Positions 1 to 64,000 of a DNA stretch of 64,000 nucleotides are shown one piece after another (position 1 is the first letter of the stretch; every line of letters starts with the position of its first letter). The notes beneath the pieces are model-generated. The model was not told the DNA's origin. It saw nothing but the letters and a program-made list of their open reading frames with translations, and did not search any database. The DNA is from Flavobacteriales bacterium (GTDB lineage Bacteria; Bacteroidota; Bacteroidia; Flavobacteriales_F; PHOS-HE28): the NCBI GenBank assembly GCA_023382455.1, contig JAHDVX010000010.1:6982-70981 (forward strand). Reading direction: 5' to 3'. A program made the translations under genes and the position numbers.

Positions 1-97
1 GGCGCCCCCCCCCCGTCCCCCTCCCGCGGCCCGCCCGGCTGCGGCCGGGTCTCGCCTGGCCGCCCGCCCCCGGGGGGCGGGGGGGGGGGGGGGGGGG
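1..97. other. GC homopolymer end sequence, probable artefact
   Basis: The first 97 bases are almost only G and C. There is a run of ten C at 5-14 and a run of nineteen G at 79-97. At 98 the sequence changes abruptly to ordinary mixed composition. No reading frame is convincing. Homopolymer tails like this are typical of low-quality read ends at contig termini. I infer that this is not genomic sequence, or only poorly resolved sequence. Confidence 0.7.
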
Positions 98-406
98 TAC
101 CTTGTTCATTATCAGCGATGTAGGCTGGTCGATCTTTTCTATCATCAGATGAAACCATGGGCTTCGCTTTAGAATTTGAACTACTCACGGCCAAACACGA
201 GCCATCCCGGACATCGAACTAGTTGATGCCGAGAACTGATTCGGATGACGCCTTACTATCGCCAATATAGCACGAACTACAATCCACCAAGTCATTTCCA
301 CCATTCATAAAGTCGTTTTATCTGCTCACAAATTGGCCCTTGCGAAACAGGGGAAGGAAGAAGTAGCCTTGGCTCGTGGTCTAAACTACCCAAAACCTCA
401 AAAGCC
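98..406. other. AT-richer leader region without a gene
   Basis: These 309 bases precede the first gene and are visibly poorer in GC than most of the window. I find no open frame of useful length on either strand and no RNA gene. The only recognisable signal is a possible promoter at 340-371. A gene truncated by the contig end cannot be excluded, but no frame supports one. Confidence 0.5.
340..371 (+). promoter_or_regulatory. candidate Bacteroidota-type promoter
   Basis: TTG at 340-342 is followed after 21 bases by TAGCCTTG at 364-371, one mismatch from the Bacteroidota -7 consensus TAnnTTTG. The start codon at 407 lies 35 bases downstream, which gives a short leader. Spacing and position are right, but the match is inexact. 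Confidence 0.35.
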
Positions 407-1948
407 ATGAAAAAGCCAACTCCATTACTCACATTGAGCCTTTCGATGCTAGCGTGCGTAGCCTCCTACGGGCAAGATACCTGGCAGGATGTGTTACGTG
501 CGGACCCCTACCTAGCTGACGGGTATTTCATCGTTAGCGCGGACCAGTGGCAAGCTAAAGATCTGGACCACATAACAGTGGACATCATCCTTGCCGAACT
601 GCAGACCAATGACACGGTACAAGAACAAACCATCCAGCAGTTCCAAATCAGCTCGGCCACGTACGGAAAAGCAGACTTGGGCTTTCTAACAAGCATGACC
701 GATCAGCAGGCAGCATACTATCGCCTACGCGGGTACAATAAAAGCGGAACCCTGATGGTTGATGTGGACGGCTCGCCCCGGGACTGTCCTGGTTGCGGGG
801 CTTGGCCTGAGGCCTGTCGACAAACTTGTAATGCGCCCGATTATGCCTGGAGCTTGCACCTTCATTCAGCTGGAGGCCAATCGTACATTGAACTCGGAAA
901 TGGCATTGTCAATGGAACATGGCTGTACTTCTATGTGCCACAAAGTCAGTGGGGGCAATTCAGCAATCAATACACACCAACAGCATTAGGATATGGGTAT
1001 GGTTGGAACGAGCTTTTGAATATGGACGGATACCACGACCAAGTCTTTCACCTAAACATCCTTCCCGACGACGCACGTGATATCACCGGCTACATGATCC
1101 CCGCCGGCTTGCGTGCCGCTGGCGGGTATGCAGTGGCAAAACACAGAGGTCCCTGGTGGCAACCTGGCATCGCCACCGGCACAATTGCCTTAGGCTACGG
1201 TGACCTATGCCTAGGTGAAGACCACCTAAGAACGCTATTCAATGCGGATGGATTTGTTCAGTATACCTACAGTCAGTACGGCTTACCTTCGCTCACATGC
1301 AATGGCATGTTGGTACCAGGCGGGTCCGCCGTGGGTTGGCAGCAGAATTGGTGCAACCAAATTACCAACACCATACTGGAAATGGACATTCTGGAGTGGA
1401 CCGTTTCGGTGATCAGCTGTGACGGGGATTACACTGTGATCAATCATGAACTCCTATCCGAAGCCAGGACCGTATTTGTGGACCATTGGGGCGACCATGA
1501 GATTAATCGGGTACTAACCGTGGAAATTGGAGATGGTAAGGATCCCAAGTTGGTCACGGTACCTCGGACGCCTCTGGAGCCTGGCCTTTACGAGTTTACG
1601 ATAGTGAAGAACGATGGCACCATGATCAGGCAGTACCAGGACTTCTCAGCGCCGCTAACCATAACTGCCGATTTCAGTTCCTTCGTTGGAATCAACATTT
1701 ACCCGGTACCGGTCAAAGGCCAGGAATTTGCCATTGATTTCGACTTGGACCTGCCCATGGAAATTGGTTTGTCCATCGTGAACAACATGGGCGTACCCTA
1801 TTTCGCGAAGCAGCTATCTTTCCCGGTGGCGGGAAAGAACAAATTCGTGGTGCAGATGCAAAGCTCTTGGCCGAGCGGGATCTACCACGCCATCTTCCAG
1901 TATGGCGATGGATCGTCCAGTTCCCTTAACTTCACGGTTGCGGAATAA
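407..1948 (+). CDS. secreted protein with T9SS C-terminal sorting domain
   Basis: 513 aa. Residues 1-22 form a signal peptide ending at SYGQ. The body is not recognised as a known catalytic family. It has a Cys-rich patch near residues 127-142 (CPGCGAWPEACRQTC), then a mixed, aromatic-rich region. The last ~85 residues resemble the type A sorting domain of T9SS cargo, starting at INIYPVPVKG and ending in short beta strands. I infer export across the outer membrane by the type IX machinery and surface attachment or release. GC content is lower than in most of the window, as in the next gene. The start is the only Met that leaves a complete signal peptide. The specific function is unknown. Confidence 0.75.
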   Translation: MKKPTPLLTLSLSMLACVASYGQDTWQDVLRADPYLADGYFIVSADQWQAKDLDHITVDIILAELQTNDTVQEQTIQQFQISSATYGKADLGFLTSMTDQQAAYYRLRGYNKSGTLMVDVDGSPRDCPGCGAWPEACRQTCNAPDYAWSLHLHSAGGQSYIELGNGIVNGTWLYFYVPQSQWGQFSNQYTPTALGYGYGWNELLNMDGYHDQVFHLNILPDDARDITGYMIPAGLRAAGGYAVAKHRGPWWQPGIATGTIALGYGDLCLGEDHLRTLFNADGFVQYTYSQYGLPSLTCNGMLVPGGSAVGWQQNWCNQITNTILEMDILEWTVSVISCDGDYTVINHELLSEARTVFVDHWGDHEINRVLTVEIGDGKDPKLVTVPRTPLEPGLYEFTIVKNDGTMIRQYQDFSAPLTITADFSSFVGINIYPVPVKGQEFAIDFDLDLPMEIGLSIVNNMGVPYFAKQLSFPVAGKNKFVVQMQSSWPSGIYHAIFQYGDGSSSSLNFTVAE

Positions 1949-2039
1949 AGCTGTCGTAGAAACCATGGTCTTGGGGATGCTGCCTTGGCAACACGCCGTT
2001 GTCCGGGGCAGCATCCTCGACCACAAACTTGCAACACCT

Positions 2040-3605
2040 ATGTGTCAACTCTACGCCAAGAAGAAACTGCTCTTCACCTGTGGCGCGTTCGTGGCCATGG
2101 TCGGCCTTTGCCCTGCGCAACTCGCACCAAGCATTGAGTGGCAGCATACATTCGGAGGCTCCGCTGACGAAGATGTCATGAGCGTAGCACCAACATCCGA
2201 CGGGGGCACCATAATGGCCGGTCGCTCGATGTCCAACAACGGGGATCTAGCAGGAAACCATGGCCTTGATGATGCTTGGATCATAAAGACCGATGGCAAT
2301 GGCATGCTCCAATGGCAACACCTATTTGGAGGTTCGGGCATAGACAATGCCAACTGCATTCGGCAAACTACGGACGGTGGCTACATTTTTACGGGAAACA
2401 CTTCATCCCATGACGGGGATGTTATCGGAAACCACGGGGGACTTGATTGCTGGGTGGTAAAGGTCAGCCCGACCGGCACGATGGAGTGGCAAGAAGCACT
2501 TGGCGGTACATCGGATGACGCTGGGCAATCCATACTACAGACCTCGGATGGTGGATACATTGTCGCTGGCAGCACGCGATCGAATGACGGAAATGTTTCA
2601 GGACATCATGGTGGCAGCGATGGCTGGGTGGTAAAACTGGATAGCCAGGGCACCTTGGAATGGCAGACCTGCTTAGGAAACTCGGAATTTCAGGCCCTAT
2701 CGGGAATAGCGGAAACCTATGATGGCGGGTACATCGCTACCGGCACCGCTACTGGCAGCAGTTCATGGGACCTATGGGTGGTGAAACTTGATGACACAGG
2801 GTTACTCCAGTGGGAGCAAATGTTGGGTGGTGATATGGATGACATTGGGACCATGGCCCAGCAAACCGCTGACAACGGTTACATCATTTGTGGCAGCACA
2901 CTGTCCAATACCGGTGAATTTGCATGCAACCACGGCGGCTTTGATGGATTTGTCATAAAGCTCGATCCCAACGGGGGCATGGAATGGCAACGGACATGCA
3001 TCGGCGGTTCCGCTGACGATGTGCTCAACGCTGTTGCCCAAACCACTGATGGCGGCTATGTATTAGCAGGATGGACAGAATCGACGGACGGCGACGTCAG
3101 TGGCAATCATGGACTGATCGATGGCTGGCTGATCCGGATGGATGATACAGGGACCATCCTCTGGGAGAAAACGTTGGGGGGCACCGGCAATGACGGAATG
3201 AGTGCCGTACTCCTCACAAATGAAGGAGGCTATATCGTTGCCGGAAACTCATCCTCCAGCGACGGGGACGTTAGCGAAAACAAAGGCGGCTTTGACGCGT
3301 GGCAGGTGAAATTGGATCCGGACCATGTTGGAATAGCAAGCATGGATACCCGCCAGGTCTTCCGCCTATACCCTAACCCAGTCCATGACGTACTGAAGAT
3401 CCGAATGGAAGCCAATTCACCCGAATTCGACCATTGGCGGGTCTTGGCCTTGGATGGTCGTAACACGGCTTGGCTGGCCTCCACTCACCCCCCTTCCTCC
3501 GAGCAGGAGCTGAGGATTTCGGTGGATCAATTGCCGCCAGGAACGTATGCGCTGCAACTCCGCAGCGGCAGTCGAACTTGGACAGAGCGGTTCGTGAAGC
3601 AATGA
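2040..3605 (+). CDS. seven-repeat secreted protein with T9SS sorting domain
   Basis: 521 aa from the ATG at 2040. The open frame extends upstream to 1902, but that extension overlaps the previous gene and lacks a signal peptide, whereas 2040 gives MCQLYAKKKLLF followed by a hydrophobic stretch to CPAQ. Residues ~30-435 contain seven repeats of 50-60 residues. Each has W-Q/E, LGG, a DD or ND pair, TTDGGYI, AG and D-W-V-V-K-L. This pattern is common in Bacteroidota cargo and probably folds as a propeller-like array. The last ~85 residues (FRLYPNPVHDVL to the end) are a type A sorting domain. No catalytic residues are evident. It lies 91 bp after the preceding cargo gene and shares its lower GC. 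Confidence 0.8.
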   Translation: MCQLYAKKKLLFTCGAFVAMVGLCPAQLAPSIEWQHTFGGSADEDVMSVAPTSDGGTIMAGRSMSNNGDLAGNHGLDDAWIIKTDGNGMLQWQHLFGGSGIDNANCIRQTTDGGYIFTGNTSSHDGDVIGNHGGLDCWVVKVSPTGTMEWQEALGGTSDDAGQSILQTSDGGYIVAGSTRSNDGNVSGHHGGSDGWVVKLDSQGTLEWQTCLGNSEFQALSGIAETYDGGYIATGTATGSSSWDLWVVKLDDTGLLQWEQMLGGDMDDIGTMAQQTADNGYIICGSTLSNTGEFACNHGGFDGFVIKLDPNGGMEWQRTCIGGSADDVLNAVAQTTDGGYVLAGWTESTDGDVSGNHGLIDGWLIRMDDTGTILWEKTLGGTGNDGMSAVLLTNEGGYIVAGNSSSSDGDVSENKGGFDAWQVKLDPDHVGIASMDTRQVFRLYPNPVHDVLKIRMEANSPEFDHWRVLALDGRNTAWLASTHPPSSEQELRISVDQLPPGTYALQLRSGSRTWTERFVKQ

Positions 3606-3701
3606 GTTGCACACATCTGCGTCGCGTGCATCACCAAGTCGGTGCCAAGGTCCTGGCCGCTTTGAAGGCCACACGAGGAATTGGTGCCTGAACCCGGGCG
3701 G

Positions 3702-6269
3702 TCAAATCCCGGGGACCAGCGCATACACGGTAACCACCCCGTGGCCGTCGGCGGTAACCAGCTCGCGGGTGCCGTCCAGGTCGATATCGGCGATGCTGAA
3801 GCGCACGGCGCCCTTCAAGGGGAAGCCGGGCCGCAGGGTGCCGTCCACGCCGTACAGGCGCAACTGCTCCTGTGCGGGGAGCACCAGGCCGATGGCCGCT
3901 CCTTCGGGGCCTCCGGGCAATTCAAAGGCGAAGGCATCGGGGGAATCGGGGAAGCTGGACCGGAAAAGCAGCTTGCCGGCGGCCTCTCCCGTGATGGCGG
4001 AAATGGAGGTGCGCACCACGCCGATGTTGTCGTCGGGGCCGGTGCTGAAGAGGATGGGTTCGCCCGCGGTGGCCGCGGAAAGGGTGTCCACCCGGCCGTC
4101 CAGGGTGCCGCTGAGCACGGCCCCGGCGCTGTCCGCCCAGATGATGCGGCGGTGGCCGATGTCCATGGCGGCCGTGGCGCCCAGCACGGTGCGGATGCCG
4201 CCCATCCGCAACTTGGCCGTGTAGCGGGAAGCGCCCTTGCGGTCCAGCACGGATACGTGGCCGCTGCGGCGGGGCACCACGATGTAGTCCATCCCTTTGA
4301 TGCGCACATGCTCCGCCCGGGCGATGGCCGCACCATCCTTGGAGGCGGAGGTCCAGCCCTTCACCGGTTTCCCGTCGGCGCCGAGGTTGAGCAGATCGCC
4401 GTTGGCCAAGGGTACGATGATGCGCAGGTCGCCCTTGCCCTCATAGTCGAACACGCTGAGCGGGGCGCATGCCGGGGTCTTGAGCGCAACGGGGAACCCT
4501 TCCACATCGCGGCCCAGGCGGTCCACCAGGTACACCTTTCCGGCGGTGTTGAACAGGAACTGGAGCTTGCCGTTGCGGTAGCGGTCAATGAGTTCCACGC
4601 TGCCGATGATCGGCCCGTCCACCGGCCGTTGCCAGAGGATCTTGCCGGTGCAGCTCACCAGGCTCACGCGGTCGTCGCGGTCCTGGGCGAAGACCTGGAG
4701 CGTCTTGCTCAGGTAGTCTTTCACCAGCACCGGCCCCATGGCCACGGGTGCGGGCAGTGCGGCGGACCACAGGGTGCCGGCCTGTTGCTGTTCGGCCGGT
4801 TCGTGCTGGAGGCAGAAGGTGGCGACCAACGGGCCGTCCGGGCGGGGCGAAAGCTGCAGCAGGGCATCGCCGAAGGTGGCACTCAGCTGCTCCAGCGGCG
4901 CGGGCCCGGTGGTGGCGGCCGCTGGCGGACCGGCCCACCAGCTGTACACGGCCTCGGAGGCGAAGCGCCGGAAGAAATCCGCCGAGCGCAGGTCCAGTGC
5001 CAAGGCGTTGCGGTCGGTGAAGGCATCGATGGCGGCGCGCATGGCGGCGGGCGTTTCGGCGAGGACCACCTGGTCGCCCAGCACGGCCCACAGCGGTTGG
5101 GCGAAGCCGTTGAAGGCAGCACCGAACAAGGCGGGCAAGGCACCGGGATCGGCCGTGCGGGCCATGGCCACACCGCGGTACTCGGCCTCCGGGCATCCGC
5201 CGTCGGGGCAGCGCGCACGCAAGGCCGTCGCCGCGGCGCCGGGATCATCGGTGCCCAGTACGGCCCAGGCGGCCTCTTCCTCCCCGGCCCCGTGTGCCAC
5301 GCCCACGCTCCCCTTCACCCAGGCGGCATAGGCGGCGAACAGGACCGTGTCCGCCTCCTTGCCACCGACGGCCTTGACGAATGCCGCCGGATCGCTCACC
5401 TGCGTCACGCGCAGGTCCCTGGCTGTGGCCGGCAGCACGCCGAGCATGGCAGGCATGCCGGGCTGTTGCCCGCGGATGGCCGCCACGGCCTTGCCGCCAC
5501 CCTCGGGGAAGAGCAGCCCGTTCATCAGCACGACCCCCGGCCTTACCCGCACGTCCAACGCGGCCCAGCCTTCCACCGGTACCTCGCCCGGGAAGATGCC
5601 TTGGCCCCGCGCACCCAGCCATTGGGAGGCCAGGCCCGGTTTGATCAGCAGGTGGGCGTCGGCGCCAGGGCTCAGACTTTCGCGGGCCTGTTGGAACAAG
5701 GGGCCCGGTGCCCCGGTGCCGGCCTGGAGCGCGCGGTCCACGGTGGCGGCGTCGGTGCCGATCAGCAGCAGGCCCTTGGCCCAGCCCAGTTCCAGCGCAG
5801 GCAGGGCACTGTCGGCGGGGATGGCGATGTGCACACCCGACCACAGGTCCGGGGACACGGCCGTCCCGAAAGCGGTGCCCAAGGCCTGCAAGGCACCAGT
5901 GGAAGGAGCCAAAGGCCAGGCCGCCAAGGGGACGAGCGCCGGGCCTTTCCCGGGCAGCCAGGTGATCACCAGCGGAGCTTCCTTCCCGGAAGCTTGCTTG
6001 GCGAAATCGCTGCGCTTCAAGCGGACCATCACCGAATCGAGACGGTCGAACACGGGGCGTCCCTCCAGGTCGCTCCAGAAACGGCTGGTGCCGGTGATGT
6101 GGGTCCAAGCGGCGAAGGGTTCCGGCACTTCCAGCACCACGGCCGCATCGGCCGGCACGGTGCCCCACGGGTCGGCCGGGAGGTGCTCACCCCTGCCCCA
6201 TTGCCACATCCACCAGGCGATGCCCGCCACGATGGCGGCCAACAGGGTGACGGTGATGATCCTGCGCAT
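3702..6269 (-). CDS. membrane-anchored protein with C-terminal propeller-like half
   Basis: 855 aa from the ATG at 6269. The open frame runs 20 codons further, but that Pro/Arg-rich extension precedes a clear N-terminal membrane anchor (MRRIITVTLLAAIVAGIAWW). Residues ~30-480 resemble DUF3352-type proteins: a long, weakly conserved extracytoplasmic region with repeated beta and alpha elements. Residues ~490-855 look like a beta-propeller, with repeated short strands such as KVYLVDRLGRDVEG and HVSVLDRKG, and an FG-GAP-like DIDLDGTREL near the end. It lies upstream of rnhB on the same strand, but 3' to it in transcription. Its function is unknown, and the family assignment rests on overall look only. 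Long open frames on the other strand here are GC-bias shadows. Confidence 0.75.
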   Translation of the reverse strand: MRRIITVTLLAAIVAGIAWWMWQWGRGEHLPADPWGTVPADAAVVLEVPEPFAAWTHITGTSRFWSDLEGRPVFDRLDSVMVRLKRSDFAKQASGKEAPLVITWLPGKGPALVPLAAWPLAPSTGALQALGTAFGTAVSPDLWSGVHIAIPADSALPALELGWAKGLLLIGTDAATVDRALQAGTGAPGPLFQQARESLSPGADAHLLIKPGLASQWLGARGQGIFPGEVPVEGWAALDVRVRPGVVLMNGLLFPEGGGKAVAAIRGQQPGMPAMLGVLPATARDLRVTQVSDPAAFVKAVGGKEADTVLFAAYAAWVKGSVGVAHGAGEEEAAWAVLGTDDPGAAATALRARCPDGGCPEAEYRGVAMARTADPGALPALFGAAFNGFAQPLWAVLGDQVVLAETPAAMRAAIDAFTDRNALALDLRSADFFRRFASEAVYSWWAGPPAAATTGPAPLEQLSATFGDALLQLSPRPDGPLVATFCLQHEPAEQQQAGTLWSAALPAPVAMGPVLVKDYLSKTLQVFAQDRDDRVSLVSCTGKILWQRPVDGPIIGSVELIDRYRNGKLQFLFNTAGKVYLVDRLGRDVEGFPVALKTPACAPLSVFDYEGKGDLRIIVPLANGDLLNLGADGKPVKGWTSASKDGAAIARAEHVRIKGMDYIVVPRRSGHVSVLDRKGASRYTAKLRMGGIRTVLGATAAMDIGHRRIIWADSAGAVLSGTLDGRVDTLSAATAGEPILFSTGPDDNIGVVRTSISAITGEAAGKLLFRSSFPDSPDAFAFELPGGPEGAAIGLVLPAQEQLRLYGVDGTLRPGFPLKGAVRFSIADIDLDGTRELVTADGHGVVTVYALVPGI

Positions 6270-6351
6270 GGGCGCCCAAAGTTGGCCCGGGTGCCGGCGC
6301 GCCGGGTCCGGTGGTGGCGGGCGTTGCACACAGGGCGGTGTGGAAGGCCTG

Positions 6352-6945
6352 TCAGTCCGCCTGCCGCAGCAGGGTGAAGCTCATGCGGTGCACTGCCGAC
6401 GGGCCGTGCAAGGCGATGGCCGCTCGATGGGCCGCGGTGGGGTAGCCCATGTTCACATCCCAGCCGTAACGCGGGTTCTCGGCATGCAGGGCCTGCATCA
6501 GGTCGTCGCGGTGGGTCTTCGCCAGGATGGAGGCCGCCGCGATGCTCCGGTACTTCCCGTCGCCTTGGATGATGCACCGGTGCGGGATCCCGTGGTAGGG
6601 GTCGAAGCGGTTGCCGTCCACCAGCAGCTGCCGCGGACGCACGGTCAGGGCGGCCACCGCGCGGTGCATGGCCAGGAAGGAGGCGTGCAGGATGTTCACC
6701 TCGTCGATCTCGGCCACGCTGGCCGTACCGATGGCCCAGGCCAAGGCCCTCTGCTTGATCAGCGTGCGCAAGCGCTCCCGGTCCTCGCGCGGGAGCTTCT
6801 TGGAATCGTCCAGCCCCGGCAGGCGCACACGCTCGGGCAGGATCACGGCGGCGGCCACCACCGGCCCGGCCAGGCAGCCTCGCCCGGCCTCGTCGCAGCC
6901 GGCCTCCAGCAGGCCCTTGGTGTGGTATGCCGCCAAACGGGCCAT
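6352..6945 (-). CDS. rnhB: ribonuclease HII
   Basis: 197 aa, the usual length for the family. It cleaves the RNA strand of RNA-DNA hybrids and removes ribonucleotides misincorporated in DNA. The diagnostic GxDEAGRG motif is present as GCDEAGRG (Asp18, Glu19). Further acidic residues are in IDEVN and LLVDGNRF, and KYRSIAAASILAKTHRDD is the typical C-terminal block. Three bases separate the start at 6945 from the stop of the glycosyltransferase gene at 6949, so the two are probably co-transcribed. Nothing is missing from the active site. Confidence 0.97.
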   Translation of the reverse strand: MARLAAYHTKGLLEAGCDEAGRGCLAGPVVAAAVILPERVRLPGLDDSKKLPREDRERLRTLIKQRALAWAIGTASVAEIDEVNILHASFLAMHRAVAALTVRPRQLLVDGNRFDPYHGIPHRCIIQGDGKYRSIAAASILAKTHRDDLMQALHAENPRYGWDVNMGYPTAAHRAAIALHGPSAVHRMSFTLLRQAD

Positions 6946-6948
6946 GCG

Positions 6949-8088
6949 TCAGTTGCCGGGTTTCACGGTGGCCATCACGCGCTCCAGGCTGCGCCACAGG
7001 CCTTCCGCCGTGCTATCCCAGGAGAAACGTGCGGACCGGGCCAAACCCGCGGTGGCCAGCCGTTCCCGCAAGGCGGTGTCATTCCATACGCGGGCCATGG
7101 CCTCGGCCATGCTCTCCACGTTGAAGGGATCGCAGAAAATGGCGGCATCGCCGGCCACCTCGGGCAGGCTGGTGGCATGGGCCGCCACCACCGGCACGCC
7201 GCACTTCATGGCCTCGGCCACCGGTATGCCGAAGCCCTCGAAATAGGACACGAACACCAGCGCCAGCGCATCGGCGAGGGTCTGGTGAAGTTCATGCTGC
7301 TGCAACCTTCCGGTGAAGGTCACTTTGTCCGTGTGCCGCATCGCGGCCCAGGCGGCCTTCATGCGCGCATCCCACCAGAAGGCCTCGCCCACGATCACCA
7401 ACCGGGCCTCGGGCTCCTTCCCGGCCATCCGGTCAAACGCCTCCAGCAACCGTGCGATGTTCTTCCGCGGATGCAGCGAGCCCACGCAGACGAAGTAGGG
7501 CTTTCCGCCGGTGAGGCGCTTGCGGGCGATGCCCTTCTCCCCTTCCGCCAGCGGGGCGAAAATGGGGCCGATGCCGTTGTGCACCACATCCACCTTTTCC
7601 GGTGCCACGCCATAGGTCTTCACGATGTCCTGCTTGGAGAACTCCGAAACGGTGACGATGCGTGCGGCCTTTTCCGCGAAGCGCGGGAAGAAACTGCGGT
7701 AGTAGCGGCTGTAGGCCGGGGGCAGGTCCTGCGGGAAATGTTCGAAGTTGAGGTCGTGCATCACGGCGAGCTGGGGCACGGCGGTGCGCAGGCTCAGGTA
7801 GCCGTCGGGCGAAAGGAAGACGTCGGCGCGGTGCTTGCGCAAGGCGCGCGGCAGCATCCAGTTGAACCAGATGCGGTACAGCAGCGGGTGGCGCGTGGGC
7901 GGCGGCAGCACCACGGGCGTCACGTTCGGGCCGTGGACGAACTGCGCATCGTAGGGCCGGTCGAAGAAGTAGATGAACCGGTGCTCCGGATGCTTGGCGG
8001 TGATGCGGCGCAGCGTCTCGTGCGCGAACCAGCCGATGCCCTCGAGCTTTCCGGGCAGCAGCAGACGGGTGTTCACGGCGATGCGCAT
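6949..8088 (-). CDS. GT4-type glycosyltransferase
   Basis: 379 aa from the ATG at 8088 (MRIAVNTRLLLPGKLEGIGW). The 38 extra codons upstream have no family similarity and run into structured non-coding DNA. The N-terminal domain begins with the beta strand RIAVNTR and a Gly-rich acceptor loop. The C-terminal domain holds FVCVGSLHPRKN, followed by EGFGIPVAEAMKCGVPVV, the E-x7-E donor-sugar motif of family GT4. It likely transfers a sugar from a nucleotide donor during surface polysaccharide assembly. The polysaccharide genes at 8426-13361 begin on the opposite strand just beyond a repeat-rich gap. The sugar specificity cannot be read from the sequence. Confidence 0.9.
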   Translation of the reverse strand: MRIAVNTRLLLPGKLEGIGWFAHETLRRITAKHPEHRFIYFFDRPYDAQFVHGPNVTPVVLPPPTRHPLLYRIWFNWMLPRALRKHRADVFLSPDGYLSLRTAVPQLAVMHDLNFEHFPQDLPPAYSRYYRSFFPRFAEKAARIVTVSEFSKQDIVKTYGVAPEKVDVVHNGIGPIFAPLAEGEKGIARKRLTGGKPYFVCVGSLHPRKNIARLLEAFDRMAGKEPEARLVIVGEAFWWDARMKAAWAAMRHTDKVTFTGRLQQHELHQTLADALALVFVSYFEGFGIPVAEAMKCGVPVVAAHATSLPEVAGDAAIFCDPFNVESMAEAMARVWNDTALRERLATAGLARSARFSWDSTAEGLWRSLERVMATVKPGN

Positions 8089-8425
8089 GGCGGTAAAAGT
8101 GGCGATTGTCCCGGAGTAAAACGCGGAATGGCCGGTGGCACGGGCAGCAGGCGGGGCATCCCGGAGGTTCGGCCCCACGGTCCGGCACCGCCTGGAGCGC
8201 ACCCCACATAGCTTTTGGCAGCAGCGAGAGGTATTTCGCGTCCAGGCGGTGCCTGCGCCTTAGCCGGCTACGGCGACCGGCGCAAGGCGTCGAAACCGAG
8301 CATAGTCGGGTGCTCTGTGGGGTCTTCGACAACGATGCCTGGAAGTGAAAGACCCGGGCACAGCCCGAAGGGCTATTTTGAAATGCGCTCTCACCAAAGT
8401 CTCCCGATCTTGCGCCCTGAAGCGG
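8089..8425. repeat. 337-bp gap with several interleaved inverted repeats
   Basis: No gene is supported between two divergent polysaccharide genes. The gap contains a perfect 13-bp inverted repeat (8184-8196 with 8241-8253), a second pair with 11 of 12 matches (8201-8212 with 8312-8323) and a hairpin at 8251-8288 closed by GCGCC/GGCGC. It also contains a six-base pair GTCGAA/TTCGAC (8289-8294 with 8325-8330) and small hairpins at 8355-8374. The first two pairs interleave rather than nest. This may be a mobile palindromic (REP/MITE-like) element or a structured leader RNA. No promoter box fits well. Confidence 0.5.
8362..8380 (+). terminator. small hairpin followed by TATTTTG, attenuator-like
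   Basis: AGCCC (8362-8366), GAA and GGGCT (8370-8374) form a compact hairpin followed by ATTTTG. It overlaps a second possible stem, CGGGC (8355-8359) with GCCCG (8363-8367). It lies about 46 bases upstream of the flippase start, so it could end or attenuate a transcript entering the polysaccharide genes. The stem is short, so this is tentative. Confidence 0.3.
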
Positions 8426-9871
8426 ATGCGGCGCACGTTCCTCCTCAACCTGGCCCTGGTGCTGGTGCTGAACCTGCTGGTGAAGCCCTTCTACATCTTC
8501 GGCATCGATGCGGAGGTGCAGGTGCGCGCGGGCACGGCGGCCTACGGCGGTTATGCCGCGCTGCTGAGCCTGACCTTCCTGCTGAACATCCTGCTGGACC
8601 TGGGGATCACCAATTGGAACACGCGGCATATCGCGCAGCACACCCAGCTGATGCGCAAGCACGCCAGCGGCATCCTCACGGCGCGGGCCCTGCTGGCGCT
8701 GGTGTATGCGGCGGGCATCTTCCTGGCGGCGCTGCTGCTGGGCTACCGCGGGGAGCAACTGCACCTGCTGGGCATCCTGGTGCTCAACCAGGTGCTGGTG
8801 TCCACCATCCTGTACCTGCGGTCCAACATCGCGGGCTCGCAACGCTTCGCGCAGGACAGCCTGCTTTCCGTGCTGGACCGGCTGCTGCTGATCGGCATCT
8901 GCGCATGGCTCCTGTGGGGCCGGACGCACAGCGGCCCCTTCCCCATCGAGTGGTTCGCCTGGGCACAGACGGCGGCCTACGGCACCACGGCCGTGGTGGC
9001 CCTGCTGCTGGTGGCGCGGCATGCCGGCGGCCTCCGCCCCCGCTGGGATGCCGCCTTCACCCTGAGCATCCTGCGGCAGAGCTTCCCCTACGCCCTGCTG
9101 GTGCTGCTGATGAGCTTCTACTACCGCACGGATTCCGTGATGCTGGACCGGCTGCTGCCGGACGGTGCGCTGCACGCGGGCATCTACGCCCAAGGGTTCC
9201 GCTTCCTGGAAGCGCTGAACATGCTGGGCTTCCTGCTCGCCGGCCTGCTGCTGCCCATGTACAGCCGCATGCTGAAGCAGGGCGAGGACGTAGCCCCGCT
9301 CACGGGCCTGGCGCTGCGCCTGGTGCTGGCGGGCACCTTGGCCACCGCCGTGGTGGGCTGCTTCTTCGCCCGGGAGGTGATGGAGCTGCGCTACACCGAG
9401 CACACCGACCAGTCGGCGCCGGCCTTCGCCGTGCTGATCTGGAGCTTCGTGGGGGCCTGCACCAGCTACATCTTCGGCACGCTGCTCACGGCCAGCGGCG
9501 ACCTGCGCACCCTGAACAAACTGGCCGCCGGGGGCATGGTGCTGAACATCGGCCTGAACCTGCTGCTCATCCCCCGGGAGCAGGCGCTGGGCGCGGCCTG
9601 GGCCAGCACCATCACCCAATTGGCCATGGCCCTGGCCCAAGTGGTGGTGGCCGCCCGCCGGTACCGGCTCCGGGCCAGGCTGCGTGGGTTGCTGGGCGTG
9701 ACGGCCTACACCGGCCTGCTGATGGGCACGGCCTGGTGGCTGCGCGGATCGGGGATGCCGTTCGCGGCCGTGCTGGGCCTGCTGGGCGCGGCGGCGGCAG
9801 CGGGGGCATGGCTCACCGGCCTTCTGCCCGTGCACAAGCTGCGCACTTTGGCAGTGCCGGGGCGGGGCTGA
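8426..9871 (+). CDS. Wzx-type polysaccharide flippase
   Basis: 481 aa from the ATG at 8426. The upstream 27 codons of the open frame are unlike the family, while MRRTFLLNLALVLVLNLLVK starts directly with the first membrane helix. The protein is almost entirely hydrophobic with about 12-14 predicted membrane segments, including FYIFGID and the polar helix start YALLVLLMSFYYRTDSVML. This is the pattern of MOP-superfamily polysaccharide exporters, which move lipid-linked sugar units across the inner membrane. It is followed by two chain-length genes and a polymerase gene on the same strand, consistent with a Wzx/Wzy pathway. The substrate is unknown. Confidence 0.85.
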   Translation: MRRTFLLNLALVLVLNLLVKPFYIFGIDAEVQVRAGTAAYGGYAALLSLTFLLNILLDLGITNWNTRHIAQHTQLMRKHASGILTARALLALVYAAGIFLAALLLGYRGEQLHLLGILVLNQVLVSTILYLRSNIAGSQRFAQDSLLSVLDRLLLIGICAWLLWGRTHSGPFPIEWFAWAQTAAYGTTAVVALLLVARHAGGLRPRWDAAFTLSILRQSFPYALLVLLMSFYYRTDSVMLDRLLPDGALHAGIYAQGFRFLEALNMLGFLLAGLLLPMYSRMLKQGEDVAPLTGLALRLVLAGTLATAVVGCFFAREVMELRYTEHTDQSAPAFAVLIWSFVGACTSYIFGTLLTASGDLRTLNKLAAGGMVLNIGLNLLLIPREQALGAAWASTITQLAMALAQVVVAARRYRLRARLRGLLGVTAYTGLLMGTAWWLRGSGMPFAAVLGLLGAAAAAGAWLTGLLPVHKLRTLAVPGRG

Positions 9872-9910
9872 ACCGTACTTTAGCCGACCTTCTTCAACCC
9901 AGTATACCGG

Positions 9911-10930
9911 ATGGCCCACGCTGGATCCCGCAACGGGGACGACTCCTTCGACCTTACGATCTTCCTGTGGCGCAAGCGGCGCCTGATCATCGCCATGGGC
10001 CTGCTGGGCCTGGTTGGCGGCATCGTGGCCACCTTGGCCATCACCCCCCGCTATCGCAGTGAGGTGATCCTCTTCCCGGCCATCACCAACAGCGTGTCCA
10101 AGGCGCTGCTCAGCGAGCAATCCACCGGGCGTGACGACATCCTTGCGCTGGGTGACGAAGAGGATGCCGAGCAGCTGCTGCAGATCCTCCACTCGGACCA
10201 GGTGCGCGACCGCACGGCGGAAAGGTTCGACCTGATGAACGTGTACAAGATCAAGCCCGACAGCAAGCACAAGCACTCCGAGCTGCGCGATGCCTACGAG
10301 GGCCACGTGAAGTTCGAGTACACCAAGTTCGGCAGCGTGCGCGTGGAAGTGCTGGACAAGGACCCGCAACGGGCCGCCGACATGGCCAACTTCATGAGCG
10401 CCCAAGTGGACAGCGTGTGGAACGCCATGGCCCATGAACGCGCGGCCAAGGGCTACCGCATCGTGAAGGAAAGCGTGGACCAGTTGACGGCGGAGATCAA
10501 GCAGATCAGCGACAGCCTGGCCGTGCTGCGCGACCTGGGCGTGCAGGACTACCACACGCAGTCCGAGCGCTACAACGAATACCTGGGTGCCGCCATCGTG
10601 AAGGGCGACAAGCGCGCCATCGACGAGTTCGAGCGGCGCTTCGCCATCCTGGCCAAGTACGGCGGTGCCTATGTCACCTTGCAGGACCGGCAGTTCAATG
10701 AGATCAAGCGGTTGAGCGTGCTGAACATGAAACTGGAGCAGGCCAAGGCCGACCTGGACAGCGACCTGCCCCACAAATTCACCGTGAATACGGCCTACCC
10801 CGCCGACCGCAAAGCCTGGCCCATCTGGTGGCTGGTCGTCTTCATCAGCACGGCCAGCGCCCTGCTGCTGGCCTTGGTACTGATCGTTGCACAGGAAACC
10901 ATCCGCAAGATCACGGCTTCCCATGGATGA
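9911..10930 (+). CDS. Wzz-type polysaccharide chain-length protein (first copy)
   Basis: 339 aa. A cytoplasmic N-terminal segment is followed by a membrane helix at ~28-47 (LIIAMGLLGLVGGIVATLAI), then RYRSEVILFPAI, typical of the Wzz periplasmic domain. A long helical region with coiled-coil character spans ~150-290, and a second helix lies at ~308-330 with the family's Pro-rich approach (NTAYPADRKAWPIWW). There is no Walker motif, so it is not a BY-kinase fusion. It probably sets polymer length together with the next gene. TACTTTAG at 9876-9883 is a near match to the -7 box and could start a transcript here. Confidence 0.82.
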   Translation: MAHAGSRNGDDSFDLTIFLWRKRRLIIAMGLLGLVGGIVATLAITPRYRSEVILFPAITNSVSKALLSEQSTGRDDILALGDEEDAEQLLQILHSDQVRDRTAERFDLMNVYKIKPDSKHKHSELRDAYEGHVKFEYTKFGSVRVEVLDKDPQRAADMANFMSAQVDSVWNAMAHERAAKGYRIVKESVDQLTAEIKQISDSLAVLRDLGVQDYHTQSERYNEYLGAAIVKGDKRAIDEFERRFAILAKYGGAYVTLQDRQFNEIKRLSVLNMKLEQAKADLDSDLPHKFTVNTAYPADRKAWPIWWLVVFISTASALLLALVLIVAQETIRKITASHG

Positions 10931-11891
10931 ACCGATGAACTTCACCCGCGATTGGTCCACCGTTCGGCGGCACTGGCGCCTGCTGGCGGGCATCGGCCTG
11001 CTGGCCGCCGTGGCCTCGGCGGTGTTCAGTGGCCCCTCCTTCATGCACCCGCGCTACCGCTCACAGGCGGTGGTCTATCCCGTGAACATCAGCACCTACT
11101 CCATCGAATCGGAATCCGACCAGCTGATGCAGCTGTTGGAGAGCAACAGCATCCGCGACAGCCTTATCGCGCGGTTCAGGCTGGTGGAGCACTACGGCAT
11201 CGACACCTCCAAGGCGGAGGGACACAGCCTGATGCGCTACATGTTCTCCGAGCGGGTGAAGATCGAGAAGACCCGGTATGAGAGCGTGGACATCCGGGTG
11301 ACGGATGAGGACCCGGTGCTGGCACGCGACATGGTGCAAGCCGTATTGGACCAAGGCAACCAGCTGGCCCGCCGGCTGCAACGGGGCAAATCAGCCGAGC
11401 TGCTGGCCGTGGTACGGCAGGACCTGGCGCGCACCCGGCGCGGACTGGACAGCGTGGAGGCGCGCTTGGACACCCTGCGCCGATCCACCGGCCTGCTGGA
11501 CTACGACGCCCAGACCGAGGAGCTGACACGGGGCTACATGAAAGCCCTCGCCCGCAACGCGGGCCAGGCACCGAAAGCGGAGATCGCCGGCATGCTCAAG
11601 GCATTGCAGGATCACGGTGGAGAGTTCCAACGGCTGGCCCTGCTCAACCAGGAACTGATCGCGGAGTACGCAAAGAAACAGGCCCAGGAGCGCCAACTGC
11701 TGCTGGACGTAAGCAAGGAGCTCACCTACACGAACGTGGTGGTGCACCCGGAGGTGTCGGACAAGAAGGTCTACCCCATCCGGTGGTTGATCGTGCTGGC
11801 ATCCACAACGGCGGCCCTGCTGTTGGGCTACCTGCTGGTCTCCTTCGGTGAACGGCAGAACGGCGGCCCCGGCGTGGTGAAAGGTTCCTGA
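10923..11891 (+). CDS. Wzz-type polysaccharide chain-length protein (second copy)
   Basis: 322 aa from the ATG at 10923, which overlaps the previous stop by 8 bases. An alternative ATG is at 10935. It has the same architecture as its neighbour: membrane helix at ~22-38, RYRSQAVVYPVNIS after it, a central helical hairpin region, and a second helix at ~286-305 preceded by HPEVSDKKVYPIRW. The two genes are diverged tandem copies and may form a mixed oligomer. Tight spacing on both sides indicates co-translation with the first copy and with the polymerase gene three bases downstream. Confidence 0.8.
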   Translation: MDEPMNFTRDWSTVRRHWRLLAGIGLLAAVASAVFSGPSFMHPRYRSQAVVYPVNISTYSIESESDQLMQLLESNSIRDSLIARFRLVEHYGIDTSKAEGHSLMRYMFSERVKIEKTRYESVDIRVTDEDPVLARDMVQAVLDQGNQLARRLQRGKSAELLAVVRQDLARTRRGLDSVEARLDTLRRSTGLLDYDAQTEELTRGYMKALARNAGQAPKAEIAGMLKALQDHGGEFQRLALLNQELIAEYAKKQAQERQLLLDVSKELTYTNVVVHPEVSDKKVYPIRWLIVLASTTAALLLGYLLVSFGERQNGGPGVVKGS

Positions 11892-11894
11892 ACG

Positions 11895-13361
11895 ATGATA
11901 CGCGCATTGCGAAGCTACTGGATCCCTGCCGCCTGCACGGTATTCGTGGCGCTCAATGCCCTGCTGACGATAAAGGACTTTCCGTGGCTCAATCTGCTTC
12001 CCTTGGCCCTGCTCGCGGCATGGGCCGTGGTGGCGGCCACGGACAAGGTGCTGCTCTTCATCGTATTCGCCACGCCCCTGTCCGTGAACCTGGAGCAACT
12101 GGAGCTGGGCGGCATCGGCATCGCGGTGCCCACGGAGCCGTTCATGGTGGTGCTTACCCTGCTCTTCCTGCTGAAGCTGGCCTTGGAGCGCGGGGTGGTG
12201 GACCAAGTGGTGTGGCGGCACCCGGTGACCATCGCCATCCTGGCACAGGTGGCATGGATGGCCGTGTGCGTGGTGCCGAGCAGCATGCCGCTGGTCTCGT
12301 TCAAGTACCTGTTGGCCCGGCTCTGGTTCCTGTGCACCATGTACTTCATGGCCACGCGCCTGTTCCGCGACCCGCGCAACATGCACCGCTTCTTCTGGTG
12401 CTACCTCGCGGGCCTGGCCATCGTGGTGGGCTATACGCTGGTGCAGCATGCGCGTTACGGTTTCGAGGAGGACCCGGCACACTGGGTGATGTCGCCATTC
12501 TTCAAGGACCACACGAGCTACGGTGCCATCATCGCGTTCTTCCTGCCCTTCACCATCGCGGCCATCAGCCTGCCGGGCTACTCACGCACACGGCGCGGCA
12601 TGGCCGTGTTCGTGCTGATGCTGCTGGCCGCGGGCCTGCTGTTCTCCTACACGCGGGCAGCCTGGGTGGGCACGGTGGGCGCGCTGGGCATCTTCCTGGT
12701 GATGCGTTTCCGCATCCCGGCCTGGGCCGTGGGCATCTTCGCCCTGGTGGCGGGGAGCATCGCGCTCGCCAACATGGACCGCATCACCATCGCCATGGGG
12801 CGGAACAAGTCGGAGAGCAATGACGACCTGGCCAAGCACGTGAGCTCCATCAGCAACATCCGGTCCGATGCCAGCAATCTGGAGCGCATCAACCGGTGGA
12901 ACTCGGCGCTGCGCATGTTCGAGGAGAGGCCGGTCACCGGCTGGGGCCCCGGCACCTACATGTTCCAGTACGCCCCATTCCAGGCCGCACGGGACCGCAC
13001 CATCATCAGCACCAACTTCGGCCTTAACGGCAACTCGCACAGCGAATACCTGGGCCCCCTGGCGGAACAGGGCTTGCCGGGCATGCTCCTGGTGCTGGTG
13101 GTGGTGGGCTCCATCAGCTGGACGGCGGTGCGGCTGTGGAGCAAACTGCCGGACGGCACGGACCGCAGGTTGGTGGGTGCGGCCTTCCTCGGGCTGGTCA
13201 CCTACATCGTGCACGGGGTGCTGAACAACTACCTGGACCTGGACAAGGCCAGTGTGCCGTTCTGGGGCTTCACCGCGATGATCGTGGTGTTGGACCTGAA
13301 GTACCGCGGGGTACCCGCTCACCGGAACCGGCAGGTGAGCAGCGCGATATCGTCCAAGTAG
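11895..13361 (+). CDS. O-antigen ligase/polymerase family membrane protein
   Basis: 488 aa with about 11-12 membrane segments. The large periplasmic loop at ~300-390 carries the Wzy_C signature: ERINRWNSALRMFEERPVTG, then WGPGTYMFQY and NSHSEYLGPLAEQGLPG. Proteins of this type either polymerise lipid-linked units or ligate polymer to an acceptor, and sequence alone does not decide which. In this cluster polymerase (Wzy) is the simplest reading. Its last 43 bases overlap the tail of the convergent phosphatase gene. Confidence 0.85.
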   Translation: MIRALRSYWIPAACTVFVALNALLTIKDFPWLNLLPLALLAAWAVVAATDKVLLFIVFATPLSVNLEQLELGGIGIAVPTEPFMVVLTLLFLLKLALERGVVDQVVWRHPVTIAILAQVAWMAVCVVPSSMPLVSFKYLLARLWFLCTMYFMATRLFRDPRNMHRFFWCYLAGLAIVVGYTLVQHARYGFEEDPAHWVMSPFFKDHTSYGAIIAFFLPFTIAAISLPGYSRTRRGMAVFVLMLLAAGLLFSYTRAAWVGTVGALGIFLVMRFRIPAWAVGIFALVAGSIALANMDRITIAMGRNKSESNDDLAKHVSSISNIRSDASNLERINRWNSALRMFEERPVTGWGPGTYMFQYAPFQAARDRTIISTNFGLNGNSHSEYLGPLAEQGLPGMLLVLVVVGSISWTAVRLWSKLPDGTDRRLVGAAFLGLVTYIVHGVLNNYLDLDKASVPFWGFTAMIVVLDLKYRGVPAHRNRQVSSAISSK

Positions 13362-14545
13362 GGCAGGCTGCCCCGGTGGTTGGCGAAGGTGGCCATCAGT
13401 GCCTCATTGATGGAGCGTGGGTCGGCATTGGAAAGCAGTTCCATGGTCCGCCGCACCGGTTCGGTGCCGAATTCATTCCCTTGGGCATCCTCCTGCTCCA
13501 CCAGGCCATCGGTGTAGCAGAGCAGCGTGGCACCTTTCACACCCACCCGCCCGGTCTGCACGAAGGGCAGCTCCGGCAGCATGCCAAGCGCGATGGATCC
13601 GTCGCTCAACTCCATGGCGGGCTTCCCGGGCAAGGCCAGCAATGGCGGATTGTGCCCGGCATTCACGAACTCCATGGAGCCCTCGGCCAAGTTGACCCGC
13701 CCGATGAACAGGGTGATGAACCGCTCGCCGCGTGCGCGCTCCAGGACGTTTGCGTTCAGTTCGCGTACCAATTGCTCCAATGCACCGTTGCTGTGCTGGG
13801 CCGAGGCCCGCAGCGTGGCTTGGAAGTTGGACATGAGCAGGGCGGCAGCGATCCCCTTCCCGCTCACATCGGCCACGCACAGGAGCAACTCATCCGGTCC
13901 GGTGCGGATCACATCATAGTAGTCGCCGCCCACCTGCTGGTGCGGCTGGTACCAGGCCGCGGCCTGCACCTGCCCATCGTTGGGCAGGTCCTTGGGCACC
14001 AGCATCTGCTGCATGTCCGCGGCCAGCTCCAGCTCCCGTCGGCTGCGTTCCTGGGCCAGGGCACGTGCGGCGAAGCGCTTGTTCTCCAGGGCCACGGCGA
14101 TCAGGTTGGTGATGGTCTGGAAGAAATTGAGGTGCTTCACCGTGGGGCTCATCCGTTGCTCCTCATCGTCGAGGTCGCCGATCAGCAGCAGGGCCAAGGG
14201 TTGCTCCTTATGGAACACGGGTATGGCGATATCGAACCGGCCCAGTCCTTTGGAATCCTCCGAACCGATGAACTGGATGTCGCGGTGCTGTTGCATGAAC
14301 GCGGCCACCTCCATTTCCAGAAGTTTCCCTTCCCCGCCGAGGGCCAGCGAGCATTTCCATTCCTTGTCGTTCTCGAGGAAGAGCAGGCGGTTCACGCCCA
14401 ACTCGTCGTGGATGATGGTCCCGTAGAGCTCCAGGAGGGATTCCTTGGGCTCGTTGTTGTTGATGGCCTTGGTGATGTCCAACAGGGCGCGCAACTGGAA
14501 TTCCTTCAAGTTGAGGCGCTCGGTGAGACGGTCCAGGCGTGCCAT
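13319..14545 (-). CDS. GAF-like plus PP2C/SpoIIE-type Ser/Thr phosphatase
   Basis: 408 aa. Residues ~1-165 form a GAF-like sensor module after a short helix, and a coiled linker (ARALAQERSRRELELAADMQ) follows. Residues ~195-408 are a PP2C-type phosphatase of the SpoIIE/RsbU kind, with metal-binding GGDYYDVI, VADVSGKG, GHNPPLL, YTDGLVEQ and final DDIALLT all present. Such enzymes dephosphorylate anti-anti-sigma or similar partners; no partner is encoded nearby. It starts 4 bases after the LpxD-like gene and is probably its operon partner. The 3' end overlaps the polymerase gene tail-to-tail by 43 bp. Confidence 0.88.
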   Translation of the reverse strand: MARLDRLTERLNLKEFQLRALLDITKAINNNEPKESLLELYGTIIHDELGVNRLLFLENDKEWKCSLALGGEGKLLEMEVAAFMQQHRDIQFIGSEDSKGLGRFDIAIPVFHKEQPLALLLIGDLDDEEQRMSPTVKHLNFFQTITNLIAVALENKRFAARALAQERSRRELELAADMQQMLVPKDLPNDGQVQAAAWYQPHQQVGGDYYDVIRTGPDELLLCVADVSGKGIAAALLMSNFQATLRASAQHSNGALEQLVRELNANVLERARGERFITLFIGRVNLAEGSMEFVNAGHNPPLLALPGKPAMELSDGSIALGMLPELPFVQTGRVGVKGATLLCYTDGLVEQEDAQGNEFGTEPVRRTMELLSNADPRSINEALMATFANHRGSLPYLDDIALLTCRFR

Positions 14546-14549
14546 CGGT

Positions 14550-15476
14550 TCAGCTCTTCCAGGCTTTCACCATGTCCGGCAAGCGGCCCAGGCTGGCCTG
14601 CTCGCGCATCTTCTGCTTCCATTCCCCGGCCGGCGAGCCGAAATAGGTCTTCCCGCCCTCCAGGTCGCCGATGAGGCCGCTCTGCCCCAGCACCACGGCC
14701 CCGGCACCGATGGTGATCTTGCTGGGCACGCCCACCTGGCCCCAGAGCGTGACGCCATCGCCCACCACACAGGCCCCGGCGATGCCCACCTGCGCGGCAA
14801 ACAGGCAGTTTCGGCCCACGATGGTGTCGTGGCCGATCTGCACCTGGTTGTCTATCTTGGTGCCCGCCCCGATACGCGTGTCGGCGCTCACGCCCCGGTC
14901 GATGGTGGTGCCGGCACCGATCTCCACATCGTCCTCGATCACCACGTTGCCGGCGGTGACCATCTTCTCATATTGGCCATTGCGCTTCTTGTAGTAGAAG
15001 CCGTCGCCGCCGATCACCGCGTTGGCATGGATGATCACCCGGTCGCCGATCACGGTGTTGGCGTAGAGCACCACGCCCGGCATGATCTGGCACTGCCTTC
15101 CGATGGTGACGCCGGGGCCGATCACCACCCCGGGATGCACCACGGACCCCTCACCGATCACGGGCTTTGCGCCCTCCCAGCCGATCGGCTTCATGAAGCG
15201 GCGCATCAGCGCGTTGTAGTCCGAGAAGGGGTCGCTGCTCACGATGATGGCCTTGCCCGTGGGGATCTCCACGTCGGCCTTGTCGATCAGGATGGTGGTG
15301 GCCGCGCTGTTCAGGGCCTTGGCGTAGTACTTGGGATGGTCCACGAAGACCAGGTCGCCTTCCTGCACGCGGTTGATCTCGTTGATGCCGGTGACCAGCC
15401 TTTCGGCCTGGCCGTGAACGTCGGCATGAAGCAGTTCCGCCACGGCGGATGCGGTCAACGGGTCCTTCAGTTCCAT
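14550..15476 (-). CDS. second LpxD-like acyltransferase
   Basis: 308 aa. The N-terminal ~100 residues resemble the uridine-binding domain of LpxD, and the rest is a left-handed beta-helix of hexapeptide repeats such as IGEGSVVHPGVVIGPGVTIG. The FYYKK insert (GGDGFYYKKRNGQYEK) matches the corresponding LpxD loop (GADGFGF) only in part. The full LpxD is at 19103-20170, so this is a paralogue, 47 residues shorter. It may acylate a different amino sugar or have a changed chain specificity. Catalytic His candidates are in IDNQVQIGHDTI. Copies like this are common beside efp in Bacteroidota, to my knowledge. Confidence 0.8.
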   Translation of the reverse strand: MELKDPLTASAVAELLHADVHGQAERLVTGINEINRVQEGDLVFVDHPKYYAKALNSAATTILIDKADVEIPTGKAIIVSSDPFSDYNALMRRFMKPIGWEGAKPVIGEGSVVHPGVVIGPGVTIGRQCQIMPGVVLYANTVIGDRVIIHANAVIGGDGFYYKKRNGQYEKMVTAGNVVIEDDVEIGAGTTIDRGVSADTRIGAGTKIDNQVQIGHDTIVGRNCLFAAQVGIAGACVVGDGVTLWGQVGVPSKITIGAGAVVLGQSGLIGDLEGGKTYFGSPAGEWKQKMREQASLGRLPDMVKAWKS

Positions 15477-15516
15477 GGCGTGCTCCAGCTGCCGGCCGGT
15501 TTGCGGACGGTGCGGG

Positions 15517-15524
15517 CAAAGGTA
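15517..15524 (-). promoter_or_regulatory. -7 box TACCTTTG for the LpxD-like gene
   Basis: On the minus strand this reads TACCTTTG, an exact match to TAnnTTTG, ending 40 bases before the start at 15476. No TTG is seen at -33 spacing. Confidence 0.5.
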
Positions 15525-15570
15525 GCCGGGGCGCGGTAGCGCCGGATCCGGGGAGGGAGGCCCGGAAGGC

Positions 15571-16134
15571 TTACTTCTTGGCGCGGTCCAGGTAGGCGCC
15601 GGTCTCGGTGTCGATGCGCACCACGTCGCCGATATTGACGAAGGAGGGCACCTGGATCTCCTGGCCGGTCTCCACGGTGGCGGCCTTCATCACCTTGTTG
15701 CTGGTATCACCCTTCACCGCGGTCTCCGTGTAGGTCACTTCCAACTCCACCACCTTCGGGGGGCGGGCCAGGATGGGGGTCTCGCTCTCGAAGCCCACTT
15801 GCACCATGGCTTCCTCCTTCATCAGGCCGAGGGCATCACCGAAGAGCTCAACGGGGATGTGCGACTGCTCGTAGCTGTTGGGGTCCATGCACACCAGGAA
15901 CTGGCCTTCGCGGTAGAGGTACTGCATGTCGCGGATCTCCACACGGAGCACGTCCATGCTCTCCCCGCTGCGGAAGCGGTGCTCCAGCAGCTTGCCGGTG
16001 CGCAGGTTGCGCATCTTGCCCTGGTAGAAGGCGCGCAGGTTGCCCGGGGTGCGGTGCTGCCACTCCACCACTTGGCAGATGTCGTTGTTGAAGCGGATAA
16101 AGGAGCCGAGGCTCACGTCGCCGGTATTGGCCAT
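15571..16134 (-). CDS. efp: translation elongation factor P
   Basis: 187 aa, the usual length, with three beta-barrel domains: KOW-like N-terminal (1-65), central OB (67-126) and C-terminal OB (127-187). The last holds VKGDTSNKVMKAATVETGQ, diagnostic of EF-P. It relieves ribosome stalling at polyproline. The tip loop reads HRTPGNLRAF, so the position held by a modified Lys (PGKG) in E. coli is Asn here. This is a form I recall from other Bacteroidota. The start matches the family N terminus (MANTGDV). A -7-like box lies 20 bases upstream, and the ABC gene ends 79 bases before the start. Confidence 0.97.
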   Translation of the reverse strand: MANTGDVSLGSFIRFNNDICQVVEWQHRTPGNLRAFYQGKMRNLRTGKLLEHRFRSGESMDVLRVEIRDMQYLYREGQFLVCMDPNSYEQSHIPVELFGDALGLMKEEAMVQVGFESETPILARPPKVVELEVTYTETAVKGDTSNKVMKAATVETGQEIQVPSFVNIGDVVRIDTETGAYLDRAKK

Positions 16135-16153
16135 GGTGCTGAAAAATGAGGCG

Positions 16154-16161
16154 CGAATGTA
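16154..16161 (-). promoter_or_regulatory. -7-like box TACATTCG for efp
   Basis: The minus strand reads TACATTCG (TAnnTTCG form) 20 bases upstream of the efp start at 16134. The TTCG variant recurs ahead of several genes in this window. Confidence 0.4.
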
Positions 16162-16213
16162 GGAAATGCCGCCTGAAGCGCATGACCTGCCATGATAAAG
16201 CGGGGATCAACGC

Positions 16214-16861
16214 TCACTTCCACCGCCCGATATCCACGCTTTTCGTGCAGGCGAAGGTCTCCTCCGCCTGGCGGTTGCTGGCCACCAGCAGGGTGCGGCC
16301 GTCCAGGTGCTGCAGCAGCAGTTGCCGGAACCAGGCGATGCCCTCGGCATCGAGGTTGCTTGCGGGCTCGTCCAGTAGCAACAGCGGGGTGTTGCTGAGG
16401 ATGGCCAAGGCCAGCTTCAGGCGCTGCTTCATGCCGCTGCTGAAGTGGCTGACGGGTTTCTCCCAGTGCGGGTCCAGGTAGGCGGTGCGGGCCACATCGC
16501 GGGGGGTGATGCCCTGGCGGAAAGGCTTGAAATGCGCGTGCATGCCGGTGGCCTCGCGCAGGGAAAGGTCGTCGTACAGGTCCAGGTAGGGTGCGGCGAT
16601 GCTGACATGGCGGTACACCTGCTCCTCCCCCACCAGGCGGCCATGCAGGGTATGCTCCACCTTGCCTGCCGTGGGCACCAATGCCCCGGCCACCACTTGC
16701 AGCAGGGTGCTCTTGCCGCTGCCGTTGGGGCCGAGGATGGCCATGCGGCTGCCTGCACCGAACACATGGTCCACGCCGGTGAAGATCTTCTCACGCGCGA
16801 ACTGCTTGGCCACGCCGGTGAGGGCGATCCGCATGCCTTCGCCGGTCGCGTTGTCCGCCAT
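16214..16861 (-). CDS. stand-alone ABC transporter ATPase
   Basis: 215 aa, a single nucleotide-binding domain. Walker A is GPNGSGKST, the signature is HFSSGMKQR (a variant of LSGGQ) and Walker B is LLLLDEP followed by SNLD. An alternative start at MRIALTGV is 27 bases in. No permease is encoded next to it, so it must pair with a membrane protein elsewhere, or have a role like that of CcmA-type subunits, which also have a reduced signature. It begins two bases after the lpxA stop, within the lipid A operon. Its substrate is unknown. Confidence 0.85.
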   Translation of the reverse strand: MADNATGEGMRIALTGVAKQFAREKIFTGVDHVFGAGSRMAILGPNGSGKSTLLQVVAGALVPTAGKVEHTLHGRLVGEEQVYRHVSIAAPYLDLYDDLSLREATGMHAHFKPFRQGITPRDVARTAYLDPHWEKPVSHFSSGMKQRLKLALAILSNTPLLLLDEPASNLDAEGIAWFRQLLLQHLDGRTLLVASNRQAEETFACTKSVDIGRWK

Positions 16862-16863
16862 GG

Positions 16864-17652
16864 TCAGCTCAGCTCAGCCAACCCGCGCATGATGCCCTTG
16901 GGACTGTTGCGGATGAACTCGGTGATCTGGGCGCACTCCACCGTGCCGTTGAACTGCTGCTCCACGCTCTGCACGGCGCGTTCCAGGTTGTTGCTGCGCA
17001 CGAAGATCTCGCGGTAGATGTCCTCGATACGGGCTACGGCCTTGTCGTCGAAACCGCGGCGGCGCAGACCCACCACGTTCACGCCCACGAAGCTCAGGGG
17101 CTCGCGCGCGGCCTTCACGTAGGGTGGCACGTTCTTGCGCACCAGCGAGGCGCCTGCGATGAAGCTGTGCGCGCCGATGCTGATGAACTGCTGCACGGCC
17201 ACGTTGCCCTCCAGGATGGCCCAGTCGCCGATGGTGACGTGCCCGGCGAGGTTCACACTGTTGGCGATCACCACATGGTCGCCCAGAATACAGTCGTGTG
17301 CCAGGTGCACGTAGGCCATCAGCAGGCTGTGGCTGCCCACGGCTGTGCGGTGGCGGTCCACGGTGCCGCGGTTGATGGTGACGCACTCACGCACGGTGGT
17401 GTGGTCGCCCACCTCGGCGGTGGTCTTCTCGCCGGCGAACTTCAGGTCCTGCGGGATGGCGCTGATGACCGCACCCGGGAAGATGCGGCAATGCTTGCCG
17501 ATGCGTGCGCCGTCCATGATGGTGGCGTTGGGCCCGATCCAGGTGCCCTCGCCGATCTCCACGTCGGCCGCGATGGAGGTGAAGGGTTCAACGATCACAT
17601 CCTTGCCGATGCGTGCATCGGGATGGACGGAAGCGAGCTTGGAAATGCTCAT
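16864..17652 (-). CDS. lpxA: UDP-N-acetylglucosamine O-acyltransferase
   Basis: 262 aa, the standard length. It transfers a 3-hydroxyacyl chain from acyl-ACP to UDP-GlcNAc, the first step of lipid A synthesis. Residues ~1-190 are hexapeptide repeats forming a left-handed beta-helix. The catalytic His lies in VHLAHDCILGDH, and SFIAGASLVRKNVPPYV marks the end of the helix before the helical C-terminal domain. Its ATG overlaps the lpxC/fabZ stop by 4 bases, indicating translational coupling. Confidence 0.96.
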   Translation of the reverse strand: MSISKLASVHPDARIGKDVIVEPFTSIAADVEIGEGTWIGPNATIMDGARIGKHCRIFPGAVISAIPQDLKFAGEKTTAEVGDHTTVRECVTINRGTVDRHRTAVGSHSLLMAYVHLAHDCILGDHVVIANSVNLAGHVTIGDWAILEGNVAVQQFISIGAHSFIAGASLVRKNVPPYVKAAREPLSFVGVNVVGLRRRGFDDKAVARIEDIYREIFVRSNNLERAVQSVEQQFNGTVECAQITEFIRNSPKGIMRGLAELS

Positions 17653-19106
17653 GCGTGCGTGGAGGCCTTGGTGGGCTGGGGCTTTTTCTCGTCGGCAGGG
17701 GCCTTGTCCCGGGCGATCTGGGCCATCATTTCGGCCTCCACGGCGGGCTGCCCGTTCACATAGCCGATGCCTTTCATGTGCACGATGCCACGGCGGATGG
17801 GCGTGATCAGCTCCAGGCGGAACACGAGGGTGTCGCCGGGGATCACCTTCCGGCGGTAACGCACGCCGTCGGTCTTCAGGAAGTACGTGGTGTAGTTCTC
17901 CGGGTCGGGCACCTGGCTGAGGGCGAAGATGCCGCCCACCTGGGCCATGGCCTCCACCTGCAGCACGCCGGGCATCACGGGGTTGTCCGGGAAGTGGCCG
18001 GTGAAGTGGGGCTCGTTCATCGTCACGTTCTTCACGCCCACGATGCTGTTGGCATCCATGGAGAGGATCTTGTCCACCAGCAGGAAGGGGTAGCGGTGGG
18101 GCAGCATCTTCGTGATGGCGTTGATGTCGAAGAGCGGCTCCTTGGTGAGGTCGAAGAACACGCGGGCATCCTTCTCCTCCTCGCGGATGCGGTCCTTGAT
18201 GCGCTTGGCGAAGGTGGTGTTGCCGAAGTGGCCCGGGCGCGCCGCAAGGATATGCCCCTTGATGGGCCTGCCCACCAGGGCAAGGTCACCTACGATGTCC
18301 AGCAGTTTGTGCCGCGCGGGTTCGTTCAGGAACTTCAGGTCGGTGGTGTTGAGCACGCCATTGCGGCGGATCTCCACGTCCTTGTATTCGCGGCCGATGC
18401 TTTCGGCCAGTTCGCGGAGGTCCTCCTGGGTGATGTCCTCGCGGTCCTCCAGCACGATGGCGTTGTCCAGGTCGCCGCCCTTGATCAGGCCGGCCTTGGC
18501 CAGCTGCTGTACCTCGCGCAGGAAGACGAAGGTTCGGCACGGCGCGATCTCGGTCTTGAACTCGCCCAGATGGTACATGCTGGCGTGCTGGGTGCCGAGC
18601 ACGGGGCTGTTGTAGTCCACCATTACGGTGAGGCGGAATTCGCCACCGGGCGCGGGCACGCCGAGCATCTCGGTGCCGCGCTCCTCGGTCTCGAACCAGA
18701 TGGGCTCCTTCAGCACCCACCAGTTGCGGGGCGCGTCCTGCGCCTGGATGCCCGCATTCTCAATGGCCTCCACGAACTTCAGGGCGCTGCCGTCCATGAT
18801 GGGTACTTCGGCGCCATCGAGCTGGATCAGGCAATTGTCCACGCCCAGCGCGTAGAGAGCGGCCAGTACGTGCTCGGTGGTGTTCACCTTCACGTCGCCC
18901 TTGCCCAGGGTGGTGCCACGCGCGGTGCTGATCACCAGGTCGGCATCGGCATCGATCACGGGCTGGCCCTCGATGTCCGTGCGTTGGAATTTCAGGCCGT
19001 GGTCGGCCGGTGCGGGGCAGAGGGTGAGGGTGACCTCCTCGCCGGTGTGCAGGCCTATGCCCTTGATCTCGGCCTTCCCTTTCAGGGTATGCTGCTTGTC
19101 GCTCAT
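17649..19106 (-). CDS. lpxC: bifunctional LpxC deacetylase / FabZ dehydratase
   Basis: 485 aa, a fusion of two enzymes. Residues ~1-315 are the zinc deacetylase LpxC, with His in NTTEHVLAAL and the RHKLLDIVGD motif supplying the other His and Asp zinc ligands. It makes the committed step of lipid A synthesis. Residues ~330-470 are FabZ, the 3-hydroxyacyl-ACP dehydratase, with HFTGHFPDNPVMPGVLQVEA containing the catalytic His and Glu. The fusion is typical of Bacteroidota and couples the competing uses of hydroxyacyl-ACP. It overlaps both neighbours by 4 bases. Confidence 0.97.
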   Translation of the reverse strand: MSDKQHTLKGKAEIKGIGLHTGEEVTLTLCPAPADHGLKFQRTDIEGQPVIDADADLVISTARGTTLGKGDVKVNTTEHVLAALYALGVDNCLIQLDGAEVPIMDGSALKFVEAIENAGIQAQDAPRNWWVLKEPIWFETEERGTEMLGVPAPGGEFRLTVMVDYNSPVLGTQHASMYHLGEFKTEIAPCRTFVFLREVQQLAKAGLIKGGDLDNAIVLEDREDITQEDLRELAESIGREYKDVEIRRNGVLNTTDLKFLNEPARHKLLDIVGDLALVGRPIKGHILAARPGHFGNTTFAKRIKDRIREEEKDARVFFDLTKEPLFDINAITKMLPHRYPFLLVDKILSMDANSIVGVKNVTMNEPHFTGHFPDNPVMPGVLQVEAMAQVGGIFALSQVPDPENYTTYFLKTDGVRYRRKVIPGDTLVFRLELITPIRRGIVHMKGIGYVNGQPAVEAEMMAQIARDKAPADEKKPQPTKASTHA

Positions 19107-20170
19107 GCGTCCTTCTTGGTGCCGGAGGCCGCCATGGCCTTCAGCGCTTCCACTTCCTTCTCCAGCTCCGCGATGCGCTGCACGATCTCCGGCAGATTGC
19201 GGAAGTGGACGTAACTGCGTTTGTATTCACCGATGGCGAATGCGGGCGAGCCCTGGACCACGGCATCATCGGCGATGTTGGCCCCGATGCCGCTCTGGGC
19301 GGCGATCTTCACACGATCGCCGATGTGCAGGTGCCCGGCGATGCCCACCTGGCCGCCGATCTGGGCGTACCCCCCCACCTTGGAGCTGCCGGCGATGCCC
19401 GTTTGCGCCACCACCACGGAATGCGCGCCCACCTCGGCATTATGTCCCACCTGGATCAAATTGTCCAGCTTGGTGCCCTTGTGGATCACGGTATGGCCGA
19501 TGGTGGCGCGGTCGATGGTGGTGTTGGCCCCCACCTCCACGTCATCCTCCAGCACCACGTTGCCCACCTGGGGCATTTTTTCGTACACGCCGGTGGCGTC
19601 GGGCACGAAGCCGAAACCATCGGCACCGATCACCGCCCCGCTGTGGATGACGCAGCGTGCGCCGATGGCGGTGCGGTGGTACACCTTCACGCCGGCGTGC
19701 AGCAGCGAGCCCGCGCCGATGACGGCATCGTTGCCGATGAAGCAGCCGGGGAAGACCTTCACGCCATCGCCCAGCACCACACCGTCGCCCACATGGCTGA
19801 ACGCCCCGATGTACACGCCCTTGCCCAGCTTGGCGGTCGGGCTCACGTAGCTGGGCTGCTCCACGCCCTTCTTGTCCGTGGTCAGGCGCTCATTGCGCTC
19901 CAGCAATTGCGTGAAGGCATGGCGCGGGTCGTCCACCCGGATCAGGGTGAGGCTCTTGGGCACGGGCTTGGCAGGCACGAAATCGCGTTGCACGATCGCG
20001 ATGGTGGCCTTGGTGGTGAACAGGAACTCCGTGTAGCGCGGGTTGGCCAGGAAGGTGAGCGTGCCGGTTCGCGCTTCCTCGATCTTCGCCAGGTCGTTCA
20101 CCATCACCTGGGGATCCCCATCCACTTCCCCCTTGAGGAGGTCGGCGATCTGTGCGGCGGTGAATTGCAT
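19103..20170 (-). CDS. lpxD: UDP-3-O-acylglucosamine N-acyltransferase
   Basis: 355 aa, full length. It adds the second hydroxyacyl chain in lipid A synthesis. The N-terminal uridine-binding domain (1-110) begins MQFTAAQIADLLKGEVDGDP. The beta-helix follows with many hexapeptides. GADGFGFVPD and NLIQVGHNAEVG hold the family motifs and the likely catalytic His. The C terminus ends in a helix (EIVQRIAELEKEVEALKAMA) forming the trimer coiled coil. It is the first gene of the lpxD-lpxC/fabZ-lpxA operon and overlaps lpxC by 4 bases. Confidence 0.97.
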   Translation of the reverse strand: MQFTAAQIADLLKGEVDGDPQVMVNDLAKIEEARTGTLTFLANPRYTEFLFTTKATIAIVQRDFVPAKPVPKSLTLIRVDDPRHAFTQLLERNERLTTDKKGVEQPSYVSPTAKLGKGVYIGAFSHVGDGVVLGDGVKVFPGCFIGNDAVIGAGSLLHAGVKVYHRTAIGARCVIHSGAVIGADGFGFVPDATGVYEKMPQVGNVVLEDDVEVGANTTIDRATIGHTVIHKGTKLDNLIQVGHNAEVGAHSVVVAQTGIAGSSKVGGYAQIGGQVGIAGHLHIGDRVKIAAQSGIGANIADDAVVQGSPAFAIGEYKRSYVHFRNLPEIVQRIAELEKEVEALKAMAASGTKKDA

Positions 20171-20197
20171 GGCGGGCTACCTGTCCCTACGGGTCCG

Positions 20198-20205
20198 CGA
20201 AGATA
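20198..20205 (-). promoter_or_regulatory. -7-like box TATCTTCG for the lpx operon
   Basis: The minus strand reads TATCTTCG, the TAnnTTCG form, 27 bases upstream of the lpxD start. No TTG is placed at -33. Confidence 0.4.
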
Positions 20206-20348
20206 GTTGCACGGCGTATTCGGGGCCCGCCTGCCGGCCATCAGCCTACCCCTGCCGGGAGCGCATCCCCGGATCGTTCGCCGGAAGCGGGCGGGCGGCC
20301 GCGGCCAGGCCGGTTGCGAGGCCCGCACACCGTGGGACCCGGGGAGGT

Positions 20349-20795
20349 TCAAGGAAAGCGGAAGAAGAAGAAATGCACGGCCACCCATTCGGGCGGCAGG
20401 CCGGGGGCGTAGCCCTGCGTGCTGCGGGAACCATCTTCCACGCGGCCATCATCGTGGATGTACCCGATGGTGCTGCGCGAGCTGTTCTCCACCCGCCATT
20501 CGCTGCCGCTCTTCTGCACATAGCCCACCGTGCTGCGCGAACTGTTCTCCACGCGGAAGGTCTCCCCGCCGGAATTCACGACATAGCCGATGGTGCTTCG
20601 CGAGGAATCCTCGATCCGCCAGCCGGAACCACTGGCCACGAAGTAGCCCACCGTGCTGCGCGAGGAGCTTTCGATGCGGCCGTCGGCATCGAGGTAGCCG
20701 ATGGTGGAGCGTGAACCGTCCTCGATCCGCTGCGCGCTGGCCGTGCAGGCCACACCGATGGCGGCCACCACGGCGACCAGCCAACCCCGGGTCAT
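20349..20795 (-). CDS. secreted six-repeat STxGY protein (beta-flower-like)
   Basis: 148 aa from the ATG at 20795. The open frame runs 24 codons further but overlaps the neighbouring gene, and this Met starts a proper signal peptide ending in ACTASAQ. The mature part is six repeats of ~17-20 residues with the pattern R-I/V-E-x-S-S-R-S-T-I/V-G-Y, separated by Gly/Asp-rich turns. This resembles the short repeats of Bacteroidota proteins named 5-fold beta-flower. No catalytic residue is apparent. It starts 7 bases after the stop of the Cys/Met-rich peptide gene, so the two probably form an operon. The C terminus is unusual (VAVHFFFFRFP). Confidence 0.72.
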   Translation of the reverse strand: MTRGWLVAVVAAIGVACTASAQRIEDGSRSTIGYLDADGRIESSSRSTVGYFVASGSGWRIEDSSRSTIGYVVNSGGETFRVENSSRSTVGYVQKSGSEWRVENSSRSTIGYIHDDGRVEDGSRSTQGYAPGLPPEWVAVHFFFFRFP

Positions 20796-20802
20796 CCGGC
20801 GA

Positions 20803-21072
20803 TCAGGGCTGAACGGCCGAGCTGTCGGCCAAGGCCGGTGCGGCGTGGTGGTCCATGGTGGAATCACCCTTCATGGAACAGCACTTGCCCTTCTTGCCCA
20901 TTTTGCACGCTTCGCCGCCGTTGCCGCCGTGCATCATGCACGCTTCACCGCGCATGCCGCCGGGGCCGCATTTGTCCGTGCCGCACCCCATGCCGCACAT
21001 ACGGCCAAGCACGAAGCCGAGGACCAGGAAGAGGAGGCTGAACAGGAGGATCTTCGCCCAATTGTTGTTCAT
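20803..21072 (-). CDS. small membrane-anchored Cys/Met/His-rich protein
   Basis: 89 aa. Residues 5-23 are one hydrophobic helix (WAKILLFSLLFLVLGFVLG) followed by RMCGMGCG. The tail has seven Cys, many Met and several His, with repeats GGxxGEAC and KCC. This composition suggests soft-metal binding (copper, silver or zinc) on the outer face of the inner membrane. That is an inference from composition, not from a named family. TACTTTCG lies 18 bases before the start, and the six-repeat protein follows in the same operon. Confidence 0.75.
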   Translation of the reverse strand: MNNNWAKILLFSLLFLVLGFVLGRMCGMGCGTDKCGPGGMRGEACMMHGGNGGEACKMGKKGKCCSMKGDSTMDHHAAPALADSSAVQP

Positions 21073-21090
21073 GGAAGGTTGATATGGCGC

Positions 21091-21098
21091 CGAAAGTA
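21091..21098 (-). promoter_or_regulatory. -7-like box TACTTTCG
   Basis: The minus strand reads TACTTTCG 18 bases upstream of the start at 21072. It would give a very short leader for the two-gene operon 21072-20349. Confidence 0.42.
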
Positions 21099-21210
21099 AA
21101 CCAGCGGTGCCCCATTCCGCGTGGCTGGATCATCCACGGACCTGCCAGCGGCGCAGATCATTCGGAAGGCCAACATGCCGGCATGCGCCACGCAAGGCTA
21201 TTTTTCCGGC

Positions 21211-23322
21211 ATGTTCCACCTGCGGCCCCTCCTGCTGGTCACGGCCCTGGTGATCGGCGTTGCGGTGGCCGGCCAGCAATCCGATGGCCGGGAAACGTAC
21301 ACCCGCCTGGACATGCCGCTGCTGCAAGGCAACAACACCAAGGTGCCGGGCATGGGCGAGGAAGTCCCGGGCCTTGCCTTGAGCAACTGGGGGAAAATGC
21401 GGCTGCTTGCCGGTGATGGCCCCGGGTCTGCGGACAGGGCGTTGGCGGACAGTGCTTGGGCCACGGATACCGATGACCTCGGCACACCGCCCGACAGCGT
21501 GTATTGGCTGCGCTTCCATTTCCTTCCCGTACCCGACCTGAAAGGGCGGATGCTGGCGCTGAACCTCGGCTCCGGGCACGCCCTGCTGGTCTTTCTCAAC
21601 GGCGACACCCTGTTCCGCTATGCCCCCGGCCACGCGGCGCCGGGTGCCCCTGCAGCACCACCCTTCACCATTCCCTTCAGTCTCCGCTGCGACGGGCAAC
21701 CGGAAGTCCTGGCCATCCGCTTGCAAGCGGCCGGGGCCGAACAGGTCGAAACATTCGTGAAATCGTCCTCGCTCCATTCCGCCGACATGGCGTACCGCTT
21801 CCAGCAGTACATGATGCAGTTCGGCATGTTCATCGGCGTGAACCTCATCATCCTGGTGCTCGCACTGGTGATCTGGCGTTCCGAGCCGGGCGATCGGCGT
21901 TGGTTGTACCTGGCCCTGCTCTCGGCCCTTTACATGGTGGACACCTTCCTGGATGTCGGCGGCTCGCGGGAGGCCTTGGGGTTCCCCGTCAGCGCGGTCA
22001 GGGTGTTGGAAGCCTTGCGCATCAGCCTGCTGCCATGGCCTTTCTACCTGCTGATCCTAACCTTGGGCAGCCTCCATGGGCAGATGAGCCCTCGGCGCAT
22101 GCGCTGGTACCACCTGGCGGTGGGCGTTGCGGCATTGGGCTGCATCGTGCTGGCGGTGATCATCCTCCTGTTCAGGCCAGTGGGTCAAGTGACGTTCTCC
22201 GTCCCCGACACGCCGACGGCCATCTGGGTGGTGCTGCTGGTGCTTGCCGTGATCCTGTCCATCCTGATCGCCGTGGCCATGGCCTGGTTCATGCTGGAAG
22301 TGGTGCGGCTTGGCCTGAAGCTGATGCGGACCCCGGGACATGCCCGCTGGGTGGGCGTTGGCGCCCTGGCTTCCAGCGTGGTGGCCTTCCTTTTCAACGC
22401 GATCGGCAATTCCGGCCTGCTCGGTGAAGGCCTGTCGAACGGGCTGGTCACCTTGGCCACCTATTGCTCCGGCATCGGCGTGCCGGTCTCCGTGGCCGTC
22501 TTCCTGGCCATCCGCACGGCCGACCACGGGAAGCTGGTGGCGCGCCAGCGCGACGTGCTCGATGCCGAGGTGAAGGAACGCACCGCCGAGCTGAGCCATG
22601 AGAAGGAACGCGCGGAGGAACTGCTGCTCAACATCCTGCCCGCGGAAGTGGCCGAGGAGCTGAAGAACACCGGCAAGGCACAGGCCCGCCACTTCGACCA
22701 GGTGTCGGTGCTCTTCACCGATTTCCAAGGCTTCACCAGCCTGTCCTCCAGCTTGCAACCGGAAGTGCTCCTGGACGAGCTCAACGCCTGCTTCGAGGGC
22801 TTCGACGCCATCATCACGCGCCGCGGCATCGAGAAGATCAAGACCATCGGCGACTCGTACATGTGCGCCACCGGCCTGAATGCCACCGGGAAGGACGCCC
22901 CCGCCAACCTGGTGTGGGCTGCGCTGGAGATGCAGGACTTCCTCGCCCGGCGCAAACGCACACGCGATGCGGCCGGGCTGCCCGGCTTCACCATGCGCGC
23001 CGGCATCCACACAGGCCCCGTGGTGGCGGGCATCGTGGGCGTGAAGAAGTTCCAGTACGACATCTGGGGCGATACCGTGAACACCGCCAGCCGCATGGAG
23101 AGCAACGGCGAGGTGGGCCGCGTGAACATCAGCGAGACCACGTATCTGCTGGTTCGGGATACGGTTGTCAGCTCACCGCTGCCAGGAGAGTCACAGACAA
23201 CGGACAACCCACCACTGACAACTGCTCCCGCCTTCGCCTTCACCCCCCGCGGAAACCTGCCCGTGAAGGGCAAGGGCGAGTTGGCGATGTACTTTGTCCG
23301 TAGGGCGAATGACGCAGGGTGA
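21211..23322 (+). CDS. 7TM class III adenylate cyclase
   Basis: 703 aa from the ATG at 21211, which starts a signal peptide (MFHLRPLLLVTALVIGVAVA). The frame is open from 21121, but the extra residues are not signal-like. Residues ~25-195 form an extracytoplasmic 7TMR-DISM-type sensor domain. About seven membrane helices follow (~205-445), then a coiled linker (VKERTAELSHEKERAEELL). The cyclase domain is at ~485-700. Metal-binding Asp504 (LFTDFQGF) and Asp548, Lys544 and Asp617 at the purine-selecting positions, and Asn624 and Arg628 are all present, so it should make cAMP. A 23-residue Ser/Pro/Thr insert near 650-675 is encoded by a 7-nt DNA repeat. TATTTTTC at 21199-21206 could be a near-leaderless promoter. 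Confidence 0.88.
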   Translation: MFHLRPLLLVTALVIGVAVAGQQSDGRETYTRLDMPLLQGNNTKVPGMGEEVPGLALSNWGKMRLLAGDGPGSADRALADSAWATDTDDLGTPPDSVYWLRFHFLPVPDLKGRMLALNLGSGHALLVFLNGDTLFRYAPGHAAPGAPAAPPFTIPFSLRCDGQPEVLAIRLQAAGAEQVETFVKSSSLHSADMAYRFQQYMMQFGMFIGVNLIILVLALVIWRSEPGDRRWLYLALLSALYMVDTFLDVGGSREALGFPVSAVRVLEALRISLLPWPFYLLILTLGSLHGQMSPRRMRWYHLAVGVAALGCIVLAVIILLFRPVGQVTFSVPDTPTAIWVVLLVLAVILSILIAVAMAWFMLEVVRLGLKLMRTPGHARWVGVGALASSVVAFLFNAIGNSGLLGEGLSNGLVTLATYCSGIGVPVSVAVFLAIRTADHGKLVARQRDVLDAEVKERTAELSHEKERAEELLLNILPAEVAEELKNTGKAQARHFDQVSVLFTDFQGFTSLSSSLQPEVLLDELNACFEGFDAIITRRGIEKIKTIGDSYMCATGLNATGKDAPANLVWAALEMQDFLARRKRTRDAAGLPGFTMRAGIHTGPVVAGIVGVKKFQYDIWGDTVNTASRMESNGEVGRVNISETTYLLVRDTVVSSPLPGESQTTDNPPLTTAPAFAFTPRGNLPVKGKGELAMYFVRRANDAG
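23164..23222. repeat. 7-nt-period ACAAC repeat with inverted ends inside the cyclase gene
   Basis: ACAAC occurs at 23197, 23204 and 23218, with a degenerate ACCAC at 23211, giving an exact 7-base period. GTTGTCAG (23164-23171) and CTGACAAC (23215-23222) form an inverted pair around it. The period is not a multiple of three, so the pattern belongs to the DNA and not to the protein. A related array is found at 60087-60194. Confidence 0.6.
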
Positions 23323-23335
23323 AGGACCACACCCT
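23316..23335. terminator. weak bidirectional hairpin between convergent genes
   Basis: AGGGTG (23316-23321) pairs with CACCCT (23330-23335) across an 8-base loop, spanning the stop of the cyclase and the stop of the SDR gene. The stem is only six pairs and there is no clear T run, so its strength is doubtful. Confidence 0.3.
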
Positions 23336-24110
23336 ATTGCTTGACGATGAAATTGCTATTGGCCTGTGCGGTGGGTGTCACCACCAGGTCGTTGATGCAC
23401 ACGTGCGGGGGCAGCGTGGCGGCGAACCACACCAGGTTGGCGATGTCCTCGCCGCGCAAGGGGGTGAGGCCCTGGTAGGGGGTCTTCGCCTTCTCGGTAT
23501 CGCCATGGAAGCGCACCACACTGAACTCCGTTTCGGCCAGCCCCGGCGCGATCTGCGTCACCTTGATGCCGTGGGGCAGCAGGTCCTGGCGCATGCCCTT
23601 GGTCAGCGCATCCACCGCGTGCTTGCTGGCGCAGTACACGTTGCCCTTCGGGTACACCTCCTTCCCGGCGGTGCTGCCGATGTTGATGATATGGCCCCCG
23701 GCCCGCGCGATCATGCCCGGGATCACCGCGCGGCTCACATGCAGCAGGCCCTTCACGTTGGTATCCAGCATGCGCTCCCAGTCGTCCAGCCGGCCGTCCT
23801 GGATGGGGTCCAGCCCCGCGGCCAGCCCGGCGTTGTTCACCAGCACGTCGATCGCCTGCCATTCCTGGGGCAGTGAGGCGATGGCGTGTACTACGGCATC
23901 GTATTCGCGCACATCGAAGTGGAGCACATGCACCACGGGGGGACCTTCCACTGTGCCGTGCAGGCCTTCCAACTCCTTGCGGAGGACTTCCAGGCGCTCC
24001 TTGCGGCGGCCGGTTATGATGACGCGCCAGCCTTCGGCGGCGAAGCGGCGTGCGGTGGCTTCGCCGAAGCCCGAGGTTGCGCCGGTGATGAGGATGGTCG
24101 AGGCAGGCAT
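23334..24110 (-). CDS. SDR-family oxidoreductase
   Basis: 258 aa, a classical short-chain dehydrogenase. The cofactor motif is TGATSGFG (9-16), and NNAG follows the fourth strand. The catalytic set includes Ser in NIGSTAG and Tyr/Lys in YCASK. GRRK after strand 2 suggests NADP preference. The closest functional analogues are YdfG-like 3-hydroxy acid dehydrogenases, but the substrate cannot be read. It starts 12 bases after the LytTR regulator gene on the same strand. It may be the last gene of that operon, although a TAAGTTCG box sits right at its start. Confidence 0.9.
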   Translation of the reverse strand: MPASTILITGATSGFGEATARRFAAEGWRVIITGRRKERLEVLRKELEGLHGTVEGPPVVHVLHFDVREYDAVVHAIASLPQEWQAIDVLVNNAGLAAGLDPIQDGRLDDWERMLDTNVKGLLHVSRAVIPGMIARAGGHIINIGSTAGKEVYPKGNVYCASKHAVDALTKGMRQDLLPHGIKVTQIAPGLAETEFSVVRFHGDTEKAKTPYQGLTPLRGEDIANLVWFAATLPPHVCINDLVVTPTAQANSNFIVKQ

Positions 24111-24117
24111 GGTGCTG

Positions 24118-24125
24118 CGAACTTA
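24118..24125 (-). promoter_or_regulatory. -7-like box TAAGTTCG at the SDR start
   Basis: The minus strand reads TAAGTTCG and overlaps the stop codon of the regulator gene. It ends seven bases before the SDR start, which would give an essentially leaderless transcript. This may be a chance match. Confidence 0.3.
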
Positions 24126-24884
24126 CCCACCAAGCCGCTCCACCACCACATCCTTCCTGTTCCGCGACACCTTCACCTCCATGCCGTTGTCCATCACCAG
24201 CGTGCCGCCATCGCCGCGGAGGTATTTCTGCACGTGGTCCAAATTGGCGACGTAGCTGTGGTGCACGCGGAGGAAGCGGTCGGCGGGCAGCTGCTCTTCC
24301 ACCTCGCGCAGGGTCCTGCTCACCAGGATCCGTCGTTCTCCGGTGAGGTGGATGCGGGTGTAATTGCTTTCGCTCTGGCAGCAGATGATGTCGTCGGTCT
24401 CCACCAGGTCCAGCCCGTGCACAGTGCTGAAGGCGATGCGCGCATTGCCGCAGGCAGGGGCCTGCAGGTCGCGCATCAGCTGGCGCATGCGCTCCTCCAA
24501 GGCAGGGAGTGCGTCCTTGCCACCATTGCGCAGGGCCTCCACTTTTTCCAGCGCTGCCAGCAGTTCGTCCTCCTGCACGGGCTTCAGGAGGTAGTCGATG
24601 GCGTTCACCTTGAAGGCCTTCACGGCGAAGCGGTCGTAGGCCGTGGTGAAGACCACCTGGCCCTTGAACCCTTCAAGCTGTTCCAACAATTGGAAGCCGT
24701 TCATGCCGGGCATCTCGATGTCCAGGAAAAGCACATCGCAGGGCTGCGTCCGAAGGTGGGCCAGCGCCTTGGCCGGGTCCTGGAACACGGCCTCCACCTG
24801 CACACGACCGGGATGCTTCCCCAGCATGTAGCGAAGCGTTTCGCAGCAGTGCCGTTCGTCGTCAACGAGTATCGCGCGGATCAT
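24123..24884 (-). CDS. LytTR-type response regulator
   Basis: 253 aa from the ATG at 24884 (MIRAILVDDERHC), which overlaps the kinase stop by 4 bases. The longer open frame upstream lies inside the kinase gene. Residues 1-~120 are a CheY-like receiver with the acidic pair in VDDE, the phospho-acceptor Asp in FLDIEMPGMNG and Lys in LLKPV. Residues ~150-250 are a LytTR DNA-binding domain, with SNYTRIHL, RTLREVEEQLP and FLRVHHSYVANL. It should be phosphorylated by the adjacent kinase and act as a transcription factor. Its targets are not known; the neighbouring envelope genes are plausible ones. Confidence 0.95.
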   Translation of the reverse strand: MIRAILVDDERHCCETLRYMLGKHPGRVQVEAVFQDPAKALAHLRTQPCDVLFLDIEMPGMNGFQLLEQLEGFKGQVVFTTAYDRFAVKAFKVNAIDYLLKPVQEDELLAALEKVEALRNGGKDALPALEERMRQLMRDLQAPACGNARIAFSTVHGLDLVETDDIICCQSESNYTRIHLTGERRILVSRTLREVEEQLPADRFLRVHHSYVANLDHVQKYLRGDGGTLVMDNGMEVKVSRNRKDVVVERLGG

Positions 24885-27800
24885 GTTCTGCTGGTGGGGA
24901 TAAGGAGCGTGACGCGCGTGCCGCCGGGTTCTCCATCGGGCAGCACCAGGTCCTCCACGCGCACTTCGCAACGCATGCCCTGCTGCTTCTCGATCATGGC
25001 CAGGCGCTGCTGGGTGATGGACATGCCCATGCTGCGCTTCTTCAGCGCGCTACGGCTCTTCAGCTCGGCCGCCTTGGCACGCCCGATGCCATCGTCCTCC
25101 ACCTCGATGCGCAACAGCTGTCCGTCGCGCGCGATGCGCAGGCTGAGCTCGCCGCCTTCCCGCTTCTGCATCAGGCCATGCCAGATGGCGTTCTCCAGGT
25201 AGGGCTGGATGAGCATGGGTGGGATCATGGTGGTGCTGGTGTCCAACGTGGGGTCCACCTGGATGTGGAAGCTGAACTTGTCGTCGAAGCGTGCGGCCTC
25301 CAGTTCCAGGTAGAGGCGAAGGGCCTGCAGCTCATCCGCCAGCGGCACACTGCGCTGGTCGCTGTGGTCCAGGATCAGGCGGATGAGACGTGCGAACTTG
25401 CTCAGGTAGCGGTCGGCCTCCTCGGGTCGGCTGTTCAGCACATGGTGGCGGATGCTGTTCAGCGCGTTGAAGAGGAAGTGCGGGTTCATCTGCGCGCGCA
25501 GGGCGGTGAGTTCCACATCCGCCAAGCGCTTGTTGAAGGCGGTGGTGAGCCGCGCCTCCTTGCGGACGGCGTTGATGCGCATGCGGTAGAAGGCATAGAT
25601 GATTGCCAGCACGGCGAGCACCACGGCACTGCGGAACCACCACGTCGCCCAGAAGGGTGGCACCACCACCAGGGGCAGTTCGATGCCGCCCAGCACCGTT
25701 CCATCCATGGCCACGGCCCGGGCCCGGAACTCGTAGTTGCCACCCGGTACATTGGTGAAGACCGCCATGCGGTCGGGGCCGGCAGGGGTCCATCCGCCGC
25801 TGAAGGGATGCAGGTCGTACTCGATCCCAGCGTCCATTACGGCCCGCGGATCGATGGTGGAAAGCTGGATGCTGAAGAAGTTCTGGTCGTGCTGTAAGCG
25901 CAGCTCGCTCCAGGTGCGGTAGGTGGCCAGGGGATCCAGCTCCCGCTCGAAGACCTTCACGGAGGCGATATACACCGGCAAGGGTGTCGGACCCGTCGAA
26001 GGATCGGCGCCCAGCTCCCAGAACATGCGGGGACCCGAAGCGCCAATGAGCCTTCCGTCCGCCAGGAGCGCAAGGGCGCCGGGCGTGGAGGTGGCAGGCA
26101 GGCCTTGCGCAGCCCGGTAGCCGCTGACACGGCCGCTGGGCCGTACATGCTCCACGCCAGCAGGCCCCATCACCCACATGCCGCCCGCTGCATCCGGGGC
26201 CATGCGGTACACCTGTTCGTTCATCAACCCATGGCCCTGGTCCAGGGTGCGTGTCGCCGAGGGTCTGTCGACGGGGTCCTCCACCACCACAAGGCCATGC
26301 CGTCCATCGGCCATCCAGATGCGGCCTTGTGCATCCCGGGCCACGTTCACCACGCTCTTCAGGGTGGCCAGGGAGTCCTTCCGGCTGCTGGCATCGAAGT
26401 TCCGGAAGCGCTCGGCGACCGGATCGAACACCGAGAACCCTTTCTCATGGACCACCCACAGCCGCCCGGCATCGTCCTCGGCCGCGTCGTGGAGGTAGTT
26501 GCCATGGCCGATGGACCCGCTGTCCCCGGGTACGGGCAGGTATTGGCGCAGCTGCTGAAAGTCGGCGCTCAGGCGGATCAAGCCGTCGTGACGCCCCAGG
26601 ATGTAGATGTCGCCAGAGGAGTGCCGTTCGATGCTGATGAAGTACGTATGCCATGCACGTGCATTGAAGGGGCCTTCGGCCAGCTCCATGGTGCCGCTGC
26701 GCAGGTCCAGCACGTACAGCCTGCTCCAGTTCAACACCAGCACTTTGTCGGTACCGAACGGTAGCAGGCCGGACACCGAGAAGTGCTCCCGCTCAGGCTC
26801 GTTCCAAACGTCCGCGGGCGGCGGCAGGTACTCCGCCCTGCGGGTGGAAGGGTCGATCCGGTAGAGCCCATCGAGGCCTGTGCCTCCGAAGAGGGCGGTG
26901 CCGTCGGGCAGGGGCAGTACGGTGGAGATGCCCTTGCGGCCCACGTAGTTCTTGTAAGCGGCTTCATAGGCCCAAGTGGCGATGTACTGGCGCAGGGGGC
27001 TGAAGAGCCGGACATCCTGGCGGGTGACCACGAGCATATCGCCGCCGCTGGTGAAGTGCATGTGCCATACGCCTTGTCCACGCATGCCTTCCATGCCTGG
27101 CAGTGTGTCGGCATGCAGGTGCCGGATGCTGGCGGTGGCCGTGTCGAGCAGGGCGAGGCCGGTGGTGTTGTTGCCCAGCCACAAGCTGCCGTCAGGCCCA
27201 CGCATCACGGCGTTGTAGGTGTTGGTGAACTGGCGTACGGCACCGTCCTCCACGATGGAATAGCGTGTGAAGCGATCGCGCTCCGGCTTGTAGCGTACCA
27301 CGCCGGCCCCCCAGGTGCCCATGAGCAGGTGGCCATTGGGGCATTGCACCAAGTCGCGCAGGCTGTTGCTGCGTTTGTCCAAGGCCTTCGTCGCCATGGT
27401 CTCGGGCATCAGCAGGAAGCGCATCTCCCAGGTCCCGGCACTGAGCTTCAACAGGCCCTGGGCGGTGGTGATCCAGTAGGTGTCGTCGTGGTCCACATCC
27501 TGCACCATGGCATGGGTGCGGGTGCGGGTGCGGTCCACGAAATGGTCCGGGTGCCGGGGGAAGGCGATGCGGTCGAAGTCGTCGGTGTCCGGCCGGTACA
27601 GGCAGATGCTGCCGAAGGTGGTGCCCACGAAGAGCCTGCCCTGGCGGTCCACCATCAGCCAGGTCACGCGATCACCGTCCAAGGCGCGCAGGTCCGTTGG
27701 TTCGTGCTTGTACCGGATGTGCTGATGCGTGCGCCGGTCGAAGCGGAGCAATCCTGCATCGGCGGTGCCCACCCACAGCACATCATCCTGTAACGCCAGC

Positions 27801-28081
27801 GCGGTGATGTCCGCCGAGGGCAGCGTGGTGCTGTCCTGCGCATCGGGCAGGAAGACCTGCATGTAATGTCCGTCGAAGCGGTGCAGCCCACCGCCCGTGG
27901 CGATCCAGAGGAAGCCCTCCTCGTCCTGCACCACCTGCCGGATGTTGGTGGAGCGCAGGCCCTGCTCCGCACCGATGATGCGTGGGTTGGCGAAGGACCA
28001 GCCGGCAGGAAGCTGCGCCCACAGCTGGTCGCCAAGCAGGCAACACAGCAGGAGAAGGGCTGTACGGGGCAGGGGGCGCAT
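24881..28081 (-). CDS. propeller sensor histidine kinase (LytS-type)
   Basis: 1066 aa from the ATG at 28081, giving signal peptide MRPLPRTALLLLCCLLGDQLWAQ. An ATG at 28105 adds eight residues. Residues ~30-700 are repeated Reg_prop blades (for example GFLWIATGGGLHRFDG and GRLFVGTTFGSICLYRPD), folding as two beta-propellers. A Y_Y_Y domain follows (~720-800), then one membrane helix (WWFRSAVVLAVLAIIYAFY). The His_kinase domain has QMNPHFLFNALNSI (His868), and the ATPase region has the N box PYLENAIWHG and a G box in DDGIGRAKA. It likely senses an extracellular ligand, in the manner of the hybrid two-component sensors but without a fused regulator. It lies 48 bp after the FN3 gene. Confidence 0.94.
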   Translation of the reverse strand: MRPLPRTALLLLCCLLGDQLWAQLPAGWSFANPRIIGAEQGLRSTNIRQVVQDEEGFLWIATGGGLHRFDGHYMQVFLPDAQDSTTLPSADITALALQDDVLWVGTADAGLLRFDRRTHQHIRYKHEPTDLRALDGDRVTWLMVDRQGRLFVGTTFGSICLYRPDTDDFDRIAFPRHPDHFVDRTRTRTHAMVQDVDHDDTYWITTAQGLLKLSAGTWEMRFLLMPETMATKALDKRSNSLRDLVQCPNGHLLMGTWGAGVVRYKPERDRFTRYSIVEDGAVRQFTNTYNAVMRGPDGSLWLGNNTTGLALLDTATASIRHLHADTLPGMEGMRGQGVWHMHFTSGGDMLVVTRQDVRLFSPLRQYIATWAYEAAYKNYVGRKGISTVLPLPDGTALFGGTGLDGLYRIDPSTRRAEYLPPPADVWNEPEREHFSVSGLLPFGTDKVLVLNWSRLYVLDLRSGTMELAEGPFNARAWHTYFISIERHSSGDIYILGRHDGLIRLSADFQQLRQYLPVPGDSGSIGHGNYLHDAAEDDAGRLWVVHEKGFSVFDPVAERFRNFDASSRKDSLATLKSVVNVARDAQGRIWMADGRHGLVVVEDPVDRPSATRTLDQGHGLMNEQVYRMAPDAAGGMWVMGPAGVEHVRPSGRVSGYRAAQGLPATSTPGALALLADGRLIGASGPRMFWELGADPSTGPTPLPVYIASVKVFERELDPLATYRTWSELRLQHDQNFFSIQLSTIDPRAVMDAGIEYDLHPFSGGWTPAGPDRMAVFTNVPGGNYEFRARAVAMDGTVLGGIELPLVVVPPFWATWWFRSAVVLAVLAIIYAFYRMRINAVRKEARLTTAFNKRLADVELTALRAQMNPHFLFNALNSIRHHVLNSRPEEADRYLSKFARLIRLILDHSDQRSVPLADELQALRLYLELEAARFDDKFSFHIQVDPTLDTSTTMIPPMLIQPYLENAIWHGLMQKREGGELSLRIARDGQLLRIEVEDDGIGRAKAAELKSRSALKKRSMGMSITQQRLAMIEKQQGMRCEVRVEDLVLPDGEPGGTRVTLLIPTSRT

Positions 28082-28129
28082 GGGTCGGTTCCGCTCGTTC
28101 GGCAAGGTATCCCGTGCCGTTGGCTCGCT

Positions 28130-30139
28130 CTAAGGTATCTGCACCTTGACCGCCTCGCTGAACGGGCTTTTTACACCGCGCTCGCTTACGGCTTGCACCC
28201 GGTAAAGGTCGCCATCCGTAGCGGGCATTGGCGAGGTGGTCCAGGCAAGTGCTTTCACACGGTCCACGAGCACGGGCTTGCGCTCGTTCGCGCGTTGCAG
28301 GTACACCAGCAGGTGACTCACCTCGGTCGCAGGGTCTACGGTCCAGCTCAGGATCACGCTGCCGTCCTCCACTGTTGCGCGCAGGTCGCTGGGTGCGGAT
28401 GGACGCGCTGTACGATCGCGCCGCACCGCCCGGCGCAGGTTACTTTCCGACCCATTGCCTGCGCTGTCCACGGCCAACACGCGGTATTCGCGCCAGTGCG
28501 GCACCTTGGCGAAGCCCACATCCTGGAACTCGTGTTGCGCGGGTGTGGCCAAGCGCAGGCTTTGGAAGAGCGTATCCCCGGCATCACGGTATTGCAGGTC
28601 GTAGTAGGCCACGTCGGGCGAACTGCTCGGCTTCCACGCCAGGCGCACGCGGTGCTCGCGGTCCACATCGGCCACCACCAGCAGCGGGGCGGAAGGGGCC
28701 ACCACATCGGGTATGCGTCCCACGGCCGTTGCGGAAGGCCCGCTCTGGTTGTAGCTGCCGTCCAGCGCCACCACCTGGTAGTAGGCCTGCTTGTCCAGGC
28801 GCTCCAGGGACAGGGTATCGGTGAAGAGCGTGTCGGCGATGGGTACGCGGGTCAGTTGCACGAAGCCGCCTTCACGCTGGAAGCTCTTGAACACGCGATA
28901 GCCCTTCAGGTCCTTGTCCTGCACGGGATGCCAGTGGATGGTGGCCAGGCCGGTGCTGTCCACGGTGACCGCTACTCCCTCGGGCACGTCGGGCGGCTGC
29001 TCGTCGGCCAGCGCACGGTAGATCAGGTCCGAGGCTTTTGCGTTGCCGTCCTTGTCCGTGGCCACCAAGCGGTAGTGGACATCATCGCCGGCATCCCATT
29101 GGTGCGTGAAGCTGCGCGCAGTGGTAGGCAGTGGCTCCGGATGCGAAAGCGCGTAGGGCCCCAGCGGACCACTCACGCTGTGGATCACCTGGAAGCCCTT
29201 CACACTGCCGTGCATGGGATAGCTCCAGTGCAGGGTGCTGCTGCCGTCGCCCCGGCTTTCGATCCGCACGGCATCGAAGGGCGGGAGCGCAGGATCCTCG
29301 CGCGGCGTCACCTGCAGCACGCTGTTCTCCACGGAGCGCATACCGAAGGCGTCCAGGGCCACCAGCCGGTAGTGCCAGGTCTCACCGTTCGCCGGCAGAG
29401 GATCGGTCCAGCTCATGCCCAGCGGGTCATCGCCCACACCCTTGCTCTTGCGGTCATGGACCACCGGTGCGCCGATGGCCGCGAAGTCCCTGCCGTCGCG
29501 GCTGCGCTCGATCAGGTAGGCCACCGCATGACCCCGCAGCGGTGCGTGCGACCAGCGGATGGTGGCGGCCTTGTCGCCGGGCAGCAGCTCGAAGGGGATG
29601 CCTTTCAGATCGCTCCGCAGGGTGCCACGCGAGAACGCGAAGGACATCGGTTCCAGCCCGGCAACGCTGACACTTCCGCGGATGTCGCGCCCATCGTCCG
29701 GCAACTCGAACTGGAGACCGGAGAAGCGTGAAAGAGCCGGGTCATAGGCGGTGAGCAGGATCCACGCGAGGTAGTGGCGCTCGAAGTCCTTGCCGGCCTT
29801 GATCACCGCGTCCAGGTCGCGCTCGTTCACCGCAGGTGCGGGGATCTCGCGCGCCAGCGTGGCGAGCGTTTCCTTCCACGTCACTTCTGCGCTGGTGGCC
29901 ATGAACTGCTCGGCCGTGCCGTGCTTCAAGCGGAGGGGCGATGCGCCTTCCAGCTGCACTTCAGCACCGCCCTGCATCATGCGGTACCACGCGCCGGCGT
30001 TGGTGGGCATGCACTTCACCAGCACTTTGCCATCGGCGGTGCGCGCCGTGATGTGGAGGTCGCCCACCTGGGCACAGAGCACGGTGCTGAACAGCAGGGC
30101 AGCCAGCACGAGGGTCGTTCGGAACGTGGGGTGCAGCAT
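28130..30139 (-). CDS. secreted fibronectin type III-repeat protein
   Basis: 669 aa from the ATG at 30139 (MLHPTFRTTLVLAALLFSTVLCAQ, signal peptide). The open frame continues upstream only because it runs through the neighbouring gene out of frame. Residues ~25-190 are an unassigned region rich in charged residues. Residues ~195-669 hold about five FN3-type domains, with conserved W strands (TIRWSHAPLRGH, TLHWSYP, TIHWHPV, RLAWKP, LSWTVDPATEV). It starts 2 bases after the TANFOR gene and both have signal peptides, so they are probably partners in the envelope. No sorting domain is visible. The role is unknown, possibly structural or adhesive. Confidence 0.82.
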   Translation of the reverse strand: MLHPTFRTTLVLAALLFSTVLCAQVGDLHITARTADGKVLVKCMPTNAGAWYRMMQGGAEVQLEGASPLRLKHGTAEQFMATSAEVTWKETLATLAREIPAPAVNERDLDAVIKAGKDFERHYLAWILLTAYDPALSRFSGLQFELPDDGRDIRGSVSVAGLEPMSFAFSRGTLRSDLKGIPFELLPGDKAATIRWSHAPLRGHAVAYLIERSRDGRDFAAIGAPVVHDRKSKGVGDDPLGMSWTDPLPANGETWHYRLVALDAFGMRSVENSVLQVTPREDPALPPFDAVRIESRGDGSSTLHWSYPMHGSVKGFQVIHSVSGPLGPYALSHPEPLPTTARSFTHQWDAGDDVHYRLVATDKDGNAKASDLIYRALADEQPPDVPEGVAVTVDSTGLATIHWHPVQDKDLKGYRVFKSFQREGGFVQLTRVPIADTLFTDTLSLERLDKQAYYQVVALDGSYNQSGPSATAVGRIPDVVAPSAPLLVVADVDREHRVRLAWKPSSSPDVAYYDLQYRDAGDTLFQSLRLATPAQHEFQDVGFAKVPHWREYRVLAVDSAGNGSESNLRRAVRRDRTARPSAPSDLRATVEDGSVILSWTVDPATEVSHLLVYLQRANERKPVLVDRVKALAWTTSPMPATDGDLYRVQAVSERGVKSPFSEAVKVQIP

Positions 30140-30141
30140 GC

Positions 30142-33100
30142 TCACAGGTCGATGTTGAGTTGCAGCGTGCGGGTGCCGGAGGTGCTTTGCACGATGCTGT
30201 TCGAAATGTTGTTCAAGCGGATGTGCAGCGGGTAGTTGCCATCGGTCATGTGCGGGAACTGGTAGCCCACGGGCGGCTTGGGCAGGCCCATCGGGTTGTT
30301 CTGGATCAGGGTGAGCGCTTCGTAGGCCGAGCGTTCGGGCCGCCAGACCAGCTCCAGGCGTGTGGTGGCCGGGGCGGGTTGAATGGGCATGGTGGGTGCG
30401 AAGGGATCGTACGGCGGCAGGAACACCGGGAAGCTGGTGGGCGTGGTGCTTGTGGTGGAACCGCTCAGGCCCACTTCGGCATCGCTGAGCAGGGGCTGTA
30501 GGTGCTTGATGCCGGCAGGTGCCGTGGCATCCGTGCGCAGGTCCACCTTGCCCAGCTTGGGCAGCGAGTTGACAAAGCCGGCCACCGCCACTTGTGCGGG
30601 GTTGAAGAGCGATCCGCCGCCCGTGCTCCCCATGCCGTTCCCCTGCTGCACCAGGCCGTAGATCTCGTTGCACACGCGGCCGGTCCAGGCATTGCCGTAG
30701 CTGCCATCGAAGCTGCAGTGGTCGCTGCCGAACTCATAGACCGCCGAGGTGAAGCTGCCGCTGGCCACGAAGGGATGCCCCAGCACATCGTAGCGGTCGA
30801 AGCCCTCACCTGCCGTTAGCGCGATGCGCAGGTCCTTCAGCGCCTCCCAGCCGCCGTTGCGCGTGTAGTAGGGTGCATAGGTGGTCACCGGGGTCACGCT
30901 CACCGGCTGGATGCTGTTCAGCTTGGCCGCACCGGTGGCGTATTTGCTGGTGCGGTAGTGGATGGTGTGCAGGGTCTTTTCCTGTACCACCGTGGCTTCG
31001 ATGCCCGCTGCAGCCATGGCCACCGTGGGGTCGAAGGCCGTGTACTGCTGCATGCCCGCATAGGTGTCGAGGTTCACGGTGGCCTGGTAGGTGGCGGTGT
31101 TCACGTTCGCCACGTTGGGCATCAGCAGTTGCAGGTTGCTCGGCGACAGCTTGCACGCGGGGCGGGTCTCGTTCTGCAATTGCGTGGGGGTGGCCTCGCG
31201 ACGCGCCACGATGCTCAGGTCGTAGATCTTCTCGGCCTGCATCACGGGCATGTCGAAGAGCACCTTCAACTCGTGGTCGGTGTTCACCGGCACTTCCACC
31301 GGCGTGCCCTGCCCATCGATCCGGGCCAGGCGCATGAAGAGCTCGAAGCCGCAATCGGTGAAGTCCTGGAAGCGCGGCTGCTGGTCTATGTTGAACTTGA
31401 TGATGCCCTGTGGCAGGTCGTTGTAGGGCAGGAAGCGCTGGCGCGGATAGGGCTTGGTGTAGTCGATGGTGAGGAGGTCCAGTTCGGTAAGACTGGTGGT
31501 GGTGGTGAAATAGTGTTCACGCTGCTGCACGATGGGCTGCCCTGCCTGCGTGCCTTGCAGGTAGCGCGCCGGCACCCAGCCCGTACCCACCCATTCCTCG
31601 ATCGCGGCCGTGGCCCGCACCTTGTAGCCGCGCGAACCGTTCATCTGCGAGGGCGCGCCGGAGGAGGTCACCAGGCGCAGGGTCCACGTGTCGTTCTCGC
31701 TGTCCTGGTCGATCTGGAAGTTGCCCTGCTCCACGAAGCTGCCCTGGTCGTTCTGGCGCAACCACTTGGCCCCCAGGTTGAATCGGAATTTCTTTTGGAT
31801 GAGCCCGCCCATACCATTAGGATAGACGTACTCGCGCTGCTCGCCTTGCTTCACGTGCCAGTTGATCACGGGCTGCGCGGTCAGCGGCACGAAGGAGGCC
31901 ATGTGGCTGGGGGTCACACCGGCGATCATGTCCACCGACTCCAGCTCCAGCTCCTGGCGCTGGACCAGCACGTTGGCGTTGGGCAGCGGCTGCATGTCGC
32001 AGGGGGCACCGATGGTGAAGTCCTCCTCGATGTCGCTGTCCCAGAAGAGCACTTCGGCCTCCGCGCGGATGATGCCGTGCACGTAGTTCGGGCGGGGGAA
32101 CGCGGCTTCCACGATGATGCCCACCTGGATGCTGGCGATGTCCGCGGTGAAGGCGGTGAGGCGTGCACCACCGATGAGGTAGGCCATGCCCTGTGCGTAC
32201 CACTTGTTGATGCCGAAGTCGGTGCTGCCGTTGCAGGTGCAGAGCTCGTAGCTCATCATGGCGAGGTCGGCACCACAGAGCACGTCCACCTGCAGTCCCG
32301 TGCCGATCGCGGTGAAATCACCTTCTGCATCAATGTGCGCACCGGTCATGAAGCCGATGCCCAGGCCCTGCGCCAGGTTGCCCACCATGTTGGGCGTGAA
32401 GTTGAAGAAGTCCTGCACGGCTGCGGGCAGCACCGGTGGCGGAAGTTGCTGGCCGGTCATGAAGTAGGCACCGGCCGTGGCGCTCAGGGGCCACACATCG
32501 ATGCCGAGGCCGATGGGCTCCGCAGGCGTGCCGGCCTTGAAGTACCACAGCGTGGGCGAGCGGTAGAAGCTCACGTGGCCGTTCACCTCGAAGAGCGGTG
32601 CGGCCTTGGGCACGTTGCCGTTCAGCACCAGGTCGGTACTGAAGGTCTTGGTGCTGAAGTTGTACTCCACATCCAGCGTGGTGTACACCATGGCGGTCTC
32701 CTCATTGGCCGTTTCGATGGCCTCCATCACGTAGCCGTTGCCGTTCAACGCGATGAGGCCAAGACCACCGGTGCCGGTGTTGAACTGCACGGTGAGCGTG
32801 GCGTCGGCGTTGAAGGTGGTGCTCTCGGGCGTAAGGCCCAGGATCACGGCCGCCTGGATGCCGGCGGTGTTCTTCTTCACGTTGAAGAGCTCGCGCGCGT
32901 TCACGTTCTGTTGCGCCATGGTGCGCGGGCCGGGCGGCGATCCGTTCATCTCCATGTTCCAGTAGGCGCCGCCGCCAAAGGCGTAGAGGTCCAGCGGCGT
33001 GGCCAGCGGGAAGGGCGTGGAAAGCCCCACCATGCCGAAGGCGTACCAGTAGGTGGTGGTGGCGTTGTTCTCCTCCACGTTGCCGAAGAGCACGTTGCCC

Positions 33101-36051
33101 TGCACAGTGGTGGCATCGAGGAAGGTGAGGTCCAGGCTGCCATCGAAACCGCTGCCGAACTTCTGGTCGTTGTTGAAGAAGTCCACGCTGCCCTTCATCT
33201 TCACGCCGCTCACATCGGCTTCCACGTAGATGGAGCCGAGCTCGGTGCCCTCGCGCGTCACCACCAGGCTGTCCAGCGCTTCGATGCGGTTCTTGATGAA
33301 CATGGAGACGCCTCCGGAGATGGGCATCACGCCCTTGCTCAGGTCCATGCCCAGGCCGATGAGCAGCTTGGCGTTGTTCATGTCGCTGCTGTCGAAGTCC
33401 AGCTGGTCGATCAGCACACCGAAGCCGGCCACGGCCAGCGTGGTGGTGCTGAGGCCCGTGCCGAAGTTGCCGATGGCTATGTAGCTGGGCCGGTTGCGCA
33501 CCACGAGCTGCTCGATGGTGATGTCCGTGAGCTTGTTCTTGTCGATGTTGCCGATGAGCGATGCGAAGGAGATGCGGCCGTTGAGCGTGGCTTCGATCAA
33601 GGGGGAACCGTTGCCCAGCGTGATGGCCAGGCCGCTGTTCTCATCCAGGATGAAGCGCGCGTGCCACACATCGAAGCTCAGCGATTCGTTGTCCGCAGCG
33701 AGTGCGAAGCTGTGCAGGGTGTTGCTGCCGGCGTAGTCCACGGAGGCCACATAGATGAGGTCCTCCTCGGCGATGGGCAGGCGCAGGTTGCCGGCAAGCG
33801 CACCGCCCACCAGACTGCTCGCGGCGATCTCGAAGTGCAACGTGTCGATGCTGAAGTTCCAGTTGTCCAGCAGGCCGCTGTTGCGCGGCAGCACACCGCT
33901 CGCCGCGAAGCGACCGCTGAAGCCCGTGTCGTCCACCACCAGGTCGCGCCCGGCGAAGGTGGCGCGGTGGTTGGCGGTATCGGTGCGGTTGGCCCAGCGC
34001 GGCATCACCACCTGCATGCGCTCGATGTAGATGCCCTCCCACTCGGGCGTTTGCGCACCGGGGTGGCCTTCCGGGAACTGCATGCCCTGCAGGTTGCTGC
34101 TGATGCTGTGGTCGATATAGGCCTGCTGCACCTGCATGGTGTAGTCCTGCAGTTCCTTGTACTGGAAGCCCACCACGCCGGATGCGCCCTGGCCCATGGC
34201 GTTGAAGTCGAGCAGGGCCTGCCAGTCGCCCCACTCGGCATACTGCACGGCGAAGGCCGCGAAGAGCGTGTCGTTGGTGGTCTCCCCGGCGGCGTTCACC
34301 GGTTTGAAGAGGGCCGGGTCGAAGAGCGCACGGCCCTGCACATCCACACGCACCAAGCCGTTGCAATCGAAGGTGGCGCGGGTGCCCGCTCCCTGCGCGT
34401 TGGCAGGGTCGAAGGCGAGCCGCACTTCCTCGGTCATCCGGAAGCGCACTTCCTCCATCAGTTCCAGCACGGCCTGGTCCTCACCAACGGCAGGTCCGCC
34501 GGGCGTGAGGCAGAAGTTCTTGCCGAGGAAGCTCAGGAAGCGCGGCTCCTCCAGGTCGTCGGCGAGGCGTTGGATGTGGGCGATGTTGTAGGCGGCACGG
34601 TCGGGGAAGAAGTGCATGCCCACCACCTGCAGGCGGCCGCTCTCCGGACCGATGCTGAAGGGCAGGGTGCTGCCGGTGTTCTGCATCACCGTGGCGGCCT
34701 GATCGATGTACCACTGGGGATCGGTGGCCTGCTGCCAGGCCACATCGCGGTTGCGGCTGAAGCGCACGTTGCGGATGTTGGTGCTGAGGTCGGCCCACGT
34801 TTGGTCGATCCACGAATCGGTGCGCACGACCGCCTCCGCCTGACCGGCCACCGCCACATCGTTGGCGTTCACCTGCAGGCCCGTGAACTGCACCTTGATG
34901 CCGATGGGCAGGTAGCCCGTGGGCTGTATCACGCCTTCACCACTGTAGGTGCCGCTGCCGCTCACCTGCGTGATGGCGAGGATGAAGTGGCCCATGGTCA
35001 CCAGGTCGCCCATGCGCAGGTCCTGCTTCAGGTCGGTGGCGGGCGGGACGGCCACGGCGCAGGGGGACGCACAATCGTAGGTGCCGGGCAAGGTGCCATC
35101 GGTGAGCACCACGCTGCCGGGAACCGTGGGCGGTGGCGGCGGAAGCACATCGCCGTCATTGCCGAAGGGATCGGCCGCGCCGGGTGTGCCGTAGGTGAAG
35201 ACCACCACATCGCTCCAGCCGTCGTTGAGGATGTTGAGCGTGCCGAACTGGCGGTAGGCCCGCACGCGCACAGCGTACTCGTGCCCGTCCAGCAGCTGCG
35301 GATACTCCATGCCGTAGAGGAAGAAGTTGGTGGGGATGTCCAGCTCGCTCAACTGGAGCATGTTGCCGGTGAGGAAGGCATCGTAGGGGTTGATGGGCAG
35401 CCCGGTGATGTCCATCATCTCCAGGCGGTACACCAGGTCCGGCGCGCTCACCGTGGGGGGTATCCAGGTGATGGTGAAGAAGGCCGGATCGGTGTAGGGC
35501 AGCTCCTGGCCGTTGGTGGGGGAGGTGATGATGGGCGGGTCGGCGGTGACCACCACGAAGGGTGCCGAGCAGCCCAGGGGCGACTCGCCGCTGAGCGGCA
35601 GGCCGGTCAGGAAGTCGTAGGCCCGGATGCACAGCGTGTACAAGCCTTCGGGCAGGGCGTTGTCGTTGATCAGGTCCTCCAGCGTGATGCCGCTGTAGAG
35701 CAGGTCGCTCTCGTTGTAGTTGTTGTAGAGGGCCTGCAGCTCGGTGCCCGTGAGCAGGAGCGAGGCGCCCGGTGCCAGTTCGATGGGCGTTTGCGGACGC
35801 GCCTCCGGACGGGTGCGGATGTTCACGCCGTTGCTGCCATCGAGCTCGCTGCCCAGGTACAGCGTGTAGCTCTCGAAGGGGTTGTTGTTCTGCAGGCTGA
35901 TCAGCGTGTTGTCGCCCATGTCCAGCACCTCGTCGGCATGCAGCGGGTAGGGCGGCGCCAGCACCAGCGACACACCGATCGGCAACGGCTGGGCGTGCGC
36001 CACGGACGTGCAGAGCAGGATCCCGAACAGCGCTGCGGCAAGGCCTTTCAT
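30142..36051 (-). CDS. giant TANFOR-domain envelope protein
   Basis: 1969 aa from the ATG at 36051 (MKGLAAALFGILLCTSVAHAQ). An ATG eight codons upstream (36075) is also possible. After the signal peptide, residues ~22-310 match the TANFOR domain pattern known from Bacteroidota: LVLAPPYPLHADEVL, GLYTLCIRAYDFLTG, SPTNGQELPYTDPAFFTITW. The middle (~330-1350) is a very long beta-rich region with repeating beta-helix or shell-like strands and a stretch of Gly/Asn-rich turns. The last ~600 residues are further Ig-like or FN-like modules (HYFTTTTSLTELDLL, YPLHIRLNN). No T9SS sorting domain is seen at the C terminus. It is divergent from the barrel gene at 36251. The function is unknown; its size and context suggest a surface scaffold. 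Confidence 0.82.
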   Translation of the reverse strand: MKGLAAALFGILLCTSVAHAQPLPIGVSLVLAPPYPLHADEVLDMGDNTLISLQNNNPFESYTLYLGSELDGSNGVNIRTRPEARPQTPIELAPGASLLLTGTELQALYNNYNESDLLYSGITLEDLINDNALPEGLYTLCIRAYDFLTGLPLSGESPLGCSAPFVVVTADPPIITSPTNGQELPYTDPAFFTITWIPPTVSAPDLVYRLEMMDITGLPINPYDAFLTGNMLQLSELDIPTNFFLYGMEYPQLLDGHEYAVRVRAYRQFGTLNILNDGWSDVVVFTYGTPGAADPFGNDGDVLPPPPPTVPGSVVLTDGTLPGTYDCASPCAVAVPPATDLKQDLRMGDLVTMGHFILAITQVSGSGTYSGEGVIQPTGYLPIGIKVQFTGLQVNANDVAVAGQAEAVVRTDSWIDQTWADLSTNIRNVRFSRNRDVAWQQATDPQWYIDQAATVMQNTGSTLPFSIGPESGRLQVVGMHFFPDRAAYNIAHIQRLADDLEEPRFLSFLGKNFCLTPGGPAVGEDQAVLELMEEVRFRMTEEVRLAFDPANAQGAGTRATFDCNGLVRVDVQGRALFDPALFKPVNAAGETTNDTLFAAFAVQYAEWGDWQALLDFNAMGQGASGVVGFQYKELQDYTMQVQQAYIDHSISSNLQGMQFPEGHPGAQTPEWEGIYIERMQVVMPRWANRTDTANHRATFAGRDLVVDDTGFSGRFAASGVLPRNSGLLDNWNFSIDTLHFEIAASSLVGGALAGNLRLPIAEEDLIYVASVDYAGSNTLHSFALAADNESLSFDVWHARFILDENSGLAITLGNGSPLIEATLNGRISFASLIGNIDKNKLTDITIEQLVVRNRPSYIAIGNFGTGLSTTTLAVAGFGVLIDQLDFDSSDMNNAKLLIGLGMDLSKGVMPISGGVSMFIKNRIEALDSLVVTREGTELGSIYVEADVSGVKMKGSVDFFNNDQKFGSGFDGSLDLTFLDATTVQGNVLFGNVEENNATTTYWYAFGMVGLSTPFPLATPLDLYAFGGGAYWNMEMNGSPPGPRTMAQQNVNARELFNVKKNTAGIQAAVILGLTPESTTFNADATLTVQFNTGTGGLGLIALNGNGYVMEAIETANEETAMVYTTLDVEYNFSTKTFSTDLVLNGNVPKAAPLFEVNGHVSFYRSPTLWYFKAGTPAEPIGLGIDVWPLSATAGAYFMTGQQLPPPVLPAAVQDFFNFTPNMVGNLAQGLGIGFMTGAHIDAEGDFTAIGTGLQVDVLCGADLAMMSYELCTCNGSTDFGINKWYAQGMAYLIGGARLTAFTADIASIQVGIIVEAAFPRPNYVHGIIRAEAEVLFWDSDIEEDFTIGAPCDMQPLPNANVLVQRQELELESVDMIAGVTPSHMASFVPLTAQPVINWHVKQGEQREYVYPNGMGGLIQKKFRFNLGAKWLRQNDQGSFVEQGNFQIDQDSENDTWTLRLVTSSGAPSQMNGSRGYKVRATAAIEEWVGTGWVPARYLQGTQAGQPIVQQREHYFTTTTSLTELDLLTIDYTKPYPRQRFLPYNDLPQGIIKFNIDQQPRFQDFTDCGFELFMRLARIDGQGTPVEVPVNTDHELKVLFDMPVMQAEKIYDLSIVARREATPTQLQNETRPACKLSPSNLQLLMPNVANVNTATYQATVNLDTYAGMQQYTAFDPTVAMAAAGIEATVVQEKTLHTIHYRTSKYATGAAKLNSIQPVSVTPVTTYAPYYTRNGGWEALKDLRIALTAGEGFDRYDVLGHPFVASGSFTSAVYEFGSDHCSFDGSYGNAWTGRVCNEIYGLVQQGNGMGSTGGGSLFNPAQVAVAGFVNSLPKLGKVDLRTDATAPAGIKHLQPLLSDAEVGLSGSTTSTTPTSFPVFLPPYDPFAPTMPIQPAPATTRLELVWRPERSAYEALTLIQNNPMGLPKPPVGYQFPHMTDGNYPLHIRLNNISNSIVQSTSGTRTLQLNIDL

Positions 36052-36238
36052 GCGGTGATGGAAGAGGGTTCGCATGCCAACGAAGGTGACCGGAACCATC
36101 CGCCCCGGCAAGCCGTGCAAGGGCTCCATTGAGCCGTTGGTGCGATCCATTGAGCAGTTCACGATCACCGTTTAGCCCGTGGTGCGAAATGATGCGAAAG
36201 GCACGTCTTCACAAGCCTTCCGGACATTTTGTGCCCAC

Positions 36239-36246
36239 TACTTTCC
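36239..36246 (+). promoter_or_regulatory. possible near-leaderless -7 box TACTTTCC
   Basis: TACTTTCC has one mismatch from TAnnTTTG/TAnnTTCG and ends four bases before the GTG at 36251. It lies in the 199-bp divergent gap between the TANFOR gene and the barrel gene. CACCTTCG at 36081-36088 on the minus strand is a weak counterpart for the TANFOR gene. Confidence 0.25.
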
Positions 36247-36250
36247 CGCT

Positions 36251-37900
36251 GTGAACAGCACGCGTCACAGCCTTTGGGCCTTCGCCTTGGCACTGCTGCC
36301 TGTGCTTGCCGTGGCACAGACCGTGGACCCCAATGCCGATCCCGTGCGCATCTCCGGCGCCCTGGGTGGCACGCTCAGCGGCTACCGGATGAACGGCATC
36401 AACGCGCGCCAGCAACCGCTCGGCTATTCCCTCAGCGGCACGCTCAACCTGTCCATCTATGGGTGGTCGCTTCCCTTCTCCGTGGCCATCAGCCGCCAGG
36501 GCAGCACCTTCTCGCAGCCCTTCACACGCTTCGGTGTGAGCCCCGAGTACAAGTGGGTGAAGCTGCACGCAGGGCACCGCAACCTGCGCTTCTCGGAGTT
36601 CACGCTCAACAACGTCACCTTCCTCGGCGGTGGGGTGGAGCTGCGGCCCAGGGCCTTCCGCTTCAGTGCGATGTACGGCATGCTGCAACCCGCCCAGCGC
36701 GCCGATGAGAACCGCTACGGCGTGGCCCAGTACAAGCGCATGGGCTACGGTGCGCTGCTGGGGCTGGGGAAGAAGAACACCTTCGACCTTACCTTCTTCC
36801 GTGCCGAGGACGATGTGCGCTCGCTGCCCCTGCTGGACAGCCTGCAGCGCCTCACCCCACAGGCCAGCACCACCATCGGGCTGCGGTCGCGGGTGCAGTT
36901 CGCGAAGGACCGGCTGGTGCTGGATGCCGACATCGCGGTGGGTGCTTACACACGCGACCTGAACGCGCCGCGCCTGGACCCGGACCTCTACACCGACCGG
37001 CCCATCGTGGGCGAGCTCGGCTTCAACTACGCCAGTAATGTGGCGGGTGCCGGTGCCGTGGCGTTGGACTACGTGAAGGACAAGTTCACCACCGGCGTGC
37101 AGTACCGCCTTGTGCAGCCCGGCTTCCGCACGCTGGGCGCCAACTACCTGCTGAGCGATGTGGAGCAGATCACCCTGCGCACCGCCTTCCCGCTGGCCAA
37201 GGACAAGCTGCAGCTCAGCGGCCAGTTCGGGGTGCAGCGCAACAACCTCGGCGATCGCCGCTTCGCCGGCACGGCCCGCAACATCGGGTCCGCCAACGTG
37301 GCCTACCGCCCTTCCACGCGTGTGTCCTTCAACCTCAACTACGCCAACTTCAGCGTGTACCAGACCTTGCTGCTGGACACGCTCTTCGCCGACTCGGTGC
37401 TCATCGACCAGGTGAACCACCAGGTGAACGTCTCCACCCTGTACCAGTACGGCGACGCGAAGCGTCAGCACAGCTGGAGCCTGATGACCGGCTACCAGCA
37501 GCTCACCGACCGCAGCGATGGCCCCACCGACCTGGGCAACCGCCTGCTGAACCTGAACCTGCAGTACCAGCTGCGCTGGCTCGCCAGCCGCTGGGGACTG
37601 GTGCTGGGTGCCAACTATAACGACTACAGCGCGCTGCTCACCACCAACGAACGCTATGGCGCCACCGTGGGCGCCACACGTGCATTGAAGCAGGACAAGC
37701 TGCTGCTGCGCCTCACGCACACCTGGAACCGCAGCCAGCTGCCCGACCGCACGGACGACATCCACAGCACCAACTTCATGCTGAACTACCGCATCAGCAC
37801 CAAGCATTCCATCCTGCTCAGCGCGGGCAACATCCGGCGCGAAGGACTGCAGGCATTCACCGAAACACGCGGCACCATCGGCTACCGCATGCGCTTCTGA
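36251..37900 (+). CDS. outer-membrane beta-barrel protein
   Basis: 549 aa from the GTG at 36251, which gives signal peptide VNSTRHSLWAFALALLPVLAVAQ. The longer frame from the GTG at 36179 lacks one. The mature chain consists almost entirely of alternating amphipathic strands separated by short turns, for example RVSFNLNYANFSVYQ, LNLNLQYQLRW and LLLRLTHTWNRSQL. It ends in GTIGYRMRF, a terminal Phe strand typical of outer-membrane insertion. No plug domain or substrate motif is recognised. Three cargo genes follow on the same strand at 25-64 bp spacing. It stands opposite the TANFOR-FN3 genes, so a joint role is plausible. Confidence 0.8.
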   Translation: MNSTRHSLWAFALALLPVLAVAQTVDPNADPVRISGALGGTLSGYRMNGINARQQPLGYSLSGTLNLSIYGWSLPFSVAISRQGSTFSQPFTRFGVSPEYKWVKLHAGHRNLRFSEFTLNNVTFLGGGVELRPRAFRFSAMYGMLQPAQRADENRYGVAQYKRMGYGALLGLGKKNTFDLTFFRAEDDVRSLPLLDSLQRLTPQASTTIGLRSRVQFAKDRLVLDADIAVGAYTRDLNAPRLDPDLYTDRPIVGELGFNYASNVAGAGAVALDYVKDKFTTGVQYRLVQPGFRTLGANYLLSDVEQITLRTAFPLAKDKLQLSGQFGVQRNNLGDRRFAGTARNIGSANVAYRPSTRVSFNLNYANFSVYQTLLLDTLFADSVLIDQVNHQVNVSTLYQYGDAKRQHSWSLMTGYQQLTDRSDGPTDLGNRLLNLNLQYQLRWLASRWGLVLGANYNDYSALLTTNERYGATVGATRALKQDKLLLRLTHTWNRSQLPDRTDDIHSTNFMLNYRISTKHSILLSAGNIRREGLQAFTETRGTIGYRMRF

Positions 37901-37924
37901 ACCCAGGACCAACACTCCCGACCC

Positions 37925-38935
37925 ATGATCCGGACCCTTACCCCGCTTGCACTGCTCACCGCCACGGGCCTCCTGGCTCAGCCCACCATCCCGCAGATCA
38001 CCCTGAACGCAGGCGATCAATTGGTGATCGACGCCGCCTTCCCGATCACCGGGGCCGGACCGGGAGGCAACAGCGTCACATGGAATTTCGCCGACCCGGG
38101 GTTCAGCAGCACGCAATGGACCTACACGGCGATACCTGCTGCCAGTGCACCCATGGCCGCTGATTTTCCTGGCTCCATCATGGCCTTCTACGCAGAGATC
38201 GACCAGGATTTTATACTTCATGCCTTTTTTGATCTCGCCAATGGCTTTACCGATCATGGCGAACACGTGAGCGATGGCGTGTCCGGCATGAGCAGCGTGA
38301 ACACCGACCCCATGACCTTCTATACAACTCCGCTTTTGGCGACGAGCAGCGGATCGGACACCTATGGTTCCATGGAGGAATTCGCCGGTTTCCCGGCAAC
38401 GCTGTCGGGTGTGCATAACTGGACCGTGGATGGCTACGGTACGCTCATTCTGCCCAATGCCACCTATACCAACGTGCTGCGGATCCATGCCCAACAGGTG
38501 GAGACGCTCTACGTGGATCTGGGTGCGCCCTTTGAGCTGGTCACTTCGCGTGAAGAGTGGTGGTGGGTGAAAGCGGGAATACCACTGCCCCTGCTCGTGT
38601 TCTCCCTGGAGACCGATGAGTTCGGTACCGAGATCGGGGCCACGGCCGCGATGGTGAGCTTCAGCAGCGCCACCTCCATTGCCGAACAGGCGGAGCTGCC
38701 CCTGCGCATCCACCCGAACCCCGCGCACGATGCGGTGATCCTTGAACTGGATGCCAGCGGCACGGTGGAGTACCGCCTGCTGGATGCCGTGGGTCGCCAG
38801 GTGCGCCAGGGCCAGCTGGCCACGGGCGCCACATCCCGCCATGTCCTCGATGTGGCCGCACTGAACCCCGGCCTCTATCACCTGGAGGTGCGCAGTGCGG
38901 ATGGCATCGGCACCGCCCGCCTCATCATCGAATGA
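37925..38935 (+). CDS. T9SS cargo protein of unknown function
   Basis: 336 aa. Signal peptide 1-18 (MIRTLTPLALLTATGLLA). The central ~230 residues are beta-rich with no recognised motif and carry a tryptophan cluster (REEWWWVKAG). The last ~80 residues are a type A sorting domain (LPLRIHPNPAHDAVIL to LNPGLYHLEV). A 24-bp gap after the barrel gene and a 29-bp gap to the next cargo gene suggest co-transcription. Confidence 0.8.
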   Translation: MIRTLTPLALLTATGLLAQPTIPQITLNAGDQLVIDAAFPITGAGPGGNSVTWNFADPGFSSTQWTYTAIPAASAPMAADFPGSIMAFYAEIDQDFILHAFFDLANGFTDHGEHVSDGVSGMSSVNTDPMTFYTTPLLATSSGSDTYGSMEEFAGFPATLSGVHNWTVDGYGTLILPNATYTNVLRIHAQQVETLYVDLGAPFELVTSREEWWWVKAGIPLPLLVFSLETDEFGTEIGATAAMVSFSSATSIAEQAELPLRIHPNPAHDAVILELDASGTVEYRLLDAVGRQVRQGQLATGATSRHVLDVAALNPGLYHLEVRSADGIGTARLIIE

Positions 38936-38964
38936 CCGTCCACGGAACACTGAACCTCTCCACC

Positions 38965-40182
38965 ATGCAACGCCAGCTCGCCCTTCTCGCCTGCACCGCA
39001 GCGCTCGTCCCCTTCGCATCCGCCCAGAGTTGCCTGCCCGAAGGCCTCGTCCTCACCTCCCAGGCCCAGGTGAACAGCTTCCCCACGGACCATCCGGGCT
39101 GCACCACCCTGGAGGGGAACCTGCAGATCGGGCCCGGCTCCGTCACCAACCTCGCGCCCCTGGCACAGCTCACCGCGGTGGAAGGCTACCTCCAGGTGGG
39201 GCTCAACCCGCAGCTCACCACCCTCGCCGGCCTGGAGAACATCACCAGCGTGGGGGGCAGCCTCGGCATCACCGGCAATGCCCAGCTTACCGACCTCAGC
39301 GGCCTGGCCGGCCTCACCACGGTGGGCGGCCTGATGGAGGTGAGCGCCAACAACAACCTCACCAGCCTCGCGGGCCTGCAGAACATCACCAGCGTGGGCA
39401 GCTACCTGGACATTTCGGACAGCCCGGGCCTTACCGACCTGCAGGGCCTGGAGGGGATCGAGACCATCAGCGGCTCGCTCATCATCCGCGACAACCCCGC
39501 ACTGGCCAGCATGCAGGGCCTGGCGCCCACCAGCATCGGCGGCGGCTTGGACCTGATGAACAACCCGCAGCTCATGGACCTGAGCGCCGCCGCAGGGCTC
39601 ACCTCGCTCGGCGGGCCCTTGTCGCTCAACGACAATACGGCCATCCTCAGCCTGCAGGAGCTCTCCGGCATCACGGCCATCAACGGCGTGCTCAGGGTCA
39701 TGGGCAGTTCGGGGCTCATGTCGCTCGACGGCCTGCAGAACATCGATCCCGCCACCATCCTCAACCTCATCATCGTGAACAACCCCGGGCTGTTCCAATG
39801 CGCGGCGGAGAACCTCTGCGACTACCTCGCCATCCCGGCCAGCATGGCCAACATCACGGGCAATGCCACCGGCTGCTCCTCGCGGGCCGAGGTGGAGGAG
39901 GCCTGCACCCTGCTGTCCGTGGAGGAGGGGATGCATATAGAGCCCGCCTTGAGCGTGTTCCCCAATCCCTCCAACGGTCTGGTGCATGTGCAGGTGGAAG
40001 GGCAGGGCAGCATGGAGCTCCGCGTGATCGATCTGAGCGGCCGCACCGCGCATGCCGAGCGCCTGGTGGCGACGGGCACATCCACCCATGTCATCGACCT
40101 GGCGCACTTGGCCACCGGCATCTACACCCTGCGCCTCGATCATTCGACCGGCTCGTTCACCACACGCCTTGTACACCACTAA
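38965..40182 (+). CDS. T9SS cargo protein with receptor-L/LRR-like repeats
   Basis: 405 aa from the ATG at 38965 (MQRQLALLACTAALVPFASA, signal peptide). The open frame starts 33 bases earlier and would overlap the previous stop, without improving the signal. Residues ~40-300 are repeats of ~23-24 residues with L-x-x-L-x-x-L and I-x-G-x-L-x-I patterns, for example LAGLENITSVGGSLGITGN. This is the solenoid of receptor L-domain/LRR-like surface proteins. The last ~80 residues (LSVFPNPSNGLV onward) are a type A sorting domain. It probably binds a ligand or surface by the solenoid. Confidence 0.85.
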   Translation: MQRQLALLACTAALVPFASAQSCLPEGLVLTSQAQVNSFPTDHPGCTTLEGNLQIGPGSVTNLAPLAQLTAVEGYLQVGLNPQLTTLAGLENITSVGGSLGITGNAQLTDLSGLAGLTTVGGLMEVSANNNLTSLAGLQNITSVGSYLDISDSPGLTDLQGLEGIETISGSLIIRDNPALASMQGLAPTSIGGGLDLMNNPQLMDLSAAAGLTSLGGPLSLNDNTAILSLQELSGITAINGVLRVMGSSGLMSLDGLQNIDPATILNLIIVNNPGLFQCAAENLCDYLAIPASMANITGNATGCSSRAEVEEACTLLSVEEGMHIEPALSVFPNPSNGLVHVQVEGQGSMELRVIDLSGRTAHAERLVATGTSTHVIDLAHLATGIYTLRLDHSTGSFTTRLVHH

Positions 40183-40194
40183 CCCGCCCATACC

Positions 40195-41629
40195 ATGAAG
40201 AACCTTTTCCCCCTTGCGCTCGGCCGCCTCACCTTCCATGCAGCGCAGGCCCAACCCGGCACCCTCGACCTCAGCTTCGATCCGGGCACCAGCGTGGAGA
40301 CCCCCGGAGCCGTGGAGGCCATCGCCATCCAGGCCGATGGGAAGCTCGTCGCCGTGGGTGGCTTCCTCACCTACAATGGCAACCCGAGCAAGAACATCGT
40401 GCGCATCAACCCCGATGGCGGCTACGATGATAGCTTCCAGGTGGGTGCAGGCTTCACCGGATCATCCGATCCTGCTGGTGCCACGGGGCGCTGCGATGCC
40501 GTCACCGTGCAAGCGGACGGCAAGATCCTGGTGGGCGGGGGTTACAACAGCTACAACGACACCGCCGCGCGAAGGATCGCACGGCTGCTTCCTGATGGAA
40601 GCCTGGACCCGGAGTTCATCACCGGCTTCGGTTTTCAACAACATCGTGTATGACATCCACGTGCTCCCCGATGGGCGCATCCTCTGCGTGGGGCAGTTCA
40701 CCCAGTACAATGGCGTGAACCGCAGCAAGGTGGCCATCCTTCTCCCGGACGGATCGCTCGACCCCAGCTTCGTGCCACCGGCCATGGATGCGAACGCGTT
40801 CACGGCCGCCGTGCAGGATGATGGCAAGCTGCTCATCGGTGGCACCCTCACCACCGTAGGGGGTGCCCCTGCCGGTCGCCTGGTGCGCTTGAACCCCGAT
40901 GGTACGGTGGATGCTTCCTTCCCTCAAGGAACTGGTTTCAATGCCTTGGTACTGGCGATCCACCTCATGGACGACGGACGCATCCTGGTGGGTGGTGGCT
41001 TCACCGAGTTCGATGGACAGCCGAAGCAGCGGATCGCGCGCTTGATGCCCGATGGAACACTGGACCCCACCTTCAACGCCGCTGCCTCCGCCAGTGATCA
41101 GGTACGCGGCATCGTGGAGGATGCGCAAGGTCGCTTCATCATCACGGGCAACTTCCTCCAGGTGAACGGGCAGCCGCGTGGCCGCGTGGCGCGTTTGCTC
41201 GCCAACGGCAACCTGGATGACTCCTTCATTACACCGAACGGCGTCAGCAACACCATCCAGGACGTCCTGCTGCGGCCCGATGGCAAGCTCGTCATCGGCG
41301 GTTACTTCACCGCCGTGGAGTCCTTTCCGCGCAGGAGTATCGCCCGCCTCAACACCAGCGGTTCCACCGGCCTGGGCGAGCAGGCAGCGCCGCACTTCAT
41401 CCCCTACCCCAACCCATCCCATGGTCCGGTCTCGATCCGCGGTACCCTGGAAGGAGGGATCGATCTCCGCGTGCTGGATGCCGCCGGCAGATCGGTCTAC
41501 GGGACACGCCTGCAAGGCAACGGAGCGGAACCCGTGCAGATGGACCTGGGCGGCATGGCGCCCGGTGTATACATGATCCAGCTGCGCACCAAGCACGGCA
41601 CGGCCACGCAGATGGTGGTGCGGGAGTGA
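40195..41629 (+). CDS. delta-60-repeat T9SS cargo, frameshifted near 40632
   Basis: About 477 codons once a frameshift is repaired. The reading frame from 40195 ends at 40653, while the matching continuation lies in the next frame from ~40636 to 41629. A run of four T at 40632-40635 is one base too long; with three, the reading is GFGFNNIVYDIHV without interruption. The N terminus (MKNLFPLALGRLTFHAAQAQ) is signal-like. Residues ~25-395 are delta-60 repeats of ~50-60 residues, such as QADGKLVAVGGF, NPDGTVDASF and RPDGKLVIGGYF, a propeller-like array. The last ~80 residues (FIPYPNPSHGPV onward) are a sorting domain. The shift may be a sequencing error in a homopolymer or a true inactivating change. 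Confidence 0.8.
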
Positions 41630-41669
41630 TCTTGGGGGTTGAGGCTTGGCAACCTCCGGTTCGCCCCTT

Positions 41670-42902
41670 CTACCCCTCAAACCATTCCTTCCCCATGCTC
41701 CGCGGAAAGGCCAGGTAGTGCTTTTCCACCACGCCGCCCATGGCGGCCACGCCGAGGTTGTCGCTGGCCTCGGCGATGTCCTTCAGGCTGCCGTCCTTGA
41801 ACAGGAGCTTGATGCCGTCGTGCGCGGTGTCGTAGGCATTGTTCACCACCTTGCCGGAAAGCACGAAGCATTCGGCCTCCTGCGCGGTGATGCCCATCTG
41901 CCGTGCGAAGGCCTCGCGAACCCGCGCCACATGGGCCGTGTCCCAGGGCTCCCTTTTCAGGCGGATGCGCAGCGTGGTGCGGTGCAGCAGGTCGGTGGCC
42001 AGGCGGGCCAGGATGCGGTCCTCATGCTGGGCCCACACCTTCACGGCACCCATGATGTCGTGGTCGTCCAGCCGCATGAAGTCCGCCAGCACGGCGGTAT
42101 TGTTGAACGAGTTGCGGTCGCGGCGCTCGCGCAGGAAGCCCAGCAGGGCCGGCGAGCCGAAGAGCGGCACGCCCTGCAGGCCCAGGGCCTTGGCGCGGCG
42201 CAGCGTCTGCACCAGCATCTGCTCGCAGGCCAGCACGGTCTTGTGCAGGTACACCTGCCAGTACATCAGGCGGCGCGCCACGATGAACTTCTCGATGCTG
42301 TAGATGGCCTTCTCCTCCACCACCAGCCGGTCGCCCACCACCTGCAGCATCTTGATGATGCGGTCGCCGCCGATGACGCCCTCGCTCACGCCGGTATAGA
42401 AACTGTCGCGGTTCAGGTAATCCATGCGGTCCACATCAAGCTGGCTGCTCACCAGCTGGTGCAGGAAGCGCTTGGGGTACTGGTCCCGGAAGATGCGTAT
42501 GCCCAGGTCCAGCGCACCGTTGAACTCCCGGTCGAGGGCGTCCATCACCAGGGCGCTCACATCCTCGTGGCCCACGCCTTCCACCAGGCTGTGCTCCAGG
42601 GCGTGGCTGAAGGGCCCGTGGCCCACATCGTGGAGCAGGATGGCGATACGCGCGCCCAAGGCCTCATCCTCGGTGATGATGTGGCCCTTTTCCCGCAGGC
42701 TTTCGATGGCCAGCCCCATCAGGTGCATGGCCCCTATGGCGTGCGGCAGGCGCGTGTGCAGCGCGCCGGGGTACACCAGGTGCGAGAGGCCCAATTGCTT
42801 GATGTAGCGCAGGCGCTGGAACCACGGATGGTCGATCAACCGCAGCAGCAGCGGGTGCGGGATGGAGATGAACCCGAGGATGGGGTCGTTGAGGATCTTC
42901 AT
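41670..42902 (-). CDS. HD-superfamily phosphohydrolase
   Basis: 410 aa from the ATG at 42902 (MKILNDPILGFISIPHPLLL). The open frame extends 38 codons further into the porX upstream region without family similarity. The HD domain has metal-binding His54 (RLPHAIG), His91-Asp92 (LLHDVGHGPFSHALEH) and a later Asp in LDVDRMDYL. Such proteins resemble dNTP triphosphohydrolases; the true substrate is unknown. It is divergent from porX, and TACTTTCG is 52 bases upstream. In other Bacteroidota an HD gene of this kind precedes lpxD on the same strand, to my knowledge. Here lpxD lies 21.5 kb away in the same orientation. Confidence 0.92.
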   Translation of the reverse strand: MKILNDPILGFISIPHPLLLRLIDHPWFQRLRYIKQLGLSHLVYPGALHTRLPHAIGAMHLMGLAIESLREKGHIITEDEALGARIAILLHDVGHGPFSHALEHSLVEGVGHEDVSALVMDALDREFNGALDLGIRIFRDQYPKRFLHQLVSSQLDVDRMDYLNRDSFYTGVSEGVIGGDRIIKMLQVVGDRLVVEEKAIYSIEKFIVARRLMYWQVYLHKTVLACEQMLVQTLRRAKALGLQGVPLFGSPALLGFLRERRDRNSFNNTAVLADFMRLDDHDIMGAVKVWAQHEDRILARLATDLLHRTTLRIRLKREPWDTAHVARVREAFARQMGITAQEAECFVLSGKVVNNAYDTAHDGIKLLFKDGSLKDIAEASDNLGVAAMGGVVEKHYLAFPRSMGKEWFEG

Positions 42903-42954
42903 GGCCGGGCCGGGCAGGGAGGCAGGCGGGCACTCCCCCCGTAACTTCACGCCC

Positions 42955-42962
42955 CGAAAGTA
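42955..42962 (-). promoter_or_regulatory. -7-like box TACTTTCG for the HD gene
   Basis: The minus strand reads TACTTTCG 52 bases upstream of the HD start, within the 154-bp divergent gap shared with porX. Confidence 0.4.
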
Positions 42963-43056
42963 CAGGGCAACAACGCATGCACCGTTCCGTTCGCCCTGCA
43001 TGGTATCCACGAACACGGCCCGGCCCCGGCCTCAAGGGGCACCAGAGCAAACGACC

Positions 43057-44610
43057 ATGGCAGCCAGCATCCTTTGGGCCGACGACGAAATAGACCTGTT
43101 GCGCCCGCACGTCCTCTTCCTCGAGGGGAAGGGCTACCACGTGGACACTGTGAACAACGGGCTGGACGCGGTGGAAAAGGCCACGGCGCAGGAGTACGAC
43201 ATCATCTTCCTGGACGAGAACATGCCCGGCCTCAGCGGGCTGGAGACGCTCACGCGCGTGAAGGGCGTGGCGCCGCGCACACCGGTGGTGATGATCACCA
43301 AGAGCGAGGAGGAGAGCATCATGGAAGAGGCCATCGGCAGCAAGATCAGCGACTATCTGATCAAGCCGGTGAACCCGAACCAGATCCTGCTGGCCCTGAA
43401 AAAGCACCTGGAGGGCGGCCGCCTGGTGAACGAGAAGACCTCCAGCAGCTACCAGCAGCAGTTCGGGCGGCTCAGCATGCGCCTGGGCGACCGGCTCACC
43501 ACCGCGGAATGGATGCAGCTGTACGATGAACTGGTTCGTTGGGACCTGGAGCTGAGCGGCAACCCGGACCAGGGCATGGCGGAGATCCTGCGCAGCCAGT
43601 GGGCCGAAGCCAACGACCTGTTCAGCCGCTTCGTGGAAAGGAACTACCTGGACTGGGTGGCCAACAAGGGCAGCGACGTGCCCATGCAGAGCCACCAGGT
43701 GTTCAAGAACAAGATCGCGCCCTTGATCGATGAGCAGCAGGCCCCGCTCTTTTTGGTGCTGATCGACAACCTGCGGCTGGACCAATGGCGGATGATCGAG
43801 CCCATCGTGGGCGAGCTGTTCAAGGTGGAGGAGCAGGGCCAGTTCTTCAGCATCCTGCCCACGGCCACGCAGTATGCGCGCAACGCCCTCTTCGCCGGCA
43901 TGATGCCCAGCGAGATCCAGAAGCGTTGGCCGGGCAAATGGCTGCACGAGGAGGACGAGGGCAGCAAGAATGCCCACGAGGAGGAATTCATGGGGGAACT
44001 CTTGCGGAGCCTCGGCAAGCGGGTGAGATACAGCTACCACAAGATCACCAACATCGCCGCGGGGAAGAAACTGGCCGAGAACCTGGGGAACCTGATGGAG
44101 AACCCGTTCAACGCCATCGTATACAACTTCGTGGACATGCTCAGCCATGCCCGCACCGAGATGGAGATCATCCGCGAGCTGGCCGAGGACGAGGCGGCCT
44201 ACCGCTCGCTCACCCTGAGCTGGTTCCGCCACAGCCCGCTGCTGGACATCCTGCGGGGCATCGCCGAGAAGGGCGGGCGCGTGGTGATCACCACGGACCA
44301 TGGCACCGTGCGCGTCACCCAGCCCAGCAAAGTGATCGGCGACCGCAACACGAACACCAACCTGCGATACAAGCACGGGCGCAACCTCACCTACGAGGGC
44401 AAGGATGTGCTGGCGATCAAGGAGCCTGCCCAGGCCTTCCTGCCGCGCACCAATGTGAGCACCTCCTTTATCTTCGCGAAGAAGGACCTCTACTTCGTGT
44501 ACCCGAACAACTACAACCACTTCGTGAACTTCTACCGGAACACGTTCCAGCACGGGGGCATCTCCCTGGAGGAAATGGTGGTGCCCATCGCCTACCTGAA
44601 ACCGCGCTGA
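43057..44610 (+). CDS. porX: T9SS regulator PorX (receiver plus PglZ domain)
   Basis: 517 aa from the ATG at 43057. The longer open frame to 42862 overlaps the divergent HD gene. Residues 1-~120 are a CheY-like receiver (WADDEIDLL, phospho-acceptor Asp53 in FLDENMPGLSG, Lys in LIKPVNP). A helical linker follows, then a PglZ domain of the alkaline-phosphatase superfamily (~205-517). The family's catalytic Thr corresponds to Thr271 in PTATQYAR, with metal ligands likely in LIDNLRLDQW and TTDHGTVRV. PorX controls T9SS function and cargo gene expression in other Bacteroidota. It lies three bases before tsaE, and a matching kinase PorY is not in the window. Confidence 0.97.
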   Translation: MAASILWADDEIDLLRPHVLFLEGKGYHVDTVNNGLDAVEKATAQEYDIIFLDENMPGLSGLETLTRVKGVAPRTPVVMITKSEEESIMEEAIGSKISDYLIKPVNPNQILLALKKHLEGGRLVNEKTSSSYQQQFGRLSMRLGDRLTTAEWMQLYDELVRWDLELSGNPDQGMAEILRSQWAEANDLFSRFVERNYLDWVANKGSDVPMQSHQVFKNKIAPLIDEQQAPLFLVLIDNLRLDQWRMIEPIVGELFKVEEQGQFFSILPTATQYARNALFAGMMPSEIQKRWPGKWLHEEDEGSKNAHEEEFMGELLRSLGKRVRYSYHKITNIAAGKKLAENLGNLMENPFNAIVYNFVDMLSHARTEMEIIRELAEDEAAYRSLTLSWFRHSPLLDILRGIAEKGGRVVITTDHGTVRVTQPSKVIGDRNTNTNLRYKHGRNLTYEGKDVLAIKEPAQAFLPRTNVSTSFIFAKKDLYFVYPNNYNHFVNFYRNTFQHGGISLEEMVVPIAYLKPR

Positions 44611-44613
44611 CGC

Positions 44614-45060
44614 ATGGGCCACTTCCTGCTGCGCCGCCCCGAGGATGCGCCCGCCGTGGCGGCGGCCCTGCTGCAGGCCTGGCCACAGGGGCGCGTGTTC
44701 CTGTTCAACGGGCCCATGGGCGCCGGCAAGACCACGCTGATCAAAGCCCTGTGTGCCCAATTGGGCGTGGCCACCGGCCTGGCCAGCCCCACCTTCTCCA
44801 TCGTGCATGAATACGCCTCGCGCGATGGGGGGCCGGTGTTCCACTTCGACCTCTACCGCCTGCGCAACGCCGGCGAACTGGAAGGCATCGGCTTCACCGA
44901 ATACCTGGACAGCGGCCACTACTGCTTCATCGAGTGGCCCGCGCTGGGCCAAGCTTTCTACCCACCAGGCACCGTGGACGTGCGGATCAGCGTGGACACG
45001 CACGGGACACGGCACCTGGACACCACAGAAATACCGGCCACCACCGGCCAACATGCATGA
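44614..45060 (+). CDS. tsaE: tRNA threonylcarbamoyladenosine ATPase TsaE
   Basis: 148 aa. It is the ATPase of the TsaB/D/E complex that makes t6A at position 37 of ANN-decoding tRNAs. Walker A is GPMGAGKTT. SPTFSIVHEY and FHFDLYRL are family motifs, and FIEWP follows near the C terminus. The start at 44614 follows porX by three bases, and its stop overlaps the next start (ATGA at 45057-45060), so the three genes are one operon. Confidence 0.95.
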   Translation: MGHFLLRRPEDAPAVAAALLQAWPQGRVFLFNGPMGAGKTTLIKALCAQLGVATGLASPTFSIVHEYASRDGGPVFHFDLYRLRNAGELEGIGFTEYLDSGHYCFIEWPALGQAFYPPGTVDVRISVDTHGTRHLDTTEIPATTGQHA

Positions 45061-46277
45061 GCACCAGCAGTGAACTGTTGAAGCAACTGGCACGTGAAGT
45101 ATCCATGCTTCCGCAGGAACAGACCTTGGCAGTGGGCCGCAGCAAGAAGCGGTTGCAGGTCGGCATCCCAAAGGAGGTCACCCCGCAGGAGCACCGCGTG
45201 CCCCTCACCCCTGCCAGCGTGGCCGTGCTCTCCGGTCGCGGGCACGAGGTGATCGTGCAGCGCGGCGTGGGCAGCAGCGTGCAGTTCCAGGATAGTGATT
45301 ACAGCGAGGCGGGCGCGCAACTGGTGGACAGCGCACGCGAGGTCTTCGCCGCGGACTTGATCCTGAAGGTGGCCGCCCCGGCCGAGGAGGAGATCGCGCT
45401 CATGCGGCACAAGCAGATCCTGATCAGCGCCCTGCAGATGGGCAGCCAGCACCGCGAGAGCCTGCGGAACATGATGGACAAGAAGATCACCGCGGTGGCT
45501 TGGGACTTCATCAAGGACCGCGAGGGCATCTACCCCATCATCCGCGCCATGGGCGAGATCGCCGGCAACACCGCCATCCAGATCGCCGCCGAGCACCTGA
45601 GCACCGACAAGGGCGGGCAAGGCCTCATGCTGGGCGGCATCAGCGGCGTGGCCCCGGCCGAAGTGGTGGTGATCGGCGCCGGCACCGTCGGTGAGTTCGC
45701 CACGCGCACTGCCCTCGGAGCGGGCGCCAGCGTGAAGGTCTTCGACAAGAGCATCTACCGCCTGCGCCGCCTGCAAGGCATCATCGGCCAGCGCATCTGG
45801 ACCAGCGTCATCCAGCCCGACGTGCTCAAGCAGGCCCTGCTGAACGCCGACGTGGCCATCGGCGCGCTGCGCCCGGAGCATGGCCGCACCCCGATGGTGG
45901 TCAACGAGGATATGGTGGGCCAGATGAAGGCCGGCAGCGTGATCGTGGATGTGAGCATCGACCGCGGCGGCTGCTTCGAGACCAGCGAACCCACCACCCT
46001 CACCGACCCCGTGTTCAAGAAATACGGCGTGGTCCACTACTGCGTGCCCAACATCGCCAGCCGCGTGCCCCGCACCGCATCCTACGCGCTCACCAACATC
46101 TTCACGCCCATCCTGCTCTCCATGGGCGAAATGGGCGCCTTCGAGGACGTGATCAAGCGCAACCTCGGCCTGCGCCAAGGCGTGTACCTCTATAACGGCG
46201 CCCTCACCAGCGAGATCCTCTCCGAGGCCTACCGCCTGCCTTTCAAGGACCTGGATATCATTCTGGCGGCGTTTTGA
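45057..46277 (+). CDS. ald: alanine dehydrogenase
   Basis: 406 aa from the ATG at 45057, which overlaps the tsaE stop in ATGA. The open frame from 44934 lies inside tsaE. It catalyses NAD-linked conversion of L-alanine to pyruvate and ammonia. VGIPKEVTPQEHRVPLTP is the typical start of the catalytic domain. VVIGAGTVGEFATRTALGAGA is the Rossmann dinucleotide motif, and MVGQMKAGSVIVDVSIDRGG is a family block. The N-terminal 35 residues are longer than usual. It is translationally coupled to tsaE. Confidence 0.94.
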   Translation: MSTSSELLKQLAREVSMLPQEQTLAVGRSKKRLQVGIPKEVTPQEHRVPLTPASVAVLSGRGHEVIVQRGVGSSVQFQDSDYSEAGAQLVDSAREVFAADLILKVAAPAEEEIALMRHKQILISALQMGSQHRESLRNMMDKKITAVAWDFIKDREGIYPIIRAMGEIAGNTAIQIAAEHLSTDKGGQGLMLGGISGVAPAEVVVIGAGTVGEFATRTALGAGASVKVFDKSIYRLRRLQGIIGQRIWTSVIQPDVLKQALLNADVAIGALRPEHGRTPMVVNEDMVGQMKAGSVIVDVSIDRGGCFETSEPTTLTDPVFKKYGVVHYCVPNIASRVPRTASYALTNIFTPILLSMGEMGAFEDVIKRNLGLRQGVYLYNGALTSEILSEAYRLPFKDLDIILAAF

Positions 46278-46334
46278 GGCCAAGGCAGGGAATGCGCCGT
46301 TGCGAACTCCTCGACCAGAACCGGAAAAACTGAA

Positions 46335-46727
46335 ATGACCTTCCGCCGTCGCTTGATGCTCTTCGCTTTCGGAACCGGCCTGGGCTGCCTGTTGGCCTGG
46401 GCCATCTACGGCAGCCGGTTGGACAACACCGATTGGATGCCGAACCACCGCGTGAAGCTGCGCCTGCAAAGCACCTTGGTAAAGGCCACGCCGGAGGCGG
46501 ACGCTGCGCTGCGCCAACTGGACCTCAACCTCGCCGACCTGCGCGCCACCGTGCTGGACAGCTTCGACATCAAGTTCGGCGACAGCAAGCGCAGCAAGGA
46601 CAGCCTGGTCTACTACGTCTACGGCCGCGTACACGGCATGGACGTGTGGTACATGGCCGCCACGCTGCGCGATTTCCGCACCGATTCCACCGCCACGCTC
46701 ACGGAGATCCACCGGCGGGAGCGTTGA
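46335..46727 (+). CDS. small membrane-anchored protein, DUF4258-like
   Basis: 130 aa. One hydrophobic N-terminal helix (MLFAFGTGLGCLLAWAIYG) is followed by a soluble alpha/beta tail with KFGDSKRSKDSLVYYVYGRV. Its size, the place right after ald, and the helix-then-NHRVKLRL pattern recall the DUF4258 proteins found after alanine dehydrogenase in other Bacteroidota. The match is from memory and not tested. It starts 57 bases after ald, so it is probably in the same operon. Confidence 0.65.
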   Translation: MTFRRRLMLFAFGTGLGCLLAWAIYGSRLDNTDWMPNHRVKLRLQSTLVKATPEADAALRQLDLNLADLRATVLDSFDIKFGDSKRSKDSLVYYVYGRVHGMDVWYMAATLRDFRTDSTATLTEIHRRER

Positions 46728-47045
46728 CCGCCATCCGATCGGAGGCGATCATCCATGTAATACCCTTTGGACATTCAAAAGCGGTCAAAGCTGCGCCGCA
46801 ATTTCTTCGCAGGGCGATACGAGGATGACGTTGCGTAGCCGTGCCTACGGAACGTCAGCCTCGTATCGCCATGCGGGAAAAGGGCAAGCAGATCGGTTGC
46901 TGCTGAATGTCCAATTGGTTTAAAACCAGCATCACCTGTTGGATCGGCAAGGTGCTGCTCCCGCTTTCCGGGCCGCATCCTCAATGCCGCTGCCCAAGTA
47001 GGATGTACCCGAAAGCCCTGCCGCCGTTCACCGGCTTCCTTCCCG
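46728..47045. other. 318-bp gap holding a nested palindrome
   Basis: No gene is supported between the end of the small membrane protein and the tail of the PKD protein. The gap contains the palindromic element at 46767-46914. The rest (46915-47045) has CCAATTGG and GGTTTAAAACC mini-palindromes and no promoter or clear terminator. The convergent genes may use the palindrome for transcription end. Confidence 0.5.
46767..46914. repeat. nested palindromic element
   Basis: The outer arms TTGGACATTCA (46767-46777) and TGAATGTCCAA (46904-46914) are perfect inverted repeats of 11 bases. Inside is a long hairpin: 46808-46838 pairs with 46845-46875 over 31 positions with three mismatches and a 6-base loop. 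It includes the perfect 12-mer GGCGATACGAGG with CCTCGTATCGCC. It carries no coding potential. It resembles a REP/MITE-type element or an unusual terminator; a transposase is not seen. Confidence 0.75.
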
Positions 47046-50000
47046 TCACTCCGTTCCCCGCACCACGGTAACGTGCCCGTAATATACCCGCTCGTCCCCT
47101 TCGCGGTTCAGCACCACCTTCCACACATAGACATCGCTCTTCACCGGCTTGCCCTTGTACGATCCGTTCCACGCGGTGCCACGGTCGCTGCTTTGGTGGA
47201 TCAGCTCGCCCCACCGGTCGAACACCAGGAACTGGTAGCGCCAGTTCTCGAACCCGTTCAGCACGGGGCGGAAATCCTCGTTCAGCCCATCCCCGTCCGG
47301 CGTGAAGGCATTGGGGGCGTAGATGTTCGGGTCGCTCACCGCCGCCACGCTGCGGCACAAGGTGTCCGGGCAATTGAACTCGTTGGTGGCGACCAGGCAG
47401 AAGGGATACAGGTTGTCCGGCCCCGCAGGGAACAGGTGCATGGGTTGGAACTCGGTGGACTGCTCCCCGTCGCCGAAGTCCCAGAGCCATTCCACCGCGC
47501 CGGTGCTCGTGTTGTGGAATTGCAGCGCATAGGTCGCGGACTGCATCGGCGTATAGCTGAAATCCGCCACGGGCGAGGGGTTCACGTGCACCGCGGCCGG
47601 TAGCAGCAGCGTATCGGTGCATCCGCCCGCACCGGAGACGGCCAGGCTCACGTCGAAATCACCCGCGGTGTAGGCGTGCTCCGGGTTTTCCTCCTGCGAT
47701 GTTCCCCCGTCGCCGAAGGACCACGCGTAACCCGTGGCGTGGAGCGACTGGTTGAGGAAGTGCACGGGATAGCCGGCGCAGGCGGGCACGGGCTGCGGGG
47801 TGAAGGCGGCCACCGGAGTGGGATGCACCGTGAAGGTGCCCGATGCGGTATCGGTGCAGCCATACATGTTGGCCACCTCCAGGTGGATGGTGAAGATGCC
47901 GGGTCCGTCATACACCGCCACGGGGTTGTTCAGCACGGAACCGGAACCGTTGCCGAAGTCCCAGTCAAGGCCCACCGCGTCCACGGAGGTGCTGGTGAGC
48001 TGCAGCGACGCCGGGGAGGTGCAGCTCTGCTGTGCACCCATGATGAACCCGGCCGTGGGCAAGGGGAAGGCTATCACGCTGGTGTAGGCCGTATCCGTGC
48101 AGCCGCTGATGTTCCCGGCCACCAGGCGGATGGTGTAGGTGCCCGCACCGGTGAAGCCATGGGCGGGGGCCGGGTCGGCACTGGTGTTGCCATCGCCGAA
48201 ATCCCATTGCTGGAAATCGGTGGCGGCGCTGCCCGCGGAACTGAACTGCACCTCAAGCGGCACGCATCCGCTGGCGGGGATGGCCGAGGCCAAGGCCGTC
48301 GGCGTGGCCGACACCTGCACCACTTGGGAGGCCATGGCGGGGCAGGGTGTGTTGTTGGAGGCCACGGAGAGGGTGACGGTGTAGCTGCCCGCGTTGGCAT
48401 AGGCATGGAGGGGGGCGGAGAGCGTGGAGGTGGTGCCGTCGCCGAAGTCCCAGGTGAGCCCGGCCGGCGAGGGGGTGAGGTTGGTGAACTGCACGGGCGC
48501 ACCGGCGCAATGCAGGCCGGGGGCAATGGCGAAATCCGCTGCGGGCGTAGGGTTCACGGTGATCACCACGCTCACCGTGTCATAGCTGCATCCGTTGTCG
48601 GCGAAGAGCGTGGCGGTGTATGAGCCCGCGGAATCGTACGTGTGGGTCACGTGCTGGGCGGTGCTCACATTGCCGTCACCGAGGTCCCAATGCCAGTTGT
48701 TGGCGCCGATGCTGTACTGGGTGAAGTTCACCGTGAGCGGCGCACAGCCGGAGGTGGTGTCCGTGTTGAAGAAGGCCGTGATGGAGTTGGGCAGAACGGT
48801 GATGGTGTAGTCGGCCGTATCGCTTCCGCAGGCATTGGAGGCCACCAGCGTGATGGTGTAGGTGGTGTCGTCGGCGCCGGTGAAATAGGTGTGTTGCACC
48901 AGGCTGTCGGTGAGGGTCCCGGTGGTGCCATCGCCGAAATCCCACCAATAGCTGTCGGCCTGCCCGATGGTGACGTTGCTGAAGGTGACCGGCCACGGGG
49001 AGCAACCGCTGTTGAAGTCCGGGCCGAAAAGCGCCGTGGGGGCGGGATGCACGGTGACGGTGAGCGAGGAATCCACTGTGCCGCATGTGTTGGTGACGGA
49101 CAGGGTGACGGTGTAGGCCGTATCGCCGAACAGGCTTGCCGGGTAGGTGTGCGTGCCCGGGTCGGCCAAGGTGGAGCTGCTTCCATCGCCAAGGTCCCAG
49201 GCATGGCTCAGGCCGTTGCCCGTGCTCTGGTTGCTGAAGCTGACCGGCAAGGGCCCGCAACCATCGGCCGGGGCCAGGCTGAAATCGGCGGTCGGGCCGG
49301 CCCAGACGGTTACCGCCTGGCTCACGCTGGCCGAGCAGCCGGCCGCCGAAGTGGCCGTGAGCGTCACATCGTAGCTGCCCTCCGCCCCGAAGGTGTGGTC
49401 GGGGGATTGCACCGCGGATGTTCCCCCGTCACCGAAATCCCAGGCCCAGGAATCACCACCGCTTCCGGTCTCCGTGAAGGTGAACGGCATGCCGCTGCAC
49501 GCGATGGGCGCGTTGGTGAAGGCCGCCACGGGCAAGGGCGCCACTTCCACGTCCTGGGCCACGGTATTGGCGCAGCCGTTGGCATCGGTGTAGCTGTAGG
49601 TGATGGGGAACGTGCCCACCCCGGCCAGTGCCGGGTCGAAGCTGCCCGCAGCGGCATCGGTGATGCCCGCACCGCTCCAGGTGCCACCGGCCGGTGTGGC
49701 CGTGAAGGTCTGCAGGCCGGCATCCACGCAGGCATCATCAATGGCCGTAATGGCAACGGCAGGCAGTGGATCCACCGTCACCGTCAACTGGTCCTGGGTG
49801 ATGCAGGAGCCGTTGCCCACGGAATAGGTCAACGTGAACGTGCCCGCCACGGAAGGGTCGAACAGGCCGCTGGCATCCACCTGCGGCCCGCTCCAGGCCC
49901 CGCCGGTGGGCAGACCGCCGGCCAGCTGTAAGGCGCCGCTGTTGATGCAGACCGCGGTGTCATTGCCCGCCTGTGCCGGGTTGGTGATGGTGATCACCGT

Positions 50001-53000
50001 CACGGTCATCTGATCGCTGGCGGTACAGCCGTTGCCATCCGTGTAGGTGTAGGTGAGCGGAAAACCGCCGGGACCGTTCGGCGTAAAGCTGCCACCCGGG
50101 GTGACGCCCGTTCCCGCCCAGGTTCCGCCGGCAGGCGCGAAGCCGGTCAGGGTTTGTGCGAAGGGTTGATCACAGAAGGTAGTGTCATTTCCGGCGGACA
50201 CCACGGGCAGGGGATCCACGGTGATGGTCCGTATGCCGGTGGAGCTGCAGCCGTCCGCGTCGGAAACGGTATAGGCCAAGGCATGCGCCCCCGTGCCTGC
50301 GGCCTGCGGATTGAAATTGCCGCCGGTCACGCCCGGGCCGGACCAGGTGCCGCCGGCCGGTGTTCCGGTCAAGGGCAGCACCGGTGCATCCACGCACAGT
50401 TGCTGGTCGGCCCCGGGATCCACCGTCGGCGGTGCCACCACGGTGATCACGGCCTGGTCGCTGGTGGAGCAACTGCCGTTGCCCGCCGTGTAGGTCACCG
50501 TGAAGGTTCCGGGCACGTCGGGGGTGAACAGGCCACCGATGGAGATGTCACCCGTCCAGGATCCGCCGGCCGGCGTGCCGGTCATTTGCAGGGTAGGCCC
50601 ATTCTGGCAGAGCAGGGTATCGGGGCCGGCCGTGGCCGGCGGGGCTGGCGGGGCCACGGTCACGGTCACCTGGTCGGAATTGGGGCACCCTTGCGGGCTG
50701 AGCAAGGTGTAGGTGAGTGTGTAGGTGCCTTGTGCGGAAGGGGTGAACTGCCCGCCCGGGGTGACCAACGGGCTGCCGCTCCAAGTGCCGCCCGGGCTCA
50801 CGGGGAAAAGCGGTTGGGGCTGGGTGCTTTCACAGTACGTGGGATCAATGCCCGCATCCGCCGTAGGCAACGGATACACGGTGACCAGCGTGCTTGAGGA
50901 GGCGGTACATCCGTTCGCATCGCCGCTGAGCACCACCACGGTGGAGGCCGCGGGGGTGAAGGTCAATTGGCTTCCGCCGCCCGCCGGCGCCCCCCCCACG
51001 GTCCATTGGTAGTTGCTGCCACCGCTGGCCGTGAGCGTAACGGCATCACCGGCGCATGCCGTGGGAACGGAGGGCGCAATGGACACCACGGGCGCGGGGT
51101 TCACGGTGACCTGCACCGTGCTGGCCGGGCCACTGCAGCCGCCCGTGGATGCCGTCACGGTGTAGGTGCCTTGGGCGGACAAGGTCACCGCGGGGATCAG
51201 TGGATTGGGCGAGGTGGATGAAAAGCCGTTGGGGCCGCTCCATTGGAATGTGGCGCCCGGCATGGGACCGGCGCTGAGCTGGAGGTCCTCCCCCACGCAC
51301 AGCACGATGGGGCCGCCCACCACCGGGGCGGAAGGAAGCGGTGTCACGGGCAAGGTGATGTTGTCGGTGCCCGACCCGCACGCCGATGTGGCCGTGGCGG
51401 TGATGGTGCTGCTCCCCGGGCTCGCAAAGCTTACCGCGCCCGGATTCTGTGAGGTGCTTCCCGACGGGCTTCCCCCGGAAAAGCTCCAGGTGTAGCCGGT
51501 GATGGGCGACCCGCACGGGGTGAAGGTTGCCGCGGGTGAAGCACTTTGCCCGGCGCAGATGCCGGGCAGCGGGTTGATGGCCACTTCGGGCGGTGCCCCC
51601 AGCACCACGTTCGTGGTCACCGGGAAGGTGCCGCAGGAATTGATCCCTCGCAGGGTCACCGTGTAGTTCCCCGCCCCGGTGAAGGTGAACTGCGGCTCGA
51701 AGCTGTCGGCCTGTGTGCCGCCGCTGAAGGTGGCGGTGGCGCCGCTTCCGCAGGTGGAGGAGTTCACCGTGGCGAGCCAGTTGTAGCGCGTGAAGCAGCT
51801 GTTGGGGCTGGTGCTCTGGTTGTCCGTGGTCACCGTGAGCGGCGAGCAGCCCGTGCTTTGCGAAAGGGTGAAGACCGGCTGCGGCGGTTCCTCCACGCAG
51901 ATGGTGCGGGTGAGCGTATCGGTGCCGCAGATGTTACCGGTGACCTCGGTCACCACATAGGTGCCCGGTACCGTGAAGGTGACATTGAGCGTGGTTGCGC
52001 CATTGGTCCAGATCGCAGGCATCGTAGGCTGGCCATTGTCCTGGCCCAGGGCGCCCACGGCGCTCCAACCCGTGGCGGGGCTGATGCTCCAGATGTGCTT
52101 GGGGCCTGTGCAGGTGGGGGCCTGTTCACCTTGGCTGAGGTCTGTGAAGCTCACGGTGGAATTCACGCAGGCCGTGTCGTTGGGGGCCATGCTGAAGTCG
52201 GCCACGGGCATTCCGGAGACGCGGATCTGGCCGATCTGCCCGGTGCGCGTGTCGCACGGGTTGGTGATCCGCCACTGGATGGTGTACTCGCCGCCCGCCA
52301 CCACGCACGACGAAACGGTGTAGGTGTGGGAGAAGGTGGCGCTGGGCGGCTGTTGCAATGTATCCACCACCCCGTCGCCGTAGTCCACGATGTAGAGCGT
52401 GCCCGGCGGGTTGGTGCTGAAGTTGTTCCACTCGAAGCTGATGGCACTGCCCGTGCAGATGGAGGAGTTGGAGACCACGCTTAGTCCGCCCAAGGGCACT
52501 TCCCCCACGAAAACCTGGAAAGGCACGGTACGGCTGCAGCCGTTGGGGCCAGGCTCCTGCACCACGTAGGTGCCGCTGCTCATGCCGAAGGGGAAGGTCT
52601 GGGTGTCGCTCCATCCGCCACTGGCGTACACCTGTGAATTGCCGTTGCCCCAAGTGATGGAGTAGGTGGCGCCTGGTAGCGCGCTGCTGGCATCGGTGAA
52701 ATCGAAGGCGTAAGGATTGGCGCCCAGGCCGCACACGCTGAAGGTGAGCACACCGCCGTATATGGAGGAGGTGGCGTTGTTGCAGCTGAGGTTGATCACG
52801 GGCAACGGGTTCACCGTGATGGTCACCTGGTCCGTGCCGGTGGCCCCGCCGGCATCGGTGGCGGTCAGCGTGTAGGTCTGCGTGGAAGCGGCCGTGCACA
52901 CCGGGTGCAGCGTGTTGGGGTTGCTCAGTCCCGTGGTCGGGGTCCACGCGTAGGTGTAAGGCCCCGTGCCACCGGATGCGGGCGCCCCGCCGAGGGTGAC

Positions 53001-53126
53001 CGGACCTCCGGCGCACATGGTGGCATCGTTACCGGCGTGGGCCGTCACCTGCGCCAAGGACACACCCGCCCAGAGCATGCCCGCCACCAGGATGGTGAGG
53101 CGGGAGGCTCTACGGGGCATCGGCAT
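47046..53126 (-). CDS. giant PKD-domain protein with T9SS type B sorting domain
   Basis: 2026 aa from the ATG at 53126 (MPMPRRASRLTILVAGMLWAGVSLAQ, signal peptide). The frame remains open upstream, but those codons overlap the lipoprotein gene and are not signal-like. Residues ~25-760 hold Ig-like and PKD-like modules, and ~760-1260 hold repeats of ~80 residues with D-x-x-x-C and TPAGGTWSGPGV patterns. Residues ~1290-1900 are PKD domains with WDFGDG and PVAFTN-type strands. The C-terminal ~85 residues (NAFTPDGDGLNEDF, WGELIHQS, SDVYVWKV) are the gliding-motility-associated type B sorting domain. It is probably a large surface adhesin exported by T9SS. A TAATTTGG box lies 21 bases upstream (53148-53155), one mismatch from consensus. 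Confidence 0.92.
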   Translation of the reverse strand: MPMPRRASRLTILVAGMLWAGVSLAQVTAHAGNDATMCAGGPVTLGGAPASGGTGPYTYAWTPTTGLSNPNTLHPVCTAASTQTYTLTATDAGGATGTDQVTITVNPLPVINLSCNNATSSIYGGVLTFSVCGLGANPYAFDFTDASSALPGATYSITWGNGNSQVYASGGWSDTQTFPFGMSSGTYVVQEPGPNGCSRTVPFQVFVGEVPLGGLSVVSNSSICTGSAISFEWNNFSTNPPGTLYIVDYGDGVVDTLQQPPSATFSHTYTVSSCVVAGGEYTIQWRITNPCDTRTGQIGQIRVSGMPVADFSMAPNDTACVNSTVSFTDLSQGEQAPTCTGPKHIWSISPATGWSAVGALGQDNGQPTMPAIWTNGATTLNVTFTVPGTYVVTEVTGNICGTDTLTRTICVEEPPQPVFTLSQSTGCSPLTVTTDNQSTSPNSCFTRYNWLATVNSSTCGSGATATFSGGTQADSFEPQFTFTGAGNYTVTLRGINSCGTFPVTTNVVLGAPPEVAINPLPGICAGQSASPAATFTPCGSPITGYTWSFSGGSPSGSTSQNPGAVSFASPGSSTITATATSACGSGTDNITLPVTPLPSAPVVGGPIVLCVGEDLQLSAGPMPGATFQWSGPNGFSSTSPNPLIPAVTLSAQGTYTVTASTGGCSGPASTVQVTVNPAPVVSIAPSVPTACAGDAVTLTASGGSNYQWTVGGAPAGGGSQLTFTPAASTVVVLSGDANGCTASSSTLVTVYPLPTADAGIDPTYCESTQPQPLFPVSPGGTWSGSPLVTPGGQFTPSAQGTYTLTYTLLSPQGCPNSDQVTVTVAPPAPPATAGPDTLLCQNGPTLQMTGTPAGGSWTGDISIGGLFTPDVPGTFTVTYTAGNGSCSTSDQAVITVVAPPTVDPGADQQLCVDAPVLPLTGTPAGGTWSGPGVTGGNFNPQAAGTGAHALAYTVSDADGCSSTGIRTITVDPLPVVSAGNDTTFCDQPFAQTLTGFAPAGGTWAGTGVTPGGSFTPNGPGGFPLTYTYTDGNGCTASDQMTVTVITITNPAQAGNDTAVCINSGALQLAGGLPTGGAWSGPQVDASGLFDPSVAGTFTLTYSVGNGSCITQDQLTVTVDPLPAVAITAIDDACVDAGLQTFTATPAGGTWSGAGITDAAAGSFDPALAGVGTFPITYSYTDANGCANTVAQDVEVAPLPVAAFTNAPIACSGMPFTFTETGSGGDSWAWDFGDGGTSAVQSPDHTFGAEGSYDVTLTATSAAGCSASVSQAVTVWAGPTADFSLAPADGCGPLPVSFSNQSTGNGLSHAWDLGDGSSSTLADPGTHTYPASLFGDTAYTVTLSVTNTCGTVDSSLTVTVHPAPTALFGPDFNSGCSPWPVTFSNVTIGQADSYWWDFGDGTTGTLTDSLVQHTYFTGADDTTYTITLVASNACGSDTADYTITVLPNSITAFFNTDTTSGCAPLTVNFTQYSIGANNWHWDLGDGNVSTAQHVTHTYDSAGSYTATLFADNGCSYDTVSVVITVNPTPAADFAIAPGLHCAGAPVQFTNLTPSPAGLTWDFGDGTTSTLSAPLHAYANAGSYTVTLSVASNNTPCPAMASQVVQVSATPTALASAIPASGCVPLEVQFSSAGSAATDFQQWDFGDGNTSADPAPAHGFTGAGTYTIRLVAGNISGCTDTAYTSVIAFPLPTAGFIMGAQQSCTSPASLQLTSTSVDAVGLDWDFGNGSGSVLNNPVAVYDGPGIFTIHLEVANMYGCTDTASGTFTVHPTPVAAFTPQPVPACAGYPVHFLNQSLHATGYAWSFGDGGTSQEENPEHAYTAGDFDVSLAVSGAGGCTDTLLLPAAVHVNPSPVADFSYTPMQSATYALQFHNTSTGAVEWLWDFGDGEQSTEFQPMHLFPAGPDNLYPFCLVATNEFNCPDTLCRSVAAVSDPNIYAPNAFTPDGDGLNEDFRPVLNGFENWRYQFLVFDRWGELIHQSSDRGTAWNGSYKGKPVKSDVYVWKVVLNREGDERVYYGHVTVVRGTE

Positions 53127-53257
53127 CAACGGCTGGCATTTATGGCACCAAATTAACGGGCGCAAGGCAGCCGATCCCGGCTTTGCCGGCGGGTTGTCCC
53201 CGCCCGTGCGTGAATGACGGCGCCGGGGACCGGAAGGATGCCTGCGCACAAAGACAA

Positions 53258-53281
53258 GGGCCCCCGATCTCCCGGGGGCCC
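53258..53281 (-). terminator. rho-independent terminator for the lipoprotein gene
   Basis: GGGCCCCCG (53258-53266) pairs perfectly with CGGGGGCCC (53273-53281) across a six-base loop, and the minus strand continues with the T-rich TTGTCTTTG. It lies 23 bases after the stop of the lipoprotein gene at 53305, in the right direction. Confidence 0.75.
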
Positions 53282-53304
53282 CTGCCGATCTTGAATGGTG
53301 CGGG

Positions 53305-54201
53305 TCATTGGCAGCCCATGCCGCCATAGCCGCTCACCTCGGTGAAAGTGGCGTCCTCATCCTCGCCATCGAAGAAGCCGATGCCTTCAATGGCGTAGTA
53401 GGTGCCATTGAACTGCATGGTCCCTCCGTTCACGCTGATGTTGCCGTCCTTGGAGATGTAGATGCCCCCTTCGTTCTGCAGGCTCACTACGAAGGCCAAG
53501 CTGAAGTCTTGGAGCTCTTCTTCCGGCTGCCCCTCGTTCTCCACCCAGTCCAACACCTCGTAGCTGGTGTTGCTCAACTGGTCGGCGTATACGAAGTAGT
53601 ATGCGAAACCGTGGAAGTAATCGAAGATGTCGTCCTCGCTCTCATCGAAGTCGCCATTGGCCAGTGCCTCGAAGTCACCGGCGATGCCGATCACGCCGGC
53701 CACGTCGCCCATCTCGGGTCCGAACATGCCACCGCCCATGGCCTCCTCACCGGCGGCAAAGCAGACGGCGAAGTCGATGTCCAGCGTGGTGTTCCCGGCA
53801 GCCACCAGGCCACCACCGGCACCCAGGCCGGCCGAAGGCTCGGTGATCACCACCATGCCGCCCTGCTCGGTGTACACCCACTGGCCACCATTGCTGCTGG
53901 CGAAGTTGATGCCACTGGCCGGTTGCGTGGTGAAGGAGAAGCTACGGGAACCGGGCCCGGTGCGCTTGAACACCAGGATCTTGTCCATGGTGCGGTTGTA
54001 GATGCCCACCGCCGGGATCTCGTAGGACTTGTCCAGCAGTTGTTGCTGCAGCTTGCCATCGGTGATCGCCTTGGCGGACGAATGGTTGGGCATGGTCACC
54101 GGTTCCTTGCTGCAGGAAGCGAACAGGAAGGAGACCACCGCCAGGGACAAGGCATACCTCATCACCTTCGGCAAGGCCTTGGTTGCTTGTGTCATTGCCA
54201 T
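53305..54201 (-). CDS. secreted lipoprotein of unknown function
   Basis: 298 aa. The N terminus ends with LAVVSFLFASC, a lipobox with Cys at residue 30. A later Met (MRYALS, residue 14) could also start translation. The mature part is Gly- and acidic-rich with no family I recognise. It contains long acidic segments (GDFDESEDDIFDYF and FFDGEDEDATF) that could bind Ca2+. The barrel gene ends 24 bases before its start, on the same strand, so the two are probably one transcript, closed by the terminator at 53258. Confidence 0.7.
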   Translation of the reverse strand: MAMTQATKALPKVMRYALSLAVVSFLFASCSKEPVTMPNHSSAKAITDGKLQQQLLDKSYEIPAVGIYNRTMDKILVFKRTGPGSRSFSFTTQPASGINFASSNGGQWVYTEQGGMVVITEPSAGLGAGGGLVAAGNTTLDIDFAVCFAAGEEAMGGGMFGPEMGDVAGVIGIAGDFEALANGDFDESEDDIFDYFHGFAYYFVYADQLSNTSYEVLDWVENEGQPEEELQDFSLAFVVSLQNEGGIYISKDGNISVNGGTMQFNGTYYAIEGIGFFDGEDEDATFTEVSGYGGMGCQ

Positions 54202-54225
54202 TGTCGTTTACCTGATCGGCGACCC

Positions 54226-54942
54226 TTAGAACAACCAACCCAGTCGCAGTTGACCCACCACATTGGGGCCCACTTGGAAGGTGCTCACGTTGTCCTTCTT
54301 GCCGTCGCCGCTGTCGGTCGTGGTACCGTCGTTGGTGTCGTTGGCCTTCACGGTCTCGGTCTTGTTCTTCATGGGCATGGTGGTGGCGATGCCGAAACCG
54401 AGCTCGGTACCTACGTAGATGGACTTGGCGATGTAGTAGTCAAAGCCGGCCACGGCGTTCACGCCGATGCCCAAGCTTCCGGTCTTGGTCTGGTCATAGC
54501 CCACCTCCTGGCGGTCGTTGTTCAGGTTGAGCTGGGTCTCTTCCTTTTTGGTCTTGGAGGTGTAGCTCAGATCCACATAGCCGCCGAAGTAGGGCGAGAG
54601 GCGCTCGGTACCCGTCAGGTGCTTCTCGATGCCGGGCTGCACGCCGATGGTGATGGAGCTTTCCTTCTTCTTCAACTCGAGCATCTTGGCCTCGCTGTCC
54701 GCATCCTGCAGGATGGTGGTCTTGTTGTCGAAGCCCAGGAACACGCCAAGGCGCATGGCCTTGTTGGCGGAACTGAAGCTGCGGTACTTGATGCCCGCCA
54801 TCGTGATGGGGCTGCCGCCCAAGGGGGCCAGCATCAGCTCCAAGTTCTTCTCGCCACCGGCGGGGCGGTATTGGGCTTGGGCGTCCATCGTGGTTGCTAC
54901 AGCGGCCAGCATGATGGTACCGGCCATTACGATCCTCTTCAT
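54226..54942 (-). CDS. outer-membrane beta-barrel protein
   Basis: 238 aa from the ATG at 54942 (MKRIVMAGTIMLAAVATTMDAQAQ, signal peptide). The frame stays open upstream, but that part includes a promoter-like box. The rest is short amphipathic strands and polar loops, for example PYFGGYVDLSYTSK, AGFDYYIAKSIYVGTELGFG and the end VGQLRLGWLF with a terminal Phe. One loop is strongly polar (NKTETVKANDTNDGTTTDSG). It is probably an 8-10 strand barrel. Its function is unknown. GATGTTTG about 29 bases upstream is a near -7 match. Confidence 0.75.
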   Translation of the reverse strand: MKRIVMAGTIMLAAVATTMDAQAQYRPAGGEKNLELMLAPLGGSPITMAGIKYRSFSSANKAMRLGVFLGFDNKTTILQDADSEAKMLELKKKESSITIGVQPGIEKHLTGTERLSPYFGGYVDLSYTSKTKKEETQLNLNNDRQEVGYDQTKTGSLGIGVNAVAGFDYYIAKSIYVGTELGFGIATTMPMKNKTETVKANDTNDGTTTDSGDGKKDNVSTFQVGPNVVGQLRLGWLF

Positions 54943-55017
54943 GTTCGTGTTATTTGGTTGGAAGTTGTTGCAAACATCGTCAAAACTCCCCATTTCGTCG
55001 ATGAATCCTGCGGTTTT

Positions 55018-55033
55018 TACGGTGTTTACCGTA
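55018..55033. promoter_or_regulatory. 16-bp palindrome TACGGT-GTTT-ACCGTA
   Basis: A perfect 6-bp inverted repeat with a 4-base spacer lies in the 243-bp divergent gap between the barrel gene (start 54942) and the esterase-like cargo gene (start 55186). This position suits an operator for a dimeric regulator. No regulator gene adjoins it, so the role is open. Confidence 0.35.
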
Positions 55034-55185
55034 GGATGTGCTTCATCTCTGGATGGAGTAGTTGGCGCCCTTCAACGCTCCAGCCTGACGGAAGGTTTCA
55101 CCGGGGCACGAAACCTGAACTGGCCGATCTTGCTTCCGGGGTACCGGGCCACTTCGCTACATTGCCCACCTTCACCCTGCCACGC

Positions 55186-56400
55186 ATGAGAAAAACGCTA
55201 CCCCTGCTCTCCCTCCTGATGCTGCCCGCCCTGTTGCACGCGCAGGATTGCACCAATGGCCGCTACATCCTGCCGATCTTCAGCGAGATCGACAGTATCC
55301 CGGCCGTGGTATACGGCTCGAACACCGCAGTCGGCGGCGGCTCGCAGACCTTGCGCATGGACATCTACGCCCCGGCGAACGACCTGCTGCAGGAGCGGCC
55401 CGTGGTGGTGATGGCCTTCGGCGGCTCCTTCGTCACCGGCTCGCGGGCGGACATGGCAGGCCTCGGGGGCGCGTTGGCCCGCTTGGGGTATGTGGCCGTG
55501 GCCATCGACTACCGCGTGGGCTTCTTCTTCCCCACCACCAACACCACCATGCACGCCGTGCAGCGGTGCGTACATGACATGCGGGGCGCCATCCGCTTCC
55601 TGCGCAAGACCGTGGCGGAGGATGGCAACCCCTACGGCATCGACCCGGACCGGATCATCGCCAGCGGCGTGAGCGCCGGGGCCATCGGCGCCTTGCACCT
55701 CACCTACATGAACGAACCTTCCGAGCTGCCCGCCCCACTGGTGGCCGACAGTGCCATGCTCGGTGGCATGGAAGGCACCAGCGGCCCGTTGGGCTATTCC
55801 AGCGATGTGATGGCCTGCATCAGCCTGAGCGGCGCCCTGATGGACACCACCTGGGTGCAACCCGGCGACCAGCCCTTCTGCGGCATCCATGAGGCCGGCG
55901 ACGATGTGGTGCCCTGCTACACCGAGCAGGCCTACGCCTTGGGCTTCCCCACCGGCATCGTGGTTTCCGGCGACCACGATGTGAGCCTCCGCGTGGCCCA
56001 TACCGGCATCCCCTATTGCTACCTGCATTACCCCGGCAACGACCATGTGGGCTACATCACCTACGACCCCGTGAACTCCCTGGGGTTCGTGTACGGCTTT
56101 CTGGCGGACCTGGTCTGCAACCAACCATTGGCATGCGGCTCCGCCTCCGCCGGCGTGGAGGAACCCGCGTCCGCCGCGGCGCTTTCCGTACATCCGGTAC
56201 CGGCGGATGACCACTTCACGCTGCAACTCGATGAGCCTGCGCTCGTCACTCAACTGGACGGCCAAGGCCGGATCATTCGGCAAGAACGACTCCCGCAAGG
56301 TGCCCGGACCATCGCGACCGGCGAACTCCCCGCCGGGATCTATCTGGTGCGGGCCGAAGGGCGCGTGGTGCGCACGGCCCGGGTGGTGATCGCCCGCTGA
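55186..56400 (+). CDS. alpha/beta-hydrolase-like T9SS cargo
   Basis: 404 aa from the ATG at 55186 (MRKTLPLLSLLMLPALLHAQ, signal peptide). The long open frame upstream to 53308 is an antisense shadow. Residues ~40-300 are an alpha/beta-hydrolase of the carboxylesterase type. AFGGSFVTGS is the oxyanion-hole region (usually HGG). IIASGVSAGAIGAL holds the nucleophile elbow G-V-S-A-G. SGDHDVSL and CYLHYPGNDHVGY could supply Asp and His. The last ~80 residues (LSVHPVPADDHFTLQL) form a sorting domain. It is probably a secreted esterase of unknown substrate, with several Cys that may form disulphides. Confidence 0.82.
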   Translation: MRKTLPLLSLLMLPALLHAQDCTNGRYILPIFSEIDSIPAVVYGSNTAVGGGSQTLRMDIYAPANDLLQERPVVVMAFGGSFVTGSRADMAGLGGALARLGYVAVAIDYRVGFFFPTTNTTMHAVQRCVHDMRGAIRFLRKTVAEDGNPYGIDPDRIIASGVSAGAIGALHLTYMNEPSELPAPLVADSAMLGGMEGTSGPLGYSSDVMACISLSGALMDTTWVQPGDQPFCGIHEAGDDVVPCYTEQAYALGFPTGIVVSGDHDVSLRVAHTGIPYCYLHYPGNDHVGYITYDPVNSLGFVYGFLADLVCNQPLACGSASAGVEEPASAAALSVHPVPADDHFTLQLDEPALVTQLDGQGRIIRQERLPQGARTIATGELPAGIYLVRAEGRVVRTARVVIAR

Positions 56401-56408
56401 GGGCGGTT

Positions 56409-57617
56409 TCAGGCCTTCGCGCGGCGCTTGCGCTCCGCGATGATCAGCGCCAGCTCGCGTCCCGTTTGGCCGCGGGCACTGGTGTTCTCCTCCGCCCGGC
56501 GGATCAGGTAGGGCAGCACCTTCCGCACCGGCCCGTAGGGCACGTACTTCACCACGTTGTAGCCGGCCGCGGCCATGTTGAAGCTGATGTTGTCGCTCAT
56601 GCCCAGCAACTGCCCGAAGTGGATGCGCGGATCATTCTTCGCCAGCCCGGCCTCCTGCATCAGCTCGGCCAGCAGCAGCGTGCTGGTCTCGTTATGGGTG
56701 CCGTTGAGCACCCCCATACGCCCGATGTGCTGCACGCAAAGACGCAAGGCATCGTTGTAGAAGCCGTCCACCTCGGCCTTGTCCTTGCCGATGGGGCTGG
56801 CATAGCCCATCTGGGCTGCACGCTCGCGCTCCTTTTCCATGTAGGCACCGCGCACCAGTTTCATGCCCACGTGGTAGCCTTCGGCCTTGGCCCTATCCAG
56901 CTCCCCGCGCAGGAATTCGAGCCGGTCGTGCCGGTAGAGCTGCACGGTGCTGTAGATCAAGGCGCGCTCCTTGTTGTACCGCTGCATCATCTCCCGCACG
57001 AGGTCGTCCACGGCATCCTGGGTCCAGCTTTCCTCGGCATCGATCAGCAGCGGTACGCCGGCGTCATGGGCGGCCTGGCAGATACGCTCCACGCGCTTGC
57101 GGCCCTGTGCCCAGGCGGCGGCCTCATCCGGGTCCATCTGTTCCCCCGCGGACACCTTGGCCAGCACATCGGTGCGCACCAGGCCCGAGGGTTTGAAGAC
57201 GGAGAAGGGAATGTCCGGGTCGCCCTTGGCGGCGGCGATGGTGCGCAGCGTCTCCTCGGCGGTGCGGTCCATGGCCTCCTTGTCGTCCTCTCCTTCCACG
57301 CTGTAGTCCAGGATGGTGCCCACGCCGCGCTTGGCCAGGTTCCGTGCGGTCCGCAGCGACTCCTCGATGGATTCGCCGCCGCAGAACTGCTTGAACACGG
57401 TGGCCTTCACCAGGCCTTTCACCGGCAGATGCAGGGCCAGGGCCACCTTGGTGAGGCCGCTGCCCAGAGCGGTGAGCCACGGGGTGCCGATGACGCGGAA
57501 CAGCCAGTAGGCCCGGGTAAGGCCCGCATTGTTCATGTGGGCAAAGGCGATCCGGGTGTTGGAGAGGTCGGGCAGGACGGTGGTCCGTGTGGCGGTAGGG
57601 GGTTGCTGGGGCTGCAT
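56409..57617 (-). CDS. proline dehydrogenase
   Basis: 402 aa from the ATG at 57617. The open frame to 57704 includes a promoter box and lacks family similarity. It oxidises proline to pyrroline-5-carboxylate with FAD in a TIM-barrel. Motifs present: LIDAEESWTQD, IYSTVQLYRHD, GMKLVRGAYMEKERERA, NGTHNETS, and the C-terminal YNVVKYVPYGP with YLIRRAEEN. This is the monofunctional form; the partner dehydrogenase (P5C) is not in the window. The tail faces the cargo gene with only eight bases between. Confidence 0.95.
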   Translation of the reverse strand: MQPQQPPTATRTTVLPDLSNTRIAFAHMNNAGLTRAYWLFRVIGTPWLTALGSGLTKVALALHLPVKGLVKATVFKQFCGGESIEESLRTARNLAKRGVGTILDYSVEGEDDKEAMDRTAEETLRTIAAAKGDPDIPFSVFKPSGLVRTDVLAKVSAGEQMDPDEAAAWAQGRKRVERICQAAHDAGVPLLIDAEESWTQDAVDDLVREMMQRYNKERALIYSTVQLYRHDRLEFLRGELDRAKAEGYHVGMKLVRGAYMEKERERAAQMGYASPIGKDKAEVDGFYNDALRLCVQHIGRMGVLNGTHNETSTLLLAELMQEAGLAKNDPRIHFGQLLGMSDNISFNMAAAGYNVVKYVPYGPVRKVLPYLIRRAEENTSARGQTGRELALIIAERKRRAKA

Positions 57618-57691
57618 GTGGCGCCGCGTGCTTGTTGTTCGTTCCTTTGGGCGCCTTCCGCGGATGCACCGGGCACCCCGGGAAAGGCGGG

Positions 57692-57720
57692 CAAAAGTAG
57701 CCATGGCACCCCAGCACCAA
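57692..57720 (-). promoter_or_regulatory. promoter of the proline dehydrogenase gene
   Basis: On the minus strand TTG (57718-57720) is followed after 18 bases by TACTTTTG (57692-57699), an exact match to TAnnTTTG. Both elements have the spacing known for Bacteroidota. The box overlaps the start of aroB on the other strand, so the two transcripts collide or share control here. Confidence 0.6.
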
Positions 57721-58830
57721 CCTGACGATCAGCAGCTACCGGGCGTGCATCCGGTATGGCCAGGTCCGCAGGCCTTGGAGAACCTGGAACAATGGCTGGG
57801 CGGCCAGGCACGGGGCGTGCGCGTGTTCATCCTGGGCGATGAGCACACCATGGAACAGTGCCTGCCGGAACTGCTGGCCCATGTACCCCAGTTGCGTGAT
57901 GCGGGAACGGTGCAGGTGCGGGCAGGTGAACGGAGCAAGGACCTGGAGGTGTGCCGGGCGCTGTGGACCTTCCTGGCGGACCACCAGGCGGACCGGCAGG
58001 CGGTGCTGGTCAATCTGGGGGGCGGCGTGATCACGGACCTGGGCGGCTTCGTGGCGGCCACCTTCAAGCGCGGCATCCGCTTCGTGCATGTGCCCACCAC
58101 GGTGATGGGCATGGTGGATGCGGCCATCGGCGGCAAGACCGCCATCGACCTCAACGGGGTGAAGAACCTGGTGGGCGCCTTCGCCGACCCGGTGGCCACC
58201 TGCATCCATCCGCCCTTCCTGCGCACGCTGGGCAAGCGCGAGGTGCTCAACGGCGTGGCCGAAATGGTGAAGCACGGCCTGGTGCTCGATGCCGACCATT
58301 GGAATGAGGTGCGGCGCGCCCCGCTGCATGACCTGTCCGCGCTGGCCCCGATGATCGAGCGCTCCGCGGCGATCAAGGCCGGCGTGGTGTTCGCCGACCC
58401 GAAGGACAACGGCCCGCGCAAGCTGCTCAACTTCGGGCATACCATCGGCCATGCGCTGGAGGCCTTCGCGCTCGAGGGCGCCCAGCGCACCTTGCTGCAT
58501 GGCGAGGCCGTGGCCGTGGGCATGGTCTGCGCCGCCTGGCTCAGCTGGCGCCTGGGGCAGCTGGACCGCGACCGCATGAACGCCATTGAGGAGCACCTGC
58601 TGGGCCTCTTCCCGCCGTTCCGCTTCCAGGAGGCGGACCACCACCGCATCATCGAACTGATGCGCAACGACAAGAAGAACCGGGACGACGGGTTCCGCTT
58701 CACCCTGCTCACGGGCATCGGCTCGGCGCGTACCGACGTGCCGATCACCGCCGCCCAGGTGGGCGAAGCCCTGGACCATTACCGCCGTGCCATCGCCCAT
58801 GCCGCACAGCCTAAGAATCACCCGGCCTGA
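57703..58830 (+). CDS. aroB: 3-dehydroquinate synthase
   Basis: 375 aa from the ATG at 57703. The frame extends upstream through the proline dehydrogenase 5' end. It makes 3-dehydroquinate from DAHP using NAD and zinc, the second step of the shikimate pathway. NLGGGVITDLGGFVAATFKR is the NAD-binding block, and PTTVMGMVDAAIGGKTAID is the active-site block. Zinc ligands are likely Glu in GVAEMVKHGL and His in NFGHTIGHALE and LLHGEAVAVG. The first ~15 residues are Pro/Gln-rich. It overlaps aroA by 32 bases. Confidence 0.95.
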   Translation: MAPQHQPDDQQLPGVHPVWPGPQALENLEQWLGGQARGVRVFILGDEHTMEQCLPELLAHVPQLRDAGTVQVRAGERSKDLEVCRALWTFLADHQADRQAVLVNLGGGVITDLGGFVAATFKRGIRFVHVPTTVMGMVDAAIGGKTAIDLNGVKNLVGAFADPVATCIHPPFLRTLGKREVLNGVAEMVKHGLVLDADHWNEVRRAPLHDLSALAPMIERSAAIKAGVVFADPKDNGPRKLLNFGHTIGHALEAFALEGAQRTLLHGEAVAVGMVCAAWLSWRLGQLDRDRMNAIEEHLLGLFPPFRFQEADHHRIIELMRNDKKNRDDGFRFTLLTGIGSARTDVPITAAQVGEALDHYRRAIAHAAQPKNHPA

Positions 58831-60013
58831 GGGGCCGCTCCGGGCCGCGGTCGCCCTTCCGCACGCCAAGAGCGTGGCCAACCGCGCACTGGTGCTGGCG
58901 GACCTGGCCGGTGACCCGGCCGGTGTGGGGCACCCCGGCGATGCCGACGACACGCGCATCCTCCGGCAGCTCCTGCTGGAAAGGCCGCACCGCATGCATT
59001 GCGGCGATGGCGGCACCACGCTGCGTTTCCTGCTGGCATGGGCCTGCGTGCAGGCGGGCGAGGAACGCCTGATCACCGGCAATCCGCGCCTGTTGCAACG
59101 GCCCCACGCGCCACTGGTGGAGGCCTTGCGCGCTTTGGGTGCGGACATCACCGCGCATGGGGATGGCTTCCGGGTGCGCGGCGGCGAGCTGCGTGGAGGG
59201 GCCATCACGCTCCATTCACCGGCGAGCAGCCAGTTCATCAGTGCCCTGCTGCTGGTGGCGCCGCGGTTCGCGGAAGGCCTTCAACTGCACTGGACCGGCC
59301 TTCGGTTGAGCGAACCCTACGTGCGGATGACGGTGAAGCTGCTGCAACACTTCGGTGCCGATGCCCGCATGGAGGGTGATGTGGCCCGCGTCATGCCGGG
59401 GCCGCTGAAGGCCGCACCGTTCCACGTACCCGGTGACTGGAGCGCAGCCGCATTCTGGCATGAATTGGTGGCCCTTGCACCCGGCTCCAGCGTACTGCTT
59501 GAAGGTGTGGGGCAGGACGGCCTACAGGGCGATGAGGCAGCGGCCATGTGGTTCACCGACCACGTGAAAGGCGGCCCCACCCCGGATGGATGGTTGTTGG
59601 AACATCTCGGGGGCATCACCACTCCCTTTCATGCCGACCTCATCCGCACGCCCGACCTCTTCCAGCCGTTGGCCTTCACCATGGCCGCCTTGGGCCGGAA
59701 GGCCGAATTCACCGGTCTGCACAATTTACCGCTGAAGGAGACCGACCGCCTTCAAGCGGTGGCCGATGCCTTGCAGGCCCTGGGGTGCACCGTACACCGT
59801 ACCACTGGTTCCTTCCGGCTGCAAGGACCGATCACCAACCGCAACCCTGCGCCATTCGATCCGCAAGGCGACCATCGTATGGCCATGTCGTTGGCCCCGT
59901 TGGCCTTGGTCTGTGATGAAGTGGTGATCCAGTCACACGAGGTAGTGGGCAAGTCGTATCCGGGTTATTGGGATGACCTGCGCAGTGCCGGGTTTGAAGT
60001 GCACTGGGCGTAG
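58799..60013 (+). CDS. aroA: 3-phosphoshikimate 1-carboxyvinyltransferase (EPSP synthase)
   Basis: 404 aa from the ATG at 58799, 32 bases inside aroB. A GTG at 58787 is an alternative. It adds enolpyruvate to shikimate-3-phosphate. Motifs: HAKSVANRALVLADL (usual PGSKSxSNR, here with Ala for the first part), GDGGTTLRFLLAW, PASSQFISALLLV, LKETDRLQA and DHRMAMSLA. The chain is slightly shorter than the usual ~430 residues. The overlap indicates translational coupling with aroB. Confidence 0.95.
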   Translation: MPHSLRITRPEGPLRAAVALPHAKSVANRALVLADLAGDPAGVGHPGDADDTRILRQLLLERPHRMHCGDGGTTLRFLLAWACVQAGEERLITGNPRLLQRPHAPLVEALRALGADITAHGDGFRVRGGELRGGAITLHSPASSQFISALLLVAPRFAEGLQLHWTGLRLSEPYVRMTVKLLQHFGADARMEGDVARVMPGPLKAAPFHVPGDWSAAAFWHELVALAPGSSVLLEGVGQDGLQGDEAAAMWFTDHVKGGPTPDGWLLEHLGGITTPFHADLIRTPDLFQPLAFTMAALGRKAEFTGLHNLPLKETDRLQAVADALQALGCTVHRTTGSFRLQGPITNRNPAPFDPQGDHRMAMSLAPLALVCDEVVIQSHEVVGKSYPGYWDDLRSAGFEVHWA

Positions 60014-60086
60014 AACCAGGTGCGCAGGACTGAGTAGCGCATCGCCGAAGACCTGGACCCAGCGCATGCCTGCGGACCAACACCGG

Positions 60087-60194
60087 ACAACAAACAACGG
60101 GTTAGGCGGTGACACGCTACGCGTTGATGTGTTACGCATTGCGGGTTGGGGGAGCGCACTGGCAACGGCCAACCGACAACGAACAACCGTCAAC
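60087..60194. repeat. 7-nt-period ACAAC/TCAAC repeats in the aroA downstream gap
   Basis: ACAAC occurs at 60087 and 60094, then again at 60176 and 60183, with TCAAC at 60190. Each group has an exact 7-base period. The same pattern occurs at 23197-23222. Between them, 60104-60160 has several short inverted repeats. CCAGGT (60016-60021) with ACCTGG (60051-60056) is a possible hairpin after the aroA stop. Confidence 0.55.
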
Positions 60195-60198
60195 CCGA

Positions 60199-61179
60199 TC
60201 ACCTGGGCTTCCTCAACCACACCTTCTGCCCCGGCTGCAGCGGGTCCGCGATGCCCATGCCGTTGTACTTGGCCAGCTTCTTCAGCTTCACCCCGTAGCG
60301 CTGGCTGATGCCCCAGAGTGTTTCGCCCTTTTCCGCGATCACGCTCTCCTGGTCCTGGCTCTTGTTGCGCTTGGGTTGGATGAACACCACCTGACCTTCC
60401 TCCAACCGGCTGTCCTTGGCCATGTCGTTCCAGCCGGCCACGAGCCCGGGCATCTGCTGGATCTCATCCGCGATGTCCTTCACGGTCTCCCCCTTCCGGG
60501 CACGCACGAACTTGATCCGGCCGTCGAACAGTTCCACGGGGCGCGCATCGCCGATGGTGACCACATTGTCGCCGTCGCGGGAGGTATGTCGTGATGGTTT
60601 GGTGGTAGCTGGCTTGTTGGAGGAACCGCCCCGGTCGGCATAGCTCACATCCACGCCACGGTCCAGGTTATTCAACTGGTAGCGCTCGATCAGGTCGATG
60701 AGCTTGTGCGGGTACCGGGGATCGGTGGCGTAGCCGCAGCGTTTCAGGCCATGGGCCCAGCCCTTGTAGTCGGTGGGCTTCAGCTCGAAGAGGCTCGCGT
60801 AACGCGGGCGCATCAGGAACTTGGAATGGTCCTCGAAGCTCAGGTCCGCGCTGCGGTACTTGCGGAAGCAGTCGTTCTTCTTGTCGTCATCGTGAAAGAC
60901 CTTTCCGCCGGTCCAGTCGGGTGTGCACTTGATGCCGAAGTGGTTGTTGCCCTCCACGGCGAGCACGCTGTTCCCGCTGCGGCTTTCCAGCAGGCCTTGC
61001 GCCAGGGTGATGCTGGCCGGGATACCGTGCTCCTTCATCTTCCGCACGGCCACCTCCTTCCATTGGGCGATGTACTGCTCCGGGGTCTGGTCGCCCGGAC
61101 CGGCTTGGGCGCTCACCGGCGCCAATAGGAAGGCCATGGCCCAGGCCAAGGAGGTTTTCAACACCTGTTGGATCTTCAT
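60199..61179 (-). CDS. GH73-type N-acetylglucosaminidase with two LysM domains
   Basis: 326 aa. Signal peptide to ~25 (MKIQQVLKTSLAWAMAFLLAPVSAQA). Residues ~30-170 are a glucosaminidase domain of the FlgJ type, with GIPASITLAQGLLESRSGNS carrying the likely catalytic Glu and NNHFGIKC. A linker of Ser/Lys/Thr (~180-210) precedes two LysM domains, residues ~228-275 (ARKGETVKDIADEIQQMPG) and ~282-326 (EKGETLWGISQRYG), which bind peptidoglycan. It probably trims cell wall glycan strands. TAATTTTG lies 28 bases before the start. Confidence 0.93.
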   Translation of the reverse strand: MKIQQVLKTSLAWAMAFLLAPVSAQAGPGDQTPEQYIAQWKEVAVRKMKEHGIPASITLAQGLLESRSGNSVLAVEGNNHFGIKCTPDWTGGKVFHDDDKKNDCFRKYRSADLSFEDHSKFLMRPRYASLFELKPTDYKGWAHGLKRCGYATDPRYPHKLIDLIERYQLNNLDRGVDVSYADRGGSSNKPATTKPSRHTSRDGDNVVTIGDARPVELFDGRIKFVRARKGETVKDIADEIQQMPGLVAGWNDMAKDSRLEEGQVVFIQPKRNKSQDQESVIAEKGETLWGISQRYGVKLKKLAKYNGMGIADPLQPGQKVWLRKPR

Positions 61180-61206
61180 TTTCTACCACACGGATTGCCT
61201 CAGGTT

Positions 61207-61214
61207 CAAAATTA
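61207..61214 (-). promoter_or_regulatory. -7 box TAATTTTG for the glucosaminidase gene
   Basis: The minus strand reads TAATTTTG, an exact match to TAnnTTTG, 27 bases upstream of the start at 61179. No TTG has the right -33 spacing. Confidence 0.5.
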
Positions 61215-61388
61215 TCGCGGGCTCCAAGGCGCCCCCGACAGTGTTCCACCGCGCCATGCACCACCCGTTGTTGATAACGTACGGATCACCCGAAACAGCA
61301 TGCCGGCCCCGGCAAAGGCTGTTCCGGCCTGGTCCGGCATCACCTTTGCCCTGTCGCGACCACCCTCCCGGATCAACCCCGCAATGCC

Positions 61389-61868
61389 ATGCCGATCTTG
61401 AAAACCCGGTTCCTGCCCATTTTGGTCGGGTTCCTATCGGCGATCTCGGCCTGTACCGGCCGCGCCCAGGTCCCCGCTAACCCTTGGCGCCAGGTCTTCC
61501 TCGCACCTTCGTTCGTGCTGGAAGAAGTGTATGCCGGCGATTGGGGGGACCACCGACAAGCCTTTTCCTTCACCCGGACCGATACCGGCTATCGGGTTGC
61601 GTGGAACATCCCCGGGCATGGCCTTCGGGATGACACCCTGCGGGCCTGGTTGTCCGTCGGTGAAGTCCTGGAGCTTGAAAGGCTCTTCACCGACTGCTCT
61701 GCCCGGATCGACAGCCTGCGCAACACCAGCACCGAGCATGTGCTGTACGGATTCAGGGCCGGCGGCCTGGGCCACATGATCGACGACCGGTTCAGCCTGG
61801 CGTGCCATGGGGCCTTTCGCACTTGGAAGGAGCAGCTCGCCAAGAAGGCGACAGGAAGAAGACCCTAA
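61389..61868 (+). CDS. small secreted protein of unknown function
   Basis: 159 aa. A signal-like N terminus (MPILKTRFLPILVGFLSAIS) is followed by ACTGRAQ, a possible lipobox at Cys22. The rest is mixed, with WGDHRQAFSFTRTDTGYRV and a C-terminal helix. No family is recognised. It is isolated between a divergent promoter region and the lipoprotein-receptor pair, and no promoter box is clear. Confidence 0.6.
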   Translation: MPILKTRFLPILVGFLSAISACTGRAQVPANPWRQVFLAPSFVLEEVYAGDWGDHRQAFSFTRTDTGYRVAWNIPGHGLRDDTLRAWLSVGEVLELERLFTDCSARIDSLRNTSTEHVLYGFRAGGLGHMIDDRFSLACHGAFRTWKEQLAKKATGRRP

Positions 61869-62009
61869 CGCCAAGTGCTCCTGGGCCGGGCTGCGCCCGT
61901 AGCCCCTGTCTTCCCGACCCCGGTCAGCTTGAAAAATGATTCTTGGCAGGTTCACTGGCCCGAGGCACTCCGGCTGACCTTTCTCAGGCTGATGCCATTC
62001 CCTGGTGGG

Positions 62010-62017
62010 TAACTTTG
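62010..62017 (+). promoter_or_regulatory. -7 box TAACTTTG for the lipoprotein-receptor pair
   Basis: TAACTTTG matches TAnnTTTG exactly, 43 bases upstream of the GTG start at 62061. No TTG stands at -33. Confidence 0.5.
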
Positions 62018-62060
62018 CCTCAATCCACTCACGGTCACCACTCCAATCCCGCTCCACCAC

Positions 62061-62927
62061 GTGAAACTCCCCGTTCGCACCCTGGTCCTGCTCCTTGGCC
62101 TCTCCGCCTTCACCGCGTGCAAGAAGGATGAAGTCGCAGAGCCTTCCACATCAACCCCTTCCAGCAGCCTGCAAGTGTTGCAGTCCGCCACGCACAACGG
62201 CTACACCCTGGAGCTGCTGAACAGTTCCGGCAAGTTCGAAGTGGGCCACAACCCGGTCCTTGTCCGCATCAAGGACGGCAATGGGAATGCTTTGGAGAAC
62301 GCCACGCTATCGTGGGAACCCATGATGACCATGGACATGGGCGGCGGCACACACCAGCATAGCTGCCCCTACTCCTCCGTGGCCGCCAGTACCAGCAACC
62401 CCGCCCTCTACGAAGGATACGTCGTCTTCAACATGGCCACCAGCAGCACGGGCTTCTGGGAGATGACCCTGACCTACGACGTCGGCAATGGCGCAAGCAG
62501 CGTGACCATGCCGGTGAACGTACTGGCATCGGACAGCGAATTCCGCAAGCGCTACACCTCGGCCGTGGGCACCGACGGGGTGACCTACCTGCTGGCCATG
62601 GTGGAGCCCAGCCAGCCCACCACGGGCGTGAACAACATGGTGGTAGGCCTGTACAAGCGCGTGAGCGGCACGGAATTCCCCGTGGTGGACAACTACACCA
62701 TCCGGGTTGATCCCCGCATGCCGGGCATGGGCAACCACGGCGCCCCAGGCAACGTGGACCTCACGCAAGGGGCCGACGGCTTCTACCACGGCAGCGTGGG
62801 CTTCTCCATGACCGGCTACTGGAAGATCAACCTGATCGTGGAGGACGGAGCCGGGACGGCCTTGGCCGGCAATGCCGTTACCGACACGCAGGAGGAAAGC
62901 AGCGTCCACTTCAAGGTGAACTTCTGA
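62061..62927 (+). CDS. lipoprotein with two FixH/YtkA-like domains
   Basis: 288 aa from a GTG at 62061, which gives a lipoprotein signal peptide ending LSAFTAC (Cys20). The mature part has two similar beta-sandwich halves, ~40-150 and ~160-288. The first has MMTMDMGGGTHQHSCPY, a Met/His-rich stretch, and both halves have F/Y-EGYVVFNMATSSTGFWEM-like closing strands. This pattern recalls the YtkA/FixH family, linked to copper handling. It is 49 bp upstream of a TonB-dependent receptor, so it may deliver or bind metal at the surface. The metal is inferred, not shown. Confidence 0.72.
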   Translation: MKLPVRTLVLLLGLSAFTACKKDEVAEPSTSTPSSSLQVLQSATHNGYTLELLNSSGKFEVGHNPVLVRIKDGNGNALENATLSWEPMMTMDMGGGTHQHSCPYSSVAASTSNPALYEGYVVFNMATSSTGFWEMTLTYDVGNGASSVTMPVNVLASDSEFRKRYTSAVGTDGVTYLLAMVEPSQPTTGVNNMVVGLYKRVSGTEFPVVDNYTIRVDPRMPGMGNHGAPGNVDLTQGADGFYHGSVGFSMTGYWKINLIVEDGAGTALAGNAVTDTQEESSVHFKVNF

Positions 62928-62976
62928 TCGACCACGGGCCGATCATGGGCAACAGGGAGGGAACAACCACAGTGTG

Positions 62977-64000
62977 ATGCCGAACAGGCTGCGATGCATG
63001 GTCCTGCCGTTGGCGATGCTCTTGGTCGCTCCCCTGCTGGCCCAGACGGAACCGGACACCCTGCCGCCCCTCCCCAACCTGATGGAGATGCAGGAGCTGG
63101 AACAGGTGGTGATCCTGCCCACCGGGCCCGGCTGCCATACGCACGGCGACAAGCCCTTGGGCTCGCTGGACAGCTACCTGGCCGAGTCCAATTCGGTGAA
63201 CATGATCCGGCGCGGCTGCTACGCCATGGAACCCATGCTCAACGGCATGGCCACCGAGCGCAGCGTGGTCACGGTGGACGGTATGCGCATTTACGGGGCC
63301 TGCACGGACAAGATGGACCCGGTGACCTCGTACGTGGAAACCTCCAACCTGTCCCGGGCGCGGATCAAGTCCGGATCCTCCGGCGGCGAGCACGGCGGCA
63401 CCATCGCGGGCTCCATCGACCTGGAACGCCGGCGCACCGGGTTCAAGGACAAGCGCGGATGGGGCGGCACCGCCTCCGCAGGGTTTGAGGGCAACAACGC
63501 CCAGCGCATCTTCGGAACGGCCCTTAACTACGCCGGCCCGTCGCTCTACACCGATGTGGACTTCACCTTCCGGAAGGCCGACAACTACCGCGCCGGCCAC
63601 CGGCCCGATGCCTCCAACACGGTGGATTTCTCCCAATTCACCAAGTACAACCTCTCGGCCATCGCGGGCTACAAGCTCAGCGCAGGCAACGAGGTGGAGG
63701 CCTCCGTCATCTACGACAAGGCCACCGACGTGGGCTATCCCGGCCTCCCGATGGACGTTTCCTTGGCGGAGGCCCTGATCGGTTCAGTGCAATACCGCCA
63801 TCTGCCGCGCAACGGCCCGGTGAGCCTGTGGGAGACGAAGCTCTACTACAACACCATCACGCACGTGATGGACGACAGCCACCGGCCCGTGGTGCCCATC
63901 CGCATGGACATGCCGGGCTGGAGTACCACCGAGGGCTTCTACACCAAGCTGTACGCCTCCGCCGGCAAACATGCCATCAAGGCCACACTGTCCGGGCATC
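62977..64000 (+). CDS. TonB-dependent receptor, truncated by the window end
   Basis: At least 341 codons from the ATG at 62977, with the 3' end outside the window. Signal peptide MPNRLRCMVLPLAMLLVAPLLAQ. The plug domain (~45-150) carries PGCHTHGDKP, RRGCYAMEPMLNGMATERS and GMRIYGACTDKMDP, a pattern I associate with metal-type receptors of Bacteroidota. The barrel starts near residue 155 with antiparallel strands. It would import a substrate by TonB energy, most simply a metal complex, because of the Cys/His/Met-rich plug and the lipoprotein before it. Confidence 0.85.
   Translation, partial: MPNRLRCMVLPLAMLLVAPLLAQTEPDTLPPLPNLMEMQELEQVVILPTGPGCHTHGDKPLGSLDSYLAESNSVNMIRRGCYAMEPMLNGMATERSVVTVDGMRIYGACTDKMDPVTSYVETSNLSRARIKSGSSGGEHGGTIAGSIDLERRRTGFKDKRGWGGTASAGFEGNNAQRIFGTALNYAGPSLYTDVDFTFRKADNYRAGHRPDASNTVDFSQFTKYNLSAIAGYKLSAGNEVEASVIYDKATDVGYPGLPMDVSLAEALIGSVQYRHLPRNGPVSLWETKLYYNTITHVMDDSHRPVVPIRMDMPGWSTTEGFYTKLYASAGKHAIKATLSGH

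Follow-up and report, generated by a model that had tools for sequence, protein, structure and literature searches.

Heptad hairpin repeats in one loop of class III cyclase genes and their probable repeated capture in frame

Short tandemly repeated heptanucleotides (STRR) of cyanobacteria occur as several heptad families within one genome, arranged in tandem arrays between genes. We know of no recurrent capture of STRR in one coding loop.

Rickettsia palindromic elements are described, in the portions of the reports that treat them, as families of short palindromic repeats standing in frame in unrelated genes, to which they add peptide; the elements are ~150 bp long and ten families are given for Rickettsia (PMC10969869; PMC3733652). 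Intragenic REPs, the GTAG/CGTC repeats of a 2013 report, are characterized there as small dispersed hairpins of several species, some of them in ORFs, and for recB different REPs are located at nearly the same position in two species of Xanthomonas (PMC3733652, in part). TAACTGA heptads are dispersed in Beggiatoaceae, cyanobacteria and five Bacteroidetes, with some copies in ORFs (MacGregor 2015, PMC4679880). In the accessible part of that report the arrays are direct, with one indirect repeat in the main genome, lie mostly just before start codons and are without evident mechanism, and the copies in ORFs are found mainly near protein ends (PMC4679880).

The DNA analysed here, henceforth referred to as the window, is a stretch of 64,000 nucleotides from a Flavobacteriales bacterium. 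It contains a cyclase gene in which a heptad repeat stands in frame. Comparison with the rest of the genome and with homologous genes indicates that hairpin repeats were probably captured in frame repeatedly at one permissive cyclase loop and were also copied between paralogues.

Host cyclase gene and window copy of the repeat

The host gene scored 174 bits for Guanylate_cyc (PF00211), above the curated cut-off of 21.9, and solved structures were related to its product down to E 3.9e-55. Features are listed in Table 1. A reading made from the sequence alone had proposed an insert of 23 residues in this gene. The insert was recovered and its size was revised to 21 residues, because the loop measures 87 nt (29 codons) compared to exactly 24 nt (8 codons, without the insert) in 69 of 118 parsed domains in an alignment of the cyclase C terminus; other loops reach up to 156 nt. 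Placement of the insert between two strands did not hold, as the predicted model has a helix (180-186), then the insert, then a strand (213-223). Internally, the predicted cyclase structure is least confident at the insert, with pLDDT of ~58-61 over the stretch 191-210 versus 94-95 beside it.

Table 1 Features of the window and in-frame copies in other genes of the same analysis.
Feature	Position	Strand	Basis
Class III adenylate/guanylate cyclase gene, C-terminal catalytic domain	21121..23322	+	ORF 733 aa; Pfam Guanylate_cyc 3e-51, residues 522-726
Loop expanded to 87 nt, flanked by NISETTY and FAFTPRG	23146..23232	+	Comparison with 118 parsed homologous domains
Left arm remnant GTTGTCAG	23164..23171	+	Register by eye against intact copies
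Right arm GACAACg GACAACc CACCACt GACAAC	23196..23222	+	Tandem Repeats Finder: period 7 at 23196-23224
Second element with GACAAC heptads	60086..60194	+	Between two convergent ORFs
L070, HsdR-like C-terminal domain (EcoEI_R_C), in-frame repeat			Pfam
L082, MoaE, in-frame repeat			Pfam
L060, synthase, repeat in linker between carrier (PP-binding) and ketosynthase domains			Pfam

The proposed 7-base repeat is present: ACAAC starts at 23197, 23204 and 23218, all in register, position 23211 has the worn form ACCAC, and the lag-7 self-match of 23164-23222 (0.48) was reached by none of 2000 shuffles. The inverted ends, GTTGTCAG (23164-23171) and CTGACAAC (23215-23222), are exact. Heptads further left in the left arm are worn, and the Tandem Repeats Finder score of 30 lies exactly at the threshold. 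Folding of the window copy as DNA was no better than chance (z 0.17), and its self-complementarity beyond the 8-nt ends was equalled in 772 of 2000 shuffles. Since the window copy is weak alone, the case is built on the genome-wide family (119 places versus 8 for a control, below) and on the homologues. Together these identify 23164-23222 as an old, partly worn copy of a dispersed repeat of 7-nt period, standing in frame in the cyclase gene.

Genome G034 is ~99% identical to the window over 20496-23340, which includes the cyclase gene, and ~76% identical over 23396-24096, just behind the stop codon. Judged from these alignments, the two species (the window genome and G034) have recently exchanged the entire cyclase gene with its insert. 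A 9-nt tandem repeat, CTTGCCCAT, is located at 20884-20906, close to a site where G000 and G034 differ by 21 nt in length, and a minus-strand ORF at 20349-20867 encodes SSRSTIGY-type repeats of ~20 residues each. Elsewhere in the window, a 144-nt unit is repeated in 1.8 copies with 74% matches at 39214-39474; we take it to encode leucine-rich-type repeats. The convergent ORFs around the second heptad element, named from sequence, are presumably EPSP-synthase-like and LysM/glucosaminidase-like.

A dispersed family of heptad repeats

The genome search suggested with the original observation was positive. The doublet GACAACNGACAAC, with <=1 mismatch, was found at 119 partly overlapping places of the window genome, and the same pattern reversed at 8. 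Copies in the stretches fetched, which cover part of the 119 places, share one build of GTTGTCN heptads in the left arm, a core and NGACAAC heptads in the right arm. The order of left arm then right arm was kept in 8 of 8 two-armed clusters at the fetched own-genome loci, and the number of heptads differs between loci. Among the 15 GTTGTC inserts in cyclases, 9 had a GGNAGCC core; outside cyclases, the core was present in 11 of 66 overlapping stretches, these 11 coming from 5 loci. Intact copies fold as single-strand DNA, with z values of -6.3 and -3.8 (GTTGTC family) and -5.6 (GAATGG family); these three relatives are thus palindromic, hairpin DNA, which the window copy is not.

The lag-7 match was 0.54 for GTTGTC, 0.46 for GAATGG and 0.46 for GCAACC, with shuffle maxima of 0.29, 0.29 and 0.35, respectively. 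Self-complementarity was strong in the GTTGTC (23.7) and GAATGG (25.3) families versus ~9.5 when shuffled; GCAACC inserts are periodic, yet without self-complementarity (8.0 versus 9.0 shuffled).

GTTGTC-family triplets were detected in 24 of 45 genus genomes, at 0-78 places each, and the reversed control in 2; GAATGG triplets were likewise dispersed, being detected in 11 of the 45 genomes and their control in 1. The order-level genome set consists of the same 45 genomes, and nearly all genomes compared are metagenome assemblies. In a class-wide draw, a four-heptad pattern was found in 6 of 11 own-genus genomes (control 1 of 11) and in 3 of 284 genomes outside the genus versus 7 of 284 for the control, so that the pattern is not above control outside the genus.

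Local replication slippage inside the gene, independent of dispersed repeats, could in principle have produced the heptads. Heptad slippage was proposed by an earlier study cited in the accessible part of MacGregor 2015 (PMC4679880), and heptad numbers do vary between loci. This origin is scarcely tenable here: the loop contains the same arms and core as the dispersed copies, two families are found genome-wide, and local DNA would not yield identical families across genes and genomes, so dispersal refutes it.

Nine non-cyclase ORFs crossing repeat clusters were analysed with Pfam. Three of these, L070, L082 and L060, hold the repeat inside or between domains (Table 1); in L079 the repeat lies ahead of the first domain, the cluster in L083 is chance-like and four ORFs had no family. 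In-frame copies were also present in two cyclases, the window gene and L081. In-frame insertion was therefore found in several unrelated genes, the comparison with empty orthologues covering the cyclases. A GAATGG-family hairpin also lies, apparently in frame, in an unrelated ORF of another genome (L250, G001:C114, near 12369). We assume that this ORF is Mfd-like.

Y1 transposases are encoded in 33 of the 45 genus genomes. A RAYT/Y1 transposase was considered as the mover and rejected, as the seven Y1_Tnp matches of the window genome are not flanked by the repeat; among the six stretches containing them, a heptad cluster was present in one only, and it is the cyclase insert. Copy number correlated with transposase number over the 45 genomes for GTTGTC (Spearman 0.51, p 0.0003) and not for GAATGG (0.13, p 0.40), both values being uncorrected for relatedness. 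No target site duplication, a mark of MITEs, was apparent by eye at the fetched own-genome and cyclase copies.

One cyclase loop filled by several repeat families

Homologous domains were taken from the genus and from named genomes, giving 122 distinct domains of which 118 were parsed; the four left out include L202, which has a visible GAATGG insert. Among the named records, those closest to the window gene come from metagenome assemblies labelled Flavobacteriales or Bacteroidetes. Loops of 18-30 nt were classed as short. Genus membership of rows was assigned by shared DNA and, for L136, L164, L176, L190, L194 and L197, by assembly accession and contig coordinates; five of these six are absent as in-genus rows from an earlier same-genome pair count (21/25) and from the insert-identity, close-pair and 83-row-tree analyses.

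The loop was short in all 28 domains not matched to the genus. Within the genus it was longer in 43 of 90 domains and short in 47, fractions that are no census because the cyclase rows are part of the matches, picked for their similarity to the window protein. Of the 43 longer loops, 37 are filled by heptad repeats, some of them mixed or nested, which belong to three families (GTTGTC, GAATGG and GCAACC). GTTGTC/GACAAC and GAATGG/CCATTC inserts account for 15 rows each and GCAACC inserts for 4; one row has a mixed-family insert, two have a AGGCTGAGCC repeat nested in GTTGTC arms, and six have inserts of no recognised family. All insert families stand between identical anchors and enter within ~35 nt. 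The first arm starts 6-32 nt into the loop for GTTGTC, mostly at 6 or 18, and 6-38 nt into the loop for GAATGG, mostly at 6 or 24.

According to the sequence-only reading, capture of a DNA repeat would be contradicted by homologues in which unrelated DNA encodes a similar Ser/Pro insert. Such homologues exist, yet capture is not refuted by them, because their inserts are also repeats of 7-nt period and the GAATGG family is dispersed in genomes. In-frame capture agrees with the dispersal of the window family in its genome and with the absence of the repeat from most of the homologues compared.

Heptad doublets were present within the loop in 31 of 118 cyclase genes. Outside the loop, the 118 ORFs gave nine matches, seven of which are by coordinates the loop of a neighbouring paralogue; the other two are one worn match in an orthologue pair (L091/L121). 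This near confinement to the loop would also be expected if the long loop were under selection as a linker, variable and flexible, by which the cyclase is tuned or wired, the repeats being mere raw material. The insert peptides are polar and Ser/Pro/Thr-rich, and Ser occupies one left-arm position in 12 of 15 GTTGTC inserts (the Cys of the plain heptad in one), which are further points for selection. However, the GTTCTC heptad that encodes this Ser is also found in arrays elsewhere in the window genome, unrelated peptides replace one another, 47 of 90 in-genus genes keep the short loop, and MoaE, the HsdR-like domain and the synthase linker carry the same repeat. A selected linker is thus highly unlikely as the explanation.

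Filled loops are scattered over the gene tree. A tree of 83 rows, from which the loop and the preceding 30 codons were excluded, required 13 changes for GTTGTC, at least 12 of them forced by starred branches, and 12 for GAATGG, at least 9 of them so forced; the trees are quick and contain some long branches, and changes are gains or losses alike. A single origin on the gene tree was rejected for the GTTGTC rows (one clade, p-AU 1.1e-6) and for the GAATGG rows (p-AU 8e-64). With all labels taken jointly, the 118-row tree gave 41 changes versus 41.2 when shuffled, hardly any clustering, and the 83-row tree gave 36 versus 38.8, a value as low being reached in 9 of 200 shuffles. The proteins of L127 and L131 are identical at 311 of 331 residues (94%) and contain a GTTGTC and a GAATGG insert, respectively, while their close relatives have a short loop.

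Capture, copying between paralogues and known systems

Genomes whose cyclases hold a given family contain more non-cyclase copies of it (GTTGTC p 0.0004, GAATGG p 0.003; cyclase copies were subtracted, relatedness is uncorrected and the underlying counts may overlap). At least one non-cyclase copy was present in 18 of 20 genome-family pairs, G009 and G011 being the exceptions, and the family held was commoner outside cyclases than the other family in 14 of 20.

Filled loops of the same genome belonged to one family in 21 of 27 pairs, compared to a shuffle mean of 9.3, with 1 of 5000 shuffles as high; before L136 was reassigned the count was 21 of 25, with a shuffle mean of 8.6. Insert DNA in these 21 same-genome, same-family pairs is on average 90% identical and up to 99%. 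The five cyclase inserts of G021 match the query, itself taken from one of them, at 88-100% identity, and the best other 70-nt match in G021 reached 83%. These data could be explained by one capture per family, with nearly all later filled loops arising through gene conversion of C-terminal tracts and transfer of cyclase genes between species. The exchange of the window gene with G034 fits this account, as does the loop end PAF, which is common to filled loops (27 of 43) and infrequent in short ones (3 of 75, with PGL in 24 of 75). Agreement over the 8 codons that follow the loop is 0.68 among filled genes from different genomes and with different families, versus 0.51 among short genes; together with the PAF end this hints that flanks are shared and that independent entries were accordingly fewer.

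Flanking third positions were compared next to the insert. Same-genome pairs agreed at 0.75 before and 0.72 behind it, and pairs of other genome and family at 0.69 and 0.68; the second bin behind the insert was raised in same-genome pairs (0.75 versus 0.65). With near-identical inserts and flanks close to background, the shared part is essentially the insert and a little flank. Over the 30 codons before the loop, agreement by bin was 0.61-0.76 in 22 close pairs with different insert state and 0.71-0.85 in 11 with equal state. The deficit in pairs of different state is larger near the loop than at a distance from it, so part of the changes included flanking DNA; in L119/L151 the near flank was replaced (third positions 0.38 near the loop, 0.82 far), a point for conversion. 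In L127/L131 third positions agree at 0.78 within 30 codons before the loop versus 0.82 further away, and near the loop these genes differ almost solely in the insert. Long C-terminal gene conversion was rejected as the sole process, as flanking third positions hardly track the insert, even if some flanks did change. Against one capture per family with later conversion and transfer stand these flanks and the tracking of each genome's dispersed content by its cyclase family, and this account is possible, if unlikely. Because the repeat link within genomes argues for capture and the G021, PAF and flank evidence argues against pure capture, both processes are favoured, capture and copying of short tracts between paralogues. 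At L203, L204 and L205 (G015:C192, G040:C22 and G021:C96), cyclase paralogues share a contig and strand and lie near one another, an arrangement that would favour copying of inserts between them.

Under repeated capture with copying, a short hairpin repeat (about 60-75 nt) of the dispersed family, consisting of a GTTGTCN left arm, a core (GGNAGCC in many cyclase copies) and an NGACAAC right arm, would be inserted as an element, in frame, into a class III cyclase gene. The landing site would be the loop that follows the catalytic domain's last helix, used recurrently in the genus, and different heptad families would enter within ~35 nt in many cyclase genes. The family captured would usually be the commoner one in that genome. 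Inserts would also be copied between same-genome paralogues by short-tract recombination, as tracts barely longer than the insert. As 7 and 3 have no common factor, an arm reads as a peptide unit of 7 residues (21 nt), such as VVSSQLS, TTDNQQL or HSPTPIH, and open frames alone would survive. The product would be a flexible Ser/Pro/Thr-rich linker that the enzyme probably tolerates rather than uses.

The empty loop reads GTGAA ... TTCAC in several genes, a small inverted repeat that resembles GAATGG arms, and we speculate that capture might be primed by it. A stronger form, in which the loop is a true insertion port whose DNA (GTGAAGGA ... CCCGCATTCACC, with GTGAA/TTCAC as a small inverted repeat) serves as a recognition or priming site for machinery copying heptad hairpins, is quite doubtful. 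If true, unrelated hairpin families would be steered to one loop, and exchangeable flexible linkers would be continually refitted into one signalling enzyme family, genus-wide.

The cyclase loop is a replicated natural experiment in the turning of selfish DNA into protein, with one loop, many paralogues, unrelated families and relatives with a short loop. It makes testable whether small hairpin repeats are directed to a site or simply persist in places that the protein tolerates, and likewise the spread and between-gene copying of 7-nt repeats reported from several phyla. In the literature searched, no description of recurrent capture of several heptad families in one paralogue-family loop was found.

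Like STRR, the repeats described here include several heptad families within one genome. With the TAACTGA repeats they share the 7-nt unit, CAACTGA being one base away; unlike those in the accessible part of that report, they have inverted arms and in-frame copies inside domains. The window-family repeat was rejected as a TAACTGA direct array on its unit (CAACTGA / GACAACN) and inverted arms. They differ from REPs, as far as these are described in the source, in that no link to a RAYT-type transposase was found, in arms made of heptad arrays and in recurrence at the same site in many paralogues and genomes. The closest likeness by description is to Rickettsia palindromic elements, which are also palindromic repeats in frame in unrelated genes, and by this analogy the cyclase-loop repeat would work in the same way. 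Relative to these elements as described, the differences lie in 7-nt tandem arms and in the presence of several families in one loop of one paralogue family across many species. What is new relative to Rickettsia palindromic elements is the heptad build and the recurrent capture in the same loop.
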